Origin: Planctomyces sp. SH-PL62
GTDB taxonomy: Bacteria > Planctomycetota > Planctomycetia > Planctomycetales > Planctomycetaceae
Reading direction: 5' to 3'
DNA: 64,000 nucleotides
Assembly (NCBI GenBank): GCA_945893045.1
Contig: CAMDEA010000010.1
Span: 1-64,000 of the forward strand
Below, in pieces: positions 1-64,000 of this stretch (position 1 is its first letter; every line of letters starts with the position of its first letter). The translations under genes were made by a program, and so were the position numbers. The notes under the pieces are model-generated. The model did not search any database. It worked only from the letters and a program-made list of their open reading frames with translations, and had not been told where the DNA came from.

Positions 1-17
1 GACTCGAATCGATTCGC

Positions 18-38
18 GTCACGGAGTGACTCGTCTAC
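18..38. repeat. Arm of a dispersed palindromic element
   Basis: A 21-base segment (reading GTCACGGAGTGACTCGTC then TAC) is identical to positions 26149-26169, where it is the right arm of an inverted repeat. Here only one arm is visible, because the window edge cuts off the rest. It contains its own small palindrome (GTCAC/GTGAC). It lies just upstream of the first gene. Confidence 0.6.
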
Positions 39-73
39 TTTGATTGCCTGTCCGCAGGATGGCACAACATTCC

Positions 74-700
74 ATGACGACTCCGACGCTGTACTTAATC
101 GACGATGACGTGGCCGTCAGCCGAGCGCTGGAAGCGGTCGGTCAATTGCTGCGCTTGCCGGTGTTGTCGTTTTCGTCGGCCGAGCAATTCTTAAAATTCG
201 ACTGGGCGAACGCGGTTGGCTGCTTGATCGTGGACATCAAACTGCCGGGGATGAACGGCCTCGAACTGCAATCCGCACTGCGCGAACGAGCGTGTGAGTT
301 GCCGGTCATCGTCATCAGCGGTCATGCCGACGTGCCGCTGGCGGTCGAAGCGATGCGTCTCGGCGCACTGACCGTTTTGGAAAAGCCATTTCCGCTCCAG
401 CAACTCACGCCGCACATCCGGCACGCCATTGAATTGGATCAGTCGCGTCGCGAGCGGTCCCAACAGCGCGAACTCGCGCGCGGACGCATGGCCGCGCTGA
501 CTCCGCGCGAACGCGAAGTGCTGGACCTCGTCATCAAGGGCATGACCAACAAACAGATCGCGGCGCAGTTGCATCTGACCCTGCGAGCCATCGAAGACCG
601 CCGCGCGCGATTGATGCGCCGCGTGGGAGTCAGCTCGGTGGCGGAACTGATGTCGCTCGTGCAGCAGGCGCACCTCGGAGAGAAGACGACCAGCGAATAA
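74..700 (+). CDS. FixJ/NarL-type response regulator
   Basis: A two-component response regulator of about 208 residues, expected to receive phosphate from a histidine kinase and bind DNA. The N-terminal receiver domain (about residues 4-118) has the acidic pair near residues 10-12, the phosphoacceptor Asp54 in VDIKLPGMNG and a Lys in the EKPF motif. A C-terminal LuxR-type helix-turn-helix (about 140-200) carries LTPREREVLDLV and TNKQIAAQLHL. This order and size match FixJ/TodT-like regulators. The frame is open upstream, with an ATG at 59 and a TTG at 44; I prefer ATG 74 because it places the receiver start and Asp54 where FixJ proteins have them, but ATG 59 is possible. No partner kinase is visible; it may lie to the left of the window. 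The target genes are unknown. Confidence 0.85.
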   Translation: MTTPTLYLIDDDVAVSRALEAVGQLLRLPVLSFSSAEQFLKFDWANAVGCLIVDIKLPGMNGLELQSALRERACELPVIVISGHADVPLAVEAMRLGALTVLEKPFPLQQLTPHIRHAIELDQSRRERSQQRELARGRMAALTPREREVLDLVIKGMTNKQIAAQLHLTLRAIEDRRARLMRRVGVSSVAELMSLVQQAHLGEKTTSE

Positions 701-784
701 GGATTGCCGAATAAGGATTGAAGAAGGACAAAGTGCCGCGGCTCATCTCCTTCGCCAATCAGCAATCCTTATTCCTGCATCGCC
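701..784. other. Convergent intergenic gap with inverted repeat
   Basis: The gap between the converging regulator and MFS genes carries AATAAGGATTG twice near its left end and the complementary CAATCCTTATT near its right end. This could fold into a long-loop hairpin serving both transcripts, but there is no clean T-run, so calling it a terminator would be a guess. Confidence 0.35.
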
Positions 785-2137
785 TCACTCCGGCAACTCA
801 GTCCCCTTGGTCTCTGGTGCCCACTTCAACAACGCGATGCCAACCAGAAACAGCAGGCTCAGCAACGAAGCCGCGTTCTCGAACGACAGGCCCGCCTTCT
901 GCAACGCACCGTTCACCAGCAGCATCACCGCCGTCGCGGACCGAGCGAAGTTGAAACAAAAGCCCGCACCGGTACTGCGCAGCCGAGTCGGGTACAGCTC
1001 CGGAAAATAGATGGCATACCCCGCGTGCATCCCCAACGTCAGGAATCCAAACAGCGGCAATAGCCATGTCAGCAACGTGTCGCTGGACGACGCGAATCCT
1101 TGAAACAATGTAAGCGCCGCGATCAGCCCGCCGAGATGAAACAGCAAAAACGCGCGCCGCCGGCCGAGCCGCTCGCAGATCGGACCGAAGGCGAGCAGCC
1201 CCAATCCGCCGCCGGTTGTCACCAGAAACATGCCCCACATCTCCGCCCGCTTGAGCTCCACGGAATGCTTCTTGAAGACCGCTTTCTTCGCGGCGGCGTC
1301 CACCGTCGCGGGAACTCCTTCTTCGAGAAGCACACGCTCACGAGCACGGTGCAGCAACAGATCTTTGCCGTAGATGTGGACTCCCCAAAACGTCGCCAGC
1401 CCGACGAATGCCAGCGACACCGCCACCAGCGTTCGACGGCGCAGTTTGGGACCGAACAGTTCGCGCAGCTCGGCGAACGGCGATCGCGCGGCCGACTGCT
1501 TCTGTCGCGATGCGGTCCACGCTTCCGGTTCCTTCAACCGCCAGCGAATCCACAACGTCAACAATGCCGGCAGCGCACCGATGCCGAAGCCCCATCGCCA
1601 ACCGTAGCTCGGGTTGTTGACGATGAACGCTCCCGCCGCGATCGCCAGATAAGTGCCGAGCACACTGCTGCCGTGAAACACCGCGCCCGACCAGGCTCGC
1701 GCGTGCTTCGGAAAGACTTCGGAGACGAACGCGCTCGCCACGGCCCACTCGCCGCCGACACCCAAGGCCACAAAGAAACGCAGAATCGCGATCTGCCACC
1801 ACGTCTGAGCGAACGCTGTCACGCACGTAAACAGCGAATACAACAAGATCGTCAGAATCATCGTCTTCGAGCGGCCGACGCGATCCGCCACGATACCAAA
1901 CAACACACCGCCCAGCGCCCCACCAACGAGGAACGAACTCAGCGCGACGTTGTTGTAAAACGCGAGATCGCCAGCCGACGTGTCTTTCGGCAGCAACGAC
2001 GGCATCGCCTCGTTCATGCTGCTGACGAAGATCTGCCCCTCGAACACGTCAAACACCCAGCCGAGCGACGCGATCGTCAGCACCAGCCACTGATACCGCG
2101 TGACGCCGTCTCGCCAGCTTGTTGGGGGTGTGGTCAT
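785..2137 (-). CDS. MFS transporter, sugar/aromatic-acid porter type
   Basis: A 450-residue major facilitator superfamily permease of the inner membrane. Many hydrophobic segments are visible (for example WLVLTIASLGWVFDVFEG near the N terminus), and the loop 2-3 signature appears as FGIVADRVGRSKT. A second related motif, FGPICERLGRRRAF, begins the C-terminal half. The style is that of sugar and aromatic-acid:H+ symporters, but the substrate cannot be read from sequence. The frame extends 10 codons further upstream, into a palindromic element. ATG 2137 is chosen because GGAG lies 10 bases before it and the protein then starts like the family; that GGAG is itself part of the element at 2147-2362. 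It shares direction with the monooxygenase gene, but the 243-bp element-filled gap argues against tight coupling. Confidence 0.85.
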   Translation of the reverse strand: MTTPPTSWRDGVTRYQWLVLTIASLGWVFDVFEGQIFVSSMNEAMPSLLPKDTSAGDLAFYNNVALSSFLVGGALGGVLFGIVADRVGRSKTMILTILLYSLFTCVTAFAQTWWQIAILRFFVALGVGGEWAVASAFVSEVFPKHARAWSGAVFHGSSVLGTYLAIAAGAFIVNNPSYGWRWGFGIGALPALLTLWIRWRLKEPEAWTASRQKQSAARSPFAELRELFGPKLRRRTLVAVSLAFVGLATFWGVHIYGKDLLLHRARERVLLEEGVPATVDAAAKKAVFKKHSVELKRAEMWGMFLVTTGGGLGLLAFGPICERLGRRRAFLLFHLGGLIAALTLFQGFASSSDTLLTWLLPLFGFLTLGMHAGYAIYFPELYPTRLRSTGAGFCFNFARSATAVMLLVNGALQKAGLSFENAASLLSLLFLVGIALLKWAPETKGTELPE

Positions 2138-2146
2138 CGGGGCTTT

Positions 2147-2362
2147 ACTCCGAAGGAGTTTCGTCACATAGCCCAGGGTTGCCGCGCTTCGCGGCTACCC
2201 TGGGTTCAAGTTGCATCAGGTGATCTACCCTGAAAGGGTTGCGTCCTTTGTGAACGACGGATGACGGAACCCCGATGGGGTACAGATCGGTTTCGCATCC
2301 GTGACCCAGGGTAGCCGCGAAGCGCGGCAACCCTGGGCTATGAGACACAACTCCTTCGGAGT
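2147..2362. repeat. Long palindromic element (about 215 bp)
   Basis: Inverted repeat with arms of about 58 bases. The outer ends are ACTCCGAAGGAGT and ACTCCTTCGGAGT; the inner arms carry AGCCCAGGGTTGCCGCGC and its complement. The loop is about 100 bases. The left end supplies the likely ribosome binding site of the MFS gene. No coding sequence is convincing inside it. Confidence 0.85.
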
Positions 2363-2379
2363 ATTGAAAAAGTGAGATG

Positions 2380-3534
2380 CTACTTTCGCGTGGCCATCGT
2401 CAGTGGTGTCACCGGATCGGAAACGATGCGGCTTTGAGCGTCCGCCAACTTACAGGTTTTCAACTTGGGCAGCACGTATCGCGCGAATAACTCGCATTCC
2501 TCGCGGTGTGGGTAGCCCGACAGGATGAAGGCACGCATTCCCATGTCCGTGTACCGCCGCAACTGCGCGACAACTTGATCGGGATCACCGACGATCGCGC
2601 TGCCGCAGCCGGAACGAGCGCGGCCGATGCCGGTCCAGATGTGCGGTTCGATGTAGCCTTCATCGTCCGCTTGCTGCCGCAGCGCGTCTTGTCGCACAAC
2701 GCCAAGCGATCGCGAATCCTGCGAGCGATGCTTGATCTGCTGCCCGACGGAATCATCCAGCTTCGAGACCAATCGCCGCGCCGCCTCTCGCGCGGCCGCT
2801 TCGGTCTCGCGCACGACGACATGAATCCGCAGGCCGAAGTCGATTGTTCTCCCGAATCGCGCCGCACGCTGCGACAGGTCGAGCATCGTCTCGGCCAGCA
2901 TCGCTTCGGTCTCCGGCCACATCAGGAAGACGTCGCAATGTTCGGCGCACAGCTCGCGCGCCGGTTCCGACGTGCCGCCGAAATACAGCAGCGGGCCACC
3001 GTTTTGCTGATACGGCTTCACGGGATCGCTCGGCAAGTCGAAGCGGTAGAACTCGCCTTGAAACTGGATGCGGTCGCGCGTCCAGCCTTGCCGGAGGATC
3101 TCGATGACCTCGCGAGAGCGGCGATAGCGCGTCTCCGAGTCTTCCTTCAGCCCCGGCATGTCGGACGAGATGATGTTCAGCGTCAGTCGCCCGCGCAGCA
3201 TGTGATCGAGACTCGCGACTGCTCGACCAAGCATCGGCGGGTGATACTCACCGCAGCGAATCGCGACCAGCAACGAAATCTTCTCGGTCAACGCCGCCAT
3301 GCCGCCGGCAAACGTCAGCGTGTCTTGCCCTGGCACGTAGCCGTTCGGCAACAGCACGTTGTTGAATCCGCATCGTTCGGCAGTCAGCACGAGATCGCGG
3401 CAATGCTCCCAACTGCTGCGCAACCGACCTTCCGGCACGCCGAGGAATTCGTAATCGTCCGCGCAGAGCGCGCTGAACCACGAGACTTCAACGGCATCAA
3501 GTTGTGGCGAACGAATCACGAGGGTTGAGTTCAT
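2380..3534 (-). CDS. LLM-class flavin monooxygenase (SsuD-like)
   Basis: A 384-residue bacterial-luciferase-like monooxygenase closest in layout to alkanesulfonate monooxygenase SsuD, which uses FMNH2 and O2 to release sulfite from sulfonates in the cytoplasm. Supporting features are the length (SsuD is about 380), the early [16 protein letters not shown] strand region, the central [12 protein letters not shown] stretch and the C-terminal block [12 protein letters not shown] followed by [13 protein letters not shown], which is very SsuD-like. No SsuE reductase or SsuABC transporter is nearby, although the next gene downstream on this strand is an MFS permease. The substrate could therefore be another small organic molecule. 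An inverted repeat lies upstream. Confidence 0.85.
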
Positions 3535-3563
3535 CGAACAAACTCCGGCGGTGACGACTCAGC

Positions 3564-3639
3564 GATCCGCGTCCTCCGTGAAATCCGTGTTCCCGCTCAC
3601 TTCCGAAACGGAACACGGATGACGCGGATTTCACGGATT
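3564..3639. repeat. Palindromic element overlapping a stop codon
   Basis: Two related arms, GTCCTCCGTGAAATCCGTG on the left and ACGGATGACGCGGATTTC on the right, face each other across a 15-20-base loop. The right arm overlaps the 3' end of the neighbouring minus-strand gene: its TGA stop (3633-3631) is the TGA in the element's CCGTGAAATCCGCG. Confidence 0.7.
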
Positions 3640-4392
3640 GGCGAAAACGAGTTGGTGCTTGCTGCGATTGATCCCCACCAGCCCGCCGGTTTTCGGATCG
3701 TGAGCGAAGCCCTGTCCGGTGAACGGCACCGCTTGTTGATCGACGAATTCCAGCACGCGGCCGGTCTTCGGAAGTCGCAGGCGAAAGAAGACGGGATCGT
3801 CGTGGCCGGTCACCAGCAGCGAACCATCGCGCCACAAGCCGCCGGACAAACTCATGCGATGCAACTCGCGAATGACTTCGGCCGGATAAGTCCACCGGCC
3901 TTGTTCATGCCAGTCACGATCGAACTTCACGAGAAACGTTTGCCCGTTGTCGTCGCCGTACCGAGCGAAATTGCACCACCAATGCTCGTCGTGCCGCACG
4001 ACCCAGGTCAGGCTGCCGCCGATACTGCCGAAGTTTTTGAACGTCGTCAGTCGCAGCGATTCCAGATCGAGCACCTTGATCTCGCTCTGCTCCGGAGTCT
4101 GCGGGTAGTTTGAGTGCGCACAATACAGCCGCCGCTCCCACAGGAATCCGCTGTTGAGATGTTTCGCCTCGCCAGTGCTGGTTGCGAGCCTTTCGCCCGT
4201 CTGCCGGTCGTATTTCGCGACCAGCGTGTTTGTGATCGCGTACACGAATTGGTCATCGGCCGCCGCCGCTTGATGAGCTTCGGAGGCCGACAGCATGCCG
4301 GTCTGCTTCCAAACGCTCGCTGATTTCTCCTGCGACCAGCCGACGGCCACCATCGTCAGCACAAGCCAGACACTTCGGCAGTTCGTCAACAT
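3631..4392 (-). CDS. Secreted propeller-like protein, unknown function
   Basis: A 253-residue protein with an N-terminal signal peptide (hydrophobic run after MLTNCRSVWLV, cleavage probably near GWS-QEK). The mature part has repeated short beta-strand units such as DDQFVYAITNTLVAKYDRQ and LVTGHDDPVFFRL, typical of a small beta-propeller that reads as a periplasmic sensor or lactonase-like fold. I do not recognise a specific family. ATG 4392 has GGGAG seven bases upstream; a TTG one codon earlier is less likely. The last codons and the stop lie in the palindromic element at 3564-3639, so the natural C terminus may have been altered. It is followed upstream by the SMP-30 gene, also secreted, so both may act on the same exported carbohydrate chemistry; that is inference. 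Confidence 0.6.
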   Translation of the reverse strand: MLTNCRSVWLVLTMVAVGWSQEKSASVWKQTGMLSASEAHQAAAADDQFVYAITNTLVAKYDRQTGERLATSTGEAKHLNSGFLWERRLYCAHSNYPQTPEQSEIKVLDLESLRLTTFKNFGSIGGSLTWVVRHDEHWWCNFARYGDDNGQTFLVKFDRDWHEQGRWTYPAEVIRELHRMSLSGGLWRDGSLLVTGHDDPVFFRLRLPKTGRVLEFVDQQAVPFTGQGFAHDPKTGGLVGINRSKHQLVFANP

Positions 4393-4507
4393 CAAAGTGC
4401 TCCCGTTGTCGCGATCTGTCCGGCTGATGGCTGAAAGCTGAAAGCCGTGATCACAAATTCCGCCGTTATCACAAAGTCCTCAGACGACTTGGTTGGGATC
4501 ACAGCCA
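4393..4507. other. Short gap with diverged hairpin
   Basis: It contains GCTGATGGCTGAAAGCTG and GTTATCACAAAG/GTGATCACAAA segments that resemble parts of the element at 37448-37533. No gene or convincing promoter was seen. Confidence 0.3.
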
Positions 4508-5545
4508 TCAGCCGGGCATGACAGGCAACTTTGGTCCGGCCTGCTTCGTCCGCACGCTCAGCAACCGATCACCGCAGGTGATGAACAGCGTCTTGCGATC
4601 GTCACCGCCGAACGTGCAATTCGTCAGCGTGTCGATCGGCGTCGCGACGTATGCCAACAGTTTTCCGTTTGGCGCGAGAACATGAATGCCCGGCTTCGTG
4701 TCGAGCGTCTCGTGCGTGCCGCGCGTCTTGTGCAAGCCAGCGGCGACGTACAAGTTTCCTTCCGCATCCACGCACAAGCCGTCGCCGCCTCGGCCGGGGG
4801 AGAAGTCGATGATCCTCCGAGTGTTCGTGACCGTGCCGTCGTCCTTCAAGTCGTACGCGAAGAGGCAGCGATTGCGGTTCTCACGGCCATCCGATTCGAT
4901 CAGGTACAGCGTGCGGCCATCGGGCGAGACTTCGACTCCGTTGGGCATGTGAATGTCCGGCTCATGCAGAACTCGCACAACCTTGCCGTCGGGGTCGATG
5001 CGATAGACCGAGTTCACGTTCATCTTCTTCTCGTCCGTGTTCGGCAATCGCGACGTGAAATAGATTCGCCCCTTCGCGTCGATCGTCAGATCGTTCGGAG
5101 CGCCGAGCGGATGACCACCGAACTGATCGACCAAGACAGTGATCTCGCCCGTCTTCAGGTTGGTGCGAGTCACTCGGCCGGACTTCCCTTCGCACGCCAG
5201 CAAACGGCCGGAGTGATCGAACAGCAGTCCATTCGCCTCGCCGCTGTTCTCACGGTACGTCGAGAGTTCGCGCGACTTCGGATTCCAAATCAGAATCTTC
5301 GCGCCATAAGCGTTCGTGAAGAAGACTCGTCCATCGGGTGCGACGGCCGGGCCTTCGGTGAAGACCTTTTGATCGACGACCTTGGCTTCTTCTTTCAGCG
5401 GACCTGCGAAGAAGTCTTCCGACTTCAAGCCGGCGTAAAGTTCCGAGATGCCGGCCGCTCGCGCGGATGTGGCGAGCAGCGTCAGGCCGGCAGCGGCATT
5501 CGCTGCGAGAAATTCGCGTCGCGTAATCACAGAATGTTTCATCAT
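4508..5545 (-). CDS. Secreted SMP-30/gluconolactonase family protein
   Basis: A 345-residue six-bladed propeller hydrolase, probably a periplasmic lactonase acting on sugar lactones. The N terminus has a Tat-type signal (TRREFLAAN followed by a hydrophobic stretch ending in SARA). Family landmarks are FTEGPAVAPDGRVFFTN (metal-binding Glu), GAPNDLTIDAKGRIYFT (metal-binding Asn), MPNGVEVSPDGRTLYLIE and GGDGLCVDAEGNLYVAA (metal-binding Asp). ATG 5545 or 5542 is preferred over the longer frame because AAGGGTG precedes them and the extra codons come from the palindromic element at 5557-5636. Substrate unknown. It neighbours another secreted propeller-like gene. Confidence 0.85.
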   Translation of the reverse strand: MMKHSVITRREFLAANAAAGLTLLATSARAAGISELYAGLKSEDFFAGPLKEEAKVVDQKVFTEGPAVAPDGRVFFTNAYGAKILIWNPKSRELSTYRENSGEANGLLFDHSGRLLACEGKSGRVTRTNLKTGEITVLVDQFGGHPLGAPNDLTIDAKGRIYFTSRLPNTDEKKMNVNSVYRIDPDGKVVRVLHEPDIHMPNGVEVSPDGRTLYLIESDGRENRNRCLFAYDLKDDGTVTNTRRIIDFSPGRGGDGLCVDAEGNLYVAAGLHKTRGTHETLDTKPGIHVLAPNGKLLAYVATPIDTLTNCTFGGDDRKTLFITCGDRLLSVRTKQAGPKLPVMPG

Positions 5546-5556
5546 GACACCCTTTG

Positions 5557-5636
5557 TGAGCGGCACGGCGCTAGCCGCCGGTAAATCGTCGAGCCTCCTG
5601 TCGCGCGATCACCGGCGGCTAGCGCCGTGCCGCTCA
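5557..5636. repeat. Palindromic element, copy L1
   Basis: Perfect 26-base arms: TGAGCGGCACGGCGCTAGCC plus GCCGGT on the left and the exact complement on the right, with a 28-base loop. A second copy lies at 36711-36787 with the same arms (one mismatch) but an unrelated loop. Confidence 0.9.
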
Positions 5637-5641
5637 GAAAA

Positions 5642-6130
5642 TCAGATCACCACCGGCTTGCCGAGCACTCGGCGCGCGGCGGCGATTTGGCCGGAGTGCA
5701 TCGTCACATGGCCGGCCAGCAGGTTGAACACCAGGCCGACAGTCGGACACATCTTGAAGCTCGGCGGGCCGGGCTTGTCGAGGTCGGCGTCCGGCAGCGC
5801 ATCAAGCGCGGCCTTTGATGCCGCACGCTGCAGGTCGAACAGTTCGAGATACTTCGCCTTCGTCAGAAACTTGGCGGGATCATCGCTGCCGGTCGATTCC
5901 TTGCCGTGCTGCTCCGCGAAGCCGGCTGGCAAAGCGGCTCCCGCGCCGGGGCAGACCATCTCCAATAATTGCTTCTCCGAGTTAATCAGGTGCCCGATCT
6001 GCCAGGCCAGATGATTGCTCCCCACGGTTGGCCGAGTCATCAAATCCGCATCGGACAAATCGCCGAGGTACGTCTTCAGGATGTAGTCCCCCAAGTCCAT
6101 CTGAGCTTTCAAAACGTCTTTCGCATTCAT
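5642..6130 (-). CDS. DinB-family metal-binding protein
   Basis: A 162-residue four-helix-bundle protein of the DinB/YfiT type. The family carries a metal site made of three His residues; candidates here are the His in SNHLAWQIGHL and the pair in GHVTMHSGQIAAARRVLG near the C terminus, in the usual positions. Members act as metal-dependent thiol transferases or hydrolases, or are uncharacterised, so no reaction is claimed. The start ATG at 6130 has AAAGGA seven bases upstream. It is cytoplasmic (no signal). It lies downstream of the giant secreted protein gene, but nothing links them in function. Confidence 0.8.
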   Translation of the reverse strand: MNAKDVLKAQMDLGDYILKTYLGDLSDADLMTRPTVGSNHLAWQIGHLINSEKQLLEMVCPGAGAALPAGFAEQHGKESTGSDDPAKFLTKAKYLELFDLQRAASKAALDALPDADLDKPGPPSFKMCPTVGLVFNLLAGHVTMHSGQIAAARRVLGKPVVI

Positions 6131-6224
6131 GGCGTGGTCCTTTGGGTGTGCCTGTGGCGCACGCGGTTCGCGTGCAACCGATGGCGATTTGTGGTCCGCT
6201 GGACTCGCGAATTCAAGCGACCGC

Positions 6225-9200
6225 TCATTGCTTCGGCGGATTGGCCTCCTTCACGATCGCACCGTGCTCGTCGCTCATCACGAGGACGGAGAACTTCGTC
6301 ACCGCGTCGAGGTCATTCGTGTTGAGGCTCGAATAGTCGAAGCGGCCGCGAAGGTCAGTGTAGCCGTCTTTGTAGAACCGCGACGAGCCGTCTGGGCGTT
6401 GGGCGTAGACCTTCACGTAAGCCTTCGAGATTGGCTTGTTGTTGGTCGCGTGTGTGACTTTCAGTTGGCCGTAGTTCTCGATGAGCTGCACGGCCAGCGA
6501 GTTCGAGTAATACGCCTGCGTCTTCGTCTGGCCGCCGCCGGTGATCTCGACGAGGACGTTTTTGTTGTGCAGGTCCTTCGGAAGCTCGACCTTCATTTGT
6601 CCGGCCTGGCGAATGGCGGGCGTCAGCCCGCTGGTGGCATTCGCGTCTTCGTCAGAGCCAGAGCCGTTTCCGACCAGAGGGCTAACGCCCTCCGTTCGTC
6701 GAGTGGCGACAGGGCGTTTCAGATCGACCGTGTCCACGTGGTTGGGTTGGATCAGGCTGAACTGGCCGCGGAATTGTTGGACGAAGGGGTTACGGCTGAA
6801 GAGCAATTCGACGTCCATCAGGTAGTAGCTGACTTTGACCTCGTCGAGGTTTTGATGGTTGATCGTGAGCTGTTTCGCCTCGACGTTGAAATCGAAGTTC
6901 GGGTCGGTTGCGGCGAGTTGCGTTTGATCCTGATTGCGGTCGTCGGTGTCGATCTTCTTCGGGCCGGCTCCTTCGATCTCGTCGAGCTGGGCCTTGATCG
7001 AGGCGAACGCTTGTCGCCAGCGGTCCACCGGGTAGTCGGTGTATTTGGCGGCGATGGCTCGCGCGAGCTTCGGGTTGTCGGTGAAGAAGTCGAGGTACGC
7101 CTGGAAGTAGTCGTATTGCAGCCGAGTCGGCAGCCGCTCCGGGTTCACGCGAGCGAACGTCGTCAGCGATTCCTCGATGCGGTCCTGCAACAGCAGGTCG
7201 TAGGTGACGACCATCAGGTCATCGTCGGTCAGGCTGCGTTGATAGGAAAATTCTCGCAGCGAGCGGTGATATTGCTCGTTGAACTTCGCGTTGACGATCT
7301 GGCGTTGCTGGCCGAGCCGATGGGCTCGCGCGTTGACCAGCGGCTTGTAGTCGAGGTGCTCGTAAGTGCGACGCGCGACCGGGTTGATCGTCAGCAGCGT
7401 GCTGACCAGCCGGCCGCCGCACTCGTTGACGAGGCCGTCGCTGTGTTGCAGGAACTCGCGGGTCGCCGCGACGTGGTTGTGCAACAGGCCGTAAGACCAC
7501 AGCGTCATGTGGAAAGCGTGTCGCGTCGAAAGCAGCGAGATCGCCGCATCAAAAAACTTCGCGTCGTGCATCCGCCACGCCATGCGGTCGAGGTTCAGGC
7601 CGTGGACATTGTGGTTGTTCAAGAACTTCAGGCAGTCGTCGGCCGAGGCGTATTGCGAGACGTAATCCCAACTCTCGGTGTCGATCTTGGTCGGCTTGTC
7701 CACGACGTTGAAGGTGCTCGGTGTCGCGAACGCGATCAGCTCGCCGTTCTTCGCGACGTGAATCGGGAAGTGCGGGAACTGCCCGGCGGCCGGGAAATAG
7801 AAGAAGTAGTCCAGCGTCTGCGTGTGATACGGCTGCAAGTCCACATGCACGCTCTTGGTCGGCTGCCCGTTGGCGACGGGGATCGCTCCTTGCGGCACTT
7901 GCAGCAGCACGGTCAGCTTCAGCCGAGCGGACGTCGGGTTCGTGACGACCACCTGGCAGCCATAGACGGTGTGAATGACGAACTCGTCGGCGACGTACTT
8001 GTCGATCTGCTCGCCGTTTTCCTGGCGATGCCGGTCGCCGTGCCGGAAGAAATTCTGGCTGACGAGGATCGGCACTTTATCGGCGGCGGGCTGAGCGGCT
8101 TTGATCTCTTCATGGAAGACGATCATCGGGCTGCCAGCCGCGAGCGTCATCTGCGGGCCATCGAATTTCGATTCATGCTTCGCCGGCTCGAACGGCAGAT
8201 CGAGCACCGCCAGAGCGAGCATCATCTCCGTGAAGTTGCGGCTCGCGTCCGCGATGTTCGTCGAGAGGAACGGTTTCGTCGGATCGTGCTGAGCGTAGTC
8301 GCGCCAGAACGAGTTGACCGTGATGAGACCGGGATTCTGCTCGGCGATGGCGAGGTGGTAGTAGTTGTTCTCGGCCCATTCCTTGGTCGGGTCCATCTTG
8401 CGGTAAAGCTGACGGACTTCGGCGAGGCGGCGCTTCGCGAAGTATTGCACGTCGTCGTCAAGCTTCGCGCCATCCGAGTCGAAATCGACAACACCATTCT
8501 TGTTCGAGTCCTTCTTGTCTGCCAATTCCTTTCGCGACGCATCCTGTGGCTTGCCATCGCGTGCGAGTCCACGCCGCAAACGATCGACGCCGGCTTCTTC
8601 CTTGGCCTTCTCGCGAAGTCCGAGCTGCTGCTTGCCCGCCTTCTTGGCTTCGGCTTGATCGCCCGCCATCGCCCCAAATCCGCCGAGTGCTCGATTCGGC
8701 GGAGGTGCCGCAGGAGCCCCGCCGCCCGCAGCGGCCGGAGCCGGAATGCCAGCCGCGAGCGTCTCGAACATCACTTCCGATTCCTTCAGCCGCCGATCGA
8801 GATTCAACTTCAAGCCGAGCGCGTCATTGGTCTCCAGCGCACTCCCCTTTGCCGCCGTGTCGAACAAGTGCAAGAACCGGTCGATGTTCGGCGGCTGCAA
8901 CTTGAACAGCTCGTCGATGTGCCGCGAGGTCTTTGGGGCTTCGCCGTTGATGTGCTGGGCGAGGAACACTCGCTCGGCCACGTTGAGCTGCCCGTGAGAC
9001 CACGGTTGCAGGAACGGAGCGACCACGTCGCCCAGCAGCCAACGGTCGAGGAACGTCTTGTCCTTCTTGTTCGCGAGGTACGGCTTCACCACCGCGAGGA
9101 AAAACTTCGGATCCTTCCTCGCGAGGAACACATTCAACTCGTGGCAGGCGAACTTCGAGTATTTTTCCTTCTGCTCTTCCGGCTTGAGCTTCGGCCAGTT

Positions 9201-12200
9201 GAGCAGGAACGAGAACTCGGCCAACTTCGGATCGTGCGTCAGCGTCGTGAACAGCAGATAAACCCGCGCGAGGCTGTCATACGCCTCGAACTTCGACGTG
9301 GCGATGTCCGCCAACGTAAACGGCTGCCCGGCCCCAACCAGACTGATTCGCTTCTGCTGCGTGAAATGCTTCTTCGGATCAAGCCCGTTCGCCAACCGCA
9401 AATCAACGAACGTCGAGCGCGGCTCGTCGAGCGCGACGCTCCGCCACGTCGTGCTCAGCGGATCGCAGGCGACAACATGCAGATGCTGATGCGCTCCGAG
9501 CAAATCGCGCTTCAACACGATCTTGCCATCCTTGTCCGGCACGATGTTCACGAACACTGCTGACGCTTCGGCCAGGAAGTCGAGATTCGCGAAGTCTCCG
9601 CCGCGAGCGACCGCTGCGGCTTGCGCCTCGCCGCGTGCCATCGCGCTGGCTGGCGGCGAACCTTTCGCTCCGAAATCGTCGCCGACGGCCGCGATCTGCT
9701 CGCCAGTCTCGGTCGAACGCAGCACCCACGGATTCAGCAGCAGCGACGGCCGCTCCAGCGTGTTGCCCGGAAACTTCCGCGCGTACTTGCGGTCGATGAT
9801 GTACCGATACTCGTCGCCGATGTTGCGGCCCGCCAGATACACGGACTCAGCCGGCGACGTGCGAATCGAGTATGGCTCGGCTTGAGTGATCTTCGCGAGA
9901 TGATTCCCCGCCGCGAATACCGGAGCGAACCGCGTCGCGAACAAATGCACGCGAGCAAACTTGTTCGCGTTGCTGAGCTGGATCACCAGTTCCTTGTCAT
10001 CCGCTTTGACGCTCTCAATCTGCAACGCCTTGAGCGGTTTCGTTTCGAGTTGCCGCACATTACCGAGCACATAACCATGCTTCGTCTCGCCCGAAGCGAT
10101 GCGAATGCGAACGTGCCGATTCAACGACTTGAGCCACAGGTCGTAGTCTCCTTCCTTCAAGCCGCTGATCGTGATGAGGCTGTTCTTGATCGAGAGATTG
10201 TCAAAGCGATCGGTGAGGAACGAATCGGCTCGCAGTTCGAGGAGGGAGAGTGCAGTTCGTAGGTCAGCCTTTCCAGGCTGACCCGGCGCGCGATCGACGT
10301 CCTTCGGAGCCTTCGGGTCAGCCTGGAAAGGCTGACCTACGAACGGCAGCGTCAGCACTTCGCCGACTCGGCCGTGCAGCGATTGCGAATAGACGTGCTC
10401 GTCTGGCCGAATCGGCCAGGCGTGTTGAGTTCCCTCCGGTCCCGTCGCCGTGATCGCCGTGATGTCCACAAGCGGGCCGAGCGATACTCGGCCAGCCTTG
10501 TCGGACTTAAACGTCAAATGCTTCGGGTCGCGGAAGTCGCGGTGCTTGACCACGATTTGTATCGGCCGCGACGTTTTCGGCTCGCCCGTCTTGCCGAGCA
10601 GTTCCAAAAAATATCCGGCACTCGTGCGCAGCAAGTGCAAATCTTCAATCTTGTCCGTCCGGTCAATCTCGTTGAGCGCGAACGATTCATTCGCGGCCAG
10701 CGAGATCGTCGCGTTCGTGCTGAGCACTTTGACTTGCCCGATCAACTGAAAGCTCAACGCCTGCACGCGCGGCGGGACTTGAAACTCGTGCGTCGATTCG
10801 CGGTCCTCGAATAATTTGAAATTCGGGATCTCAGTCGAGGACGCGACACCGTCATGATCGGTCGAAATGATTTGCAGTTTGACTTGCTCCAATAGCTTCG
10901 TGCTGACCGGCGTCCCGTTCAGCGTGAGCTGCGGTCGAATGACGACTATCGCTTTCTTGCGACTCAGCAACGATTCGCGATCCACAAAGATGCCGGCCGA
11001 CAACGCGAACGCTTCGCCCTCGTGCTGGAAGTAATCGAGACACGCGAACTCACTCCGGACGAGGACCATTGGTTGCCGGCTCGGCTGATGCGTGAACGGG
11101 ACCGTGATCTCGCCCGACTTGTCGGCGACGTATTCATGCCCACTCAGCAGGATGCGAGCGTCATCGACTTTCTGATTCTTCTCGTCGAGTACCGTGAAGA
11201 CCTGCCCGGCCGTGCCCGTCTTCGCCAAGAACTTCAGCTTGCCTTTGCGAATCAACGCCCGGCTGCTGCGGCCGTTGCCGATGAAATCGACGACGTACAC
11301 GCCCGGCTTCTTGAGTTCGGGAAGCTCGAAGCGGCGGCGAACTCGGCGGAACGACGTGTCGTTGTAGGTGTGCGTCGTCTCGCGATTGGCGACCAGACCG
11401 TCGAGATTCACGTCAGTGTCTACTTCGCGAAGCTGCTCGCGGTAGAAATTCTTCGTGTTGATCTCGAAGACCTTCACAATCAACGTGCCGACGTTCTTGA
11501 CGTGCAGATCCAGCGCGACCGGCTCATCAGCGGAGTACGTCGTGCGATTCGTCGGATCGAATTCGATCTCAACCCGCTGCTTGAGCTGCTGGAAGAGTTC
11601 GGCCGGCAGCATCGCCGCCCATTGCTCTGGCTCGCCGAGTCCGTTGAGGATCTTCGTTTCGGCAAAAAGATGTTTGAGGTAGATGTCGTTGATGAACGGC
11701 TCGAACTCCTTCGCGTTCGCGGCGTCGAGCAGGAAATGTTGCAGGTAACTGCGGACGAGCGGCTCGTCATTCGCCACCGGCGGCAACAGCGTTCCCGGAC
11801 GCAGGTCGTGATTCAGATGCGCCGGATGCTGCTTGATCGCCTCGCCCTCGCGCATCGACTTCGACAAATAGCCGACCGGCCGAGGCAGCTTGAGGTAAGC
11901 CAGAAACCGATCCTTGTCCAACTTGCCGAGCGACCGATCCAACCAGAGCCGGTGATACAGCGTTTGTGCTCGAAGCGGATTCTGGATCGGCGGCAGCTTG
12001 CTGGTGAACGCGATGATCCGGTCGAGGTACGCCGTCATCGCTTTCGTGTCGTGCTGCCAATCCTCATCTGGCCCCGGCTGCAATCGACTGAGCGACGCGA
12101 CCACCCAATGATGATTCTGAACCAAATCCGGCTTGAGCTTGAGCATGTCGTCGAGCTGCGCCTGCGTCAGCAACTTGTGAATCGCGAACTGTCCGAAGCC

Positions 12201-12827
12201 GCCGGAATTCGGATGATTCATGTCGTCGGCAATAAGCTGTGTCAGTCCGGCGCAATCCGGCCGAGCCAACCGCGAAATCAAATGCCGCCGCCGATCGCCA
12301 TCCAACTTTTCGTTGACCAGCCAATCGAAGGACGCATCCGTGAAGCCTTCCGTATTCGGCTGCTGCAAGGCTTGCTGCATCCACGTCGCCCGCGAGATCC
12401 ACTGAGGGTCGAGCTTCGTCGGCAAGTTCGGCTCGACGCCGAGTTCTTCTTTCTGATGCCCGAAGTTCACTCCCAGCTTGTTGCGCAGGAACTCCAGCGT
12501 CTTCTGCGGATTCTTGTCGTAGGTCAGCAACGCCTGCCGCGCGAGGATTTCATTGACCCGCTGCGTGTGCCCAATCTTCTGAATCCATTGCGTGACGAGC
12601 GGCTCAACCTTGTCGAACTGCTCGGCCTGCTGCGCGTGCAGGCAGTGGAAGTAATAAAAGTCTTCCGTCCCCGGCACGAGCTGCTTGAGCGGCACCGCTC
12701 GATCCGGCGCGAGGGCAAAGTCCTCGATGAAGTTGATCTCACCGCCGCGAGTTTGTTCGATCCCCATCGTTCCGATACCAATTGCCAAAGTCACGCTGAA
12801 CGCTCGAAGCCAATGAGACCATCGCAT
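6225..12827 (-). CDS. Giant secreted protein (about 2200 aa), unknown function
   Basis: One uninterrupted frame of about 2200 residues. The signal peptide starts at MRWSHWLRAFSVTLAIGIG and probably ends before GGEINF; ATG 12827 has GAGG five bases upstream, so I reject the 15 extra codons further out. About residues 420-900 look like stacked immunoglobulin or macroglobulin-like beta domains (for example VKNVGTLIVKVFEIN and KPGVYVVDFIGNGR). A low-complexity Ala/Pro/Gly segment (AGGGAPAAPPPNRALGGFG) and a charged linker with DFDSDGAKLDDDV separate these from a helical, repeat-like C-terminal part. No thioester motif or catalytic motif was found, so alpha-2-macroglobulin is only a loose comparison. 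Two palindromic elements (6610-6698 and 10255-10344) are embedded in frame. It is probably a periplasmic or surface protein. Confidence 0.7.
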   Translation of the reverse strand: MRWSHWLRAFSVTLAIGIGTMGIEQTRGGEINFIEDFALAPDRAVPLKQLVPGTEDFYYFHCLHAQQAEQFDKVEPLVTQWIQKIGHTQRVNEILARQALLTYDKNPQKTLEFLRNKLGVNFGHQKEELGVEPNLPTKLDPQWISRATWMQQALQQPNTEGFTDASFDWLVNEKLDGDRRRHLISRLARPDCAGLTQLIADDMNHPNSGGFGQFAIHKLLTQAQLDDMLKLKPDLVQNHHWVVASLSRLQPGPDEDWQHDTKAMTAYLDRIIAFTSKLPPIQNPLRAQTLYHRLWLDRSLGKLDKDRFLAYLKLPRPVGYLSKSMREGEAIKQHPAHLNHDLRPGTLLPPVANDEPLVRSYLQHFLLDAANAKEFEPFINDIYLKHLFAETKILNGLGEPEQWAAMLPAELFQQLKQRVEIEFDPTNRTTYSADEPVALDLHVKNVGTLIVKVFEINTKNFYREQLREVDTDVNLDGLVANRETTHTYNDTSFRRVRRRFELPELKKPGVYVVDFIGNGRSSRALIRKGKLKFLAKTGTAGQVFTVLDEKNQKVDDARILLSGHEYVADKSGEITVPFTHQPSRQPMVLVRSEFACLDYFQHEGEAFALSAGIFVDRESLLSRKKAIVVIRPQLTLNGTPVSTKLLEQVKLQIISTDHDGVASSTEIPNFKLFEDRESTHEFQVPPRVQALSFQLIGQVKVLSTNATISLAANESFALNEIDRTDKIEDLHLLRTSAGYFLELLGKTGEPKTSRPIQIVVKHRDFRDPKHLTFKSDKAGRVSLGPLVDITAITATGPEGTQHAWPIRPDEHVYSQSLHGRVGEVLTLPFVGQPFQADPKAPKDVDRAPGQPGKADLRTALSLLELRADSFLTDRFDNLSIKNSLITISGLKEGDYDLWLKSLNRHVRIRIASGETKHGYVLGNVRQLETKPLKALQIESVKADDKELVIQLSNANKFARVHLFATRFAPVFAAGNHLAKITQAEPYSIRTSPAESVYLAGRNIGDEYRYIIDRKYARKFPGNTLERPSLLLNPWVLRSTETGEQIAAVGDDFGAKGSPPASAMARGEAQAAAVARGGDFANLDFLAEASAVFVNIVPDKDGKIVLKRDLLGAHQHLHVVACDPLSTTWRSVALDEPRSTFVDLRLANGLDPKKHFTQQKRISLVGAGQPFTLADIATSKFEAYDSLARVYLLFTTLTHDPKLAEFSFLLNWPKLKPEEQKEKYSKFACHELNVFLARKDPKFFLAVVKPYLANKKDKTFLDRWLLGDVVAPFLQPWSHGQLNVAERVFLAQHINGEAPKTSRHIDELFKLQPPNIDRFLHLFDTAAKGSALETNDALGLKLNLDRRLKESEVMFETLAAGIPAPAAAGGGAPAAPPPNRALGGFGAMAGDQAEAKKAGKQQLGLREKAKEEAGVDRLRRGLARDGKPQDASRKELADKKDSNKNGVVDFDSDGAKLDDDVQYFAKRRLAEVRQLYRKMDPTKEWAENNYYHLAIAEQNPGLITVNSFWRDYAQHDPTKPFLSTNIADASRNFTEMMLALAVLDLPFEPAKHESKFDGPQMTLAAGSPMIVFHEEIKAAQPAADKVPILVSQNFFRHGDRHRQENGEQIDKYVADEFVIHTVYGCQVVVTNPTSARLKLTVLLQVPQGAIPVANGQPTKSVHVDLQPYHTQTLDYFFYFPAAGQFPHFPIHVAKNGELIAFATPSTFNVVDKPTKIDTESWDYVSQYASADDCLKFLNNHNVHGLNLDRMAWRMHDAKFFDAAISLLSTRHAFHMTLWSYGLLHNHVAATREFLQHSDGLVNECGGRLVSTLLTINPVARRTYEHLDYKPLVNARAHRLGQQRQIVNAKFNEQYHRSLREFSYQRSLTDDDLMVVTYDLLLQDRIEESLTTFARVNPERLPTRLQYDYFQAYLDFFTDNPKLARAIAAKYTDYPVDRWRQAFASIKAQLDEIEGAGPKKIDTDDRNQDQTQLAATDPNFDFNVEAKQLTINHQNLDEVKVSYYLMDVELLFSRNPFVQQFRGQFSLIQPNHVDTVDLKRPVATRRTEGVSPLVGNGSGSDEDANATSGLTPAIRQAGQMKVELPKDLHNKNVLVEITGGGQTKTQAYYSNSLAVQLIENYGQLKVTHATNNKPISKAYVKVYAQRPDGSSRFYKDGYTDLRGRFDYSSLNTNDLDAVTKFSVLVMSDEHGAIVKEANPPKQ
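6610..6698. repeat. Palindromic element inside the giant CDS (E)
   Basis: The arms GGCGGGCGTCAGCCCGCTGG and CCAGAGGGCTAACGCCCTCC pair with about 22 of 26 matches. It lies in frame in the C-terminal part of the 2200-residue protein and encodes a Gly/Ser/Asp-rich patch (LVGNGSGSDEDANATSG) that looks unlike its surroundings. No clear target duplication. Confidence 0.75.
10255..10344. repeat. Palindromic element inside the giant CDS (D)
   Basis: Perfect 30-base arms (GTTCGTAGGTCAGCCTTTCC continuing to AGGCTGACCC, and the exact complement) around a 30-base loop. It is translated in frame as FVGQPFQADPKAP ... GQPGKADLR within the 2200-residue protein. Perfect arms suggest a recent arrival. Confidence 0.9.
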
Positions 12828-13163
12828 GGGAACCTCGCTGAAATGTTGGTGACGGATGAATTCAGAGACCATCCGCGCAGAATGTGGGCCGCCTCAGGAC
12901 AGGGACGTGCCAAGAGGCGGTCGTCTTAGAGAAAGTTCCCGCGGATTCTACAAATGCCACGAGCCAAGTCGCTGCGGATTTGACGCTGTCCCATTGGGGC
13001 GCGAATATCCGCCGGTCGTTTTGTTGTACGCCACCCCGCTTGTCGGGGTGGTTCCCGCGCTCTGCAGCTAGGGAATTCTTCTGTGGCATCCGTAGCCGCA
13101 GAGCGCGGGAACCACCGGGACAAGCCCGGTGGCGGAGTTTCATGGAATCTGTCGAGGTTGTTC
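12828..13163. other. Divergent intergenic region upstream of lysS
   Basis: A 336-base gap between the divergently transcribed giant-protein gene and lysS. It must hold both promoters, but I could not assign clear -35/-10 pairs. Its right half is the palindromic element at 13030-13134. No supported coding sequence. Confidence 0.5.
13030..13134. repeat. Palindromic element upstream of lysS
   Basis: Nested hairpins: the outer arms carry CCACCCCGCTTGTCGGGGTG and a related complement, and the inner arms TTCCCGCGCTCTGC and GCAGAGCGCGGGAA. The frame stays open through it, which is why lysS could be over-extended at its 5' end. Confidence 0.85.
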
Positions 13164-14645
13164 ATGTCCGATACCGATCCGCTGTCATCATCACAAGAAC
13201 CGCATCGTTTGGAGGCGGCTCGGCTGGAAAAACTGCACAAGCTCGAAGCGCTGGGAATCGACCCGTGGGGACAACGGTTTGATGGGCACATCGGGATCGG
13301 AACCGCTCGCGACAAATGCCCCGCCGAGTACGGCACGGACGGTGAGACAGTGCGCGTCGCCGGGCGGATCATGTTGCAGAACGATCGCGGCAAGCTGAAG
13401 TTCTTTCACATTCAAGACGCCACCGGCCGCATCCAGTTGATGATCTCGAAGAAGGACGTGCCGGAGACGACGTGGCAGGCGATTGAACAACTCGATCTCG
13501 GCGACCTCGTCGGCATCGACGGCCGGCTGCGAGTCACCAAGACCGGTGAGAAGACGATCTTCGTCGAACAGCTCACGCCACTGTGCAAATCGCTGGCGAC
13601 GCCGCCAGAGAAATTTCACGGAGCACACGACATCGAGATGCTCTTGCGGCACCGCTACATCGACATGATCTACAACGAGGGGGTACTCGACCGGCTGCTG
13701 AAGCGGACGCGGATCATCAGCTCGATCCGAGCCACGCTCGCCGGGCACGGCTACGTCGAGGCGGAGACGCCGGTGCTGCACGCGATCGCGGGGGGGGCAG
13801 CGGCCCGGCCATTCGTCACGCATCACAACGCGCTCGATATCAATCTGTATCTGCGGATCGCGCTGGAGCTGCATCTCAAGCGGCTGATGGTCGGCGGCAT
13901 CGAGCGGGTTTATGAGATCGGCCGAGTCTTCCGCAACGAGGGGATCGACGCCACGCACAATCCCGAATTCACGATGATCGAGCTGTATCAAGCCTATGCG
14001 AACTACGAAGTCATGATGGACCTGTGCGAGCAGATCACCCTCGACGCCTCGAAGGCCGCCGGCAACGAGTCGCTCGTGGTGCCGTGGGGAGACAAAACGG
14101 TCGATCTGACTCCGCCGTGGCAGCGGTGCAAGTATGCGGACCTGTTTCGCGAGCACGCCGGCTGTGACATGCACGACACCGATGCCGTGCTGGCGAAAGC
14201 GAAGTCATTGCACATCGAAACCGCCGGCAAGCACCCGGACGTGCTCGTCAACGAAGTCTTCGAGGCGACGGTCGAAGACGCACTCGTCGGCCCGGTCTTC
14301 GTCATCGACTACCCGGCCTCAATGTGCCCGCTGACCAAACGGAAAACATCCGATCCGAGCATCGCCGAGCGATTTGAACTCTTCATCCACGGCCGCGAGA
14401 TCGCGAACGCCTACACCGAACTCAACGACCCCCGTCTGCAAGAGGAAACCTTCCGCACGCAATTGGCCGGCCAGGCGGAAGAGGACTCGATGGCCAAGAT
14501 GGACCATGAGTTCGTCTACGCCCTGAAAGTCGGAATGCCTCCGGCCGGCGGCATGGGCATCGGCATCGACCGGCTGGTGATGTTGCTGACAAACACGAAT
14601 ACAATCCGCGATGTCATCGCCTTCCCGTTGCTGAAGCCGGAGTGA
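13164..14645 (+). CDS. lysS: Lysyl-tRNA synthetase, class II
   Basis: A 493-residue cytoplasmic enzyme that charges tRNA-Lys with lysine using ATP. The N-terminal OB-fold anticodon-binding domain (about 50-150, with [19 protein letters not shown]) is followed by the class II core: motif 2 [17 protein letters not shown] and motif 3 [14 protein letters not shown] near the C terminus. Length is normal for bacterial LysS (about 500). ATG 13164 is chosen because GAGG precedes it by seven bases and the 27 codons further upstream come from a palindromic element. A run of eight Gs at about 13790-13797 (in the [12 protein letters not shown] region) is intact in frame. Confidence 0.95.
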
Positions 14646-14681
14646 TGGACGCGGTACGACCATCTTTTTGAGGAGACAATC

Positions 14682-15395
14682 ATGTTCGTCATTCGGAATC
14701 GTTCGCTGGTTGCGGTGTTGTCGATCTTGGTCTTGAGCGGCTTCGTCGCCTTGCGTGCGGAAGACAAGAAGGCTGAAAAGAAAGCTGATCCGAAGCCGAA
14801 GCGCGAGATCAAACTCTTTAACGGCAAGGATCTCGACGGCTGGAAGAACTCGATGTTCGGCGGCGACGGCGAGATCGCGGTTGAAGACGGTCAACTGATC
14901 CTTGACCGAGGCAACGAACTGACCGGTGTCACATGGAAAGACGAGAAGAGTCTGCCGAAGTTCAACTACGAGATTTCGCTGGAGGCTCAGCGCGTTGAAG
15001 GGAGCGACTTCTTTTGTGGGCTGACGTTTCCGATCAAGGACGACCCGTGCAGTCTGATCCTCGGCGGCTGGGGCGGGACGGTGTGCGGGATCTCCAGTCT
15101 CGACTTCAAAGACGCCTCGGAAAACGAGACGACATTGTTCCGCGAATTCAAAAACGGCCAGTGGTACAAGATCCGCCTGCGGGTCTTGGAGAAGCGGCTG
15201 ACCGCCTGGATCGACGGCAAGGAAATCATCGACGTCGATCTGACAGGTAAGAAAATCGGCATCCGCAGCGAGGTCGATCCGAGCAAGCCGCTGGGGTTTT
15301 GCTCGTATTCCACGAAGGCCGCGCTGCGGAACATCGTGCTGAAGGAAGTTGAACCCCCGAAGGAGAAACCGGCTGCGGGCGATTCTTCCAAGTGA
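14682..15395 (+). CDS. Secreted DUF1080 (3-keto-disaccharide hydrolase-like) protein
   Basis: A 237-residue exported protein with a signal peptide (VAVLSILVLSGFVALRAED) and a charged linker (KKAEKKADPKPKRE). The mature part is a DUF1080 concanavalin-like fold: FNGKDLDGWK at the start, GGWGGTVCGISSLD in the middle, and WYKIRLRVLEKRLTAWIDGK near the end. The family is very abundant in planctomycetes, and some members act on 3-keto-glycosides; the substrate here is unknown. GAGGAG lies upstream of ATG 14682. It sits 36 bases after lysS, so it may be read through from it, but no functional link is suggested. Confidence 0.85.
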   Translation: MFVIRNRSLVAVLSILVLSGFVALRAEDKKAEKKADPKPKREIKLFNGKDLDGWKNSMFGGDGEIAVEDGQLILDRGNELTGVTWKDEKSLPKFNYEISLEAQRVEGSDFFCGLTFPIKDDPCSLILGGWGGTVCGISSLDFKDASENETTLFREFKNGQWYKIRLRVLEKRLTAWIDGKEIIDVDLTGKKIGIRSEVDPSKPLGFCSYSTKAALRNIVLKEVEPPKEKPAAGDSSK

Positions 15396-15427
15396 GGGGC
15401 TGCCGGATTGAGGCTTTGGCGAATCCT

Positions 15428-15503
15428 GTAGCCCAGGCCCTTGTGGCCTGGAGGATTTGGTCAAAGATCAAGGGATCGACCGACCCACGAGGGGTCGGGC
15501 TAC
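15428..15503. repeat. Intergenic palindromic element
   Basis: Bounded by GTAGCCCAGGCCC and GGGTCGGGCTAC, with a second smaller hairpin (CCAGGCCCTTGTGGCCTGG) in the left half. The outer arms are imperfect. It lies between the DUF1080 gene and the large cytochrome gene. Confidence 0.65.
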
Positions 15504-15713
15504 AGTAGCCACGTGTGAAAAATCCTGGACTCGACAGTCGCTTTCTCCTGAGGGGTTCGGGTACTCTGGTTCTCAATGTTCCTGAGGCGGCTCGGCGGAT
15601 CCGAGTTGGCTTTCCGGAACTCCCGCCCCCTAGTCCCGCCAAATTATTTCCGGTTGAGCGTTCCGCGTCGGATGCGGAGTTCAACGACGGCCCTTTAAGA
15701 ATGAGGTGTCGCG

Positions 15714-18700
15714 ATGCGTGCGCTTAGGCATCGTTCCGTGGTTGTGTGCTTGGGTTTGATCGGTTTGTCGTCGTCTTCGACGCTGCTGGCGGCCGAGACT
15801 CCGGCCGCTGATGCGGTGAGCTTCGACAAGCAAGTTCGCCTAATCTTTCAGGCGAATTGCCTGGGCTGCCATCAGCCCGCCAAAGCCGGCGGTCAGTATG
15901 TGATGACGGCGTTCGATAAGCTCGCCAAAGGGGGCGAAAGCGGTTCGGCCGCTGTCGTGCCGGGCAAGCCGGAAGGGAGCTACCTTCTGCAACTCATCAC
16001 GCCCAAGGACGGCAAAGCCGAGATGCCGAAAGGCAAAGCTCCGCTGACAGCCGCCGAGATCGAGATCATTAAGAAGTGGATCGCTCAAGGAGCGAAGGAC
16101 GACACCGCTGCCGGAGCCAAGCAGCGCTACGATCAAGATCATCCGCCCGAATACACCCGACCGCCGGTCATCACGTCGCTCGATTTTTCTCCCGACGGTC
16201 AAACGCTGGCGATCTCTGGCTTCCATGAAGTGCTCTTGGCCAAAGCCGACACCGGCGAATTGGTCGGCCGGCTCGTCGGCTTGTCCGAACGAATTGAATC
16301 GGTGCGGTTCTCGCCAGATGGGGCACGACTGGCGGTGACGGGCGGTCTTCCCGGCCGCATGGGTGAGATTCAGATTTGGGATCTCGCCACGAAAAAACTG
16401 ACGCTGTCCGTGACGGCGACATTCGACACGGTCTACGGCGGCAGTTGGTCGTCCGACGGCAAGTTGATTGCCTTCGGCGGTGCCGACAACCTCGTGCGAG
16501 CGATCGACACGACGACCGGTCAGCAGGTTCTCCAGAACGGAGCACACTCCGATTGGGTGCTCGATACGGGTTTCTCGCCGGACAACAGCCACCTGGTCTC
16601 CGTCAGCCGCGACATGACGGCGAAGCTGACTGAAGTCGGCACGCAACGGTTCGTCGACAACATTACGTCGATCACGCCGGGTGCTTTGAAAGGTGGAATT
16701 CAAGCTGTCGCTTCTCTGCCGAATCGAGACGAGATGCTGGCCGGCGGATCGGATGGCGTGCCGAAGATTTACCGGCTGTATCGCAAGACGGCGCGGCAAA
16801 TCGGCGATGACGCCAACATGTTGCGGTCGTTGTCCGCGATGCGCGGCCGTATCTTTGGAGTCGCGACCAGCCGCGACGGATTCCGATTCGTCGCGTCGAG
16901 CGCGCTCGACGGCACCGGTCAGGTGTTTGTCTTCCGCTTCGATCCGGCGCAAGTCCCCGCCAACGTGCAGGCGATGCTCGCCAAGAAGTTTGCCGAACGT
17001 GCTCCGGCCGAAAAGGACGCGATCGAGAATCACTTCAAAGCGGCGGCGCTGACCGAAGCGAAAGTCGAAGTCAAAGCGAACGTGTATGCTGTCGCGTTCC
17101 GTCCCGACGGAAACATCGTCGCGGCGGCCGGCTCGGACGGGATCGTCCGATTGATCGACGCGAACAGCGGACAGGTCACCAAAGAATTCTCGGTCGCACC
17201 AATCAAGCCAACGACCGGTACGCCGCCCAGCCAACTTGCGGCGAACTTCAAACCGCCTGTGGAAAAACTCGAAACCGAATCGCTGCCGAATGGGGCGAAG
17301 GTTGTCGGACTCGAAGTCATCCCGAACGCGATCAAGCTGACCAGTCCGTTCGATTACGTCCAACTGCTCATCACAGCGAAGCTCGACAACGGCGACCGCG
17401 TCGATGCGACACGGCTCGCGCAGTCGCAAGCCGCCGCAGCGAATGTGACGGTCTCACCGGTCGGCATCGTCCGGGCAGCCTCTGACGGCGCAACCGCGAT
17501 CGTCGTGAAGCTCGGCGATCAGGCGGCGACGATTCCCGTCGAAGTCACCGGCGTCGCGGCGGAGTTTCATCCCGACTTCATCCGCGACGTGAACCCGGTC
17601 CTCTCGCGCGTCGGCTGCAATGCCGGCACCTGTCACGGAGCCGTCAAAGGCAAGAACGGCTTCAAGCTTTCACTGCGTGGCTACGACCCGATCTACGACG
17701 TGCGAGCGTTGACCGATGACCTGTCGTCTCGCCGAGTGAACCTCGCGTCGCCGGATGACAGCTTGATGCTGCTCAAGACGACCGCCGCTGTGCCGCACAT
17801 GGGCGGACAAGTCATCCAACCGGGCGAGCCGTATTACGAGATCGTTCGCCGCTGGGTTGCCGACGGCGTGAAGCTGGACCTCAACACGCCGCGCGTCACG
17901 AAGATCGAAGTGCTGCCGCAGAATCCGGTCGTGCAATTGATTGGAGCCAAACAGCAACTGCGAGTGCTCGCGACCTACGCCGACGGCCGAGTCCGTGACG
18001 TCACACGCGAAGCGTTCGTCGAAAGCGGCAACACCGAAGTTGCCGCCGCCGAACGAGGCGGGTTGCTGAAGTCTCTGCGGCGCGGCGAAGCGCCGATGCT
18101 TGTCCGCTACGAAGGCTCGTATGCCGCGACCACCTTGACCGTGATGGGCGACCGCACTGGATTCGTCTGGGCCGAACCGCCCGCCAACAACAAGATCGAT
18201 ACGCTCGCCGCCGCCAAATGGCAGCGGATGAAGATTCAGCCATCGGGGCTAGCGTCGGACGCGGACTTTATCCGTCGTGTCTATCTCGACTTGACCGGTC
18301 TGCCGGCCAGCGTCGATCAGGTCAAAGCGTTCCTCGCCGACACGCGCGACACGAAGGTCAAGCGGGACGAACTGGTTGACAAACTCGTCGGCTCGGACGA
18401 CTACGTCGAGTACTGGTCCAACAAGTGGGCCGACTTGTTGCAGGTCAACGGCAAGTTCCTGGCTCGCGAAGGAGCGACCTCGTTCCGCAAATGGATTCGG
18501 GACGAGATCACCGCGAATACGCCCTACGACCAGTTCGCCAAGAAGATCATCACGGCAACCGGCTCGAACAAAGACGTGCCGCAGGCGTCGTACTTCAAGA
18601 TCCTGCGCGACCCGGCTGCGACGATGGAAAACACAACGCACCTATTCCTAGCCGTCCGCTTCAACTGCAACAAATGCCATGATCACCCGTTTGAGCGTTG

Positions 18701-20837
18701 GACTCAGGATCAGTACTACCAGACCGCCGCGTACTTCGCTCAGTATGGTCTCGACAAAGACCCTGCCAGCGGCGACCGCAACATTGGCGGTACCGCCGTT
18801 GAAGGCGCGAAGCCGTTGTACGAAGCGGTCGTGGATCGGGCTGCTGGTGAAGTCTTGCACGAACGCACGTCGCAACCGACGCCGCCGAAGTTCCCGTACG
18901 CTCTCGTCAACCAAGTGACGCCGGCCGCACCCGCCGCCGGGCAACCTCCAAAACCGCGACGCATGGAATTCGCCGACTGGCTGACGTCGAAGGACAACCC
19001 GTACTTCGCCAAGAGCTACGTCAATCGCCTGTGGGGCTATATGTTCGGCGTCGGCATTATGGAACCGATCGACGATATCCGTGCCGGAAACCCGCCGACG
19101 AATCCCGAACTGCTCGACTATCTGACACAGGAATTCCTCGCCAGCAACTTCGACGTGCGGCATGTGATGAAGCTGATCTGCAAGTCGCGGACGTATCAGT
19201 TGTCGGTCGAATCGAACTCGTTCAATGTCGATGACAAGATCAACTACTCGCACGCTCAGCCACGCCGTCTGCTGGCCGAGGTTTTGTTCGACACCGTGCA
19301 TCGCGCGACCGGCACGGTCACGAAAATTCCCGGAGTGCCCGCTGGTTCTCGCGCCGCGGCGCTGCCCGATTCCGGCATCGATTTGCCGAGCGGATTCTTT
19401 GCAACGTTCGGTCGCCCCGTCCGCGAGAGTGCCTGTGAATGCGAACGCAGCGGCGGCTTGCAGCTTGGTCCAGTCATGGCGCTCATCAGCGGAGCGACGA
19501 TCGCCGACGCGATCGCCGATCCGACCAACGAACTGACGAAGCTCGTAGCCACTCAGCCAGATGATGCGCAGCTCGTCAATGAACTCGCATTGCGAGTGCT
19601 CAACCGTCCGGCCATGGACTCGGAACACAAGGCGTTCGCCGATGTGCTGCGTGAACTCGACGGTGATCACCAGAAGTTGGTCGCTGCGCTGAAGCAACGC
19701 GATACCGACGTCGCCGCGCGGATGCCAGACCTGGTGAAGAAACGGGACGAGTCCATCGCTCGCACGAAAGAAGAACTCGCCGCCTACGATAAGGAAATCG
19801 CTCCGGCCCGCGCCGAAATGGAGAAGCAACGGCAGGCGAACATCGCCGCTCGGCAAGCGGAAATCAAAGCCTATGACGATCGCCTGGTCGCGAAGATCGG
19901 CGAATGGGAGAAGCAGCAGACCGGCAACGTCGAATGGATTCCGCTGTTGCCCGCGTCGGCGACTGGCTCGAAGGAGACGACGCTGACCGTCGAATCCGAC
20001 CGCTCGGTGGTGGTTGAAGCGAAGGCCGCTCGCAACGCCGTGCTGACCGTGATGTTGCCGACCAATCTTCGGAACATCACCGCGTTCCGTCTGGAAGCGA
20101 TCGCCGACGCGAAAGCTCCTGGCGGTGGACCCGGCCGAGCGGGTGACGGCAACTTCGTTCTCAGCGAATTCGAGGTCTTCGCCTCTCCAACCGCGAAGCC
20201 GGCCGAAGCCAAGAAGGTTGACCTGCACAAGCCGCTCGCCGACTTCAGCCAAGCGAACTTCGAGATCGCGAAAGCCGTCAACGGCAACCCCAACGACGGC
20301 AACAAAGGCTGGGCCATCTCGCCGGCTTACGGTGTGACGCACTGGGCCACGTTCGAGTGCAAACAGGCCATCAACATCGAAGGCGGCACGCAGTTGAAGA
20401 TCGTCATGCACCACAAGTTCAATCAGCCGGACTATGTCCTCGGCCGCTTCCGCATCTCAGTCGCGATCGACAAGGCAGACGTCGGCCTGACGCTCGCCGA
20501 CGAATACAAAGCGGTCGTCGCGACTCCGGTTGCCCAACGCAGTGCCGCTCAATCGGCTCTGTTATCGAAGCACTTCAAGGCGGTCGATCAGGAGTTCCGC
20601 AACCTGCAAGCCGCCCTCGGAGTCGCCAATCAACCGCTGCCGGTGGATCCGAAACTGGTCGAACTGCAAGGCAAACTGGAACTCGTCAGCCAGCCGATCC
20701 CCCCGGATGGCCGATTACTCCAACTGCAAGCCGACGCGAAAAACAGCGAAAGCCAACTCGGCAACAAACGCCTGACCGCCGCTCAAGACGTCGTTTGGGC
20801 CTTGATCAACACGCCGTCGTTCTTGTTCAATCGTTAA
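15714..20837 (+). CDS. Giant secreted cytochrome c/WD40/DUF1549/DUF1553 protein
   Basis: A 1707-residue exported protein with a signal peptide ending near LLAAET. Order of domains: a planctomycete cytochrome-like domain with CLGCH at residues 49-53; WD40-like blades (about 150-480) with motifs such as SLDFSPDGQTLAISG; an Ig-like segment; a second cytochrome-like site CNAGTCHG near residue 634; a DUF1549 region with CNKCHDHPFERW near 983; DUF1553; then a coiled coil (about 1340-1420) and a galactose-binding-like C-terminal module. Its DUF1501 partner is downstream, the usual planctomycete pairing. The pair is thought to handle sulfated or complex polysaccharides, but biochemical proof is lacking. 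GAGGTG precedes ATG 15714. A toxin-antitoxin pair separates it from its partner. Confidence 0.85.
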   Translation: MRALRHRSVVVCLGLIGLSSSSTLLAAETPAADAVSFDKQVRLIFQANCLGCHQPAKAGGQYVMTAFDKLAKGGESGSAAVVPGKPEGSYLLQLITPKDGKAEMPKGKAPLTAAEIEIIKKWIAQGAKDDTAAGAKQRYDQDHPPEYTRPPVITSLDFSPDGQTLAISGFHEVLLAKADTGELVGRLVGLSERIESVRFSPDGARLAVTGGLPGRMGEIQIWDLATKKLTLSVTATFDTVYGGSWSSDGKLIAFGGADNLVRAIDTTTGQQVLQNGAHSDWVLDTGFSPDNSHLVSVSRDMTAKLTEVGTQRFVDNITSITPGALKGGIQAVASLPNRDEMLAGGSDGVPKIYRLYRKTARQIGDDANMLRSLSAMRGRIFGVATSRDGFRFVASSALDGTGQVFVFRFDPAQVPANVQAMLAKKFAERAPAEKDAIENHFKAAALTEAKVEVKANVYAVAFRPDGNIVAAAGSDGIVRLIDANSGQVTKEFSVAPIKPTTGTPPSQLAANFKPPVEKLETESLPNGAKVVGLEVIPNAIKLTSPFDYVQLLITAKLDNGDRVDATRLAQSQAAAANVTVSPVGIVRAASDGATAIVVKLGDQAATIPVEVTGVAAEFHPDFIRDVNPVLSRVGCNAGTCHGAVKGKNGFKLSLRGYDPIYDVRALTDDLSSRRVNLASPDDSLMLLKTTAAVPHMGGQVIQPGEPYYEIVRRWVADGVKLDLNTPRVTKIEVLPQNPVVQLIGAKQQLRVLATYADGRVRDVTREAFVESGNTEVAAAERGGLLKSLRRGEAPMLVRYEGSYAATTLTVMGDRTGFVWAEPPANNKIDTLAAAKWQRMKIQPSGLASDADFIRRVYLDLTGLPASVDQVKAFLADTRDTKVKRDELVDKLVGSDDYVEYWSNKWADLLQVNGKFLAREGATSFRKWIRDEITANTPYDQFAKKIITATGSNKDVPQASYFKILRDPAATMENTTHLFLAVRFNCNKCHDHPFERWTQDQYYQTAAYFAQYGLDKDPASGDRNIGGTAVEGAKPLYEAVVDRAAGEVLHERTSQPTPPKFPYALVNQVTPAAPAAGQPPKPRRMEFADWLTSKDNPYFAKSYVNRLWGYMFGVGIMEPIDDIRAGNPPTNPELLDYLTQEFLASNFDVRHVMKLICKSRTYQLSVESNSFNVDDKINYSHAQPRRLLAEVLFDTVHRATGTVTKIPGVPAGSRAAALPDSGIDLPSGFFATFGRPVRESACECERSGGLQLGPVMALISGATIADAIADPTNELTKLVATQPDDAQLVNELALRVLNRPAMDSEHKAFADVLRELDGDHQKLVAALKQRDTDVAARMPDLVKKRDESIARTKEELAAYDKEIAPARAEMEKQRQANIAARQAEIKAYDDRLVAKIGEWEKQQTGNVEWIPLLPASATGSKETTLTVESDRSVVVEAKAARNAVLTVMLPTNLRNITAFRLEAIADAKAPGGGPGRAGDGNFVLSEFEVFASPTAKPAEAKKVDLHKPLADFSQANFEIAKAVNGNPNDGNKGWAISPAYGVTHWATFECKQAINIEGGTQLKIVMHHKFNQPDYVLGRFRISVAIDKADVGLTLADEYKAVVATPVAQRSAAQSALLSKHFKAVDQEFRNLQAALGVANQPLPVDPKLVELQGKLELVSQPIPPDGRLLQLQADAKNSESQLGNKRLTAAQDVVWALINTPSFLFNR

Positions 20838-20889
20838 ATGAAGACTGAAGGGGTTTGCTGACTGCCGATGGAACTTGAAGGATCCTCCC

Positions 20890-21102
20890 ATGACGACAAC
20901 TGAAGGTATCGAACTGAAGACACCGGTCGCGGCGGCGATGGAGGTACTCGCCGCGATTCCTCAAGATTCCACTTGGGATGCGGTGATGTACCATCTCGAT
21001 GTGCGTCAAAAACTGGAGCGAGCCTTGGTCGAAGCCGACGAGGGAAAATTCATCGACCACGATGAATTATTCGAGGAGTTGCTGAGGGATGAAGACGAAT
21101 GA
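20890..21102 (+). CDS. Antitoxin-like protein, paired with a broken toxin
   Basis: A 70-residue acidic protein preceding and overlapping a RelE/ParE-type toxin gene by 4 bp. It resembles the protein at 39335-39523: both have a TWxxVxYxxxVRQKxExxL core and an acidic tail (DHDELFEELLRDEDE here). Such small proteins act as antitoxins that bind and neutralise the toxin and often repress their own operon; the specific family was not identified. AAGGA precedes ATG 20890; five codons further upstream are open but lack support. Its toxin partner is frameshifted here, so the antitoxin may now be solitary. Confidence 0.65.
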   Translation: MTTTEGIELKTPVAAAMEVLAAIPQDSTWDAVMYHLDVRQKLERALVEADEGKFIDHDELFEELLRDEDE

Positions 21103-21402
21103 AACGCATCATTTGGCTGGAGTCAGCGAAGCATGACCTGAAGCAAATCCGGTCGTACATTGCTCGCGACTCTCGCGAAAATGCGACTCGGTTTATCAAA
21201 AGGATCCGAACGTCCGTTGCCGGGATGCGGCGATTTCCAGAAGCCGACAGCCGAGTACCTGAGTTGAGTTCCGTAGAACTTCGAGAGATTTTTGTGGGAG
21301 ACTTATCGAGTGATTTACCGGATCGTGGACCAAACGATCGAAATCCTGAAAGTCATCCACGGTGCCCGAATACTCCCCGACTCGTTAGGGCGAGCCGACT
21401 AA
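21099..21402 (+). pseudogene. Frameshifted RelE/ParE-type toxin
   Basis: The first 66 codons give a clear RelE/ParE-superfamily toxin (KRIIWLESAKHDLKQIRSYI, then LREIFVG), paralogous to the intact toxin at 39520-39831. Near 21297-21301 the reading frame slips. In the other frame the sequence continues as TYRVIYRIVDQTIEILKVIH and [13 protein letters not shown] and stops at 21400-21402, matching the paralogue's YRVIYEFDGHE and VIHGARLLPE. One extra base in GTGGGAGACT explains it. Without correction the frame runs on to 21413 as unrelated sequence. It is a broken gene or a sequencing error. RelE/ParE toxins cleave mRNA or poison gyrase; which applies cannot be told. Confidence 0.8.
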
Positions 21403-21439
21403 TCGAAACTTGAAAACTCTTTTTCACAGGAACACGAAC

Positions 21440-22909
<1,470 letters not shown>

Positions 22910-22922
22910 AATCATGAATCCA

Positions 22923-22970
22923 TGCAAACACGTCGTTCGCCGTCATCACGGCGAACGACGTTTTGCATTT
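22923..22970 (+). terminator. Intrinsic terminator after the DUF1501 gene
   Basis: A perfect 14-bp stem (22930-22943 with 22948-22961, ACGTCGTTCGCCGT and complement), a 4-base loop, and an extended GCAAA/TTTGC base with one bulge, followed by TTTT and ATTT. It lies 14 bases after the stop codon. It separates the DUF1501 gene from the polyamine genes. Confidence 0.85.
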
Positions 22971-23151
22971 CAGGCGGCCGCGGATTGCGAACACATCCGC
23001 GAGAAGTGACGGAATTTGTCGGTTGAAGGTGTTTCGTCTTCCCCACGGACAAGCGGCAAAGCGGGGCACTTCATGTCCGGGCAATTGGCAGCGATCGCGG
23101 TCAAAGTTAGAACGCTGCACCGCACATGCACTCGCTCGGAAAGTCCACGGT

Positions 23152-25053
23152 ATGAACTCAGCCACGGTCGATGATGTCCTGCGCATCTACGGTTTGGAAA
23201 ACTGGGGTGCGGGTTACTTCTCGATCAATCGCAACGGGCATCTGGCAGTCCATCCGGAGAAGGAGGACGCTCGCACTGCGGACGTTTATGAACTGGTGCG
23301 CGAACTGATCGACCAGCGGAAGCTCGCGCCGCCGTTCCTGCTGCGGTTCCCGCAGATTCTGGGGGCTCAGTTGCGGCGATTGTGCTTGGCTTACGAGTCG
23401 GCGGCGAAGCAGTTCGAGTACACCGGCGGGCACTTCCCGGTCTTTCCGATGAAGGTCAACCCGCGCCGCGAAGTGGTCGAGGAATTCCTGCGCGAAGGCA
23501 AGCGGCAGGCCGTCGGCGTCGAGTGTGGCTCGAAGGCGGAATTGTATGCCGCGCTGTCGCTCGAACAGCCGCCCGACAGTTTGCTGGTGTGCAATGGCTT
23601 CAAAGATGAGACGTTTTTGCGGCTGGCGTTGTTGGGCGTGCAGTCGGGCAAGCGCGTTGTCATCGTCATCGAGAAGCTCAATGAATTGAAGCTGGCGTTG
23701 AAGCTGGCTGAAGAAACCGGCGCGCTGCCGTGGATCGGGTTGCGAGCCAAGCTGTACTCGAAGGGTTCCGGCAAATGGGCGTCGTCCGGTGGTGAGTCGG
23801 CAAAGTTCGGACTGACGACTTCGGAAATCCTCGAATGCGTGCGGCTGCTGCGAGCAGCCAACAAGCTCGGCTCCCTCAAGCTGCTGCACTTTCACATTGG
23901 GTCGCAAATCACCGACGTGAAGCGCGTGAAGAACGCGATGAAAGAGGCGGCTCGCGTGTACGCCAAGATTCGGCAGATGCAGATTGAGGTCGAATACCTC
24001 GACATCGGCGGCGGGTTGGGGGTCGATTACGACGGCTCGAAGACGACGTTTGAAGGTTCGGTGAATTACTCGATCGAGGAATTCGCCAACAACGTCGTCT
24101 ATACGATCAAGTCGGTCTGCGACGATGAGCAAGTGCCGCACCCGCACCTCGTCACCGAAAGCGGCCGAGTGATGACGGCGTATCACACGCTGTTCGTCAC
24201 GGAGATTCGCGACGAGATCGAAACCTTCGCCGACGACATTCCGATGGCCGCCGTCGATGACGACGATCCGCAGGTCATCTACGAACTCAAGTCGCTGCTC
24301 GACGGCGTCAACAGCAAGAACTATCGCGAGTACTACCACGACGCGCTCGACCAGAAGGATGAACTGCACACGCAATTCAATCTCGGCCTCGTCAGCCTGG
24401 AAGACCGCGCGAAAGGGGAAGTGCTGTTCTGGGAGATCTGTGCCAAGGCGTCGCAACTGGCTCATCAGGCGGACGCCGATGAGCCGGAGTTCGACGAACT
24501 CAAACGCATTCTCGCCGCTAAGTACCTCTGCAACTTCTCCGTCTTTCGTTCGGCTCCCGATTCCTTTGCGATCAACCAGCTCTTCCCGATCATGCCGATT
24601 CACCGGCTGAACGAGCTTCCGACTGACTTCGCCACATTGGCCGATGTGACCTGCGATTCCGATGGCTGCATTGATCACTTCGTCGATCTCAAGGATGTGA
24701 AGCAGGTGCTGGAGCTGCACAAGTTCAACGACCAGCAGCCGTACTTCGTCGCGCTGTTTCTGACCGGTGCCTATCAAGAGGTCATGGGGAGCTTTCACAA
24801 CTTGTTTGGCCAACCGACGGAAGCTCAAGTCGTGATCGATGCGGGCGGTCGCTATCACCTGACAAAGCTCATCACCGGAAGTCGAATTGGCGACATGCTC
24901 AACTTCGCCAAGTACGACAAGCAGCAGTGCCTCGAAAACTTTCAGCGACAGATCGCCGCACAAGTCGTTGGGGGCCGGCTCGACCAAGCCCACGCTGAGT
25001 CCGCCATGAAGCAATACGAGCAATCGGTCAACGGTTCGACGTACTTGGAGTGA
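23152..25053 (+). CDS. speA: Biosynthetic arginine decarboxylase
   Basis: A 633-residue PLP enzyme converting arginine to agmatine and CO2, first step of the arginine route to putrescine. It belongs to the alanine-racemase-fold arginine decarboxylases: the PLP Lys is K101 in VFPMKVNPRREV; further landmarks are VGVECGSKAELYAAL, LHFHIGSQITD, LDIGGGLGVDYDGS and the PLP/substrate motif ESGRVMTAYH. Length matches SpeA (about 630-660). ATG 23152 is chosen because homology begins there (NSATVDDVLRIYGLENWGAG); the frame is open 63 codons further up without family resemblance. It is followed by speB after a 133-bp gap containing a palindromic element, so the two probably function together. Cytoplasmic. 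Confidence 0.92.
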   Translation: MNSATVDDVLRIYGLENWGAGYFSINRNGHLAVHPEKEDARTADVYELVRELIDQRKLAPPFLLRFPQILGAQLRRLCLAYESAAKQFEYTGGHFPVFPMKVNPRREVVEEFLREGKRQAVGVECGSKAELYAALSLEQPPDSLLVCNGFKDETFLRLALLGVQSGKRVVIVIEKLNELKLALKLAEETGALPWIGLRAKLYSKGSGKWASSGGESAKFGLTTSEILECVRLLRAANKLGSLKLLHFHIGSQITDVKRVKNAMKEAARVYAKIRQMQIEVEYLDIGGGLGVDYDGSKTTFEGSVNYSIEEFANNVVYTIKSVCDDEQVPHPHLVTESGRVMTAYHTLFVTEIRDEIETFADDIPMAAVDDDDPQVIYELKSLLDGVNSKNYREYYHDALDQKDELHTQFNLGLVSLEDRAKGEVLFWEICAKASQLAHQADADEPEFDELKRILAAKYLCNFSVFRSAPDSFAINQLFPIMPIHRLNELPTDFATLADVTCDSDGCIDHFVDLKDVKQVLELHKFNDQQPYFVALFLTGAYQEVMGSFHNLFGQPTEAQVVIDAGGRYHLTKLITGSRIGDMLNFAKYDKQQCLENFQRQIAAQVVGGRLDQAHAESAMKQYEQSVNGSTYLE

Positions 25054-25066
25054 CTTCTTCTCATTC

Positions 25067-25172
25067 AACCCCACCGAGCTTGCCTCGGTGGCTCGCGGGC
25101 TTTTGCACTACGGATCTTGTCTAAGGCGTAGTGCAAAAGCCCGCGAGCCACTGGCACAAGGCCAGTGGGGTT
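25067..25172. repeat. Palindromic element between speA and speB
   Basis: Arms of about 45 bases: AACCCCACCGAGCTTGCCTC ... GGGCTTTTGCACTACG on the left and CGTAGTGCAAAAGCCCGCGA ... CAGTGGGGTT on the right, with a loop of about 15 bases. The inner 27 bases match perfectly. It sits between two genes of one pathway and could form a strong hairpin in a shared mRNA. Confidence 0.9.
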
Positions 25173-25186
25173 TGTGGAAACACACG

Positions 25187-26119
25187 ATGGCCACAACTGG
25201 CTCGCCATTTCTTGCTCAGCCCTATCAGGGGATTGCCACGTTCGGCCGACAGCCGCATACGCGCGTGCTGGCCGGCGTGGATGTCACGATCCTCGGAGTG
25301 CCTTACGACAGTTCGACGTCGTATCGCAGCGGGGCACGCTTCGGGCCGCGCGCGATTCGTGAGCAATCGCTGCTGCTGTGGGGCTACAACAACGCGCAGC
25401 AGGTCGCTCCGTTCGAGGTGCTTAATGTCGTCGATTACGGCGATGTCGATGTAATTCCCGTCGATGTCGGAGCGACGCATCGCGCAATTGAACAGACTGC
25501 CGCGACGATTCTGCACGCGGGATCAAAACTCATTACGTTGGGTGGCGACCATTCCATCAGCTTGCCTCTGCTGCGAGCACACCACAAGCAGCATGGCCCG
25601 TTGGCGGTCGTGCATTTCGACGCGCACCCCGACACTTGGGACGAGGAATACCCGAACTACAAATACAGCCACGGGACACCATTTCGCCGCGCGATCGAGG
25701 AGCAACTGATCGACACGGAGGCTTACTTGCAGATCGGTATTCGCGGGCCGACAGGTGGGCCTCAGGACTATGCCGATGCGCGTCAGCTTGGTGCTCGCTT
25801 AATGACCTTTGAGGAAGTCGCTGACCTGGGAGTGCCGGCGGTCCTCAGTGAAGTGCGACAGCGTGTTGGTTCCCGTCCGCTCTATGTCACACTCGACATT
25901 GATGCCGTCGATCCGGCGTTCGCGCCTGGCACGGGGACTCCCGAAGTTGGAGGGTTCACGAGCCATCAGATGCTGCGACTGCTGCGCGGCCTGTCGGGAC
26001 TGAACCTTATGGGAGCCGATCTCGTCGAAGTTGCTCCGCCGTATGATCCTCAACACATCACCGCGATCCTGGCCGCGAACCTCGCCTTCGAACTACTGTC
26101 GCTAATGGCGACAAAGTAG
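25187..26119 (+). CDS. speB: Agmatinase (ureohydrolase)
   Basis: A 310-residue dinuclear-manganese ureohydrolase. The arginase-family metal motifs are all present: GGDHS (119-123), DAHPD (145-149) and LDIDAVDPAFAPGTGTPE near 220-240. With speA just upstream, the most likely reaction is agmatine to putrescine plus urea. Other ureohydrolases (guanidinobutyrase, arginase-like) cannot be excluded on sequence alone. ATG 25187 is preferred, with TGGAAA upstream; the 33 codons before it belong to a palindromic element. The stop TAG (26117-26119) is supplied by the next palindromic element. Confidence 0.88.
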   Translation: MATTGSPFLAQPYQGIATFGRQPHTRVLAGVDVTILGVPYDSSTSYRSGARFGPRAIREQSLLLWGYNNAQQVAPFEVLNVVDYGDVDVIPVDVGATHRAIEQTAATILHAGSKLITLGGDHSISLPLLRAHHKQHGPLAVVHFDAHPDTWDEEYPNYKYSHGTPFRRAIEEQLIDTEAYLQIGIRGPTGGPQDYADARQLGARLMTFEEVADLGVPAVLSEVRQRVGSRPLYVTLDIDAVDPAFAPGTGTPEVGGFTSHQMLRLLRGLSGLNLMGADLVEVAPPYDPQHITAILAANLAFELLSLMATK

Positions 26120-26169
26120 ACCGGTCACTCCGTGACCGGAAAGTTCGAGTCACGGAGTGACTCGTCTAC
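26116..26169. repeat. Palindromic element overlapping the speB stop
   Basis: The arms GTAGACCGGTCACTCCGTGA and TCACGGAGTGACTCGTCTAC match at about 21 of 24 positions. The first bases, GTAG, contain the speB stop codon. The right arm is identical to positions 18-38. Confidence 0.8.
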
Positions 26170-26205
26170 AACGTTCTGCGACCCTGCTGAGAACTTGGAA
26201 TCGTT

Positions 26206-27099
26206 ATGGAACTCAAAACGTTTGACATCCACGGACATCACGCGGGACCAAAGTTGCTGATCACGGCTGGCGTGCATGGCGATGAGTTCGAGCCAATGGC
26301 GACGGTGCGCCGGTTGATGACCGAGATTGATCCGAAACAACTGCGTGGCAAGCTGACACTGGTGCCCTGCGTCAATGAGTCGGCGTTTCGGTTGGGACGT
26401 CGCGCGGGCGAAGACGGCAAAGACTTGGCTCGGACATGCCCCGGCCGCGAAGACGGCAGCCTCACCGAGAAAATGGCGTTCGCACTCTCACGACTGATTC
26501 GGTCGGCGGACTTCTACATCGACTTGCACACGGGCGGGACCAGCTACACGGTCTTGCCGCTCAGTGGCTACACGCTGCACACTGATCCAAACGTGTTGGC
26601 GGTGCAGAGGCGGATGGCTCAGATCTTCGGATTGGACGTCGTGTGGGGCACCGATCCAAATTTGGACGGCCGCTCGCTGTCGGTCGCTCGCGATGCCAAC
26701 GTGCCGGCGATCTATTGCGAGTACCTCGGCGGAGGACGTTGCGATCCCGCCGGCATCGAAGCCTATGTGCGCGGCTGCCTCAACGTGATGATTGAACTCG
26801 GTCTGCTTGAGGGCTCACCGGACATTCCGCGTCCGCCGCTGGTGGTCGAAGACCATCGACCCGGCGCGGGACACATGCAGATCAATCACCCGTCGCCGTG
26901 TGAGGGCTTCTTCGATCCGGTCGTGACGCTCGGCCAACGTGTTCGCGTCGGGGATCTCATCGGAACTGTGTGCGACGTCCTCGGTCAACGTGTTGAACGA
27001 ATTGAGTCCCGCTACACTGGCATCGTCATCGTTTTACACACGTTTCCGACCGTCAGCATCGGCGCGAGTGTCGCCGTTGTGATGGAGACGACTTCGTAA
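26206..27099 (+). CDS. Succinylglutamate desuccinylase/aspartoacylase-like zinc enzyme
   Basis: A 297-residue M14-like zinc amidohydrolase of the AstE/aspartoacylase group. Zinc ligands: H24 and E27 in AGVHGDEFEP, and H108 in FYIDLHTGG. The N-terminal half is the carboxypeptidase-like catalytic domain; the C-terminal part (about 220-297, with VTLGQRVRVGDLIGTVCD) is the beta barrel found in this family. It hydrolyses an N-acyl or amide bond of a small molecule; the substrate is unknown. It lies 86 bp after speB on the same strand and 26 bp before an aldolase, so it may be co-transcribed with them. No signal peptide. Confidence 0.82.
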   Translation: MELKTFDIHGHHAGPKLLITAGVHGDEFEPMATVRRLMTEIDPKQLRGKLTLVPCVNESAFRLGRRAGEDGKDLARTCPGREDGSLTEKMAFALSRLIRSADFYIDLHTGGTSYTVLPLSGYTLHTDPNVLAVQRRMAQIFGLDVVWGTDPNLDGRSLSVARDANVPAIYCEYLGGGRCDPAGIEAYVRGCLNVMIELGLLEGSPDIPRPPLVVEDHRPGAGHMQINHPSPCEGFFDPVVTLGQRVRVGDLIGTVCDVLGQRVERIESRYTGIVIVLHTFPTVSIGASVAVVMETTS

Positions 27100-27125
27100 T
27101 CATTCTCACCAAGAATCACTCCACC

Positions 27126-27920
27126 ATGCGAACCAGCCGAATCAAAGCCAAGCTCAGCAAGAACCAACCCGTCCTGCTCACGACTCTGCATTACTCCGAT
27201 CCGTCAATCTTCGAGATGGCCAGCCTGATGGGCTTTGATGGCATCTGGCTCGATCTGGAGCATCATCATCACAGCGTCGAGACGGCGAACACGCTCCTGC
27301 GAGCGGTTCGCGTCGGCACATCGGACGTCATGGTGCGGCCGGCCAAAGGGGAGTTCATGCGGATGGGCCGCATCCTCGAAGCGGGCGCGACTGGCATCAT
27401 GTATCCGCGCTGCGACAACGCGGCCGAGGCTCGCGAGGTGATCCGCTGGTCGAAGTTCGCTCCGCTCGGTCAGCGGGGCATCGACGCGGCCAATCCCGAT
27501 AACCCGTACTGCATGATGCCGCTGGTCGATTACCTCAAGGCGGCCAACGAGCAGACTTTTATCGTTATTCAAATCGAAGACCCCAGCGCGCTGGCTCAGG
27601 TGGACGAGATCGCGGCCGTGGATGGCGTGGACATCGTCTTCTTCGGCCCCGGCGACTTCAGCATCTTGAGCGGTATCCCCGGCCAGATGAATCACGAGTT
27701 GATCAAGGACGCGATGCGAAAGGTTTCGGCCGCGTGTCAGAAGGCGGGCAAAAACTGGGGCATGCCGATCTTCAACGTCGAGCACGCTCAAGAGGTGCTG
27801 AGCCTCGGCGGGCGATTCCTTTGCCACAGCGCGGACATCTTGATCGTGAAGAACGGGCTGGAAGACATCCAGAAGCGCTTTGCTCCGCTGGGTGTGACGT
27901 GTGAGCGACCAAGCCTGTAG
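27126..27920 (+). CDS. HpcH/HpaI-family class II aldolase
   Basis: A 264-residue cytoplasmic aldolase of the HpcH/HpaI (2-keto-3-deoxy acid) family. These metal-dependent enzymes split 2-keto-3-deoxy sugar acids or related compounds into pyruvate and an aldehyde. Visible landmarks are FDGIWLDLEHHHHSVE (base and metal region), GIMYPRCDNAAEAREVIR, FAPLGQRGID, IQIEDPSAL and VDIVFFGPGDFS. Length is as expected (about 250-265). The substrate is not known. It is 26 bp downstream of the zinc enzyme gene and 90 bp upstream of an oxidoreductase; together they look like a small catabolic set. Its TAG stop lies in a palindromic element. Confidence 0.88.
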   Translation: MRTSRIKAKLSKNQPVLLTTLHYSDPSIFEMASLMGFDGIWLDLEHHHHSVETANTLLRAVRVGTSDVMVRPAKGEFMRMGRILEAGATGIMYPRCDNAAEAREVIRWSKFAPLGQRGIDAANPDNPYCMMPLVDYLKAANEQTFIVIQIEDPSALAQVDEIAAVDGVDIVFFGPGDFSILSGIPGQMNHELIKDAMRKVSAACQKAGKNWGMPIFNVEHAQEVLSLGGRFLCHSADILIVKNGLEDIQKRFAPLGVTCERPSL

Positions 27921-27982
27921 CCACGCTCGCCAGAGCGTGGGCCTTCGATTCAATACACCCACGCTCTGGCGAGCGTGGCCAC
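27917..27982. repeat. Palindromic element supplying the aldolase stop
   Basis: The arms GTAGCCACGCTCGCCAGAGC (to GTGGG) and its complement match at 24 of 25 positions, with a loop of about 16 bases. The initial GTAG holds the stop codon of the aldolase gene. Confidence 0.85.
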
Positions 27983-28010
27983 CGGTCATTCAACTCCACC
28001 GTGCTGCCTC

Positions 28011-29015
28011 ATGCCCCAACCGATTCACAAACTGCTCGTCGTTGGTGTCGGTTCGATCGGCGAGCGGCACTTGCGATGCTTTCTGGCAACCGGCCGCGCC
28101 GAGGCGGTCTTCGTCGAGGTGAATCCGTCGCTGCGTCAAACCATCGCCGAGCGATATGGCGTGCGAGGCTTTGCCAGTCTCGAAGAGGCGCTCATGACGC
28201 AACCCACGTTGGCCGTCGTTGCGGTGCCGGCTCATTTGCATATCGAGATTGCCACGCAACTCGCCGAGCGTGGGTTGCATTTGCTCATCGAAAAGCCGTT
28301 GAGCACTTCGACGGCTGGCATCGACCGACTGCAACAGATTGTGCGCGATCGCGGGCTCATCGCCGGAGTCGCGTACGTCTATCGCAGTCATCCGCTGCTG
28401 ACAGCGATGCGGGTGGCGATTCAAGACGGACGCTGCGGCCGGCCGGTTGAGTTGATCGCCGTCTCCGGGCAACACTTCCCGACGTATCGCCCCGCGTATC
28501 GCGACATCTACTACAAAGACCGCACGACCGGTGGCGGAGCGATTCAAGATGCGCTCACGCACGTCATCAACGCCGGCGAGTGGCTGCTTGGCCCTGTCCA
28601 GCGTTTGGTCGCCGATGCCGCGCATCAAGTGCTGGAAGGAGTCTCCGTCGAGGACACCGTGCATTTGCTGGCTCGGCACGGCGAAGTCATGGCCAGCTAC
28701 AGCCTCAATCAGCATCAAGCCCCGAATGAATTCACGCTGACGGTTGTCTGTGAACGGGGCGCGATCCGCTGGGAATCACATCTCAATCGTATGAGTTGGA
28801 TGACTGTTCCTGGCGGCGAATGGCACGAAGATCGGATTGCCCCGCTCGAACGCGACACGCTCTTTGTTCGCCAAGCTAATCAGTTTCTAACGGCCATCGA
28901 AGAGAGCACGCTGCCTGCGTGTTCGTTGGAAGACGCCCTGCAAACATTGCGAGTCAACCTCGCCGCCCTGGCCAGCGCTGATGGTGCCGGCTGGCAGACG
29001 ATTCGCCCAACGTAG
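28011..29015 (+). CDS. Gfo/Idh/MocA-family oxidoreductase
   Basis: A 334-residue NAD(P)-dependent dehydrogenase. The Rossmann fold begins at once with LLVVGVGSIGERHLRCF (GxGxxG type). EKPLST, with the conserved Lys, lies near residues 90-95. The C-terminal alpha/beta domain includes GGGAIQDALTHVINAGEWLLG, with the His expected in the active site. It likely oxidises or epimerises a sugar or cyclitol; the substrate is unknown. No signal peptide, so it is cytoplasmic, unlike the exported relative at 42896-44236. ATG 28011 starts directly at the dinucleotide-binding strand. Its stop (TAG 29013-29015) is in the palindromic element at 29011-29133. Confidence 0.88.
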   Translation: MPQPIHKLLVVGVGSIGERHLRCFLATGRAEAVFVEVNPSLRQTIAERYGVRGFASLEEALMTQPTLAVVAVPAHLHIEIATQLAERGLHLLIEKPLSTSTAGIDRLQQIVRDRGLIAGVAYVYRSHPLLTAMRVAIQDGRCGRPVELIAVSGQHFPTYRPAYRDIYYKDRTTGGGAIQDALTHVINAGEWLLGPVQRLVADAAHQVLEGVSVEDTVHLLARHGEVMASYSLNQHQAPNEFTLTVVCERGAIRWESHLNRMSWMTVPGGEWHEDRIAPLERDTLFVRQANQFLTAIEESTLPACSLEDALQTLRVNLAALASADGAGWQTIRPT

Positions 29016-29133
29016 CCCTCTCGCTCTGCGAGACGATTGCTGAGCGCGCATCAAAGTTGGTTCCTCGCTCGCTCGAACGTCGTCACGCATCAACCGCCGT
29101 TCGGCATTCGTCTCGCGGAGCGAGACGGCTACG
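29011..29133. repeat. Palindromic element ending two convergent genes
   Basis: The arms CGTAGCCCTCTCGCTCTGCG (to AGACG) and CGTCTCGCGGAGCGAGACGG (to CTACG) match at 23 of 25 positions, with a loop of about 73 bases. The left GTAG carries the oxidoreductase stop and the right arm, read on the minus strand, carries the pyrE stop. Confidence 0.88.
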
Positions 29134-29680
29134 TAGGCGGCGAGATTCCGAAGTCGGTGATCGACAGCAGCGAGCGGAACGGCAAGTGGCGTTCGGCGAA
29201 GTTCTTTGCTCCACCTTCCATACGATCGACAATGCCGACGACTTGAATGACCTCGCAGCCGAACTCGACGATGCGATCGACTGATTGCAGCGCGCTGCCG
29301 CCGGTCGTGACGACGTCGTCGATGATGACCACCTTCATGCCGGGGACGACCGGGCCTTCGACGTACTTGTTCGTGCCGTGACCTTTCGGCTCTTTGCGGA
29401 CCAGGAAGCCGCACAGCTCTCGCCCACGAGCCGCCGCCGCGACGAGCACTCCGCCGACGATCGGGTCGGCTCCGATCGACATGCCGCCGATCGCGTCGAA
29501 CGACACATCGGCCAGCAGGTCGAGCAATCCTTCGCTGACTAGTCGCAATCCGGCCGAGTGCAGCGTGATCTGCTTGCCGTCGAGGTAGTAGCTCGACTTC
29601 TTACCGCTGGCGAGCGTGAAGTCGCCGAACTTGAGGGCGCGTTTGTGGAACAACTCAATCAATTGCGGGCGGTCGTACAT
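29129..29680 (-). CDS. pyrE: Orotate phosphoribosyltransferase
   Basis: A 183-residue cytoplasmic enzyme of pyrimidine synthesis that joins orotate and PRPP to give OMP. The PRPP-binding signature is VVIIDDVVTTGGSALQSV; FGDFTLASGKKSSYYLDGK and KEPKGHGTNKYVEG are also typical of OPRTase. Length is normal. ATG 29680 (MYDRPQLIELFHKRALKFG) is preferred over a start 10 codons upstream, which would overlap the preceding gene. It follows the DUF1549/DUF1553 gene by 13 bases on the same strand, so it is probably translated from a shared transcript. The last codons and the TAG stop are inside a palindromic element. Confidence 0.93.
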   Translation of the reverse strand: MYDRPQLIELFHKRALKFGDFTLASGKKSSYYLDGKQITLHSAGLRLVSEGLLDLLADVSFDAIGGMSIGADPIVGGVLVAAAARGRELCGFLVRKEPKGHGTNKYVEGPVVPGMKVVIIDDVVTTGGSALQSVDRIVEFGCEVIQVVGIVDRMEGGAKNFAERHLPFRSLLSITDFGISPPT

Positions 29681-29693
29681 GGCATCCTTTGGG

Positions 29694-31562
29694 CTAATCG
29701 AGGTACACAAACTCGTTGAGATTGAACAGCGCGAGGCAGAGATCGGCCAGCGCGGAGTCTGAGGTTAAAAACTGTTCGGCGTCGCGAACATCGTCAGCCG
29801 TCGGCTGGCGATTGAGAATGTGCCGATAGGCCGACTCGATCGCGGCGTGACGGTCAGTCCCTGTTTGTTTTTCGATGTTCTCAGCCAGTCGCCGTGCGGC
29901 GACGACCGAGTCGTCTGCGTTGAGCAGCAACAACGCCTGCGGGGCGATCGTCGAGGTATTGCGGCGCGGACAACTCGCATTGCTGTCCGGCTTGTCGAAC
30001 GCCTCGAAGAGCGGGTATCGCAGATTGCGGCGGGCGAACAAGTACACGCTGCGACGTCGATGCTGTTCAACCTCTGGCGTGACCGGCCATTGGCTCTTGA
30101 GCAAAGTGCGGACGAGTTCGTCGGGTAGCGGCGGCCGGAAGCCTGGCCCACCCGGTTGACGATTGAGTTCTCCGCTCGCGGCGAGCAGTGCGTCGCGAAT
30201 CGCTTCACCATCGAGCCTGCGTCGAGGGAAGTGAGCGAGCAGCGATTCCGTAGCCCGGACGCCTACGTCCGGGCGATCGGACGTAGGCGTCCGATCTACG
30301 AAGGCAGACGCCTGCCGATAGACGCTCGATGTCACAATCAGTCGATGCAGCCGCTTGCGGCTCCAGTCGAGCCGCGGCAACTCGGTCGCCAGCCAGTCGA
30401 GCAATTCGGGATTGGTCGGCGAGGTGCCCATGACGCCGAAGTCACTCGACGATGCGACCAAGCCAGTCCCGAAGTGTCCTTGCCAGATGCGATTGATGAG
30501 GACGCGCGTTGCCAGCGGGTTGTCCGCGCGAGTCAACCAGTTCGCGAGCGACGTGCGCCGGCCGCTGCTCTTCGCGTCATCGGCCGGAGAAGTCATTGCA
30601 TCATTCGACACGTTCGCGATGCGCGGAAACGCGGCTTGCAAGATGGGACCGGGGCGGCGGAAGTCGCCTCGCTCGAACAAGCGGCTGGTCGGTGCCTTGG
30701 AAGATTTCTCGCGCATCACTTGGCCGAGTTGCGGATGTGTCTCGAACAGCCCTTCGACATCGAAGCAGGCTCGCAGACGATAAAAATCGGCTTGGCTGAT
30801 CGGGTCGTACTTGTGGTCATGGCACGCCGCGCAGCCCATCTGCAAGCCGAGGAACACCGAGCCGACCGTCGCGGTCATGTCGTTGAGGAACGTGTGCCGC
30901 CGTTCTTCTTGCAGATTGATGTCGGGCATGTCCGGCCCGCAGAAGAGGAAGCCGGTCGCGATCAGCGCGGACTCGTCGCCGGGCCGCAGTTCGTCGCCGG
31001 CAAGCTGCATGCCGATGAACTCGTTGAGCGGCACGTCGCGGTTGTGAGCGTCGATCACCCAATCGCGAAACCGCCAGGCGTTCGGCCGCACATGATCGTG
31101 CTCGAACCCGTCGGTCTCCGAAAAGCGAGCGACGTCCAGCCAGTGCTGCGCCCACCGCTCTCCGTAACTCGGCGACGCGAGCAGCCGATCCACCAACCGC
31201 TCGTACCAATCGGGCGATTCGTCCGCGAAGACTTCGTCCTGAAGCTCCAAACTCGGCGGCAGCCCCGTCAGATCAAAGCTGAGCCGCCGCAGCAGAGTCG
31301 CTCGGTCGGCCTCGCCCGCCGGAGACAGTTTTTCTTTTTCGAGCCGGGCGAGAATGAACCGATCAATCGCCGTGCGACTCCAGTTCGCGTTTTGTGTTAC
31401 TGGCGGATTCGGTCGGCTGAGAGGTTGAAATGACCAATGGCTGCGATCCGAATCGGTGATCGGCGGCTCGGTGACTGATTGAAGATCGTCAGCCCATGAG
31501 CTTCCGAAAAGCAATGTCGCGAGTCCTGCGGCAAGACTAACACGCGGGAATCGTTGGATCAT
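29694..31562 (-). CDS. Secreted DUF1549/DUF1553 protein
   Basis: A 622-residue exported protein with a signal peptide (MIQRFPRVSLAAGLATLLFG, cleavage near WA-DD). DUF1549 occupies the first half (FILARLEKEKLSPAGEAD, then LRRLSFDLTGLPP, WLDVARFSETDGFEHD and the heme-like motif CAACHDHKYDPIS). DUF1553 occupies the second half (NPLATRVLINRIWQGHFGTG and RRRLDGEAIRDALLAASG). Compared with usual DUF1553 sequences, an extra segment (about 445-460, TPTSDRPDVGVRATE) is encoded by a palindromic element at 30250-30299. No DUF1501 partner is adjacent. The start is uncertain (ATG 31562, 31571 or 31598); none has a good ribosome binding site, which fits translational coupling to the overlapping upstream gene. 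Confidence 0.82.
   Translation of the reverse strand: MIQRFPRVSLAAGLATLLFGSSWADDLQSVTEPPITDSDRSHWSFQPLSRPNPPVTQNANWSRTAIDRFILARLEKEKLSPAGEADRATLLRRLSFDLTGLPPSLELQDEVFADESPDWYERLVDRLLASPSYGERWAQHWLDVARFSETDGFEHDHVRPNAWRFRDWVIDAHNRDVPLNEFIGMQLAGDELRPGDESALIATGFLFCGPDMPDINLQEERRHTFLNDMTATVGSVFLGLQMGCAACHDHKYDPISQADFYRLRACFDVEGLFETHPQLGQVMREKSSKAPTSRLFERGDFRRPGPILQAAFPRIANVSNDAMTSPADDAKSSGRRTSLANWLTRADNPLATRVLINRIWQGHFGTGLVASSSDFGVMGTSPTNPELLDWLATELPRLDWSRKRLHRLIVTSSVYRQASAFVDRTPTSDRPDVGVRATESLLAHFPRRRLDGEAIRDALLAASGELNRQPGGPGFRPPLPDELVRTLLKSQWPVTPEVEQHRRRSVYLFARRNLRYPLFEAFDKPDSNASCPRRNTSTIAPQALLLLNADDSVVAARRLAENIEKQTGTDRHAAIESAYRHILNRQPTADDVRDAEQFLTSDSALADLCLALFNLNEFVYLD
30250..30299. repeat. 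Palindromic element inside the DUF1553 region (F1)
   Basis: A 50-base element beginning GTAGCCCGGACGCCTACGTC and ending GTAGGCGTCCGATCTAC, identical over all 50 bases to positions 41284-41333. The arms match at about 20 of 22 positions. In this copy it is translated in frame on the minus strand. Confidence 0.92.
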
Positions 31563-31857
31563 TTGGTACATTTGTGGCACCGTTGGGAAGATGTCCATCT
31601 TTGTGCAAACGCTCGATAACTTGCAGTAACCGTAAGTCTGAATCGAATTTGAGAAAGATGCTCAAAATCGCGAGGGGCAGAAATATCGCCGAGGTTGAAC
31701 CCTTCTCGCCCCAACTCATACCAACAGCAGCAACCAAAATGATGATCCAGCACGCAAAAATGGCAGTGCGACGTTGGGCAAGATCCTTGATCGCAGCACG
31801 ACGGCGCACTGGGTCGACTGCTGTTTCAGCGAACTGTTCATCGCTCTTGGCAAACAT
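31537..31857 (-). CDS. Small membrane protein, unknown
   Basis: A 106-residue protein with an acidic/basic N-terminal part (FAKSDEQFAETAVDP) and two predicted membrane helices (AIFACWIIILVAAVG and AIFLPLAILSIFLKF) followed by a soluble tail. GGAG lies six bases upstream of ATG 31857, good support for a real gene. It overlaps the preferred start of the DUF1549/DUF1553 gene by 26 bases, suggesting coupled translation. No family was recognised. It could be an inner-membrane partner of the exported downstream protein, but this rests only on position. Confidence 0.55.
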   Translation of the reverse strand: MFAKSDEQFAETAVDPVRRRAAIKDLAQRRTAIFACWIIILVAAVGMSWGEKGSTSAIFLPLAILSIFLKFDSDLRLLQVIERLHKDGHLPNGATNVPNDPTIPAC

Positions 31858-32108
31858 CTGAGGCTCCGTGACTATTCGTGGGTGGCATGGCTTGCTCGGC
31901 ACAGGTTCGCGGGATCGTGATCAACTCGGGCGAATTTACATGGAAGCGGGCTGAATGAAACTTGTCTGAGTCGGCTTGTGTCCTGTCTTAAGACCTTGCC
32001 CAAGCCGGCTGAAGGCGGCTACGCAGTGTTGTAATCCCCGCTCACCACCAGCTAAAGCTGGTCGCAAATGGGGAGTCGGCTGAAGCCGTCTGATCAACTC
32101 GGGCTTCA
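31858..32108. other. Gene-free gap with imperfect hairpins
   Basis: It contains GGCTGAAGGCGGCTACG and GGCTGAAGCCGTC segments and a small hairpin (CCAGCTAAAGCTGG). These look like decayed palindromic elements. No gene or clear promoter was seen. Confidence 0.4.
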
Positions 32109-32333
32109 TCAGGATTGTGCGACCGCAGTCTTCTTTCGCCTACGACCGCGCCGCGCCAGCAACATCGCGGCAGTCTCTTCCGCAGTGATCACATCCTTCT
32201 GAAGCAAAATCTTGGTCAGCGCGTCGATCCGATCACGAAGATCGGCGGTTTGTTCTGCCAACGGTTTTAACCGCGAGACTTCACCTTCCAGATGGTCAAT
32301 TCGGTGTTTGAGTTCAAGGGTCATCGCATTCAT
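32109..32333 (-). CDS. Small coiled-coil protein, unknown
   Basis: A 74-residue protein. Residues 5-50 form a likely coiled coil (LKHRIDHLEGEVSRL, then DLRDRIDALTKIL), and the C terminus is strongly basic (RRGRRRKKTA). GGAGG five bases upstream of ATG 32333 makes translation likely. An internal ATG three codons in is also possible. No family was recognised; short coiled coil plus basic tail could suit a nucleic-acid-associated or adaptor protein, but that is speculation. Confidence 0.55.
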   Translation of the reverse strand: MNAMTLELKHRIDHLEGEVSRLKPLAEQTADLRDRIDALTKILLQKDVITAEETAAMLLARRGRRRKKTAVAQS

Positions 32334-32577
32334 AAAGCCTCCACAAAGTCCGAGACTACTTGCTGAAGCCGAGAGAAGTATTTTCGATCAGAAAAAGCTG
32401 ACAGAACAATGGGGACAGAAAAACTGAGCAACTAACTTTCGTCTGCGTCCGGTCGCCAAAGGAATCACTTGGACTTTTTTCTGTCCCGATTTTTCTGTCA
32501 GTCATTTGAGTCCAGTCGCTCACACGGTTGGCATGAGCGAGAAGGTTCCAATTTCCGAATGCTTTGAAACTCTTGAA
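32334..32577. other. Gene-free gap with palindromic element
   Basis: It holds the element at 32398-32501 and no supported gene. Promoters for the coiled-coil gene (minus strand) should lie here, but none was clear. Confidence 0.4.
32398..32501. repeat. Palindromic element (GGGGACAGAAAAA type)
   Basis: The arms CTGACAGAACAATGGGGACA (to GAAAAA) and TTTTTCTGTCCCGATTTTTC (to TGTCAG) match at about 22 of 26 positions. It is AT-richer than the other families here. The T-rich right arm could act as a terminator, but the 50-base loop is long for one. Confidence 0.75.
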
Positions 32578-33807
32578 TCACTCAACTCCGAACTCATGCA
32601 CTGTCACCTGCCGATAGGTTTCGCCGGGCTTGAGGATGCAGGACGGGAACGAAGGTTGGTTGGGTGAGTCCGGGAACTTTTGGGTTTCCAGGCAGAAGCC
32701 GCCGTGCTTGGCGAAGCCGTTCACGTCGGGTGTGCCGGGCAGATAGTTGCCGGTGTAGAACTGCACGCCGGGTTCGGTCGTGAGGACTCGCATCACGCGG
32801 CCGGTCGAGGGTTCGCGGACCTTGGCGGCCAACACCGGAGCTTTGGTCGAGTCGCCGCCACCGTTGATGACCCAGCAGTGGTCGTAGCCTTGTGGGTCGT
32901 TCGTCAGCTTGCCGAGGTCTTGGCCGATCGGCTTGGCCTTCGTGAAGTCCATCGGGGCGTCGTCTTTGACGGCGGTAAGCTTGCCGGTCGGGATCGATTC
33001 GTCATCGACGGCGATGTAACTGTCGCAGTTCAATTGGATGATGTGATCGAGCACTGAGCCGCTCTCGGCTCGCGCGCCTTTCAGGTTCCAGTAGGCGTGA
33101 TTCGTGAGGTTCAGCGGCGTGGCCTTGTCGGTCGTCGCGGAGTACTCGATGCGGAGTTCGTTCTTGTCGGTCAGCTTGTACGTCACGACCGAGGTCAATG
33201 TACCGGGATAGCCTTCGACGCCATCGGGGCTGATGAGCGTCAACTTCACGCCGGCGAAATCGACGCCTTGAATCGGAACGGCGTCCCAGATGTATTTGTC
33301 GAAGCCCTTCACACCGCCGTGCAGATGATTCGCGTTGTTGTTGTTCTTGGCGAGCGTGTACTCGATCCCGTCGAGCGTGAATTTGCCTTTGCCGATCCGA
33401 TTGCTGTAGCGGCCGCAGATGGCACCGAAATACGGCGGGTTCTTCAGGAACTTTTCGTTGTCGGACGAGAAGCCGCAGACGATGTTGTCGAGCTTGCCGT
33501 TGCGATCTGGCGTCTCGACGGACGCGAGTATTCCGCCCAAGTTGAGCACGACGGCTCGCAAGCCGTTCTTATTCGTGAGCTCGAATTGCTCGAGCTGTTT
33601 GCCATCGGCTTCGTCATTGAGTCGTTCACGGAAAACGCGGGCGGAGGAGTTCATGTCGGCTTCTTTGCTGGAGGAATTGGTTTCGGATTTGAGTTCGGCT
33701 GTCAGAGTCGGCCCTGGGTCCGGCGGCGACGACGACTTCGGTTCGCAGCCTGTTCCAAGCAGGGCCAGCAGGCTGAGCAATCCACAGGGCCAGAGGGATC
33801 GAATCAT
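32578..33807 (-). CDS. galM: Aldose 1-epimerase lipoprotein
   Basis: A 409-residue mutarotase that interconverts alpha and beta anomers of aldoses. A lipoprotein signal (SLLALLGTGC, lipobox Cys near residue 19) and a Ser/Thr/Lys-rich linker precede the catalytic domain, so this enzyme is anchored on the periplasmic side of a membrane rather than cytoplasmic like the classical GalM. Catalytic landmarks: NHLHGGVKGFDK, NLTNHAYWNLKG (active-site His), GYDHCWV, and FCLETQKFPDSPNQP with the catalytic Glu. The ATG at 33807 has GGAG six bases upstream; the longer frame is rejected. The lysine/serine-rich linker ends near the internal MNSS, where a shorter start would give a cytoplasmic enzyme, but the lipoprotein start is better supported. 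Confidence 0.9.
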   Translation of the reverse strand: MIRSLWPCGLLSLLALLGTGCEPKSSSPPDPGPTLTAELKSETNSSSKEADMNSSARVFRERLNDEADGKQLEQFELTNKNGLRAVVLNLGGILASVETPDRNGKLDNIVCGFSSDNEKFLKNPPYFGAICGRYSNRIGKGKFTLDGIEYTLAKNNNNANHLHGGVKGFDKYIWDAVPIQGVDFAGVKLTLISPDGVEGYPGTLTSVVTYKLTDKNELRIEYSATTDKATPLNLTNHAYWNLKGARAESGSVLDHIIQLNCDSYIAVDDESIPTGKLTAVKDDAPMDFTKAKPIGQDLGKLTNDPQGYDHCWVINGGGDSTKAPVLAAKVREPSTGRVMRVLTTEPGVQFYTGNYLPGTPDVNGFAKHGGFCLETQKFPDSPNQPSFPSCILKPGETYRQVTVHEFGVE

Positions 33808-33956
33808 GGCGAACTCCGCGAGTGAGTATTTTGGCGCAGGCGACGATTCATCTTGGGAGCGAATCGTGCGGCGGGTCAAGCGTCACCCGTTGTGGCCACC
33901 TATCAGTAAGACAGGCGAGCGAGGTGGCGTCAGCCCAATGCCGCTGACTTTTGAAA

Positions 33957-34023
33957 GTAGCAGGCACATTCCATGTGCCGTTTCCCTGCAATTTGCGGAC
34001 GGCACATGGAATGTGCCTGCTAC
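33957..34023. repeat. Intergenic palindromic element
   Basis: Perfect 23-base arms (GTAGCAGGCACATTCCATGT to GCC and complement) with a loop of about 20 bases. It lies between the end of the coiled-coil gene and the galM start. Confidence 0.9.
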
Positions 34024-34088
34024 GAATCGAGTAAAGTCGGTGCCTTTGGGCAGACGCCGCCCCGCTCACCAGAACGCGCAAGCTGCGT

Positions 34089-35240
34089 TCATTTCCCGTC
34101 GGAGCGTTGCAGGAATTGCAGCCAGCGGCGGCCTTGTGCGGCCCCTGAGCCTTCGCGAGTGCCACCCGCATTGGAGCCGGGTTCATCGGGCGCGAGGCCG
34201 AGTTTCTTCAACTGCATCGCGAGTTGATTCGCTTTGATCGTCAGGCGGGCATCCTCGCGCGCCAGCTTCGCGCGTTGCAGTGACAGATCGACTTCGGCCA
34301 CGCGCAGCTTGTCTTGCAGGCGGTCGCGCAGGTTCAGCAATTCGTGCTGCAAGTCTTCGGGGACGCGGTTGAGTTGCTCCCAATCGGGGAACTCGGTGTT
34401 CGCGTCGGGTGAACTGAGCCGGCGCAGCAACAGCGAGATGAATTCATCGCGGTCGCGGATCGCGGCGCAGAGTTGATGATGATCGGCGCTGTCGAAATCG
34501 ACGGGAAGTGGCGGTTCGGACAACGTCGGCGAATCCGATCGTTCGAGAGCAACCGACTCGCTGAAAACACTCTCGTGGGCCGCTTCGTGTCGTGGCGGAG
34601 AAGGAGCGACCGTCTCCAGGTTGACGCTTTCGCCCGCCATGACCGCGGCTTTGATCGCCTCCCAGCCCATCGTCGCCGGTTTAGCGGGGGCAACGTCCGT
34701 AAGAATCGAAACATTGGACGAACTCTCGGAGGAAGAATTCGCACTGTCTTTCTCGTTCGGAGTGGGAGTCGAACCGATTGCATTGGCTCGCGAGGAAACG
34801 CCGGAGCCTGTCGAGACGAGGTCGTGCAGGTCGTTGAGCCGCGATTCGATGCGGCTCAGCATCTCGGCCGCTTGCAGCTCTTCCCATTGGCTGAGCAGTT
34901 GCGTCATCTGCCCGGCCAGAGTTTGCTGATTCTCGATCAACTCCGGTGGGACGCCGGCGGCGGTTGCTCCGCCTCGTCCGCCTCCAGTGCGCTGCATGCG
35001 GTCCAATTGATCGGCCGCTTGTTCGAGTCGCTGCGTCAGCATCTGCACGATTTGCTCGCGCTCTTTGAGCGAATCTTGCAGTGTCTGAATGCGCTTCTCG
35101 TAGGCGGTGGCGAGCGGTTCGTCGGCGACGACACTTTTCGAGCCGCGGCCGCTCTTCGCAACCACAGGCTGCGAAGCTTCCGAAGCTGAGCGGGCTTCGC
35201 CAGCCGTGAAACGTGAAGCGGTGTCGGCGGGAAGCGACAT
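34089..35240 (-). CDS. Coiled-coil protein, unknown
   Basis: A 383-residue cytoplasmic-looking protein with no signal or membrane segment. A first coiled coil (about 50-90, YEKRIQTLQDSLKEREQIV), a Gly-rich break, a second helical stretch (about 100-140) and a long Ser/Pro-rich disordered middle are followed by a C-terminal coiled coil (about 285-365: LRDRLQDKLRVAEVDLSL). The last residues are Gly-rich and basic. No catalytic motif or family was recognised; the architecture suits a scaffold or structural role. ATG 35240 follows GAGACGGA. The neighbour upstream is divergent (alanine dehydrogenase), so it is likely a single-gene unit. Confidence 0.6.
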   Translation of the reverse strand: MSLPADTASRFTAGEARSASEASQPVVAKSGRGSKSVVADEPLATAYEKRIQTLQDSLKEREQIVQMLTQRLEQAADQLDRMQRTGGGRGGATAAGVPPELIENQQTLAGQMTQLLSQWEELQAAEMLSRIESRLNDLHDLVSTGSGVSSRANAIGSTPTPNEKDSANSSSESSSNVSILTDVAPAKPATMGWEAIKAAVMAGESVNLETVAPSPPRHEAAHESVFSESVALERSDSPTLSEPPLPVDFDSADHHQLCAAIRDRDEFISLLLRRLSSPDANTEFPDWEQLNRVPEDLQHELLNLRDRLQDKLRVAEVDLSLQRAKLAREDARLTIKANQLAMQLKKLGLAPDEPGSNAGGTREGSGAAQGRRWLQFLQRSDGK

Positions 35241-35606
35241 GAAATCCGTCTCTAACCACAATCGGGGAACACTCGGAAACTCATCCGCAGCGCGAGTGGT
35301 GGAACGCCAAAGGTTAGGTCAGAGACTGGCGGTTCGAGGTAGCGGACGACCGCGACGCTCGGCAAAGGCGGTCAGGTCGTGACGGTCCTAGCGATTCTCA
35401 TCAACCTGCCGATTGACCGCGTTCACAGGAATGTTCCCAACATTTCGAGGAGAGTCTCTGTCGGCTACTCTTCGAGGTGTTGATGGCGAAGGGGTCGGGA
35501 GTCTGTTTCAGGCCGCAGGCCAGGGACTTCCGGTTGTTTGACTCGTGTTTTGCGGCCTGAAACAGACTCCCGACCCCGTTCCCGTGCTGAGTCAAGGAGA
35601 CGACCC
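35241..35606. other. Divergent intergenic region
   Basis: A 366-base gap between the divergent coiled-coil and alanine dehydrogenase genes. It contains one strong palindromic element (35491-35577). I saw no clear promoter pair and no supported small gene. Confidence 0.45.
35491..35577. repeat. Palindromic element upstream of ald
   Basis: Perfect 27-base arms (GGGGTCGGGAGTCTGTTTCA to GGCCGCA, and complement) around a 33-base loop. The frame stays open through it and would lengthen ald falsely at the 5' end. Confidence 0.92.
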
Positions 35607-36713
35607 ATGCTTATCGGTGTGCCTCGTGAGATCAAACCGGATGAGTATCGCGTGGCGATGTTGCCGTCGGGGGTCGAGGAGCTGGTGCAACGCGGGCACC
35701 GTGTGCTGATTGAGCGCGGAGCCGGCATGGGGAGCGGCATCACTGACGGCCAGTACGCCGCGAATGGGGCCGAGATCGTGGATGGTCCGGCCGCGATCTT
35801 CGGTCAGGCGGAGTTGGTCGTGAAGGTGAAGGAACCGCTCGCCGCCGAGTGGCCGTTGCTGCGGCGCGGGCAAACGCTCTTCACGTACTTTCATTTCGCG
35901 GCCGACAAAGAGTTGACTCGCAACGTGCTGGCGACCGGTGTCACGGCGGTTGCGTATGAAACGCTGCGCGGACCGAAGGGCGATCTCCCCTGTCTGACTC
36001 CAATGAGTGAAGTCGCCGGCCGCATGAGCATTCAAGAAGGGGCGAAGTATCTCGAACGCCCGCAGGAAGGTCGCGGCATTCTGCTGGCGGGAGTTCCCGG
36101 TGTGGCCCCCGCGCACATTTTGATTTTGGGCGGCGGAGTCGTCGGCAAGAACGCGGCGCAGATTGCGGCCGGCTTTCAGGCGGACGTGGTCATCATCGAC
36201 ATCAACATCGACCGGCTGCGGTATCTGGAAGACATCATGCCGCCGAACGTCAATACGCTCTTCAGCGACCGGCACAACATCCGCGAAGAGCTGCGGCTGG
36301 CGGACCTCGTGATCGGGGCGGTGCTGATTGAGGGTGCTCGCGCGCCGCTGCTGGTCAGCCGCGAAGACCTCCAACTGATGAAACCCGGAGCGGTCATCAT
36401 CGACGTGGCGGTTGATCAGGGAGGCTGCATCGAGACGACCAAGCCGACAACACACTCCAAGCCGACATACCTCGTGGATGGCATCGTGCATTACTGCGTC
36501 ACGAACATGCCGGGAGCCGTCGGCCGGACCAGTTCGTATGCGTTGTGCAACGTCACGTTTCCGTACGTGCTGAAGATCGCGAAGCTCGGCCTGGCTGCCG
36601 CGTGCGCCGCCGACACGGGATTCGCGCACGCGGTCAACATGTACGGCGGAGCGATCACGAATCGCGCGGTGGCCGAAACGTTCGGGCTGCCGTTTACGCC
36701 GTATCAATCTTGA
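35607..36713 (+). CDS. ald: Alanine dehydrogenase
   Basis: A 368-residue NAD-dependent enzyme for L-alanine + NAD to pyruvate + ammonia + NADH, used in alanine catabolism or ammonium assimilation. N-terminal landmarks: IGVPREIKPDEYRVAMLP, LVVKVKEP (active-site Lys) and TYFHFAADKELT (active-site His). The NAD-binding Rossmann fold is at HILILGGGVVGKNAA, and VAVDQGGCIETTKPTTH and NMPGAVGRTSSYAL are in the second half of the catalytic domain. AAGGAGA lies about 8 bases before ATG 35607. The TGA stop (36711-36713) is the first three bases of palindromic element copy L2. Confidence 0.95.
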   Translation: MLIGVPREIKPDEYRVAMLPSGVEELVQRGHRVLIERGAGMGSGITDGQYAANGAEIVDGPAAIFGQAELVVKVKEPLAAEWPLLRRGQTLFTYFHFAADKELTRNVLATGVTAVAYETLRGPKGDLPCLTPMSEVAGRMSIQEGAKYLERPQEGRGILLAGVPGVAPAHILILGGGVVGKNAAQIAAGFQADVVIIDINIDRLRYLEDIMPPNVNTLFSDRHNIREELRLADLVIGAVLIEGARAPLLVSREDLQLMKPGAVIIDVAVDQGGCIETTKPTTHSKPTYLVDGIVHYCVTNMPGAVGRTSSYALCNVTFPYVLKIAKLGLAAACAADTGFAHAVNMYGGAITNRAVAETFGLPFTPYQS

Positions 36714-36787
36714 GCGGCAAGGCGCTAGCCGCCGGTCAGTGCGAGGGAAACACCACGATTCACCGGCGGCTAGCGCCGTGCCGCTCA
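36711..36787. repeat. Palindromic element, copy L2
   Basis: Same arms as at 5557-5636 (one mismatch: AAGG for ACGG in the left arm), with an unrelated 25-base loop. It begins with the TGA stop codon of ald. Confidence 0.9.
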
Positions 36788-36811
36788 CCAAACCAGCGAA
36801 GATGATCCAAC

Positions 36812-39271
36812 ATGCAAGCACGGCGTAGATGGCTCGGCTGGCTGGCGACAGGCGGACTCGCCGTGGGGCTGACGCTCGTGTTCTGGCTGCCAATCTGGTG
36901 CGGAGCAGGCTTTGTCGGTGGTGACATCTACTCGTATTTCTTTCCGCAAAAGGTGATCTATTCCGAGTCGCTGCATGCGGGCGAACTGCCGCTGTGGAAT
37001 GCTCACGCGGGGTTCGGGTATCCGTTGCTGGCCGAGAGCCAAACGGGAATCTTCTATCCGCCGAACCTGCTGCTGTATTCGTGGCTCGATGCGCACTCGG
37101 CGTTTCATGTCAGCTTTCTCCTGCACTACATCGCGGCCTTCGTCTTCTCAACGATGGCCGCGCGACGGTTGGGCTTGAGCCTGCTGCCGTCCTGGCTGAC
37201 AGCTCTCGTCTACGTCTATGGTTGGTTCCCGCCTCGAACGTGTGTCGAGTGGGCGATCATCGGCGGCACCTGGTTGCCGGCGGCGTTGTGGTGCGCGGAA
37301 TCATTTCTCGCATCTCGCCGGTGGCGATACGCGATCGGCTTGAGCGGTGTGCTGGGCGTGCAATTGCTCGCCGGACACTTTCAGATCGCGTGGTTCACGC
37401 TGTTATTGCTGGTGGTTTATGTGCCGGCACGAGCGTGGTGTTTTTGTGATAACGGCTTTCGGCTTTCGGCTCTCGGCGATCGGCCGGGCACCGACAGCCG
37501 CGAGCCGATCGCCGAAAGCCGATCGCCGTTATCTCAACCTCGACGAGTCACGACTGTCGCTTTCGCCGCGATGCTGTGCGGACTCGGACTCGCGGCCGTG
37601 CAACTCGCGCCGACCTACGAACTCAAACAACGCAGTCAGCGCGCGACGGTTGGCAAGGAACATGAACTCGAATTCGGAGCGATCCCGCCAACGTACCTTT
37701 TCACTCAAATCTTCTCGCCATCTCATTGGTATTCACCGCTGACAAATCGCGAAGACTATTTCCGTCAAGATCCGCCACTGGGGCATGCTCGAACGAATTC
37801 GACCGAGGCGCACCTGTTTTTCGGCCTTGTTACCTACACCCTGTTCGCGGTGTGGGGATGTTGGTTTTCCATTCGGTTCTTTCGGGCTTGTACGAGCCAC
37901 GAAACCATCCGAGAGAGTCTTCGGCAAGTCGGCAGCCAAGCCATGTTCTGGCTGTTGTTGGAGGGATTGAGCTTCTGGTACACGATGGGCGGGTTGCTCC
38001 CAATCACCCGATACTTGCCCGGTTTCAGCTACTTTCAGGGACCGGGCCGCTATGGGCTGCTGACTTCCTGGTCGATGGCGATGTTGGTCGGGTTGATCGT
38101 CAGCGGTCGTGCGTTTTCCGTTCGCATCCCTTCGGCACCGAAAACGATTGAACGAGTTGATCCGCCGCGCTGGCTGGCGATGGCGATGTTCGTCGGCACG
38201 ATGTGGGCATTGGTCTCGACTTGGTTTCTTACTGACGACGCTGATCTCGTCGCATCGGAGGCTGGAATTCCTCATCCACTCGTTTTCATTGGTTCCATTG
38301 TATTGACGGCGAACGCGGTGTTCGGATTGTTGATCGTGGGGTTGATCACGGCTGGTGCCAGCGCTTGGGCGATCTGGCGCAGCGAGACCGCCAAGACTGC
38401 CTGGCGTGTTTTGTTCACATTGGCGTTCGTGGTGACGACGCTGGAGTTTTGGTTGATCAGCCGGCTGGTGACATTCACGCAGATGGTGGAAACCCCACCG
38501 TTGAAATCTCTGGAGCAAAGTCCGGTGCGACAACAGTTGCTGGAGGCGGCAAAGACTCGGCCGACGCTGCGGCTGTTCGCGCCGGGAGCCAACTTGCCGA
38601 GCACATTGGGCGTGTCGAGCGTTCCGATCTATCTCACGTTCGGCCCGGCTGAGTACGTGGACGATTCGTTGCGGCTGCCGGACGACTGGATGCGTCGCGG
38701 TGGCGTCACGCATTTATTGAGCTTCGATCCCCAGCCGCTTGCGGAGTCGATGCAACTCGTGTGGCAGGGAGACGACCCGTTCCTCAATCGAGCCTGGGGC
38801 CGATCGGGGCAACCGTTGTATTTGTACGAGTTCAAACAATCGCTCGGCCGAGCGCAGCTTCGTGCGTTGGACGGCCAGAGTTTGGAAATGACTGCGGGAA
38901 AGTTGACCGGGTTCCATTCGCAAGCCAACGCCGTCGAATGCTTGGTGGATCTGAACGAGGCGAGTGTTTTGGTTCTCGCGGACCTCGACTATCCGGGCTG
39001 GTCGGTAACCGTCGATGGCCACGCGGCCGAGTCGCTGCGGATCGACAATCTCTTCCGAGGCGTACGTCTCGAACCCGGCTCGCATCGCGTGGCTTGGAGC
39101 TATCAGCCACGCTCGGTGTTCGTCGGAGCGATGATCAGCACAGTCACGCTCTTGATGTTGGCCACAGCGGCTCATGTCCGCTTCTGGCATCCACAGCGAT
39201 TGGCTTGGCTGGACGATGCGGATTCGTATTCCCAGGAGCGTTGTGGAATCGGTGAGGGGCGCAACATTTGA
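36812..39271 (+). CDS. YfhO-like polytopic membrane protein
   Basis: An 819-residue inner-membrane protein with many hydrophobic helices (for example LATGGLAVGLTLVFWLPIW) and a C-terminal extracytoplasmic beta domain (VLADLDYPGWSVTVDG, then FRGVRLEPGSHRVAWSYQPR and a final helix). This layout, with GGDIYSYFFPQ and LPLWNAHAGFGYPLLAE near the N terminus, is that of YfhO-type GT-C-fold proteins, which transfer sugars from lipid carriers to extracytoplasmic acceptors. The catalytic acidic residue is probably the Asp in GGDIYSYF. The acceptor is unknown. A palindromic element at 37448-37533 adds an in-frame hydrophilic patch between helices. The following toxin-antitoxin pair is unrelated. Confidence 0.75.
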   Translation: MQARRRWLGWLATGGLAVGLTLVFWLPIWCGAGFVGGDIYSYFFPQKVIYSESLHAGELPLWNAHAGFGYPLLAESQTGIFYPPNLLLYSWLDAHSAFHVSFLLHYIAAFVFSTMAARRLGLSLLPSWLTALVYVYGWFPPRTCVEWAIIGGTWLPAALWCAESFLASRRWRYAIGLSGVLGVQLLAGHFQIAWFTLLLLVVYVPARAWCFCDNGFRLSALGDRPGTDSREPIAESRSPLSQPRRVTTVAFAAMLCGLGLAAVQLAPTYELKQRSQRATVGKEHELEFGAIPPTYLFTQIFSPSHWYSPLTNREDYFRQDPPLGHARTNSTEAHLFFGLVTYTLFAVWGCWFSIRFFRACTSHETIRESLRQVGSQAMFWLLLEGLSFWYTMGGLLPITRYLPGFSYFQGPGRYGLLTSWSMAMLVGLIVSGRAFSVRIPSAPKTIERVDPPRWLAMAMFVGTMWALVSTWFLTDDADLVASEAGIPHPLVFIGSIVLTANAVFGLLIVGLITAGASAWAIWRSETAKTAWRVLFTLAFVVTTLEFWLISRLVTFTQMVETPPLKSLEQSPVRQQLLEAAKTRPTLRLFAPGANLPSTLGVSSVPIYLTFGPAEYVDDSLRLPDDWMRRGGVTHLLSFDPQPLAESMQLVWQGDDPFLNRAWGRSGQPLYLYEFKQSLGRAQLRALDGQSLEMTAGKLTGFHSQANAVECLVDLNEASVLVLADLDYPGWSVTVDGHAAESLRIDNLFRGVRLEPGSHRVAWSYQPRSVFVGAMISTVTLLMLATAAHVRFWHPQRLAWLDDADSYSQERCGIGEGRNI
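37448..37533. repeat. Palindromic element inside the YfhO-like CDS (G)
   Basis: The ends GATAACGGCTTTCGGCTTTC and its near complement (to GCCGTTATC) pair over about 23 bases with two mismatches. Translated in frame as a polar stretch (GFRLSALGDRPGTDSREPIA) between two membrane helices. Confidence 0.85.
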
Positions 39272-39334
39272 CGTGGGCTTTCAACGCGGGCTATCGTGGC
39301 AGCGTCAAGTTTGGAAGTGTTTAGGAGATTGCTC

Positions 39335-39523
39335 ATGCTCACCGTGAAGTCCGCCGTGCAAGAGTTGGCCGAGGGATTGCCCGAGGATGCCACTTGGAGT
39401 GAAGTGCTTTATCGCATCGTTGTCCGCCAGAAGATCGAAGAAGGTCTCGACGACATTCGCGCTGGCCGGGTCGTCCCTCACGACGAAGTCTTTCGTGAAC
39501 TGGAAGAGGATGACGAAGAATGA
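39335..39523 (+). CDS. Antitoxin-like protein of an intact TA pair
   Basis: A 62-residue acidic protein. TWSEVLYRIVVRQKIEEGLDD and the acidic tail (DEVFRELEEDDEE) match the antitoxin at 20890-21102. TAGGAGA lies upstream of ATG 39335. It overlaps the toxin start by four bases (ATGA). The role inferred is binding and neutralising the toxin; the family of the antitoxin was not identified. Confidence 0.7.
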   Translation: MLTVKSAVQELAEGLPEDATWSEVLYRIVVRQKIEEGLDDIRAGRVVPHDEVFRELEEDDEE

Positions 39524-39831
39524 CTCGACTCGTTTGGGCTGTTACCGCGCAGCGCGACCTCAAGACGATTCGGGACTACATCGCCAAGGATTCCAAGGTC
39601 AACGCTCGACGGTTTGTGAAGCGAATCAAGAAGTCGGCCACGGCTTTGATTCGCTGGCCCGAATCGGGAAGTTTGCTCCCCGAAGAAGGAGTTCCGTCTC
39701 TCCGAGAAATCTTCGTGGGCAACTATCGGGTGATTTACGAATTCGATGGCCATGAAACCGTCAGCATCGTGCGAGTCATCCATGGCGCACGGCTCTTGCC
39801 AGAGACGATGCCGTATCTCGACAAGAATTAG
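39520..39831 (+). CDS. RelE/ParE-superfamily toxin
   Basis: A 103-residue protein with the compact RelE/ParE fold signature: RLVWAVTAQRDLKTIRDYI, then RRFVKRIKKSATAL, PSLREIFVGNYRVIYEF and VSIVRVIHGARLLPE. ParE-like proteins poison gyrase and RelE-like ones cut mRNA at the ribosome; the sequence does not decide. It forms a typical antitoxin-toxin operon with the gene at 39335-39523. It is the intact paralogue of the frameshifted toxin at 21099-21402. Confidence 0.85.
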   Translation: MTRLVWAVTAQRDLKTIRDYIAKDSKVNARRFVKRIKKSATALIRWPESGSLLPEEGVPSLREIFVGNYRVIYEFDGHETVSIVRVIHGARLLPETMPYLDKN

Positions 39832-39849
39832 ATTTGTTGAATCCGTCAC

Positions 39850-41256
39850 TCACCCCGGCAGAATCCGTCTCATGCCCTCGGTCAGCACATCGTCGATTTC
39901 CGGTTCGCAAAACGCGACGCTGACTTCGTAGCCGCCGTTGGGGTATTCCTCTTTGACCGGGATGTACCACGGGGCGCCGTCGCCGTAGGCCGAGGTGCAG
40001 ACGAAGCTGTCTTTCGCGGTGCTCTGGGCGCGGAGTTGGTATTCGATGAACGACTCGGCGGGGAGATGCAGCAGCTTCACGCCGCCCAAGTGCAGCGAGC
40101 TGAGTACGATCGGAGTGCGCTTCTCGACGCGACGCAGCCATGACAGCATGAATGACGGACGGTTGCGGTTCACGACGGCGTTGGTCTTCGTCGAGATTTG
40201 TTGAGCGATCATCTCGGCGTGCAACGATGAGCGGGGCGGCGGCAGAATTTCGGCGGTCTTCCAAGCAAGTTTGTCAGACTTCAATTCGGCTCGTTCGAGC
40301 TTCGCTTCCGACGCGACGATGCCGTCGTACACGCGCTTCGTCAGGATCGGCCGCACGGGTTTCGAGCCGTCGTTGTATTTGCCGGCCGAGATGTTTCCCG
40401 CGCAGCCGGTGAAGTAGACGTGCAGGCAATCGGGTTCGTCCTGCTGCCGCTGCTTGCGAGCCAGCCCGGCGAAGTCGCTGGTGGCTCGGCCGTCGGCGTA
40501 GTAGCTCATTGGGTGCGTCGCGTAGTAATGCAGTGACGCGAGCTTCTTGTCGCCGTCGAAGAACGCGACCGTCTTCAAGAACGGGTCGATCAGTCCGTCC
40601 GGCAACGCGATCAGTTTGGGATCGGTGCAGGAGCTGCCGCGCATCGCGAGCACCTTGCCGGTCTCGTCGCGATGGACTCGGCGGTTCGAGGCGACCCCTT
40701 CGATCTTGCCCTGTCCCCAGCCGATGTGCGTCACCGGGCGCGCTTGCTTAATTGCCGTCTCGATGGCCGCTCGGCCCGCATCGAGACAGCGTTTGAAGAA
40801 GTCGAGGTCGATGATGTGCGGCAAGTCGCCCTCGGCCCCGACGATGCGTTCGGCTTCGAGACACGCGAACGGCGCGTTGTGTTGATGCACGCAATGCACG
40901 GCGACTCGATCGGCCGTCGTCCCCGCTGCTTGAGCCAACGCCGTCCGCCATTCGACGTGAGCCTCATTCAGCAGTCCTGTCCAATCGACGGCGCACAACA
41001 CAATCGGCTTGCCGGCTCCGAGCAACACGACTCCGATCGCTTCCAGCGCATCATCCACGACCTCGATCGGTTTGATCCAACCGCCGCAGCACGAATGGCC
41101 GAGCGGCGGCGTGACGTCGAACTTGAACGGAGCGATGTGCAAGCCGCCGGCGTTGGTCTCAGCGGCGTTGAGTGCTTGGCTGACCGACAGTGACCAACCG
41201 GCGGCGGTGGTGAGGACAGTCTCTTTGAGGAAGTCGCGGCGCGAAAAGTTCGTCAT
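39850..41256 (-). CDS. Exported neutral/alkaline ceramidase-like protein
   Basis: A 468-residue protein with a Tat-type signal (FSRRDFLKETVLTTAAGWSL). The mature part resembles the neutral/alkaline non-lysosomal ceramidase N-terminal domain: FKFDVTPPLGHSCCGGW, VVLLGAGKPIVLCAVDW, VAVHCVHQHNAPF (His zinc-ligand region) and ASLHYYATHPMSYYADGRAT with the second His, then FTGCAGNISAGKYND. The family hydrolyses amide bonds of N-acyl lipids, but planctomycete members are uncharacterised and often annotated only by domain. ATG 41256 is right because the twin-Arg motif follows directly. Upstream is element copy F2. It is not clearly in an operon. Confidence 0.75.
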   Translation of the reverse strand: MTNFSRRDFLKETVLTTAAGWSLSVSQALNAAETNAGGLHIAPFKFDVTPPLGHSCCGGWIKPIEVVDDALEAIGVVLLGAGKPIVLCAVDWTGLLNEAHVEWRTALAQAAGTTADRVAVHCVHQHNAPFACLEAERIVGAEGDLPHIIDLDFFKRCLDAGRAAIETAIKQARPVTHIGWGQGKIEGVASNRRVHRDETGKVLAMRGSSCTDPKLIALPDGLIDPFLKTVAFFDGDKKLASLHYYATHPMSYYADGRATSDFAGLARKQRQQDEPDCLHVYFTGCAGNISAGKYNDGSKPVRPILTKRVYDGIVASEAKLERAELKSDKLAWKTAEILPPPRSSLHAEMIAQQISTKTNAVVNRNRPSFMLSWLRRVEKRTPIVLSSLHLGGVKLLHLPAESFIEYQLRAQSTAKDSFVCTSAYGDGAPWYIPVKEEYPNGGYEVSVAFCEPEIDDVLTEGMRRILPG

Positions 41257-41283
41257 GGCGGATCGGTCCTGTGAAAGAGTTTC

Positions 41284-41333
41284 GTAGCCCGGACGCCTAC
41301 GTCCGGGCGATCGGACGTAGGCGTCCGATCTAC
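41284..41333. repeat. Palindromic element, intergenic copy F2
   Basis: A 50-base element identical to the one at 30250-30299 inside the DUF1553 gene. Here it lies between genes, about 28 bases upstream of the ceramidase-like start. Confidence 0.92.
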
Positions 41334-41438
41334 TCAGTCTCGTTGTAATCCAGTTCCCAGCCGTACCGCGACCGTCAGCGATTTGTTTATGCTGCCGACA
41401 ACGCGGAACCACATCCTCTCTGCTCGCGAGGTCACATC

Positions 41439-42170
41439 ATGGGTCGTCGCTCATTCTGGAGTGCCATCGTCAGCGCGGTGGTACTGGGTTCGTTCCTGCT
41501 CGCCTTCGAAACCGCTTTCGGCGAGGAACCGAAGTCAGCGGCGTTGATTCAGACGCTGCCGACCGATGGCGTCTGGGCCGAATTCAACGTCATTGTGAAA
41601 ATCGAGGGACGCGAGATCGTTCCGAAATGGGCGGTGCGATCGGTGGGGCAAGCGTTTCAGAGCGGGAAGCAATGCCGCTTCATTGAAATGGAGCAGTCCA
41701 GCGATCAAGACGACTTCCCCAAAACGACCTGGCGGCTGCTGGTGCCGGAAGACGAATTTGGCGAGGGGAAAGATCCACTCAGCAAAGCCGTCCGCCGCTG
41801 GGTCAAACAACGAGACAACGATCCCGAGTCGTTGGACTCGGTGGAACTCAAAGACCCGATCTTCGCGATGCTGCTCGCCGGGCCGAAGCAAAACCTCAAA
41901 ACCGAAACCGCCAAGGAAAAGGTCTCGTGGCAACAAGGCGATCTGGAATGCTCGGTCATCAGCGGTGGCAACGAGATTGATTTCGTGGGCAACAAGCTCA
42001 GCATGGCGCACCGGGTTTTCCGACACAAAGACGTTCCGTTCGGTCTGGCGGGAATGCACCAAGAGTTGAAGCTCGACATTGGCGGCCGAAAGGAAGCCGT
42101 CAGCATCAAGATGTCGCTTCGCGATCACGGCAAAGACGCGAAGCCGAAGCTGCCGGATTTGGTGCCATGA
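41439..42170 (+). CDS. Secreted protein, unknown function
   Basis: A 243-residue exported protein with a clear signal peptide (SFWSAIVSAVVLGSFLLAF, cleavage near AFG-EE). The mature part has no motif I recognise: a WAEFNVIVKIEGREIVPKW strand region, FPKTTWRLLVPEDEFGEGK and a late VFRHKDVPFGLAGMHQEL. Cys are few. Planctomycete genomes carry many such secreted single-domain proteins. It stands alone on the plus strand, followed after 87 bases by a small two-gene cassette. Confidence 0.6.
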   Translation: MGRRSFWSAIVSAVVLGSFLLAFETAFGEEPKSAALIQTLPTDGVWAEFNVIVKIEGREIVPKWAVRSVGQAFQSGKQCRFIEMEQSSDQDDFPKTTWRLLVPEDEFGEGKDPLSKAVRRWVKQRDNDPESLDSVELKDPIFAMLLAGPKQNLKTETAKEKVSWQQGDLECSVISGGNEIDFVGNKLSMAHRVFRHKDVPFGLAGMHQELKLDIGGRKEAVSIKMSLRDHGKDAKPKLPDLVP

Positions 42171-42257
42171 AGTCGGTGCCGCTTGCGAATCGTGCGAGAT
42201 CAGACATAAGCTGACCTGCAATCAATGACTGGTTTCCAATGGATTGTTAGGACTTCC

Positions 42258-42509
42258 ATGCCAACCACCGAACTCCAACGACTTGCCGATGCAGGACAGC
42301 GGATTTACGAGGCTCGGTTGCGGGCGCAACTGGAACAGACTCATCCGCAGGCGTTTGTCGCGATTGAACCGGAGTCGGGCGATTACTTCCTGGGCAAGAC
42401 GCTCACCGATGCGATGTCCGCTGCTCGAAAGGCGCATCCGCAGCACAAAGCCTATGCGGTTCGCGTCGGACACCAGTGTGCCATTGAAATCGGGGGCTTG
42501 AGCCGATGA
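42258..42509 (+). CDS. Small partner of a retropepsin-like protease
   Basis: An 83-residue cytoplasmic protein. Its middle, FVAIEPESGDYFLGKTLTDAM, and end, AYAVRVGHQCAIEIGG, look like a small alpha/beta protein with a conserved-looking GDYFLG turn. It overlaps the aspartic protease gene by four bases (ATGA), so the two are translated together. ATG 42258 is used; the frame is open 11 codons further upstream. The role is unknown; the tight pairing suggests a substrate, regulator or complex partner of the protease. Confidence 0.65.
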   Translation: MPTTELQRLADAGQRIYEARLRAQLEQTHPQAFVAIEPESGDYFLGKTLTDAMSAARKAHPQHKAYAVRVGHQCAIEIGGLSR

Positions 42510-42871
42510 ATGGGAATGTGGACGAAAACGGTCGAGCGCTCATTCCCGTTCCGATCGCTGCGGCAAACGATCCTGTGCTGCAATCGTTTCTGGTTTGGAT
42601 CGACACCGGTTGCACGGGCGAGTCGGTTTTGCCGCGTGCATTGATCGAGAGCCTGCGGTTGCCCAGTCACGGTGCCGTGCAGGTCATGCTCGCTGACGGA
42701 ACCAAACATCTTTCGGAAACATTCGTCGGCGACATCGAATGGTTTGGCGAGCGGCGGACAGTTGAGATCGTTGCCAACAACAGCTTCCCGTTGCTGGGAG
42801 TCGGATTGCTTCTCGGACGAACGCTCACCGTCAATTATTCGTCACTGACTGTGTCGGTGACGTCCCCCTAA
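42506..42871 (+). CDS. Clan AA aspartic protease (retropepsin-like)
   Basis: A 121-residue single-domain aspartic protease. The catalytic triplet is D33-T34-G35 in VWIDTGCTGESVLP; a hydrophobic-Gly block near the C terminus (LLGVGLLLGRTLTVNY) completes the half-barrel. Retropepsin-like proteins of this size work as homodimers. No signal peptide, so it is probably cytoplasmic. It overlaps the small partner gene by four bases. Bacterial members of this kind are frequent in cyanobacteria and planctomycetes, but their targets are unknown. Confidence 0.8.
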   Translation: MNGNVDENGRALIPVPIAAANDPVLQSFLVWIDTGCTGESVLPRALIESLRLPSHGAVQVMLADGTKHLSETFVGDIEWFGERRTVEIVANNSFPLLGVGLLLGRTLTVNYSSLTVSVTSP

Positions 42872-42895
42872 GACATTCTTTCTTGTGAGGTCACA

Positions 42896-44236
<1,341 letters not shown>

Positions 44237-44476
44237 GGCTGCCGTCATTGTGCGGTGTTACTCACTGAACGATTTTGTTCTTGTCCCGTCAGGGACACCC
44301 GAAAATAGCCCAGCACTCCAGTGCTGGGATGACGGTTCAGCGTGCCTCTTGAGTCCCGTCAGGGACGACAGAGCAGGATCGTTTTCTGTCGTCCCTATCG
44401 GGACTTTGTGAGGATTTTCGCCACGAACCCCCAGCACTGACGTGCTGGGCTATTCTCGATACGTCCCTAGCGGGAC
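44237..44476. repeat. Cluster of palindromic fragments
   Basis: A 240-base gap between convergent genes is built from repeated pieces: GAGTCCCGTCAGGGACG, TAGCCCAGCACTCCAGTGC and its complement, TCGTCCCTATCGGGACT and TACGTCCCTAGCGGGACTC. They form several alternative hairpins. The stop codon of the kinase gene (44477-44479) is formed by T plus GA of the last GAGTCCC piece. No gene was seen. Confidence 0.75.
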
Positions 44477-47400
44477 TCAAAAGCCGCCCAGTTTGAGTGA
44501 GTTAGACATCTGAAGCGCCGGTCCATCGGGATGCTTCTCTTGAAACTTTTTCCAGCGGCCGATCCATTCGGCGGACGTCAGTCTGGTTGCAGCGCCTCCT
44601 TCGTGGACGCGCTGCGACGAAAGAATCTCGCCGAGCAACCGCACGTCTTCGCGGCTGAGTTGCGTATCTGGATCGGGAATCCATTGGGTCCAGTCGAAGC
44701 TGCGCATGGGTTTGATGCCGCCTGACGCAATCACTCGTGGCGAAGTGCTGGAATGGGACAGTTGGTAAACCATGCCCGGCATCTGCCGCGCGGGAGCGAT
44801 CATTTTTCCGAGGCTCGCATCCCATGCCGTGATTTGTCCGTCGCGAGTGGACGCCAGGAACAGCTCTTCGCCGGGCAGGAAGGTGACGCTGAAGACTTGG
44901 TCACCGTGCTCGCGAGTCGCCAGGATCGCGGTCCTCGTGGCGAGATCCCAAATCCGCGCCTGCTTGTCGGACGAAGCGGTCAGTAACCGACGGCCATCTT
45001 GGCTGAACTGAGCGTTGAAGACCCAGCCGGAATGCGCCAGCGGCGACCCGGCGCTCGAACCGGTCGCCGTGTCCCACAAACGCAGCGAGTGGTCCGACGA
45101 GCAAGTCGCGACGAGTTTGCCATCGGGTGAGAACAGGGCATCGTGGACGAATCCGGATTCGTGTTGAATCACGGCCACTCGTTCTCCGGTGTCGGTCCTT
45201 CGCAACTCCGCCAGCGAATTGCAGCCCCAGAGAAGGAATTGATCGCCGCGAGGAGAAAATCGAATGCGCTCGCGAATGAGAAATCCATGCACCGCCGACT
45301 GGCCGCTAAACGCCTGATGCTCCGCGCGCGGCTTGCCAGTGACCGGGTCCAGTAACAGCAGGTGGCCTTGGTGGCAGAGGACCACCACCGTCTGCCCGTC
45401 GGGACTGGTTCGCACCGCGATGGGCTGCGAGGGAGACTGCACGTCCTCGAATGTTGGCTCTCCCGTTTCTGAATTCACGAAGCGGATGAATCCAGGGCCG
45501 TCCAACTTTTGATCGGGTAGGCCGTGCCAAACGTCTTCGCGCGAACTGCCTCCCACGACGACCACCAGCGGCGACTTGGGAATAAAGTCCGCATCACTGA
45601 TCAATCCCGGCCCTGAGAGTTTGGGGCCGAGGAGCTTCCCCGATTTGAGATCGAGGATTTCCAATTCAGTACGATCGCGCCAGTTATCAAAGCCGCTGGG
45701 CATCCAACGGTCTCCTTGAGCGTTGATTCGCACAAACGGATTGTGGTGTGCCGACACAGCCACGAGCGTTTCTTCCTGCCGATGATCCCTCGGTTTCCAC
45801 ACGCGAATCAAATCGCCGGTCCACTGCACCGTGGCGAACGAGGTACCGTCCGGCGACCACGCGCAGCGATGCACGGCTTCGCAGTGCGGAATCTCTGGAC
45901 CAACCGGCTTTCCGGACGAGATTTCAAAGACACGAGCGGTGTGATCGATACACGCTGTCAGCAGCCGCGAGCTTGTCGGATGAAAGCTGAGATCATCGAC
46001 GAGGTTCGAGTGCTTGAGCGGTTGCTCGGTCGGTTCGCCGGTCGCCGCATCCAGCAAGACGACCGTCGCATCCTCAGCGATCGCGATCCACTTGCCATCC
46101 GGCGAAATCGCCGACGCGAGCACTCGCCCCGGCTTGTATTTCCAATCGGTCTCTTGGCGGTCGATGTTCCAGCAACTCACCGATTGGTAGTCCTCGCTGA
46201 CGACGAGCCGATCGTTGCCGACAAACAGCGGCCGCAGGTTCGATGCGGAAGCGGATGACTGCGCGGGCAGCAGCGCCTCGGAATGGGATTGATGGGGCGC
46301 GCAAGAGAAGACGCGCACCTTCTGATCGAAGCAGCGCACCGCGAACCGGCGGCCATCGGGAGTCATCGCGGCCGACAGCACCTGGCTGCCAACCTCAAAC
46401 GGTTCCGTCCGAAACGACTTCATCGGGATATCGCGCACCTGCACCGTTTGGTCGCCGCCGACGACCAGCAATTGGCTATCGGCACCGAACAGCAACTCGT
46501 TCACCGCGTCCGGGTGCGTCCAGCGATCCCGTTCACTTGTCTGGACGATTTCGTGATGACGATGGGACGGGTTCGACTCATGGAACACATCAGTCTTATG
46601 TGTCCCATCGTTTTGGAATTCAAACACGACGACTTCTTGGCCCAGCGCCATGACCAGCAGCTTGCCGTCAGGGCTGAACGCGGCGGCGCTCACCGGCCCA
46701 TCCATCGGCAGCGCGTGACGCTGGCCATTCGACACTTGCAACAGCTCGCATTCGCCGGTTTGCGTGAGGCTCAACAACCAACGTCCGGACGCGTGATAGC
46801 TCAGCAGCTTCTTCCAGCCCGGAGCCGGTTCAAAGGCTTGCACGGGAGTCGCGACTTGCGACAGCCACGATTGCATCCGGATGCGGTTTTGCTTCTCGCG
46901 CGACGGATCATTCTCGGAGGCCGCGACGGCATTGGCGAACCACAAGATCGCCTCGCGCGGGTCGTTGTTGCGGTGAGCAGTCAGGCCCGTCTCGGTGTAG
47001 GAATCAATGACCGATCGCTCGGTCGCCCGATGGGCTTTCTGTTCCAGTTCGCGAGCAGCGTTGGCGTCTTTCGCTTGGCGAGTCGCGATGTCGGCCAAGT
47101 CCTGATATCGCACGGCCAACAATGGGCCGACGATCGCCGCAGTGATGAAGATCACCGCCAGCGTTCCGCTCATCGACGCGATCATGCGGTTCTGACGACA
47201 CCACCGCAGCAGTTGCTCCGGCGGACCAATCGGCCGAGCGAACAGCGGCAACCCCTTCAGCCAGTGATCCAAGTCGTCCGCCAAAGCGAGCAAGCTGGGA
47301 TAGCGTGCCTTCGGATTCTTCTCGAGCGCCTTGAGGCAACATGCCTCCAAGTCTCGCGGAATGTCCGGCCGCACCGAACGTGGCGGAGGGGGATTCTCAC

Positions 47401-48376
47401 GCTCACTGGCCACGCGCGAGATGATCGTCCAAGGATCTCCCGTAAACGGCGGACGACCACACAGCATCTCGTAGAGCACCACGCCGACGCTGTATTGATC
47501 GCTGTGAGGCCCAACTTCTCCAATCGCTCCGCGGGCTTGTTCGGGAGACATGTAAGTGGGCGTGCCGACGATCTGCCCTTCGACGGTCATTGCCGAGTCG
47601 ATGTCCGCAGACCGCTTCGCCAAACCGAAATCCATGACCTGCGGCCGGCCGGCGAGATTCATCATGATGTTGCCCGGCTTCACGTCGCGATGAACGATCC
47701 CCTCGGTGTGAGCGTAGTGCAGTCCTTCCGCGATCTGCCTCGTCCAATCCACCGCCTTGCGCAAGTCAGGAAGGTGCTCGCGCAGCATTTGGGATAAGGG
47801 GACGCCGTTGACAAACTCGGCGACCAGATACGGGCCTTCGTCGGTCAGTCCATGCTCGTACAGCGTCACGATGTTGGGATGGTGCAACCGCGCCGCCGCT
47901 TTGGCTTCGCGATGAAACCGTTCGGTCATTTCGCGGTCATCGGGCGCGAACCGAGGCACCTTCAGCGCCACTTCCCGATCGAGCAGCGGATCGTAGGCGC
48001 GATAGACCGTGCCGAAGGTTCCGCGCCCCAAGATGCTGATGACTCGGAAGCGGCCGACCTGCTCCTTCTTCGCGACGCGCTCATCCGAGGCAGCCGCCGT
48101 CGGTTCGGTCGGGTCCGCCGAAGGGACGAAATCCAGCGTCATCGCGAGATGCAGCGGATTCTGCTCGGTGTCGCTGCCTGGGCCGAGGATCACGGTCCTC
48201 GTCGATTCCGCAAACGGCTTGGTCGGACCACTTTGCTCGGCGGGTGCCTGGGGCGCGGACGACGAACCGTCGGAAGATTTCGCCCGACAGGACTCACATC
48301 GCGGCGGCACGGCGGCACTGGATTCGGAAAGAACCGCGCCGCAGACGGAGCACGTTTTCCGATGGATTGCTGCCAT
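44477..48376 (-). CDS. Ser/Thr protein kinase with zinc ribbon and WD40 repeats
   Basis: A 1299-residue transmembrane Hanks-type kinase. Order: an N-terminal zinc-ribbon-like motif (C9, C12, C27, C30), a linker to about 105, the kinase domain (about 108-375) with GRGTFGTVYRAY, Lys139 in VALKV, HRD at 229-231 and DFG at 249-251, so all catalytic residues are present; a membrane helix near 390-410 (SGTLAVIFITAAIVGPLLAV); then long WD40-like blades to the C terminus (for example LFSPDGKLVATCSSDHSLRLWD and GRRLLTASSDKQARIWD). The layout matches planctomycete PknB-type kinases with an extracytoplasmic propeller sensor. Upstream codons beyond ATG 48376 are not needed. Substrates are unknown. Single-gene unit. 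Confidence 0.9.
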   Translation of the reverse strand: MAAIHRKTCSVCGAVLSESSAAVPPRCESCRAKSSDGSSSAPQAPAEQSGPTKPFAESTRTVILGPGSDTEQNPLHLAMTLDFVPSADPTEPTAAASDERVAKKEQVGRFRVISILGRGTFGTVYRAYDPLLDREVALKVPRFAPDDREMTERFHREAKAAARLHHPNIVTLYEHGLTDEGPYLVAEFVNGVPLSQMLREHLPDLRKAVDWTRQIAEGLHYAHTEGIVHRDVKPGNIMMNLAGRPQVMDFGLAKRSADIDSAMTVEGQIVGTPTYMSPEQARGAIGEVGPHSDQYSVGVVLYEMLCGRPPFTGDPWTIISRVASERENPPPPRSVRPDIPRDLEACCLKALEKNPKARYPSLLALADDLDHWLKGLPLFARPIGPPEQLLRWCRQNRMIASMSGTLAVIFITAAIVGPLLAVRYQDLADIATRQAKDANAARELEQKAHRATERSVIDSYTETGLTAHRNNDPREAILWFANAVAASENDPSREKQNRIRMQSWLSQVATPVQAFEPAPGWKKLLSYHASGRWLLSLTQTGECELLQVSNGQRHALPMDGPVSAAAFSPDGKLLVMALGQEVVVFEFQNDGTHKTDVFHESNPSHRHHEIVQTSERDRWTHPDAVNELLFGADSQLLVVGGDQTVQVRDIPMKSFRTEPFEVGSQVLSAAMTPDGRRFAVRCFDQKVRVFSCAPHQSHSEALLPAQSSASASNLRPLFVGNDRLVVSEDYQSVSCWNIDRQETDWKYKPGRVLASAISPDGKWIAIAEDATVVLLDAATGEPTEQPLKHSNLVDDLSFHPTSSRLLTACIDHTARVFEISSGKPVGPEIPHCEAVHRCAWSPDGTSFATVQWTGDLIRVWKPRDHRQEETLVAVSAHHNPFVRINAQGDRWMPSGFDNWRDRTELEILDLKSGKLLGPKLSGPGLISDADFIPKSPLVVVVGGSSREDVWHGLPDQKLDGPGFIRFVNSETGEPTFEDVQSPSQPIAVRTSPDGQTVVVLCHQGHLLLLDPVTGKPRAEHQAFSGQSAVHGFLIRERIRFSPRGDQFLLWGCNSLAELRRTDTGERVAVIQHESGFVHDALFSPDGKLVATCSSDHSLRLWDTATGSSAGSPLAHSGWVFNAQFSQDGRRLLTASSDKQARIWDLATRTAILATREHGDQVFSVTFLPGEELFLASTRDGQITAWDASLGKMIAPARQMPGMVYQLSHSSTSPRVIASGGIKPMRSFDWTQWIPDPDTQLSREDVRLLGEILSSQRVHEGGAATRLTSAEWIGRWKKFQEKHPDGPALQMSNSLKLGGF

Positions 48377-48518
48377 GCGATTTCCAGAACATCGACTCAC
48401 CGCAAAACCCGATTCGGCTCGGAGCGTAAACGTCCGCTGAAGCCGAATCCAGGATCGCGCCGATTCGTCGTGTGGGTCGAGTCATCGAGACCCACCACAA
48501 GCCGTCGATGTCCGCGGA

Positions 48519-48896
48519 TCAGTCGATCGTCTTAATGATCCCAACAATTCCGATCACAAGACCCAACGCATGACCGATCGGGGGATTGCCAAACATGGCG
48601 TCGCAGAGCATGCCCAACAGCCACGCCGAAGCCACACCCGCCGCGATCCAACTGCCGACGATGGTCGATGTTTTGGCAACCGACTCGTTCCACACGATGC
48701 TCAACAGACCGGCGACTCCCAAGCCGACTCCCGCCCAGATCCAGCCGCTGTGAATCGCGCCGCCACAAGCGAGCAACAGGATCAACGCAATGATCCAATT
48801 CCCGTTGCTGATGTTCTCTCCCAGAAACGATCGCCGCCACCAGAAGGAACGATCATCAATTTTGATTCTGACGCGCACGGCGGTCTCCAATTCCAT
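48519..48896 (-). CDS. Small polytopic membrane protein, unknown
   Basis: A 125-residue protein with three or four predicted helices (NWIIALILLLACGGAIHSG, IWAGVGLGVAGLLSIVW, IVGSWIAAGVASAWLLGML, HALGLVIGIVGIIKTID) and a basic soluble N terminus. ATG 48896 is preferred over a start three codons earlier; neither has a strong binding site. No family recognised. It lies between the kinase and FKBP genes on the same strand with gaps over 80 bp. Confidence 0.55.
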   Translation of the reverse strand: MELETAVRVRIKIDDRSFWWRRSFLGENISNGNWIIALILLLACGGAIHSGWIWAGVGLGVAGLLSIVWNESVAKTSTIVGSWIAAGVASAWLLGMLCDAMFGNPPIGHALGLVIGIVGIIKTID

Positions 48897-48982
48897 GAGG
48901 CCCAAGAGGGGCGATGAACCCGTTCTCAGAGGTTCTGCGACCGACTGAGGAGTGCGGATTGATTGTCTGGATCGTGTCGAAA

Positions 48983-49477
48983 CTACTCATCGCTGCCGAA
49001 TTCGCGTTTCAGTCCCGCACCATTTGCTGACGTGTCATGCACGAGCAATTGGAACTCGACTTCGACGGTCTTTCCGGCGAGTGGGTGGTTGCCATCCACG
49101 ACGACGGTGGTCGAAGTGAGCTCCACAATTTTGACCTTGCGCCGGCGACCCGACTTCACACCAATCGTGGTGAGTCGTTTCCCGACCTTCAGAACGACGT
49201 CCGAGGGCAAGCGGCTTCTGGGGATTTCTTGAATCAATTGGGGACGAAATTCTCCGTAAGCATCCTGAGGTCGCAGAGTCATTTGCTTTCGCTCCCCCTC
49301 GACCATCCCGACCACGCCTTTGTTGATGCCGGGCATCACCTCATTGCTCCCGATGGTGAACTCAAACACTTCCCGACCCAGTCGCTGCAGGCCGGCTTTT
49401 TCATCCTTGAACTGCCCTGAGTATTCAATCCGCACATGGTCTCCGAGCTTGGCTTTGGTCACTTTGGACTGATTCAT
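48983..49477 (-). CDS. FKBP-type peptidyl-prolyl isomerase (SlyD-like)
   Basis: A 164-residue isomerase of the SlyD class. The FKBP half-domain GDHVRIEYSGQFKDEKAG and FEFTIGSNEVMPGINKGVVG surround an insert-in-flap region ending in VVVDGNHPLAGKTVEVEF, the classic SlyD closing motif. It catalyses cis-trans isomerisation of Xaa-Pro bonds and acts as a chaperone; the His-rich metal-binding tail of E. coli SlyD is absent. ATG 49477 is preceded by a GGAAAGGAAAAG-like purine stretch; the 14 extra upstream codons are rejected. No signal peptide. Confidence 0.9.
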   Translation of the reverse strand: MNQSKVTKAKLGDHVRIEYSGQFKDEKAGLQRLGREVFEFTIGSNEVMPGINKGVVGMVEGERKQMTLRPQDAYGEFRPQLIQEIPRSRLPSDVVLKVGKRLTTIGVKSGRRRKVKIVELTSTTVVVDGNHPLAGKTVEVEFQLLVHDTSANGAGLKREFGSDE

Positions 49478-49570
49478 GATTCGCTTTTCCTTTCCTCTCG
49501 TGACGCTGTTCACGTTCACGTTCGACTGACCTCAAAGCCTCTGCGGTCGTTGGACGGTGATGGAGTTCGC

Positions 49571-49768
49571 CTACACTAGTCCATTCATGAATTCGTTGAG
49601 CGCCTTCTCCGCCGGCCCCTTTTGGTAGCCGCATTTCTCCTGGAGCAGGTTCACCAACCGCTCGCGTTGGCCGCGGATGGTGGCAAGATCGTCATCGGTC
49701 AGTGCGTCCCACTGCTGTTTGACTTTGCCGCGCCATTCCTTCCAGTTTTCGATTTGATCCCAATTCAT
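49571..49768 (-). CDS. CsbD-like stress protein
   Basis: A 65-residue protein starting MNWDQIENWKEWRGKVKQQW, the CsbD pattern, with DDLATIRGQRERLVNLLQEK and YQKGPAEKALNEF following. CsbD-like proteins are small, soluble, abundant under general stress and of unknown mechanism. It is upstream of and co-directional with the FKBP gene, with a gap of 93 bases. Confidence 0.85.
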   Translation of the reverse strand: MNWDQIENWKEWRGKVKQQWDALTDDDLATIRGQRERLVNLLQEKCGYQKGPAEKALNEFMNGLV

Positions 49769-49874
49769 CGCGCTGCCCCTTCCACAAAAGCACTCAGATT
49801 TGACGGCGGAGATTCCTCACCGCTCGGACGACTCAAAGGCGATCCGGATCGATGGAACTCTGGGCTGTTCGGAA

Positions 49875-49926
49875 AATAAAAAAAACCGACGTGGCAAAAC
49901 ACTTGGAGGTGTTCCGCCACGTCGGC
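49875..49926 (-). terminator. Intrinsic terminator (minus strand)
   Basis: A stem of 10 bp (49886-49895 with 49916-49925, CCGACGTGGC and complement) with an inner AACAC/GTGTT stem. On the minus strand it is followed by a run of T (the A-tract at 49875-49885). It probably ends the long minus-strand transcription unit that begins at blaI. Confidence 0.85.
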
Positions 49927-50115
49927 TTACTCGGTAATGCGCCCACCGGATCGGACCGGATTGCGATTTATTAAGTCTTCCGAAATCGTTGGGAAGCGTT
50001 CTCGAACCTCATCACTATCCCAACGCGGTTGACTATACCGCTCGTGCCTCAGAAAGACAGACGATTCGGGGACTTCTTCCGCGAATGATCGATTGCGGCC
50101 GCCTCGCTTTTTCAA
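49927..50115 (-). CDS. Possible small protein (62 aa)
   Basis: A 62-residue frame from a TTG start, ending exactly before the terminator at 49875-49926. The sequence contains QPRWDSDEVRERFPTISEDL, which looks protein-like, and the N terminus is basic. The TTG has no strong binding site, and overlapping frames exist in both directions. Its best support is the position immediately before a terminator. It may instead be the untranslated tail of the operon. Confidence 0.3.
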   Translation of the reverse strand: MKKRGGRNRSFAEEVPESSVFLRHERYSQPRWDSDEVRERFPTISEDLINRNPVRSGGRITE

Positions 50116-50277
50116 AGAACCGGGCTGCTGACTCGGACAACTCGTGGGAGATCTCCCTGAAGACGCAAGGAGAAATTGAATTCGCCACCTGCAAAGGGAT
50201 GACCAGCTTTGAGCAAGAATGCAGCTTCGAGCAAGAATTCATGGATCGCGGGCTGAAAATCCTCCAGGCCCATTTGA
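50116..50277. other. Operon tail, no clear gene
   Basis: Together with the preceding small frame this is a 350-base stretch lacking a convincing gene. It contains two near-identical pieces, AGCTTTGAGCAAGAATGCAG and AGCTTCGAGCAAGAATTCAT, a small tandem duplication. Confidence 0.35.
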
Positions 50278-51297
50278 TCAAGGATCGGCTCGCGAGAACG
50301 ACAGGGTGATGGACTTTGAAATGCGGCCATCGCCGGTCAAGTTCATCGGGACCGTCGAGGATTTCTTGGGCTTCGCTCGGCCCCCTTGTTCTTCGGTCAG
50401 GAAGTCGATTTGTACTTCCGTGCCGCGGCCGTCGCCGTTGTCGTCGAGCAATGGGTGCTCGGTCGCCAGAAACTCTCGTTCCAGGTAAGACTGCGCGAGA
50501 TTGCGGGCGACGGTGACGTACAAATCAAACAGCGAGATCGTGCCGTCCTGGTCGATGTCGAACTCCTTCGCTTCGGGGGGCGAGGAGAGCACACGAGCGA
50601 GTTCGTGAGGGAATTCGGTCTCGTTGGTTTCCCAGTCGGTTTCGGTGGCGCTGATGACGACTCGGCCTTTGGCGGACAGAGGTTTGACGTAGTAACCGCT
50701 CGTCGGCGTGGTGATGCAGAAGACTTGTTCGCGCGCCGTCAGATCGGCAAACAGCTTGGCGAATTCTGTTTGTTGAATGTCCGGCCCCGGCAGGTTCAGC
50801 CACGAGTGCTTGCCGTCGTAATGACTGTGACCCACGACGATCACCCACAGCGTATCGTTCGGCTGCAGCTTCGCGCCCAGAGCCGTGACGCTCTTTTCGA
50901 GTTCCTCGCGCGTCGCTCGGCCGGCAGACTTGATGATGTCCGTGTCCGAGTCGATCGGCTCATCACCGAAGAGCACCTGCACGTCGGCGAATCCGAGCCG
51001 CTTGGAAAGTCCCTCGTGCAGCTTGGTCATGGTGTCGGAATACAGCTTGTGATGGGCCGCATCGCCGCTGAGTCCACAAACGAGGAGCGCGCGCTTCGTG
51101 CCGGCGGTGCGTTCGGAACCGTTCGGTGGTTCGGTCGCGAAAGCCAATCCCGTCAGCGTGAACAACCACGAAACTGCAACGACACTCACCCGATGCGCAA
51201 GTGAGGGATCAAAAACAATCACCAACCTAAACAACCCCTCGCTTACGCATCGGGTTAGTTTTGAAACTGCCACTCGTACTACGCGATGCATTGTCAT
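50278..51297 (-). CDS. Secreted caspase-fold protein, probable pseudopeptidase
   Basis: A 339-residue exported protein. A palindromic element splits the signal peptide; removing it gives HRVVRVAVSWLFTLTGLAFA, an ordinary signal. The mature part has a caspase/legumain-like fold: RALLVCGLSGDAAHHKLY, a His in VVGHSHYDGK (H157) and FNLPGPDIQ-like WLNLPGPDIQ. Where these peptidases carry the catalytic Cys, this one reads ITTPTSGYYVKP, so catalysis is doubtful. A calcium-binding-like loop DIDQDGTISLFDLY (about 246-259) and DDNGDGRGTE follow. The start overlaps the stop of the upstream paralogue gene (ATGA), so the two are translationally coupled. Last gene of the BlaI/M56 operon. Confidence 0.7.
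   Translation of the reverse strand: MTMHRVVRVAVSKLTRCVSEGLFRLVIVFDPSLAHRVSVVAVSWLFTLTGLAFATEPPNGSERTAGTKRALLVCGLSGDAAHHKLYSDTMTKLHEGLSKRLGFADVQVLFGDEPIDSDTDIIKSAGRATREELEKSVTALGAKLQPNDTLWVIVVGHSHYDGKHSWLNLPGPDIQQTEFAKLFADLTAREQVFCITTPTSGYYVKPLSAKGRVVISATETDWETNETEFPHELARVLSSPPEAKEFDIDQDGTISLFDLYVTVARNLAQSYLEREFLATEHPLLDDNGDGRGTEVQIDFLTEEQGGRAKPKKSSTVPMNLTGDGRISKSITLSFSRADP
51178..51262. repeat. Palindromic element inside a signal peptide (A)
   Basis: An 85-base element with arms ACTCACCCGATGCGCAAGTG and CTCGCTTACGCATCGGGTTA (about 20 of 23 pairs match). An exact 8-base direct repeat GAAACTGC flanks it at 51170-51177 and 51263-51270. Repeat plus element is 93 bases, exactly 31 codons. Same family as the element at 59140-59231. 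Confidence 0.95.
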
Positions 51298-52145
51298 TCG
51301 CCTTTCTTGGGCACATCGTCGAGAACGCTCAGATCCAACGGGCGGCCCAGAGAGCGGTGGGTGGATCGCGGATCGTTGTTGGCCGGGAAGCGGTCGGCGT
51401 GCCAGACGACGGTGTCTTTGTGGCGTGCCTCAAGCTCTCCGGAGGTTCGGCGAACGAACGCGAATTGCCATTCGAAGCCGGCTCCCTTTTTGAACGCTTC
51501 GAGGAGCAGCAACGATTCCGGATCGGTCCCTTGCACGAACGCGAACACGGCACCGTCGAGCACATCGCTCCGTTTGCTGTCGTAGCGATAGAGCGGTTGC
51601 GGCAACAACCGCAGCTCTTCGCGGTCGCTCTTGTTGGCTTTCCAACCGAGCATCGTCGAAGAGAATTGGCTCGCCAGCGTCTTCATCTGCCGCAACCGCG
51701 CGACGGGCATCTCGGCCGGAGCGTCGGCGGCGAGGATCGACTGAAACTGCACGCCGATCTTTTCAGGACTCCAGACGACCACGCCGTCCCGCTTTGCCAG
51801 CAATGTGCCTCGCGACAACGAATCGAATTCGTGAATGAGCGACTTCTCCCACGGATAAACACAGCAGACCGCTTCCGGACGGCCATCCGCGAGATACAGC
51901 ACCGTCATTCCGTCTTCGGACCCGCGTGTGTTGTTCGTCCAACGCAGAACCACCTTCGCGGTCATCGGTGTCGCCGACCGCTCGTTCGCGAACAGTTCAT
52001 CCCACGCGAGCGACTCGTCCATCAGCTTCCGCAACGGCGATGCGGTTTTCTTCGCAGCGGTGTCTGCAGACGTCTTGGCCGCCTCTTGTGCGAGACCACT
52101 GGCCGCGCCGATCAGCGTGAGCATCACCAGAGCGATGAACTTCAT
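51294..52145 (-). CDS. Secreted paralogue P1 of a five-member family
   Basis: A 283-residue exported protein, signal peptide MKFIALVMLTLIGAASGLAQ. It shares a set of motifs with four other proteins in this window: a VLRWTNNTRGSEDG strand, an aromatic-rich HEFDSLS, a late RLRQMKTLASQF, EELRLLPQPLYRYD and FVQGTDPESLLLLEAF. No known family or catalytic motif was recognised. Its start overlaps the stop of P2 by four bases and its stop overlaps the caspase-fold gene start, so P2, P1 and the caspase-fold gene are coupled. The C terminus is longer and Asp/Arg-rich. Confidence 0.7.
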   Translation of the reverse strand: MKFIALVMLTLIGAASGLAQEAAKTSADTAAKKTASPLRKLMDESLAWDELFANERSATPMTAKVVLRWTNNTRGSEDGMTVLYLADGRPEAVCCVYPWEKSLIHEFDSLSRGTLLAKRDGVVVWSPEKIGVQFQSILAADAPAEMPVARLRQMKTLASQFSSTMLGWKANKSDREELRLLPQPLYRYDSKRSDVLDGAVFAFVQGTDPESLLLLEAFKKGAGFEWQFAFVRRTSGELEARHKDTVVWHADRFPANNDPRSTHRSLGRPLDLSVLDDVPKKGE

Positions 52146-52966
52146 GGCGTCGGTTCCTTGGATTTCGGGAGTCGTTCTTGCGTGACCGATTCCGCCCAAT
52201 ACGAACTGTTCTGGCTCGCCGACAATTCTTTGGCGGTCCAAACCTCTTTGTCATCGAGCCGCAGCTTGAGCGCGTAGTCGGTGAAGTTGGCCGCCGCGTA
52301 GTGCCAAACGAATTCGTCGTTCAACTTCTGAGCTTCCACCGCGAGGATCAATTCGGGGTCCGTCCCCTGACAAAAGACGCTGAGACTGCCGCCGATCACC
52401 GTCGTGGGTGGCTCGATGTCGAACTGATAGATCGGTTTGGCGAGCAGCCGCAGCTCCCAGCGACCGCCTTTGTGGTCGATGCTCTCGGCCTGAAAGCGGC
52501 GCATGATCTCGCGAGCCTGACGCTGCCGGCCCGTCGCGGTCTTGTCCGCGCGCGGTGCGTTGGGGACCGCCTGCCACTTCAATCCAGCGATGGGCGAGCG
52601 CCAATGCAACTTGCTTCGCCAATGAGCCTCGATCGGCTGGTTCGCGAGCGAATGAAACTCATGCACGACGGATCGCAAATCGTCTTGAACCGTGAAGGCG
52701 AACGTCGTCCCCAGCACCGCTGGCCGCTTGTCACGATCCACCCACAAATAGACCGCGCCGATGTCATCGCCGCGCACCGGCTGACTGTGACGAAACACCG
52801 CCTGCGGCAGCATCGTGAACTTGTCATCCGCCCCGTTCTCCGGGTGAATGACGTAATCCTGAGCATGTTGCAGGCTGACCTTGAGCCACGCCTCAACCAG
52901 CTCCTTGTCGCGTGGGATCGGATCGGCTCCGGGAATCAACAGGATCGTAAGCAAGAAGGCGTTCAT
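52142..52966 (-). CDS. Secreted paralogue P2
   Basis: A 274-residue protein. The N terminus NAFLLTILLIPGADPIP is a short signal-like stretch. It shares the family signature VVHEFHSLA, RWELRLLAKPIYQFD and FCQGTDPELILAVEAQ, and ends in a Lys/Ser/Pro-rich tail. ATG 52966 is preferred; the frame runs 19 codons further upstream without a signal. Its four-base overlap with P1 shows coupling; the gap to P3 is 53 bases. Function unknown. Confidence 0.68.
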   Translation of the reverse strand: MNAFLLTILLIPGADPIPRDKELVEAWLKVSLQHAQDYVIHPENGADDKFTMLPQAVFRHSQPVRGDDIGAVYLWVDRDKRPAVLGTTFAFTVQDDLRSVVHEFHSLANQPIEAHWRSKLHWRSPIAGLKWQAVPNAPRADKTATGRQRQAREIMRRFQAESIDHKGGRWELRLLAKPIYQFDIEPPTTVIGGSLSVFCQGTDPELILAVEAQKLNDEFVWHYAAANFTDYALKLRLDDKEVWTAKELSASQNSSYWAESVTQERLPKSKEPTP

Positions 52967-53019
52967 GGGATTGATTCTGTCGTTGCGGGAGTCATCTCGT
53001 TCCGTGAATCCAACCGTCC

Positions 53020-53901
53020 TCACGGATTGTCGAACTTGAAGCTGGTGTACGGCAACTTGTGAGTCGTCGCCACATCTCGGAACGGCAGGATGTCACAGTG
53101 CCATGCTTGCCGGCCGTTGTGTTCGACGTTGATCTCGATGCTGTTCATGCGAGCGACCGCGAATTGCCATTGCGCCGCAGCCAGATCGGCTGGCTTGTAA
53201 GTCTCCAGCAACAGCCAGGCATCCGGATCGGTCCCTTGCACGAAGACGAACAGCGCGCCGTCGAGCAGTTCGGCCGAGGTTTGGTCTTTGTCCAACTCGT
53301 AGCGATACACCGGTTGCGTGAGTTGTCGGAGTTCCGCCTTCAAGCCTTCGCGATCGACGCTGCGCGCGGTGAACTGCCGCGCGAGTTGCCGCATCTGCGT
53401 CAGCCGTCCCGCCGGAGTCGCGGCGACGGCGGGAGCATCCGGCACCGCAGCGAAGACGACTCCCGGCTGCGTCGATCGCCAAACTTCGCGCAATTCGTGC
53501 TTGGCCGCGATCTCGCCCACCGACAGTGAATGAAACTCGTGCGACATGTGTTTGAACGGCGAGAACCACTTGAACAACGACCCGACGACCACCGGCCGGC
53601 CGCGATCGGTCCACAGAAAAACATTGCCGTAGACCTGACCTCGTTCGGGGTTCGACCAACGCAAGATCGGCTGCTCGCGCAACACGGCTGGCTGATCGAC
53701 GCCGCGAATCTCGAACTCGTACTTCTTGGCTGCCTCGCGAGTCATCGTGAACGCCGCTTCGATGTTTTGTTTTTCGGCGCTGTCGGAAGTCACGGGCTTC
53801 GGAACGGCAGGGTCTTCGGCAAGCAGCACGGTCATCAACCACAGAGTGACGAATCCGCCGCTGAGCAATCCCGCCGCCACCCATCGCAGAATGCATCGCA
53901 T
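53020..53901 (-). CDS. Secreted paralogue P3
   Basis: A 293-residue protein with a signal peptide or N-terminal anchor (RWVAAGLLSGGFVTLWLMTV). Family motifs are clearest here: ILRWSNPERGQVYGNVFLW, SHEFHSLSVGEI, RLTQMRQLARQFTA, AELRQLTQPVYRYE and FVQGTDPDAWLLLETY. It starts four bases after the M56 gene stop, so it is in the same operon. Function unknown; it may be an effector or ligand of the M56 sensor. Confidence 0.7.
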   Translation of the reverse strand: MRCILRWVAAGLLSGGFVTLWLMTVLLAEDPAVPKPVTSDSAEKQNIEAAFTMTREAAKKYEFEIRGVDQPAVLREQPILRWSNPERGQVYGNVFLWTDRGRPVVVGSLFKWFSPFKHMSHEFHSLSVGEIAAKHELREVWRSTQPGVVFAAVPDAPAVAATPAGRLTQMRQLARQFTARSVDREGLKAELRQLTQPVYRYELDKDQTSAELLDGALFVFVQGTDPDAWLLLETYKPADLAAAQWQFAVARMNSIEINVEHNGRQAWHCDILPFRDVATTHKLPYTSFKFDNP

Positions 53902-53905
53902 GGCA

Positions 53906-55999
53906 TTACTTCACGGGAGGAATGGGGTTCGCGAACAAGTCGCGGAGCGCGGCCAACGGCGACGGCTCTTCGCTGGTCGTCGGTTCTTCCGCGACGAAGA
54001 TCGCTTCGCGCAGTGCCGGGTTGTCCGGCGAAAACGCCGCCGCCGAGACGATGTTCTTATCCGCCTGTGCCGAGCCGACCACTTGCCGATTCACCAAATT
54101 CCACAACTGCGTCTGGCCATCCCAAAGTCCGACAATCAATTCGTCGTTGCTCGCGAAAGCCAACGCGCCGGGCGAAGTCGCGCAGGTCAGAGTCGTTTCC
54201 GTTTGACCGTTGATCGCATTCAGCAGCGCGACTTCGCCGCGAGCGTTCGACATCCAATCGCCGACAGCCACCGCGAGTTGCCGACCATCCGACGAAAAGC
54301 GGACGCAATTCACGGCGGACGGAAATGTCGGCCAGTTGGCGAGCGATGCAGCCGTCGCGAGATCAACCATCAACACGCTGCCGTCTCGACTGCCCGCCGC
54401 AATCGTGTTGCCTCGCGGCGAGACCGCGACGGAACGCAGCGCGTCGGTGTGAGTCAGCACCGTTCGCAACAATTCTCCTCGCGCCGAATCCCAAATCGTC
54501 ATGCGACCGTCCTGGCCGACGGCCGCGAACCATTCCCCATCGAGCGAAAACGCGACCGCCGTGATCCGCTGATCGGAAAGATCAACCTCTGAGTTCGTCC
54601 TCAAGTCGGTCAACACGACGCGCCGAGCAGTCGTTGCTCGTACCACAAAACGACCATCGGGCGACGCCGCTGTGGACCAAACTCGCTCACCGCTTTTCAT
54701 CCGACGTGCTGGCGGAACGGAAGGGTTGTCATTGGCCAAAATGCTGGGCAACGCAGGGTCAAGCAGCCGCGTTTCGCCAGAACGCGGGTTCGTTTCCGCT
54801 GGCCCAAGTTCTGGCGAATCGTGGCGACTCAACAATGGCGACGGATCAACTTTGATCCGCAAAGGAACCGCGCTTGCCGAGCCAAACACAAACGGCTGCA
54901 ACGGCAACAGCAGCGCGGCAACGAGAGAGATGACGAAGCGAGCTCGTTGCGACAGCGCTTTCGGTGCGGCTCCGCGCATGATCTTGGTCAGGCGATGCCG
55001 CAAGAAATGAGCTTGCCCCAAGCCGCAGGCGACCGGCGGCAACGCCTGACGCGATTCGCACAGGAAGTCGATCGTGTCCAGCAACGCTTCGGCATACTGA
55101 CGCGGAGCGTGCGGGAACTGACTGACGACCCAGGCATCGCAGCATTCCTCTTCCGACGCTTCGATCTGCTGCTTGGCCCACCACACGATCGGATGCCACC
55201 AGAACAACGCCGTCGCGATGAGTTCCAACACCCGCACCCAATGATCGCCTCGCGCGAAGTGAGCCAACTCGTGCGTCAACAACGTCGCGCGGGCGTCGTC
55301 GTTCAACCGCGCTTCCAGGTCTGTCGGGAACAGCAACTTCGCTCGCGAGCCGCAGCCCCACAACATCGGCGACACGGCGGCATCCACGATCAGCACGCGC
55401 GGGACGCGGCGCAACCCCAACTCCGCGCCGAGTTGTTGAGTCTGCCTCTGTAACTCCACATTCGGAGTCGCACTGCGCAGGACTCGCCGTTGGAACCGAA
55501 CCGCGCGAACGATCTGCAATGTCATCCACAAGACCGCACCGGCCAACCAGCCGCCGAGCAGCATCGGCCGCAATCCAGGACGCCCCGCCCAGAACGTGGA
55601 GCACGTTTTCAACGTGCTCGTCAAGAACGACGGGGACTCTCGATCAACGCGACGAGGTTCGGTCTTCACGACGGGCGTCACATCCGACACGGAACGCTTC
55701 ACGGGCAGCGCGGTATCGCCGACTGCGACTCTGTGTTCGAGAGGACCAGGATCGGATCCCGGCACGGGCACGTTGGAAACGTGCCCCACGTCAACGCTCC
55801 GTGATTCGGAGGCGATTGGCGTTTCAATCGTCACCGGCAGATGGAACAGCGGCGGCGTGACAATTTTCAGCAGCACCAGCACCCACACGGCATGAGTCAA
55901 CGCGGGCCGCCGAGCCAAACGACTCACCAGCAATGCCAACAACGCCAGCGGCAACACGGTCACGGCGTTGATCAAGGCGATGTTGAGCAGCGTGGTCAT
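53906..55999 (-). CDS. BlaR1-type M56 metallopeptidase with WD40 sensor
   Basis: A 697-residue membrane protein. Membrane helices lie near residues 3-26, 34-52 and 145-165; the zinc protease motif HELAH is at 243-247 with the third-ligand region EASEEECCDAWV near 280-290, and a fourth helix (ISLVAALLLPLQPFVFG) near 350. In BlaR1 this cytoplasmic protease cleaves BlaI after a signal outside. Instead of a penicillin-binding domain, the outer part has WD40-like blades (SLDGEWFAAVGQDGRMTIWD, DGRQLAVAVG). An inverted repeat pair (55594-55791) lies in the linker after helix 2. It is 18 bases downstream of blaI, the usual order. Confidence 0.88.
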   Translation of the reverse strand: MTTLLNIALINAVTVLPLALLALLVSRLARRPALTHAVWVLVLLKIVTPPLFHLPVTIETPIASESRSVDVGHVSNVPVPGSDPGPLEHRVAVGDTALPVKRSVSDVTPVVKTEPRRVDRESPSFLTSTLKTCSTFWAGRPGLRPMLLGGWLAGAVLWMTLQIVRAVRFQRRVLRSATPNVELQRQTQQLGAELGLRRVPRVLIVDAAVSPMLWGCGSRAKLLFPTDLEARLNDDARATLLTHELAHFARGDHWVRVLELIATALFWWHPIVWWAKQQIEASEEECCDAWVVSQFPHAPRQYAEALLDTIDFLCESRQALPPVACGLGQAHFLRHRLTKIMRGAAPKALSQRARFVISLVAALLLPLQPFVFGSASAVPLRIKVDPSPLLSRHDSPELGPAETNPRSGETRLLDPALPSILANDNPSVPPARRMKSGERVWSTAASPDGRFVVRATTARRVVLTDLRTNSEVDLSDQRITAVAFSLDGEWFAAVGQDGRMTIWDSARGELLRTVLTHTDALRSVAVSPRGNTIAAGSRDGSVLMVDLATAASLANWPTFPSAVNCVRFSSDGRQLAVAVGDWMSNARGEVALLNAINGQTETTLTCATSPGALAFASNDELIVGLWDGQTQLWNLVNRQVVGSAQADKNIVSAAAFSPDNPALREAIFVAEEPTTSEEPSPLAALRDLFANPIPPVK
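55594..55791. repeat. Palindromic element inside the M56 CDS
   Basis: The arms ACGTGGAGCACGTTTTCAAC (to GTGCTCGT) and the near complement (28 bases, three mismatches) are about 140 bases apart. Each arm is itself hairpin-prone. Translated in frame in the linker after membrane helix 2 (GHVSNVPVPGSDPG on one side, LKTCSTFWAG on the other). Confidence 0.75.
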
Positions 56000-56017
56000 G
56001 ACGAACCTTATGTCGCA

Positions 56018-56407
56018 CTACTTTTTCTGGTGATCCAACTCGTCCAACAATCCACGCAGCGACTTTCGATCCGCTGGCGTCAATCCGCGAGCCTTCACCA
56101 AGCTGGTCAGCAGCGGATGAATCTCTCCCTGACACAGCTTGTTGGCCGTGGTCTGCAACTGCCGAGCGATTAACACTTCGCGCGCGACGGAGGCCGAGAA
56201 CTGATGCGGCCACGTCTTGCGATTTCGCTTCACGCATTTCTTGGCTTCGAGCCGCTCCAGCAACTTTTGCACGGTCGCATTCAGCGCGGTCGTCCCTTCG
56301 GGATACAGCCGCTCGGTCAATTCGCGCACCGTCGCCGTCTGCGATTCCCAGAGAACTTGCAGAACGGATAACTCGGCATCCGTGACATCTTGAGGCGTGC
56401 GAGACAT
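56018..56407 (-). CDS. blaI: BlaI/MecI-family transcriptional repressor
   Basis: A 129-residue winged-helix repressor. PQDVTDAELSVLQVLWE opens the domain, TVRELTERLYPEG and TALNATVQKLLERLEAKKCV are the recognition helix region, and the C-terminal part (ANKLCQGEIHPLLTSLV) is the dimerisation half. The family binds palindromic operators and is inactivated by cleavage by its M56 partner, encoded 18 bases downstream. ATG 56407 is preferred by homology; ATG 56422 is possible. A dyad in its own promoter supports autoregulation. Confidence 0.92.
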   Translation of the reverse strand: MSRTPQDVTDAELSVLQVLWESQTATVRELTERLYPEGTTALNATVQKLLERLEAKKCVKRNRKTWPHQFSASVAREVLIARQLQTTANKLCQGEIHPLLTSLVKARGLTPADRKSLRGLLDELDHQKK

Positions 56408-56458
56408 CGTGCAGGCCACCATTTCTCAAAAAGGAAGAGTGCTCACTAACGGGGCGAC

Positions 56459-56487
56459 AATCTACAGACACAATGTCTTAAACTCAA
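56459..56487 (-). promoter_or_regulatory. Promoter with operator dyad upstream of blaI
   Basis: On the minus strand: -35-like TTGAGT (56482-56487), a 17-base spacer and -10-like TAGATT (56459-56464). The spacer holds a dyad AGACATTGTGTCT (56466-56478), where a BlaI-type repressor would block transcription. It lies 50-80 bases before the blaI start and after the stop of P4. Confidence 0.6.
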
Positions 56488-56503
56488 CCACCAATTTCGG
56501 AAC

Positions 56504-57343
56504 TTAGGGGGAGACGGTTGGAGTCTGTGGCGTCCAAAACAGCCAATAGGGATCGACGGGCTGACCGACGATGCCGGGCGTGCGGGGCTCGGTCCAGACT
56601 TCCTTACTGTCGATCGAAACGTGCAACTCGGCACTCCCCAACCGAGCGAGACTGTAACTCCAGCGCGGTGGTTGCTGGGTGGCGTGTGCTTCGATTTGCA
56701 CGAGCACTTCCGGATTCGTGCCGTGCGCCAAGACAAAGACCGTGCCATCGATCAGTTTCGCCGCATCGTCCTGGTAGCGATGGACCGGCTGAACCAGCAG
56801 CCGCATTTCAAATCGCGAGTTGTTCGGATCCCAAAATTCATGAGCTTCAAACCGGCGGCTGATCTCCTTCATCTGTCGCAGACGCACGGCCGGTTGACCG
56901 CCGACGTCGGGCGCACCAGGAACATCCCGCAACGCAAAGTGCGACTTCTTCGGCGTCCATCGCTGGCCGGTCGGTGCCTTGAGTTGAATCAGTTCCGGCG
57001 ACGTCATCGTCAACGCATGGACCCACGGCTGGTCTTTGCCGACGTTGCGGTACAGCTCCACAAATGCAACAGGCCGTCCCGACTTCCCCCACGCCCAAAG
57101 CGTTCCCGCTTCGTTGTTCCGCGCCGCGTCACCATAGGTCAGCAGCGGATTTGGCAACATGTCGATCGGTGCTTCGCGGCCTTTCACCAACGAAAGCACA
57201 TTGAACTCAGACATGTGCTCGCGGGCTTCCTTCACAGCCTGCGACGTCTCCGCCTTTTTCGGCGAGTCCTCGTCAGACAGCGCGGTCATCGCGAGTGTGA
57301 GCAGCGCTGCCAACGGGCCAATCATTGCAGAGCAACGCGACAT
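56504..57343 (-). CDS. Secreted paralogue P4
   Basis: A 279-residue exported protein, signal peptide SRCSAMIGPLAALLTLAMTA. It keeps the family pattern VRLRQMKEISRRFEAHEFWD, RFEMRLLVQPVHRYQ and VLAHGTNPEVLVQIEA, but the HEFHSL motif is changed to VHALTMTS, the most diverged point. It follows P5 by 11 bases and precedes the blaI promoter by less than 20, so its transcript may end or run through here. Function unknown. Confidence 0.68.
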   Translation of the reverse strand: MSRCSAMIGPLAALLTLAMTALSDEDSPKKAETSQAVKEAREHMSEFNVLSLVKGREAPIDMLPNPLLTYGDAARNNEAGTLWAWGKSGRPVAFVELYRNVGKDQPWVHALTMTSPELIQLKAPTGQRWTPKKSHFALRDVPGAPDVGGQPAVRLRQMKEISRRFEAHEFWDPNNSRFEMRLLVQPVHRYQDDAAKLIDGTVFVLAHGTNPEVLVQIEAHATQQPPRWSYSLARLGSAELHVSIDSKEVWTEPRTPGIVGQPVDPYWLFWTPQTPTVSP

Positions 57344-57354
57344 GATCGTGTTTT

Positions 57355-58236
57355 CTACTTGGAGAATTGGAACAGCTTCTTGAGCGACAATTCGCGGCTG
57401 TGGACCAGAATGAAGAACGGCTCTTTCGGATCGTAGGGCGGCTTGCGCCACGCGACTTCCCAAACGGGCTTGCTGTCGAGCGACGCCTTCAGGGCGTAAC
57501 CCGTCATCGGGGCCAGTGAGTAGTGCCAGCGATAACCGCTTTCGGACTTCAAGGCTTCGAGGACGATCATCAATTCCGGGTCCGTCCCATGAGCGTGGAC
57601 GAACAGCGTCCCGTCGAGCGTGTCGCTGTTCTCGGCTCCGAACCGAACCAGCGGTTTTGTAAGCAACCGTAATTCATCGGATTGCGGACGGCCTTCGAAC
57701 TCGTCCGAGGCCATGAAGCGTTTGGCGATGTCGCGCATTTGGACAAGCCGCTGCACCGCGCCGGCCGCAGGAACGGGCGCGTCAGGAACCGGCTTCACCT
57801 CGACGCCGGCGCGTTTGGGTTCCCAGATGTTCTTGTCGCCGCGAGAGACTCGGAACAGCACGGGAGCCAACGATTGAAACTCGTGAATCCACAGGTTGTC
57901 GCCGGTCAAAAAGACTTGCGCCCCGACCATCGGCCGGCCGGATTCGTTCTTCCAGAGAAAGAACCCGCCGTCTTGCAGACCACTTACCGGATTGGTGAAT
58001 CGCAACCGCGGCTCTGGCTCAACGGTCAGCTTGGCTTTGAAGTCCGGCCCCAGCAGAAACTCGTAGTCCTTGACCGACTTCTTCATAAACTCCAGTCGCT
58101 GCGCCGCGAGCTTTTCGGCGTCCGACTTCTCGACCGAAGTTCTGTCCGGCTTGTCCTCGGCGGACAGCGAACTGAAAAGAGACAGACTCACGAGCAACGC
58201 CGTGACGACTCGCGTTGTGTGACAGATAGGATTCAT
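57355..58236 (-). CDS. Secreted paralogue P5
   Basis: A 293-residue exported protein, signal peptide TTRVVTALLVSLSLFSSLSA. Family motifs: RLRFTNPVSGLQDGGFFLW, IHEFQSLAPV, RLVQMRDIAKRFMA, DELRLLTKPLVRFG and HAHGTDPELMIVLEAL. ATG 58236 starts five bases after the stop of the giant protein gene, so the two share a transcript. The frame upstream is open for another 130 codons as antisense-like sequence and is rejected. Function unknown. Confidence 0.7.
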   Translation of the reverse strand: MNPICHTTRVVTALLVSLSLFSSLSAEDKPDRTSVEKSDAEKLAAQRLEFMKKSVKDYEFLLGPDFKAKLTVEPEPRLRFTNPVSGLQDGGFFLWKNESGRPMVGAQVFLTGDNLWIHEFQSLAPVLFRVSRGDKNIWEPKRAGVEVKPVPDAPVPAAGAVQRLVQMRDIAKRFMASDEFEGRPQSDELRLLTKPLVRFGAENSDTLDGTLFVHAHGTDPELMIVLEALKSESGYRWHYSLAPMTGYALKASLDSKPVWEVAWRKPPYDPKEPFFILVHSRELSLKKLFQFSK

Positions 58237-58241
58237 GAGGC

Positions 58242-61200
58242 TCACTTCACTTTCATGATCTTCGTTGCGCGGATCGACATGTTCTTGAGGAGGAATTCCG
58301 CTCCGGCGGCTTGATCGCTCGCGTCGGCTTGAATGGCGATGTAGTGCGTGTCGCCAGTTCCGATCGGTCGGTGTGCGACAAGCCGGAAATTGTCGGAACC
58401 GGTCTCCGCCGTGAGGCAGTAGAGAGCGGCACCGCGACGCACGAGTCGCATCCGGCCCGACTCGGCGAAGTCCGTCAGCGATTCCGACGAGTAGAGGTAC
58501 TCTCCCTGCGGCGATCGACTCTGCGACATCGCCGTCGTCCCCTTGGACTTCTCCCACTGTCGGGCTTCGATCCCGGATTCGCGTTTGCCATCCACATTCA
58601 CTTTGAAGCTCAGGCCCGATCCCCAAGTGCCGCTGGGTGGCGCTGTCTTCAAGCCCGCGTACTCGATCGTCGCGATGAAGTCACCGGACAGACGCAGCTT
58701 CGTATGCACTCCCGCCGTCTGCGGTTTCGCTTCTCCGGCGGTGAGGAAGAATCGCAAGCCATCGGACGTCGATTGAATACGCTTCGCAGCGGCGGCGGCA
58801 TCCCAGTGATAACTGAATTGAGTCGTGTCGAACTTCGAGCGTGTGAAGTCGAAGCTCGCCGTGTCTGGCAGTTCCGCATCGGGAATCTCGGTCATCTTCC
58901 GCGAACTGGCCGCAAGCTCTTGTTGTTTGATCGGCGGCAACGTCTTCGGCCAGTCGCCGCGATAACGGACGTTGCGAACTCGGACGTCGGAACCGTTGGC
59001 GTAGTGGAACAGGCCGAAGTGCCGCAGGTTGGTCGGCTCGATGTCGCGAGTGAAGACGATGTCGCCGTTGAGTTCGATCGTCAACGTGTCTCCTTTCGTG
59101 GTGAACTTGATCGCGTTCCACTCGCGCGGCTTGAGCGATGTAACCCGACGCGTCAGCGAGGGCGAGCGCTCCGCATCACTTTCATCCGTGAGTTTTCCGG
59201 AGCGCTCGCCCTCGCTGACGCGTCGGGTTACTTGGTGAGGATCGATATTGCCCGCCATCAAGCCGGTGCGATCCCAACGGCCGTCGGTCAGCCAGTGAAT
59301 CTTCACGCCGTCCGGTTCGATCAAGCAGACCATGCGATCGAGTGCCGGATGCACGAGCGACTGGCCCTTCACCGTTCGTTTCGGCGCGTTCGCCCCGAGG
59401 TACGAAAATTGGCTGCTGGCCGGAGCGGCGAGTTTCACTTCGGGGTCATAGTAAAACTCGTAACGGATCTCGCCGTCTTCGAGCATCGGGCGGTGATAGC
59501 GGATGATGTTCTCGACCTTCCGCCGATCGCGGCTTGGATTCGCGTCGAGCATCTGTGGCGACGTCAGCACTCCGTCATCGAGCTGCCACTCAAACGATGA
59601 TTTCCCTGCGTCGGTGGCGAAGTAATCGGTCATCCAGCTTTTGAGATCAGACTGCGCGAGCAGATCGAGCTCCTTCGGGATGAGCGGCTCACCAGTGATG
59701 ACAATGTCGCGAACGGCTCGCGACGCATAGACCGGCATCCCAACGACCGCCAGCCACGGATCGGGCTGTTCGGGCAGCGCCTCTTCGTAGAGGTTTTGCC
59801 CGTTGACGAAGCTCGTGAAGCGTCCGTCTTTCACGATCACTTTGTAGTCATGCCATTGCAGCACCTTCGGCGTAATCGGCTTCGCAATCGGCAATTCGAC
59901 GATGGGAGGCCGCACATGCAACACTTTCACTTCGTTGTGCGTGTACTTGAGCGCGTTCGCGATTCCCGACACCATCAGCATCGACTCGCGCCAATCAAAG
60001 TGTGACAGGCGGCAACTGACCTCGTAGTTGCCGAGCAGCGGCGATTGAAAGTACGCGCCGTCGAATTCGTGCCCGCCGCGCTGTGCGATCTCACCCGCGA
60101 CGACATCGAACGACGCAATCGGATAACCCTCGCCGCGCGACTTCGCCGTCGGCTGCGAGACCGTTCGCCATTGACTGGTTTTCGGCTGCGAGCCGAACTC
60201 CTCGGGAACGCCGCCGTAAATCAGAGAAAGCGCCTGACCGTGAAGCTGTCGCACGAAGCGAGCGAACTCCGGCGTCCCCGGCTTGCTCGCTTGCAGTTGT
60301 CTTCCCTTGATGCGATCGAGCAACTCAAACGCGGCATCGCGAGTCGTTGGATGCTGAATCGCGAGACTCGCCAACGCGACGTCGCCCCAGCGAGCGTACT
60401 GCGGACCTTCTTGATTGGTGACGAGCTGATGACACTCCCAAACATTAGCCAGCGCTTCGTCAGGCTGATCTTGCAGCAGCGCGATGATGCCCAGCAGCGC
60501 CGCCCGCCCGCGAGCCATCTCCGGCGAACTGGCCGCCGGATGCTTGAGCACTTCTTCTTTGAGTTCGTCGAGCCGATCCAACTCGGCCGCCGCGAGCACC
60601 AGCAAGATCGCGGGACAAACAAAGTTTCCGCCAGTTTGCACGAGCCGCTGATCAACCGCTTGTCGGGCTTCCGCCGTCGCCACATCAATTGGATGCTCGT
60701 TGAGCACGGGCGGAGCCGGGTGCGTCGGCGTGAAGGCTCCCGACATTCGCAGCAGGTCGCTCGACTCGTTCGGCATGACCCAGCGTCGCAGGAACTGGAA
60801 TCGCTCCGGCGTCTCAAGCTTCACCGCGCGGCGATAGACCGCGAAGGCATTGTCCGAGAAGTATTGCTCTCCGATCACATGCGTCAGGAAGCGCGAGTTC
60901 GGTAGCGGCTCGATCGGCGTCGGCGCTTCGATCGCGGCGCGCACTTCGTCGAACGTCTTCGGCCAATCTCCCGTCAGCACGACGTTACGAACTCGCAGTT
61001 CCGTTTGAGCGGCATCGTGGAATAATCCGATCCGCCGTGAGTTCGTCGCCACGATGTTTTCCGTGACGACCTCCTGGCCGTTGAGTTCAATCGCGAGCAA
61101 CCCGCCGTTCAACGACATCGCGACGGTGTTCCAGCCGTCTTTCAATTCCCCCGCGCAAGCACGACGCGCCAGCGAGTGGTTTGTTTTCGTGTCGTTCGCG

Positions 61201-63998
61201 CCGACAGAGTGAACAACGTCTCGACCACTCGCTGGCGCGTCGTGCTTGTTTCCAAACTCGCCCAGTGCATACACCACATCGCCGAACGTCGGATGCGCGG
61301 TCGCCTTGTCGGCCTCATGGAAGAACTCGTAGCGCAGCGTTTCTCCGTCTCGCAGCGGTCGCTGATACGACAGCCACGACGGCGACTCGTCCGCCCAAAA
61401 ACTGTTGCGTCGAGCGGACCGCAGCTCGCCATCTACGAGCCTCCAATCGGTTTGGCTTTGACCGACTTCGACGGGTTCGCCCTCCATCGTCCCGTCGTCT
61501 TCCACGATCGTCGAGTACGTCTGATTGTTCTGCGTCACCTTCACTTGGATGTATCGCCGACTTCGCAGCGCATCGGGCTTTGATTCGCCGCAGTACGACG
61601 CGACCCAACCTCGCAGCCGAGCATCGCTCAACAACGCCACTTCGCGCGGGATCGTGGGCGAGCCGGTGATTCGCAGGTTGCGATACGTCGGCGTGAAGCC
61701 CACCTTTCCACCGAGCGTGAGCCACGGTGCCGCAGTCCCGGCCTGATCTTCAAGGACCAATTGACCATTCGCAAAGTGACGCACCGTGTTGCCACCGACT
61801 TGGATCGTGTACCGGTTCCACGGCAAACGATTCAGCAGGTTCGTCATCTTGGGACTGTTCTCGTAGCCTGAACCACCTTTGCCCGTGATGTAGACCGCAT
61901 CGTTGTAGGCATAGATTTGACACGACACACCGCCGTAGCCCGTCAGCCCTTCGGTCCAACCTCCTTCGCGGCCTTCGACAGTCAGTTCAAACGATCCGGT
62001 CAGCGGCACGGTGAAGCACAAATCGGATTCGGCACCGTTCGAGACGTGCGACAAATAACTTTCATGAGCAAACCACGTCGGCGGCAACGCACCCATCATG
62101 CGTTCGCTGGCCGTGGCGAAATTGATGGCGTCCCACAGCTTGGGCCGCACTTTCAACCAGTCGGTGTGAACCGGTGAGCCACGAACGTCCGCGCGTTGCT
62201 TGCTCAGTTCTTCGGTCAAACGCGGAGTCGCCGGACCACTCGTCAGTCGCAATCGCATCAGCTCGATGAGCGCCATGCGGAAGTGATCGCGGATGCGAGC
62301 CGCTTGCGTGCGCTGCCCGTGCTCGATGAGCTGCTTCATCAATAACTCTGCGACTTCACGCCATTCGGGATGCAGCGCCGCTTCGACCGCGACGACATAG
62401 GTGTCGAGCGGCGGTTGCGGCTTGTTCGCCATCTCCCACGGCGGCACTTCCTTCGTGGTGACTGCCAATAGCTCGGCCAATCGCGCCGGGACTTCGCTGG
62501 CCGCCGCCCCTTTCGTCGAGCCGTCGCGCATCACGAGTGCGAGCGTTCGCAACGATTTCACGGATGCGGATTGAACGGGGAACTCAGCCAGCTCGCGAAT
62601 CAGTTCGTCCAACTGGCCGAGTTCCCGCGCGGTGGCGACCAACTCCCAGTTCGTGCTGTAAACATCCAGCAATAACCCCGATCCCAAATTGGGGAACAAT
62701 TCGGGCGACACGAAATCGACCACCGAGCGCACCACCGTTTGATCGCCGCTGGGCAACGCCCACTTCCGCAAGAACTCATACCGTTCCGCCGGCGCGAGCT
62801 TCCGCAGTTCACGAGCCGTTCGAACGGCGAGGTTGAACGTGTTGAATCCGGTGCCGTACCGCGCGGCTCGCGGATCAATGGCAGCCGTGAGAAGTTCGAG
62901 ACCTTCCGCGATCGCTCCGGTCTCCAGCAATGCTCCCGCAACTTGCTGATTGCGAACGTGATTCAAGTAAACCGCATAGTCGGCACCGAACCGTTGCGCA
63001 TTGAGCGGCTTTGTGAGCACGGCCAGCGCACAGCGTTTCGCATCCTCAGATCGGCCCGACTTCGCGTGAAGCTCCGCGGCTCGCACCAGGAACCACGACG
63101 CGTTCACTCGGAAGTTTGACTCCGCGGGCAACGCCGACGCTCGTTCGGCGATGGCTTCGAGCAACGCGATCGCCGACTTCTCCGATTTCGGCTCATGCAA
63201 CCCGGCAGAGATCGCATGACAGAGATAATCAAGCTGCTGCTCGGTCGCCGATTTGACGTCGCCAATCAGCGTCTTGAGCCACTTGTTCGCCGTGTCCGCG
63301 TCCTTTTCAGCAATCGCCAGTTGCACCGCGATGACTCGCGCGATTGCCTGATCGAACCTCGCGACCGCTGGTGCCGGCGTTGTTGCGGTTGGGGCTGTCT
63401 TATCCGTTTGAGCTGCGGGCTTCTCATCCTTCGGAGCTTCTTTGGACGGTCCACCATCCAACGCGGGCTGCAATCGCTTCTTCAATTCCTCCGTCTGCTT
63501 GGCGAGCACCGACCACCGAACCAACTCGGCTCCCACGCTTTCCGGCGCTGGCAAGCGAAACTCTCGCCGATTCATGATGTTGATGTCGTAAGTCAACTGC
63601 GACTGAATCGGAAACGCGAAGACGCGGCCCGCCGGCTTCCGAGGCACAACAACGTCTCGCAAGATCTCCACGACGTCACCAGCCGGAGCGTTCTTTTCGT
63701 TCCACAGCTTCACCAACCGCAGCAACGTCGGTCCCACAAACTGCGCATCAGCGTCGTTGAACAGCTCCTTGCCGCCACGCTCCTTGAACGCCTCACGAGC
63801 CAACTTCAGCGACTCTTCGATCTCCCCTTTCTCCGCCGCTTGAGTCGCCTGCTGCAACTGCTGATGTCCCTGAAACACAGCCTGCGCAGGTTGCTGAGAC
63901 TTTCCTCCCAAGAGACCGCGCAGGAAGTCAAACTGAGCCGACGCCGACTGCGGAGAAGACAAGCAGCAAGTGGCGATCAGAAACGCCATCAAACACAA
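58242..63998 (-). CDS. Giant DUF1583-like secreted protein (5' end uncertain)
   Basis: About 1918 residues; the frame reaches the window edge, so the start may lie outside (ATG 63989 is the first inside). A hydrophobic N terminus (MAFLIATCCLSSPQSASAQ) suggests a signal peptide. Residues 30-620 are helical, TPR-like. Two large beta domains follow, each ending in FGLFHYANGSDVRVRNVRY-type sequence plus GDWPKTL; a third partial one closes the protein. This matches the planctomycete DUF1581/DUF1583 kind. Two palindromic elements (59140-59231 and 61156-61248) sit at equivalent positions of the two domains. It stops five bases before P5. Function unknown. Confidence 0.7.
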   Translation of the reverse strand: MCLMAFLIATCCLSSPQSASAQFDFLRGLLGGKSQQPAQAVFQGHQQLQQATQAAEKGEIEESLKLAREAFKERGGKELFNDADAQFVGPTLLRLVKLWNEKNAPAGDVVEILRDVVVPRKPAGRVFAFPIQSQLTYDINIMNRREFRLPAPESVGAELVRWSVLAKQTEELKKRLQPALDGGPSKEAPKDEKPAAQTDKTAPTATTPAPAVARFDQAIARVIAVQLAIAEKDADTANKWLKTLIGDVKSATEQQLDYLCHAISAGLHEPKSEKSAIALLEAIAERASALPAESNFRVNASWFLVRAAELHAKSGRSEDAKRCALAVLTKPLNAQRFGADYAVYLNHVRNQQVAGALLETGAIAEGLELLTAAIDPRAARYGTGFNTFNLAVRTARELRKLAPAERYEFLRKWALPSGDQTVVRSVVDFVSPELFPNLGSGLLLDVYSTNWELVATARELGQLDELIRELAEFPVQSASVKSLRTLALVMRDGSTKGAAASEVPARLAELLAVTTKEVPPWEMANKPQPPLDTYVVAVEAALHPEWREVAELLMKQLIEHGQRTQAARIRDHFRMALIELMRLRLTSGPATPRLTEELSKQRADVRGSPVHTDWLKVRPKLWDAINFATASERMMGALPPTWFAHESYLSHVSNGAESDLCFTVPLTGSFELTVEGREGGWTEGLTGYGGVSCQIYAYNDAVYITGKGGSGYENSPKMTNLLNRLPWNRYTIQVGGNTVRHFANGQLVLEDQAGTAAPWLTLGGKVGFTPTYRNLRITGSPTIPREVALLSDARLRGWVASYCGESKPDALRSRRYIQVKVTQNNQTYSTIVEDDGTMEGEPVEVGQSQTDWRLVDGELRSARRNSFWADESPSWLSYQRPLRDGETLRYEFFHEADKATAHPTFGDVVYALGEFGNKHDAPASGRDVVHSVGANDTKTNHSLARRACAGELKDGWNTVAMSLNGGLLAIELNGQEVVTENIVATNSRRIGLFHDAAQTELRVRNVVLTGDWPKTFDEVRAAIEAPTPIEPLPNSRFLTHVIGEQYFSDNAFAVYRRAVKLETPERFQFLRRWVMPNESSDLLRMSGAFTPTHPAPPVLNEHPIDVATAEARQAVDQRLVQTGGNFVCPAILLVLAAAELDRLDELKEEVLKHPAASSPEMARGRAALLGIIALLQDQPDEALANVWECHQLVTNQEGPQYARWGDVALASLAIQHPTTRDAAFELLDRIKGRQLQASKPGTPEFARFVRQLHGQALSLIYGGVPEEFGSQPKTSQWRTVSQPTAKSRGEGYPIASFDVVAGEIAQRGGHEFDGAYFQSPLLGNYEVSCRLSHFDWRESMLMVSGIANALKYTHNEVKVLHVRPPIVELPIAKPITPKVLQWHDYKVIVKDGRFTSFVNGQNLYEEALPEQPDPWLAVVGMPVYASRAVRDIVITGEPLIPKELDLLAQSDLKSWMTDYFATDAGKSSFEWQLDDGVLTSPQMLDANPSRDRRKVENIIRYHRPMLEDGEIRYEFYYDPEVKLAAPASSQFSYLGANAPKRTVKGQSLVHPALDRMVCLIEPDGVKIHWLTDGRWDRTGLMAGNIDPHQVTRRVSEGERSGKLTDESDAERSPSLTRRVTSLKPREWNAIKFTTKGDTLTIELNGDIVFTRDIEPTNLRHFGLFHYANGSDVRVRNVRYRGDWPKTLPPIKQQELAASSRKMTEIPDAELPDTASFDFTRSKFDTTQFSYHWDAAAAAKRIQSTSDGLRFFLTAGEAKPQTAGVHTKLRLSGDFIATIEYAGLKTAPPSGTWGSGLSFKVNVDGKRESGIEARQWEKSKGTTAMSQSRSPQGEYLYSSESLTDFAESGRMRLVRRGAALYCLTAETGSDNFRLVAHRPIGTGDTHYIAIQADASDQAAGAEFLLKNMSIRATKIMKVK
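59140..59231. repeat. Palindromic element inside the DUF1583-like CDS (B)
   Basis: Perfect 34-base arms (GTAACCCGACGCGTCAGCGA to GGGCGAGCGCTCCG and complement), loop 24 bases. Translated in frame on the minus strand as VTRRVSEGERSG ... SLTRRVTS. The arm core AACCCGACGCGTCAGCGAGG is a close match to the element at 51178-51262. Confidence 0.95.
61156..61248. repeat. Palindromic element inside the DUF1583-like CDS (C)
   Basis: Perfect 25-base arms (CAAGCACGACGCGCCAGCGA to GTGGT and complement), loop 43 bases. Translated in frame as KHDAPASGRD ... NHSLARRACA. A different sequence family from element B. Confidence 0.93.
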
Positions 63999-64000
63999 CT

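Follow-up and report, generated by a model that had tools for sequence, protein, structure and literature searches.

Class 3 TnpA-Y1 enzymes are described, in the part of the survey that treats them, as occurring mainly in Planctomycetes, Acidobacteria and Proteobacteria, as having atypical flanking hairpins and as being reminiscent of REPtrons, and further experiments on them are said there to be required (PMC6006769). In-frame insertion into a host gene is reported in that same part for the subclass 2.4 enzymes, in their own genes, not for class 3. The GTAG/CGTC REPs and REPINs, in the excerpts of the papers that deal with them, are paired inverted palindromes that are sometimes intragenic, with DnaE2 among the genes concerned, and their RAYT genes are flanked by repeats (PMC3733652, PMC3116915). 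The same excerpts mention REP families in Rhodopirellula baltica, and REP-tagged DnaE2 is mentioned in other species (PMC3733652). Finally, Rickettsia palindromic elements are described as inserting in frame into protein genes (PMC10969869, PMC3733652, relevant passages).

An earlier note on a planctomycete sequence, a window of 64,000 nt (positions 1 to 64,000 of contig CAMDEA010000010.1 of Planctomyces sp. SH-PL62), had described a palindrome inserted into a signal peptide. We find that the palindrome is a REP-like element, of a kind already known, that was inserted there. Its family was absent from the literature listings searched, and no earlier report of this palindrome family in planctomycete genes or signal peptides was among the matches listed.

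RESULTS

A hairpin in the signal peptide of a protein with a predicted caspase fold

The reading frame of the host gene stays open through the hairpin, as the earlier note had it, and the same octamer does stand on both sides of the 85-nt hairpin, with 93 nt from start to start (Table 1). When the two copies were extended to 11-mers, 10 of the 11 letters agreed. The hairpin arms, of 24 nt each, are 88% complementary. Folded as DNA, the 85-nt hairpin reached -19.4 kcal/mol (z -6.06), and the RNA of positions 51163-51300 reached -50.8 kcal/mol (z -4.11); in each case 0 of 200 shuffles were as stable. An Rfam search of positions 50900-51500 gave no match up to E 1. In the host gene, the hairpin is translated as KLTRCVSEGLFRLVIVFDPSLAHRVS.

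Table 1. Positions of the features discussed, numbered from the first letter of the window
Feature	Position	Strand	Basis or remark
REP-like palindromic element, 85 nt by the bounds of the earlier note	51178..51262	-	Ends uncertain by several bases
Hairpin left arm	51184..51207		Arm complementarity
Hairpin right arm	51236..51259		Arm complementarity
GAAACTGC, direct repeat copy 1	51170..51177		Exact repeat
GAAACTGC, direct repeat copy 2	51263..51270		Exact repeat
Host gene, 339 aa, predicted secreted, caspase-like fold (predicted); element in signal-peptide n-region	50278..51297	-	ORF, model, Foldseek
Upstream gene, 4-nt overlap with host gene start (GAATGACAATG)	51294..52241	-	ORFs
Second family element, in frame in DUF1581/DUF1583 gene	59141..59230	-	Hexamer test
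Third element, with arms of a sister type (AGCACGACGCGCCAGCGAGTGG) and in frame within the DUF1581/DUF1583 gene	61157..61247	-	Hexamer test
Long DUF1581/DUF1583 reading frame that contains both of these elements in frame and is open to window end	58245..63998	-	Pfam

Owing to the 4-nt overlap with the upstream gene, the start codon of the host gene lies ahead of the element, and translation begins there. The same overlap of the two genes is found in the homologues G007/L120 and L123.

The host protein had no match in Pfam or NCBIfam at E 1e-3, and we therefore examined its fold with an AlphaFold model and Foldseek. The model has a mean pLDDT of 69.7, with a core at residues 64-276 mostly above 80. 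Foldseek returned 97 chains at E 1e-3 or better, the best being a yeast metacaspase (E 2.5e-6, TM 0.42/0.53), and it is the core (about 64-276) that matches metacaspases, legumains and MALT1. The caspase fold proposed in the earlier note is thus backed as a prediction, by the model and its structural matches. In its mature part, the protein shares 82-86% identity with the four relatives closest to it.

The usual caspase motif is D-x-C-x-S-G. In a 14-sequence alignment of the host family, this place is taken by TTPTSG or similar letters, while the His is invariant; because of this replacement in the alignment, the host protein may be a pseudo-enzyme. The genes at L120 and L127, 82% and 68% identical to the host protein, come from records titled Candidatus Kuenenia stuttgartiensis, titles that are maybe wrong.

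The hairpin has many relatives in the genome

We searched the genome that contains the window (7.83 Mb in 251 contigs, 89% complete) with a half-arm pattern, CCCTCGCTNACGCRTCGGGTTA, allowing up to 3 mismatches. This gave 413 half-arms, 204 forward and 209 reverse, against 1 and 0 for the reversed control pattern. With up to 2 mismatches, half-arms were present in all 12 genomes of the genus, our own included, at 38 to 382 each. At this threshold 24 of the 59 genomes searched had matches, three of them a single match only, and the control pattern gave 0 across the 59 except for 1 in G009. The palindrome family occurs patchily beyond the genus; 380 half-arms were counted in one genome from another family of the class.

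From the stretches around the listed matches (about 0.79 Mb plus short loci, of the 7.83 Mb) we assembled 89 copies, paired by a 4-mismatch pattern; one overlapping pair (L090) was kept and copies less than 60 nt from the end of a stretch were left out. The common form of the element is AAA[CG]TAACCCGAAGCGTNAGCGAGGG...CCCTCGCTNACGCTTCGGGTTA[CG]TTT, the core ranging from 56 to 126 nt across the 89 copies, and many copies end AAA[CG]TAACCC...GGGTTA[CG]TTT. The family is like the GTAG/CGTC REPs and REPINs in its paired inverted palindromes, some of them intragenic and one in DnaE2, and in the repeats that flank some transposase genes. It differs from the GTAG/CGTC REPs, as they appear in those excerpts, in that its ends are untagged, most copies beginning GTAACCC or CTAACCC. 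Compared by their ends, the Rickettsia palindromic elements, as excerpted, also differ from the present family, which has no CGTC tag.

Homologues without the hairpin support insertion in this lineage

We read homologues of the host gene from two sets, one of 10 loci and another in which 8 of 9 loci were covered. Six sequences were common to both, which left 12 distinct homologues, 48 to 86% identical. Two of these have an ordinary-looking signal peptide without a hairpin at that place, namely, G007 (= L120, L040), which begins MHRVALLITVSWML..., and L123, which begins MNRVALLFTVSWLL.... Their empty-site N-termini, MHRVALLITVSWMLPQTEWAF in G007 (also L120) and MNRVALLFTVSWLLLLTGSADA in L123, both align well. 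At the thresholds used, a family arm near the start was absent in 11 of the 12 distinct homologues. Because two aligned sites are empty and 11 of 12 homologues have no arm, these alignments make insertion in this lineage well supported, and the in-frame insertion into the signal peptide claimed in the earlier note is borne out at both orthologous sites.

As for the same segment in other homologues, all but G006 are free of an arm; the N-terminus of G006 has a 14-nt arm remnant (AAACCCGACGCGCA), followed by a palindrome of a second family. Given this remnant, the two empty sites alone would also be compatible with loss elsewhere. The insert in the N-terminus of G006 is in frame and longer than that in the window. 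Copies of this second palindrome family adjoin Y1 genes in our own and in other genomes. In the G001 homologue (L043 / L124), a repeat-like GGTCAGGGGTCAGGGATTAGAGG...AGATCAGAGATCAGAAGTC directly follows the signal peptide and may be an in-frame repeat of another kind within the same linker.

The hydrophobic core of the window signal peptide, VVAVSWLFTLTGLAFA, is unchanged and lies directly after the insert. The insert itself has a net charge of +2 by letter count and adds a second hydrophobic stretch, GLFRLVIVF (9-residue mean 2.36). The suggestion that the segment might weaken export found no indication in hydropathy, the only measure applied, by which the core is intact. We think that the n-region is a permissive place and that export is probably kept, since the core is unchanged and the N-terminus of G006 accommodates an even longer insert in frame.

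The flanking octamers are not a family trait

The octamer pair had been read as an exact 8-bp target duplication and as direct evidence of insertion. The pair is exact, while its standing as direct evidence is unproven. Where the window gene strand has GCAGTTTC, the empty sites carry ACTGTTTC, with 6 of 8 letters the same, and so do not hold the single copy of the octamer that had been anticipated. Removal of 93 nt from the window gene, that is, of one repeat and the element, was supposed to restore a normal signal peptide; it leaves one codon fewer than both empty sites have. Removal of 90 nt instead leaves MHRVVRVVAVSWLF, a gap-free fit to both empty sites, and therefore no duplication is needed and the left octamer would be part of the insert.

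We then compared the 20-nt left and right flanks of the 89 copies, re-pairing them at random for the expectation. An identical stretch of at least 8 nt was found in 2 of 89 copies against 0.15 expected; for at least 6 nt, 5 copies were found where 5.0 were expected. The octamers of the two copies lie at different distances from the core, 8 and 5 nt in the window copy and 5 and 12 nt in L023. No fixed duplication offset stood out among the 89 copies, and the DnaE2 copy of our own genome, which is one of them, had no shared flank stretch of 6 or more. The chance of an octamer repeat is about 0.002 for one given copy and about 0.14 for the best of 89, so that, by the re-pairing expectation, the window repeat is improbable for one given copy, whereas the best of 89 copies could well show one by chance. 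The window copy may owe its GAAACTGC pair to a duplication at insertion or to coincidence; octamer duplication is not a trait of the family. We know of no HuH/Y1 enzymes that make target duplications.

Junctions at other family sites were sought on two syntenic stretches of our own genome (C28 and C24), searched against seven relatives and read in five. No clean junction was readable on these stretches, where too much divergence or the presence of other palindromes obscured the exact ends of the insertions. A direct repeat that looks convincing at a single copy can mislead on mechanism unless the other copies of the family are checked as well.

Other copies lie in frame in protein genes

By a hexamer test that had 350 long ORFs as its training set and was uncalibrated on known genes, 12 of the 89 copies were called in frame between coding flanks. 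The window copy fails this test because the coding part upstream of it is too short, and its in-frame insertion rests on the empty sites; with this copy added to the 12, the family is like the Rickettsia palindromic elements in inserting in frame into protein genes. Two of the 12 lie in the DUF1583 gene of the window and 10 in other host reading frames, 9 of which have Pfam matches (PSCyt/PSD, Alpha-E, RND transporter and DnaE2 among them).

The two elements in the DUF1583 gene have different arm types and occupy matching loops, just before 'WN' in both repeats. At the first of these sites, an element is likewise present in G005 and G002, which are identical to each other there, and in G009 and G001, and is absent from G007 and G006. 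At the second, G007 and G006 likewise have an element, and G005 and G002 have a diverged sequence that resembles a palindrome.

The DnaE2 element is in frame at aa 471-508 of L025:2-3022:- (G000:C166), between the catalytic and finger domains of this error-prone polymerase, which matches NF004225 at 1260 bits (cut-off 939). DnaE2 was matched in 9 of the 12 genus genomes, that of G004 being split over two contigs there. The site is empty in G007, G010, G003, G001 and G009 and filled in our own genome, G008 and G002, the flanks of G002 and G008 having been compared by eye only. In G008, the element is split by a palindrome of the second family that is 92% identical to the G006 piece. One further element, L109:9610-9668 (G000:C24), lies in the apparent signal-peptide n-region of a PSCyt1/PSD1 protein; in three relatives, this site has sequence of nearly the same length that aligned poorly.

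Some Y1 transposase genes are flanked by family arms

Our transposase search, which covered the Y1 family, found 11 matches in our own genome. One of these genes, C8:47233-47697, has arms of a sister type, AGCACGACGCGCCAGCGAGTG, on both sides; among the other ten loci, one had a single weak 4-mismatch arm match and nine had none at up to 4 mismatches. The Y1 genes of G007:C69 and G018:C1:956187 (another genus), whose enzymes are 65% identical, have TAACCCGAAGCG-type arms on both sides, and that of G001:C184 has TAGCCCGACGCG-type arms on both sides. At G009:C1134, there is an arm on one side of the gene and the contig end on the other. The arm type at our own C8 and at G009 is [TCA]AGCACGACGCG. 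In 8 of 48 Y1 loci from relatives, an arm was detected when up to 3 mismatches were allowed, in some cases far from the gene. Within the genus, the G007 enzyme had relatives in 13 rows, the 13th being a fragment of one of the others, and of the 12 loci scanned, 3 had arms on both sides (G007:C69, our own G000:C8 and G001:C184), 1 had an arm on one side and 8 had none.

Four aligned arm-flanked enzymes keep NHxH, WW and the Tyr (Y....Q). The first motif is NHVH in 3 of 4 and NHCH in G001, the second is WWAE or WWTE, and the third is YVLEAQ, YVRDVQ or YVLDGQ. The arm-flanked enzymes score above the Pfam Y1_Tnp cut-off and below the NCBIfam cut-offs, and a phmmer search of the PDB with the G007 transposase found no real relative, only one chance-like match (E 0.35). 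Since they keep NHxH, WW[AT] and Y....Q, these enzymes of our own and related genomes resemble, in sequence, the planctomycete class 3 TnpA-Y1 enzymes, for which the survey excerpt gives NHVH, W then T or A and Y....Q together with palindrome-flanked genes and high-copy palindromes (PMC6006769). The class 3 motif tabulated there, YV[VI][AENY]EQ, is matched by the four enzymes only in its Y....Q frame. The class 3 5' foot is given as CnGA; here the letters CCGA occur within two arm types (TAACCCGA and TAGCCCGA) and not in the CACGA type (TAGCACGA).

Because the arm type changes with the enzyme, we propose that arms and enzymes are paired, a correlation over five loci. The arm-flanked enzyme of our own genome carries the sister arm type, not that of the window. 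In the excerpt of PMC3733652, CGTC elements seem to be without a dedicated transposase, whereas a candidate exists here.

DISCUSSION

With a probability of about 0.78, we take the window segment to be a non-autonomous, high-copy REP-like element that was inserted in this lineage, was probably moved by a class 3 Y1 enzyme and is tolerated in the n-region. The family probably moves as single-stranded hairpin DNA by means of class 3 Y1 transposases (HuH enzymes with a single catalytic tyrosine) encoded elsewhere, and one of its copies entered the start of the host gene in this lineage. Because the arms lack stops in some frames, an insert of suitable length adds a peptide such as LTRxVSEG...PSLxxRVS and causes no truncation. 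Here, about 30 residues are added ahead of the intact hydrophobic core, and export would probably be kept. A longer n-region and an untouched core may be why the element is tolerated.

The earlier note implied a classical MITE, whose DDE transposase would leave target duplications of 8 bp. Such an element would account for the exact octamer around the window copy, for the inverted terminal arms and for the excess of flank octamers over expectation. The bases inserted beyond the window core also exceed those from the usual family ends, and because a HuH mechanism predicts no target duplication, both these bases and the octamers count against such a mechanism. However, the general target duplication of a DDE-type MITE is not seen among the 89 copies, in which shared stretches of at least 6 nt are at chance and the two octamers stand at different offsets; the DnaE2 copy of our own genome is without such a stretch, and arms surround Y1 genes at several loci. 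On a transposase search that covered the Y1 family, we regard a MITE as improbable.

The same REP-like element could instead weaken or control the gene by its insertion, through a hairpin in the mRNA or through GLFRLVIVF. The stable RNA fold soon after the start and the second hydrophobic stretch are consistent with such an effect, which we nevertheless think unlikely, given that the gene is open, its mature part is well matched in the closest relatives, the original hydrophobic core is intact and the same N-terminus in G006 holds a longer in-frame insert. That nothing was inserted, the hairpin being old and lost elsewhere or the palindrome being due to chance, is hardly credible: the arm remnant in the same N-terminus of G006 would fit an old hairpin, whereas the arm is absent in nearly all distinct homologues, the two alignable ones are empty, and arms recur hundreds of times in our own genome.

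Insertion of a REP-like element, probably by a class 3 enzyme, thus places the window copy among mobile hairpins of a known kind, for which both an empty site and a likely transposase have been found here. The filled host gene and its empty homologues offer a natural comparison for studying the effect of a mobile palindrome within a signal peptide. The planctomycete palindromes are tied to candidate class 3 enzymes, and a set of gene loci, DnaE2 among them, is now available for comparing in-frame insertion across species.

Tentatively, and with rather more doubt than conviction, we suggest that class 3 Y1 palindromes, with arms that are readable in frame, may be a planctomycete counterpart of the Rickettsia palindromic elements, one with a transposase, that repeatedly lengthens the same exposed places of proteins. 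If so, these places would be signal-peptide n-regions, the linker before the finger domain of DnaE2 and the loop before 'WN' in DUF1583 repeats, and mobile hairpins would be a standing source of in-frame protein insertions in the genus.
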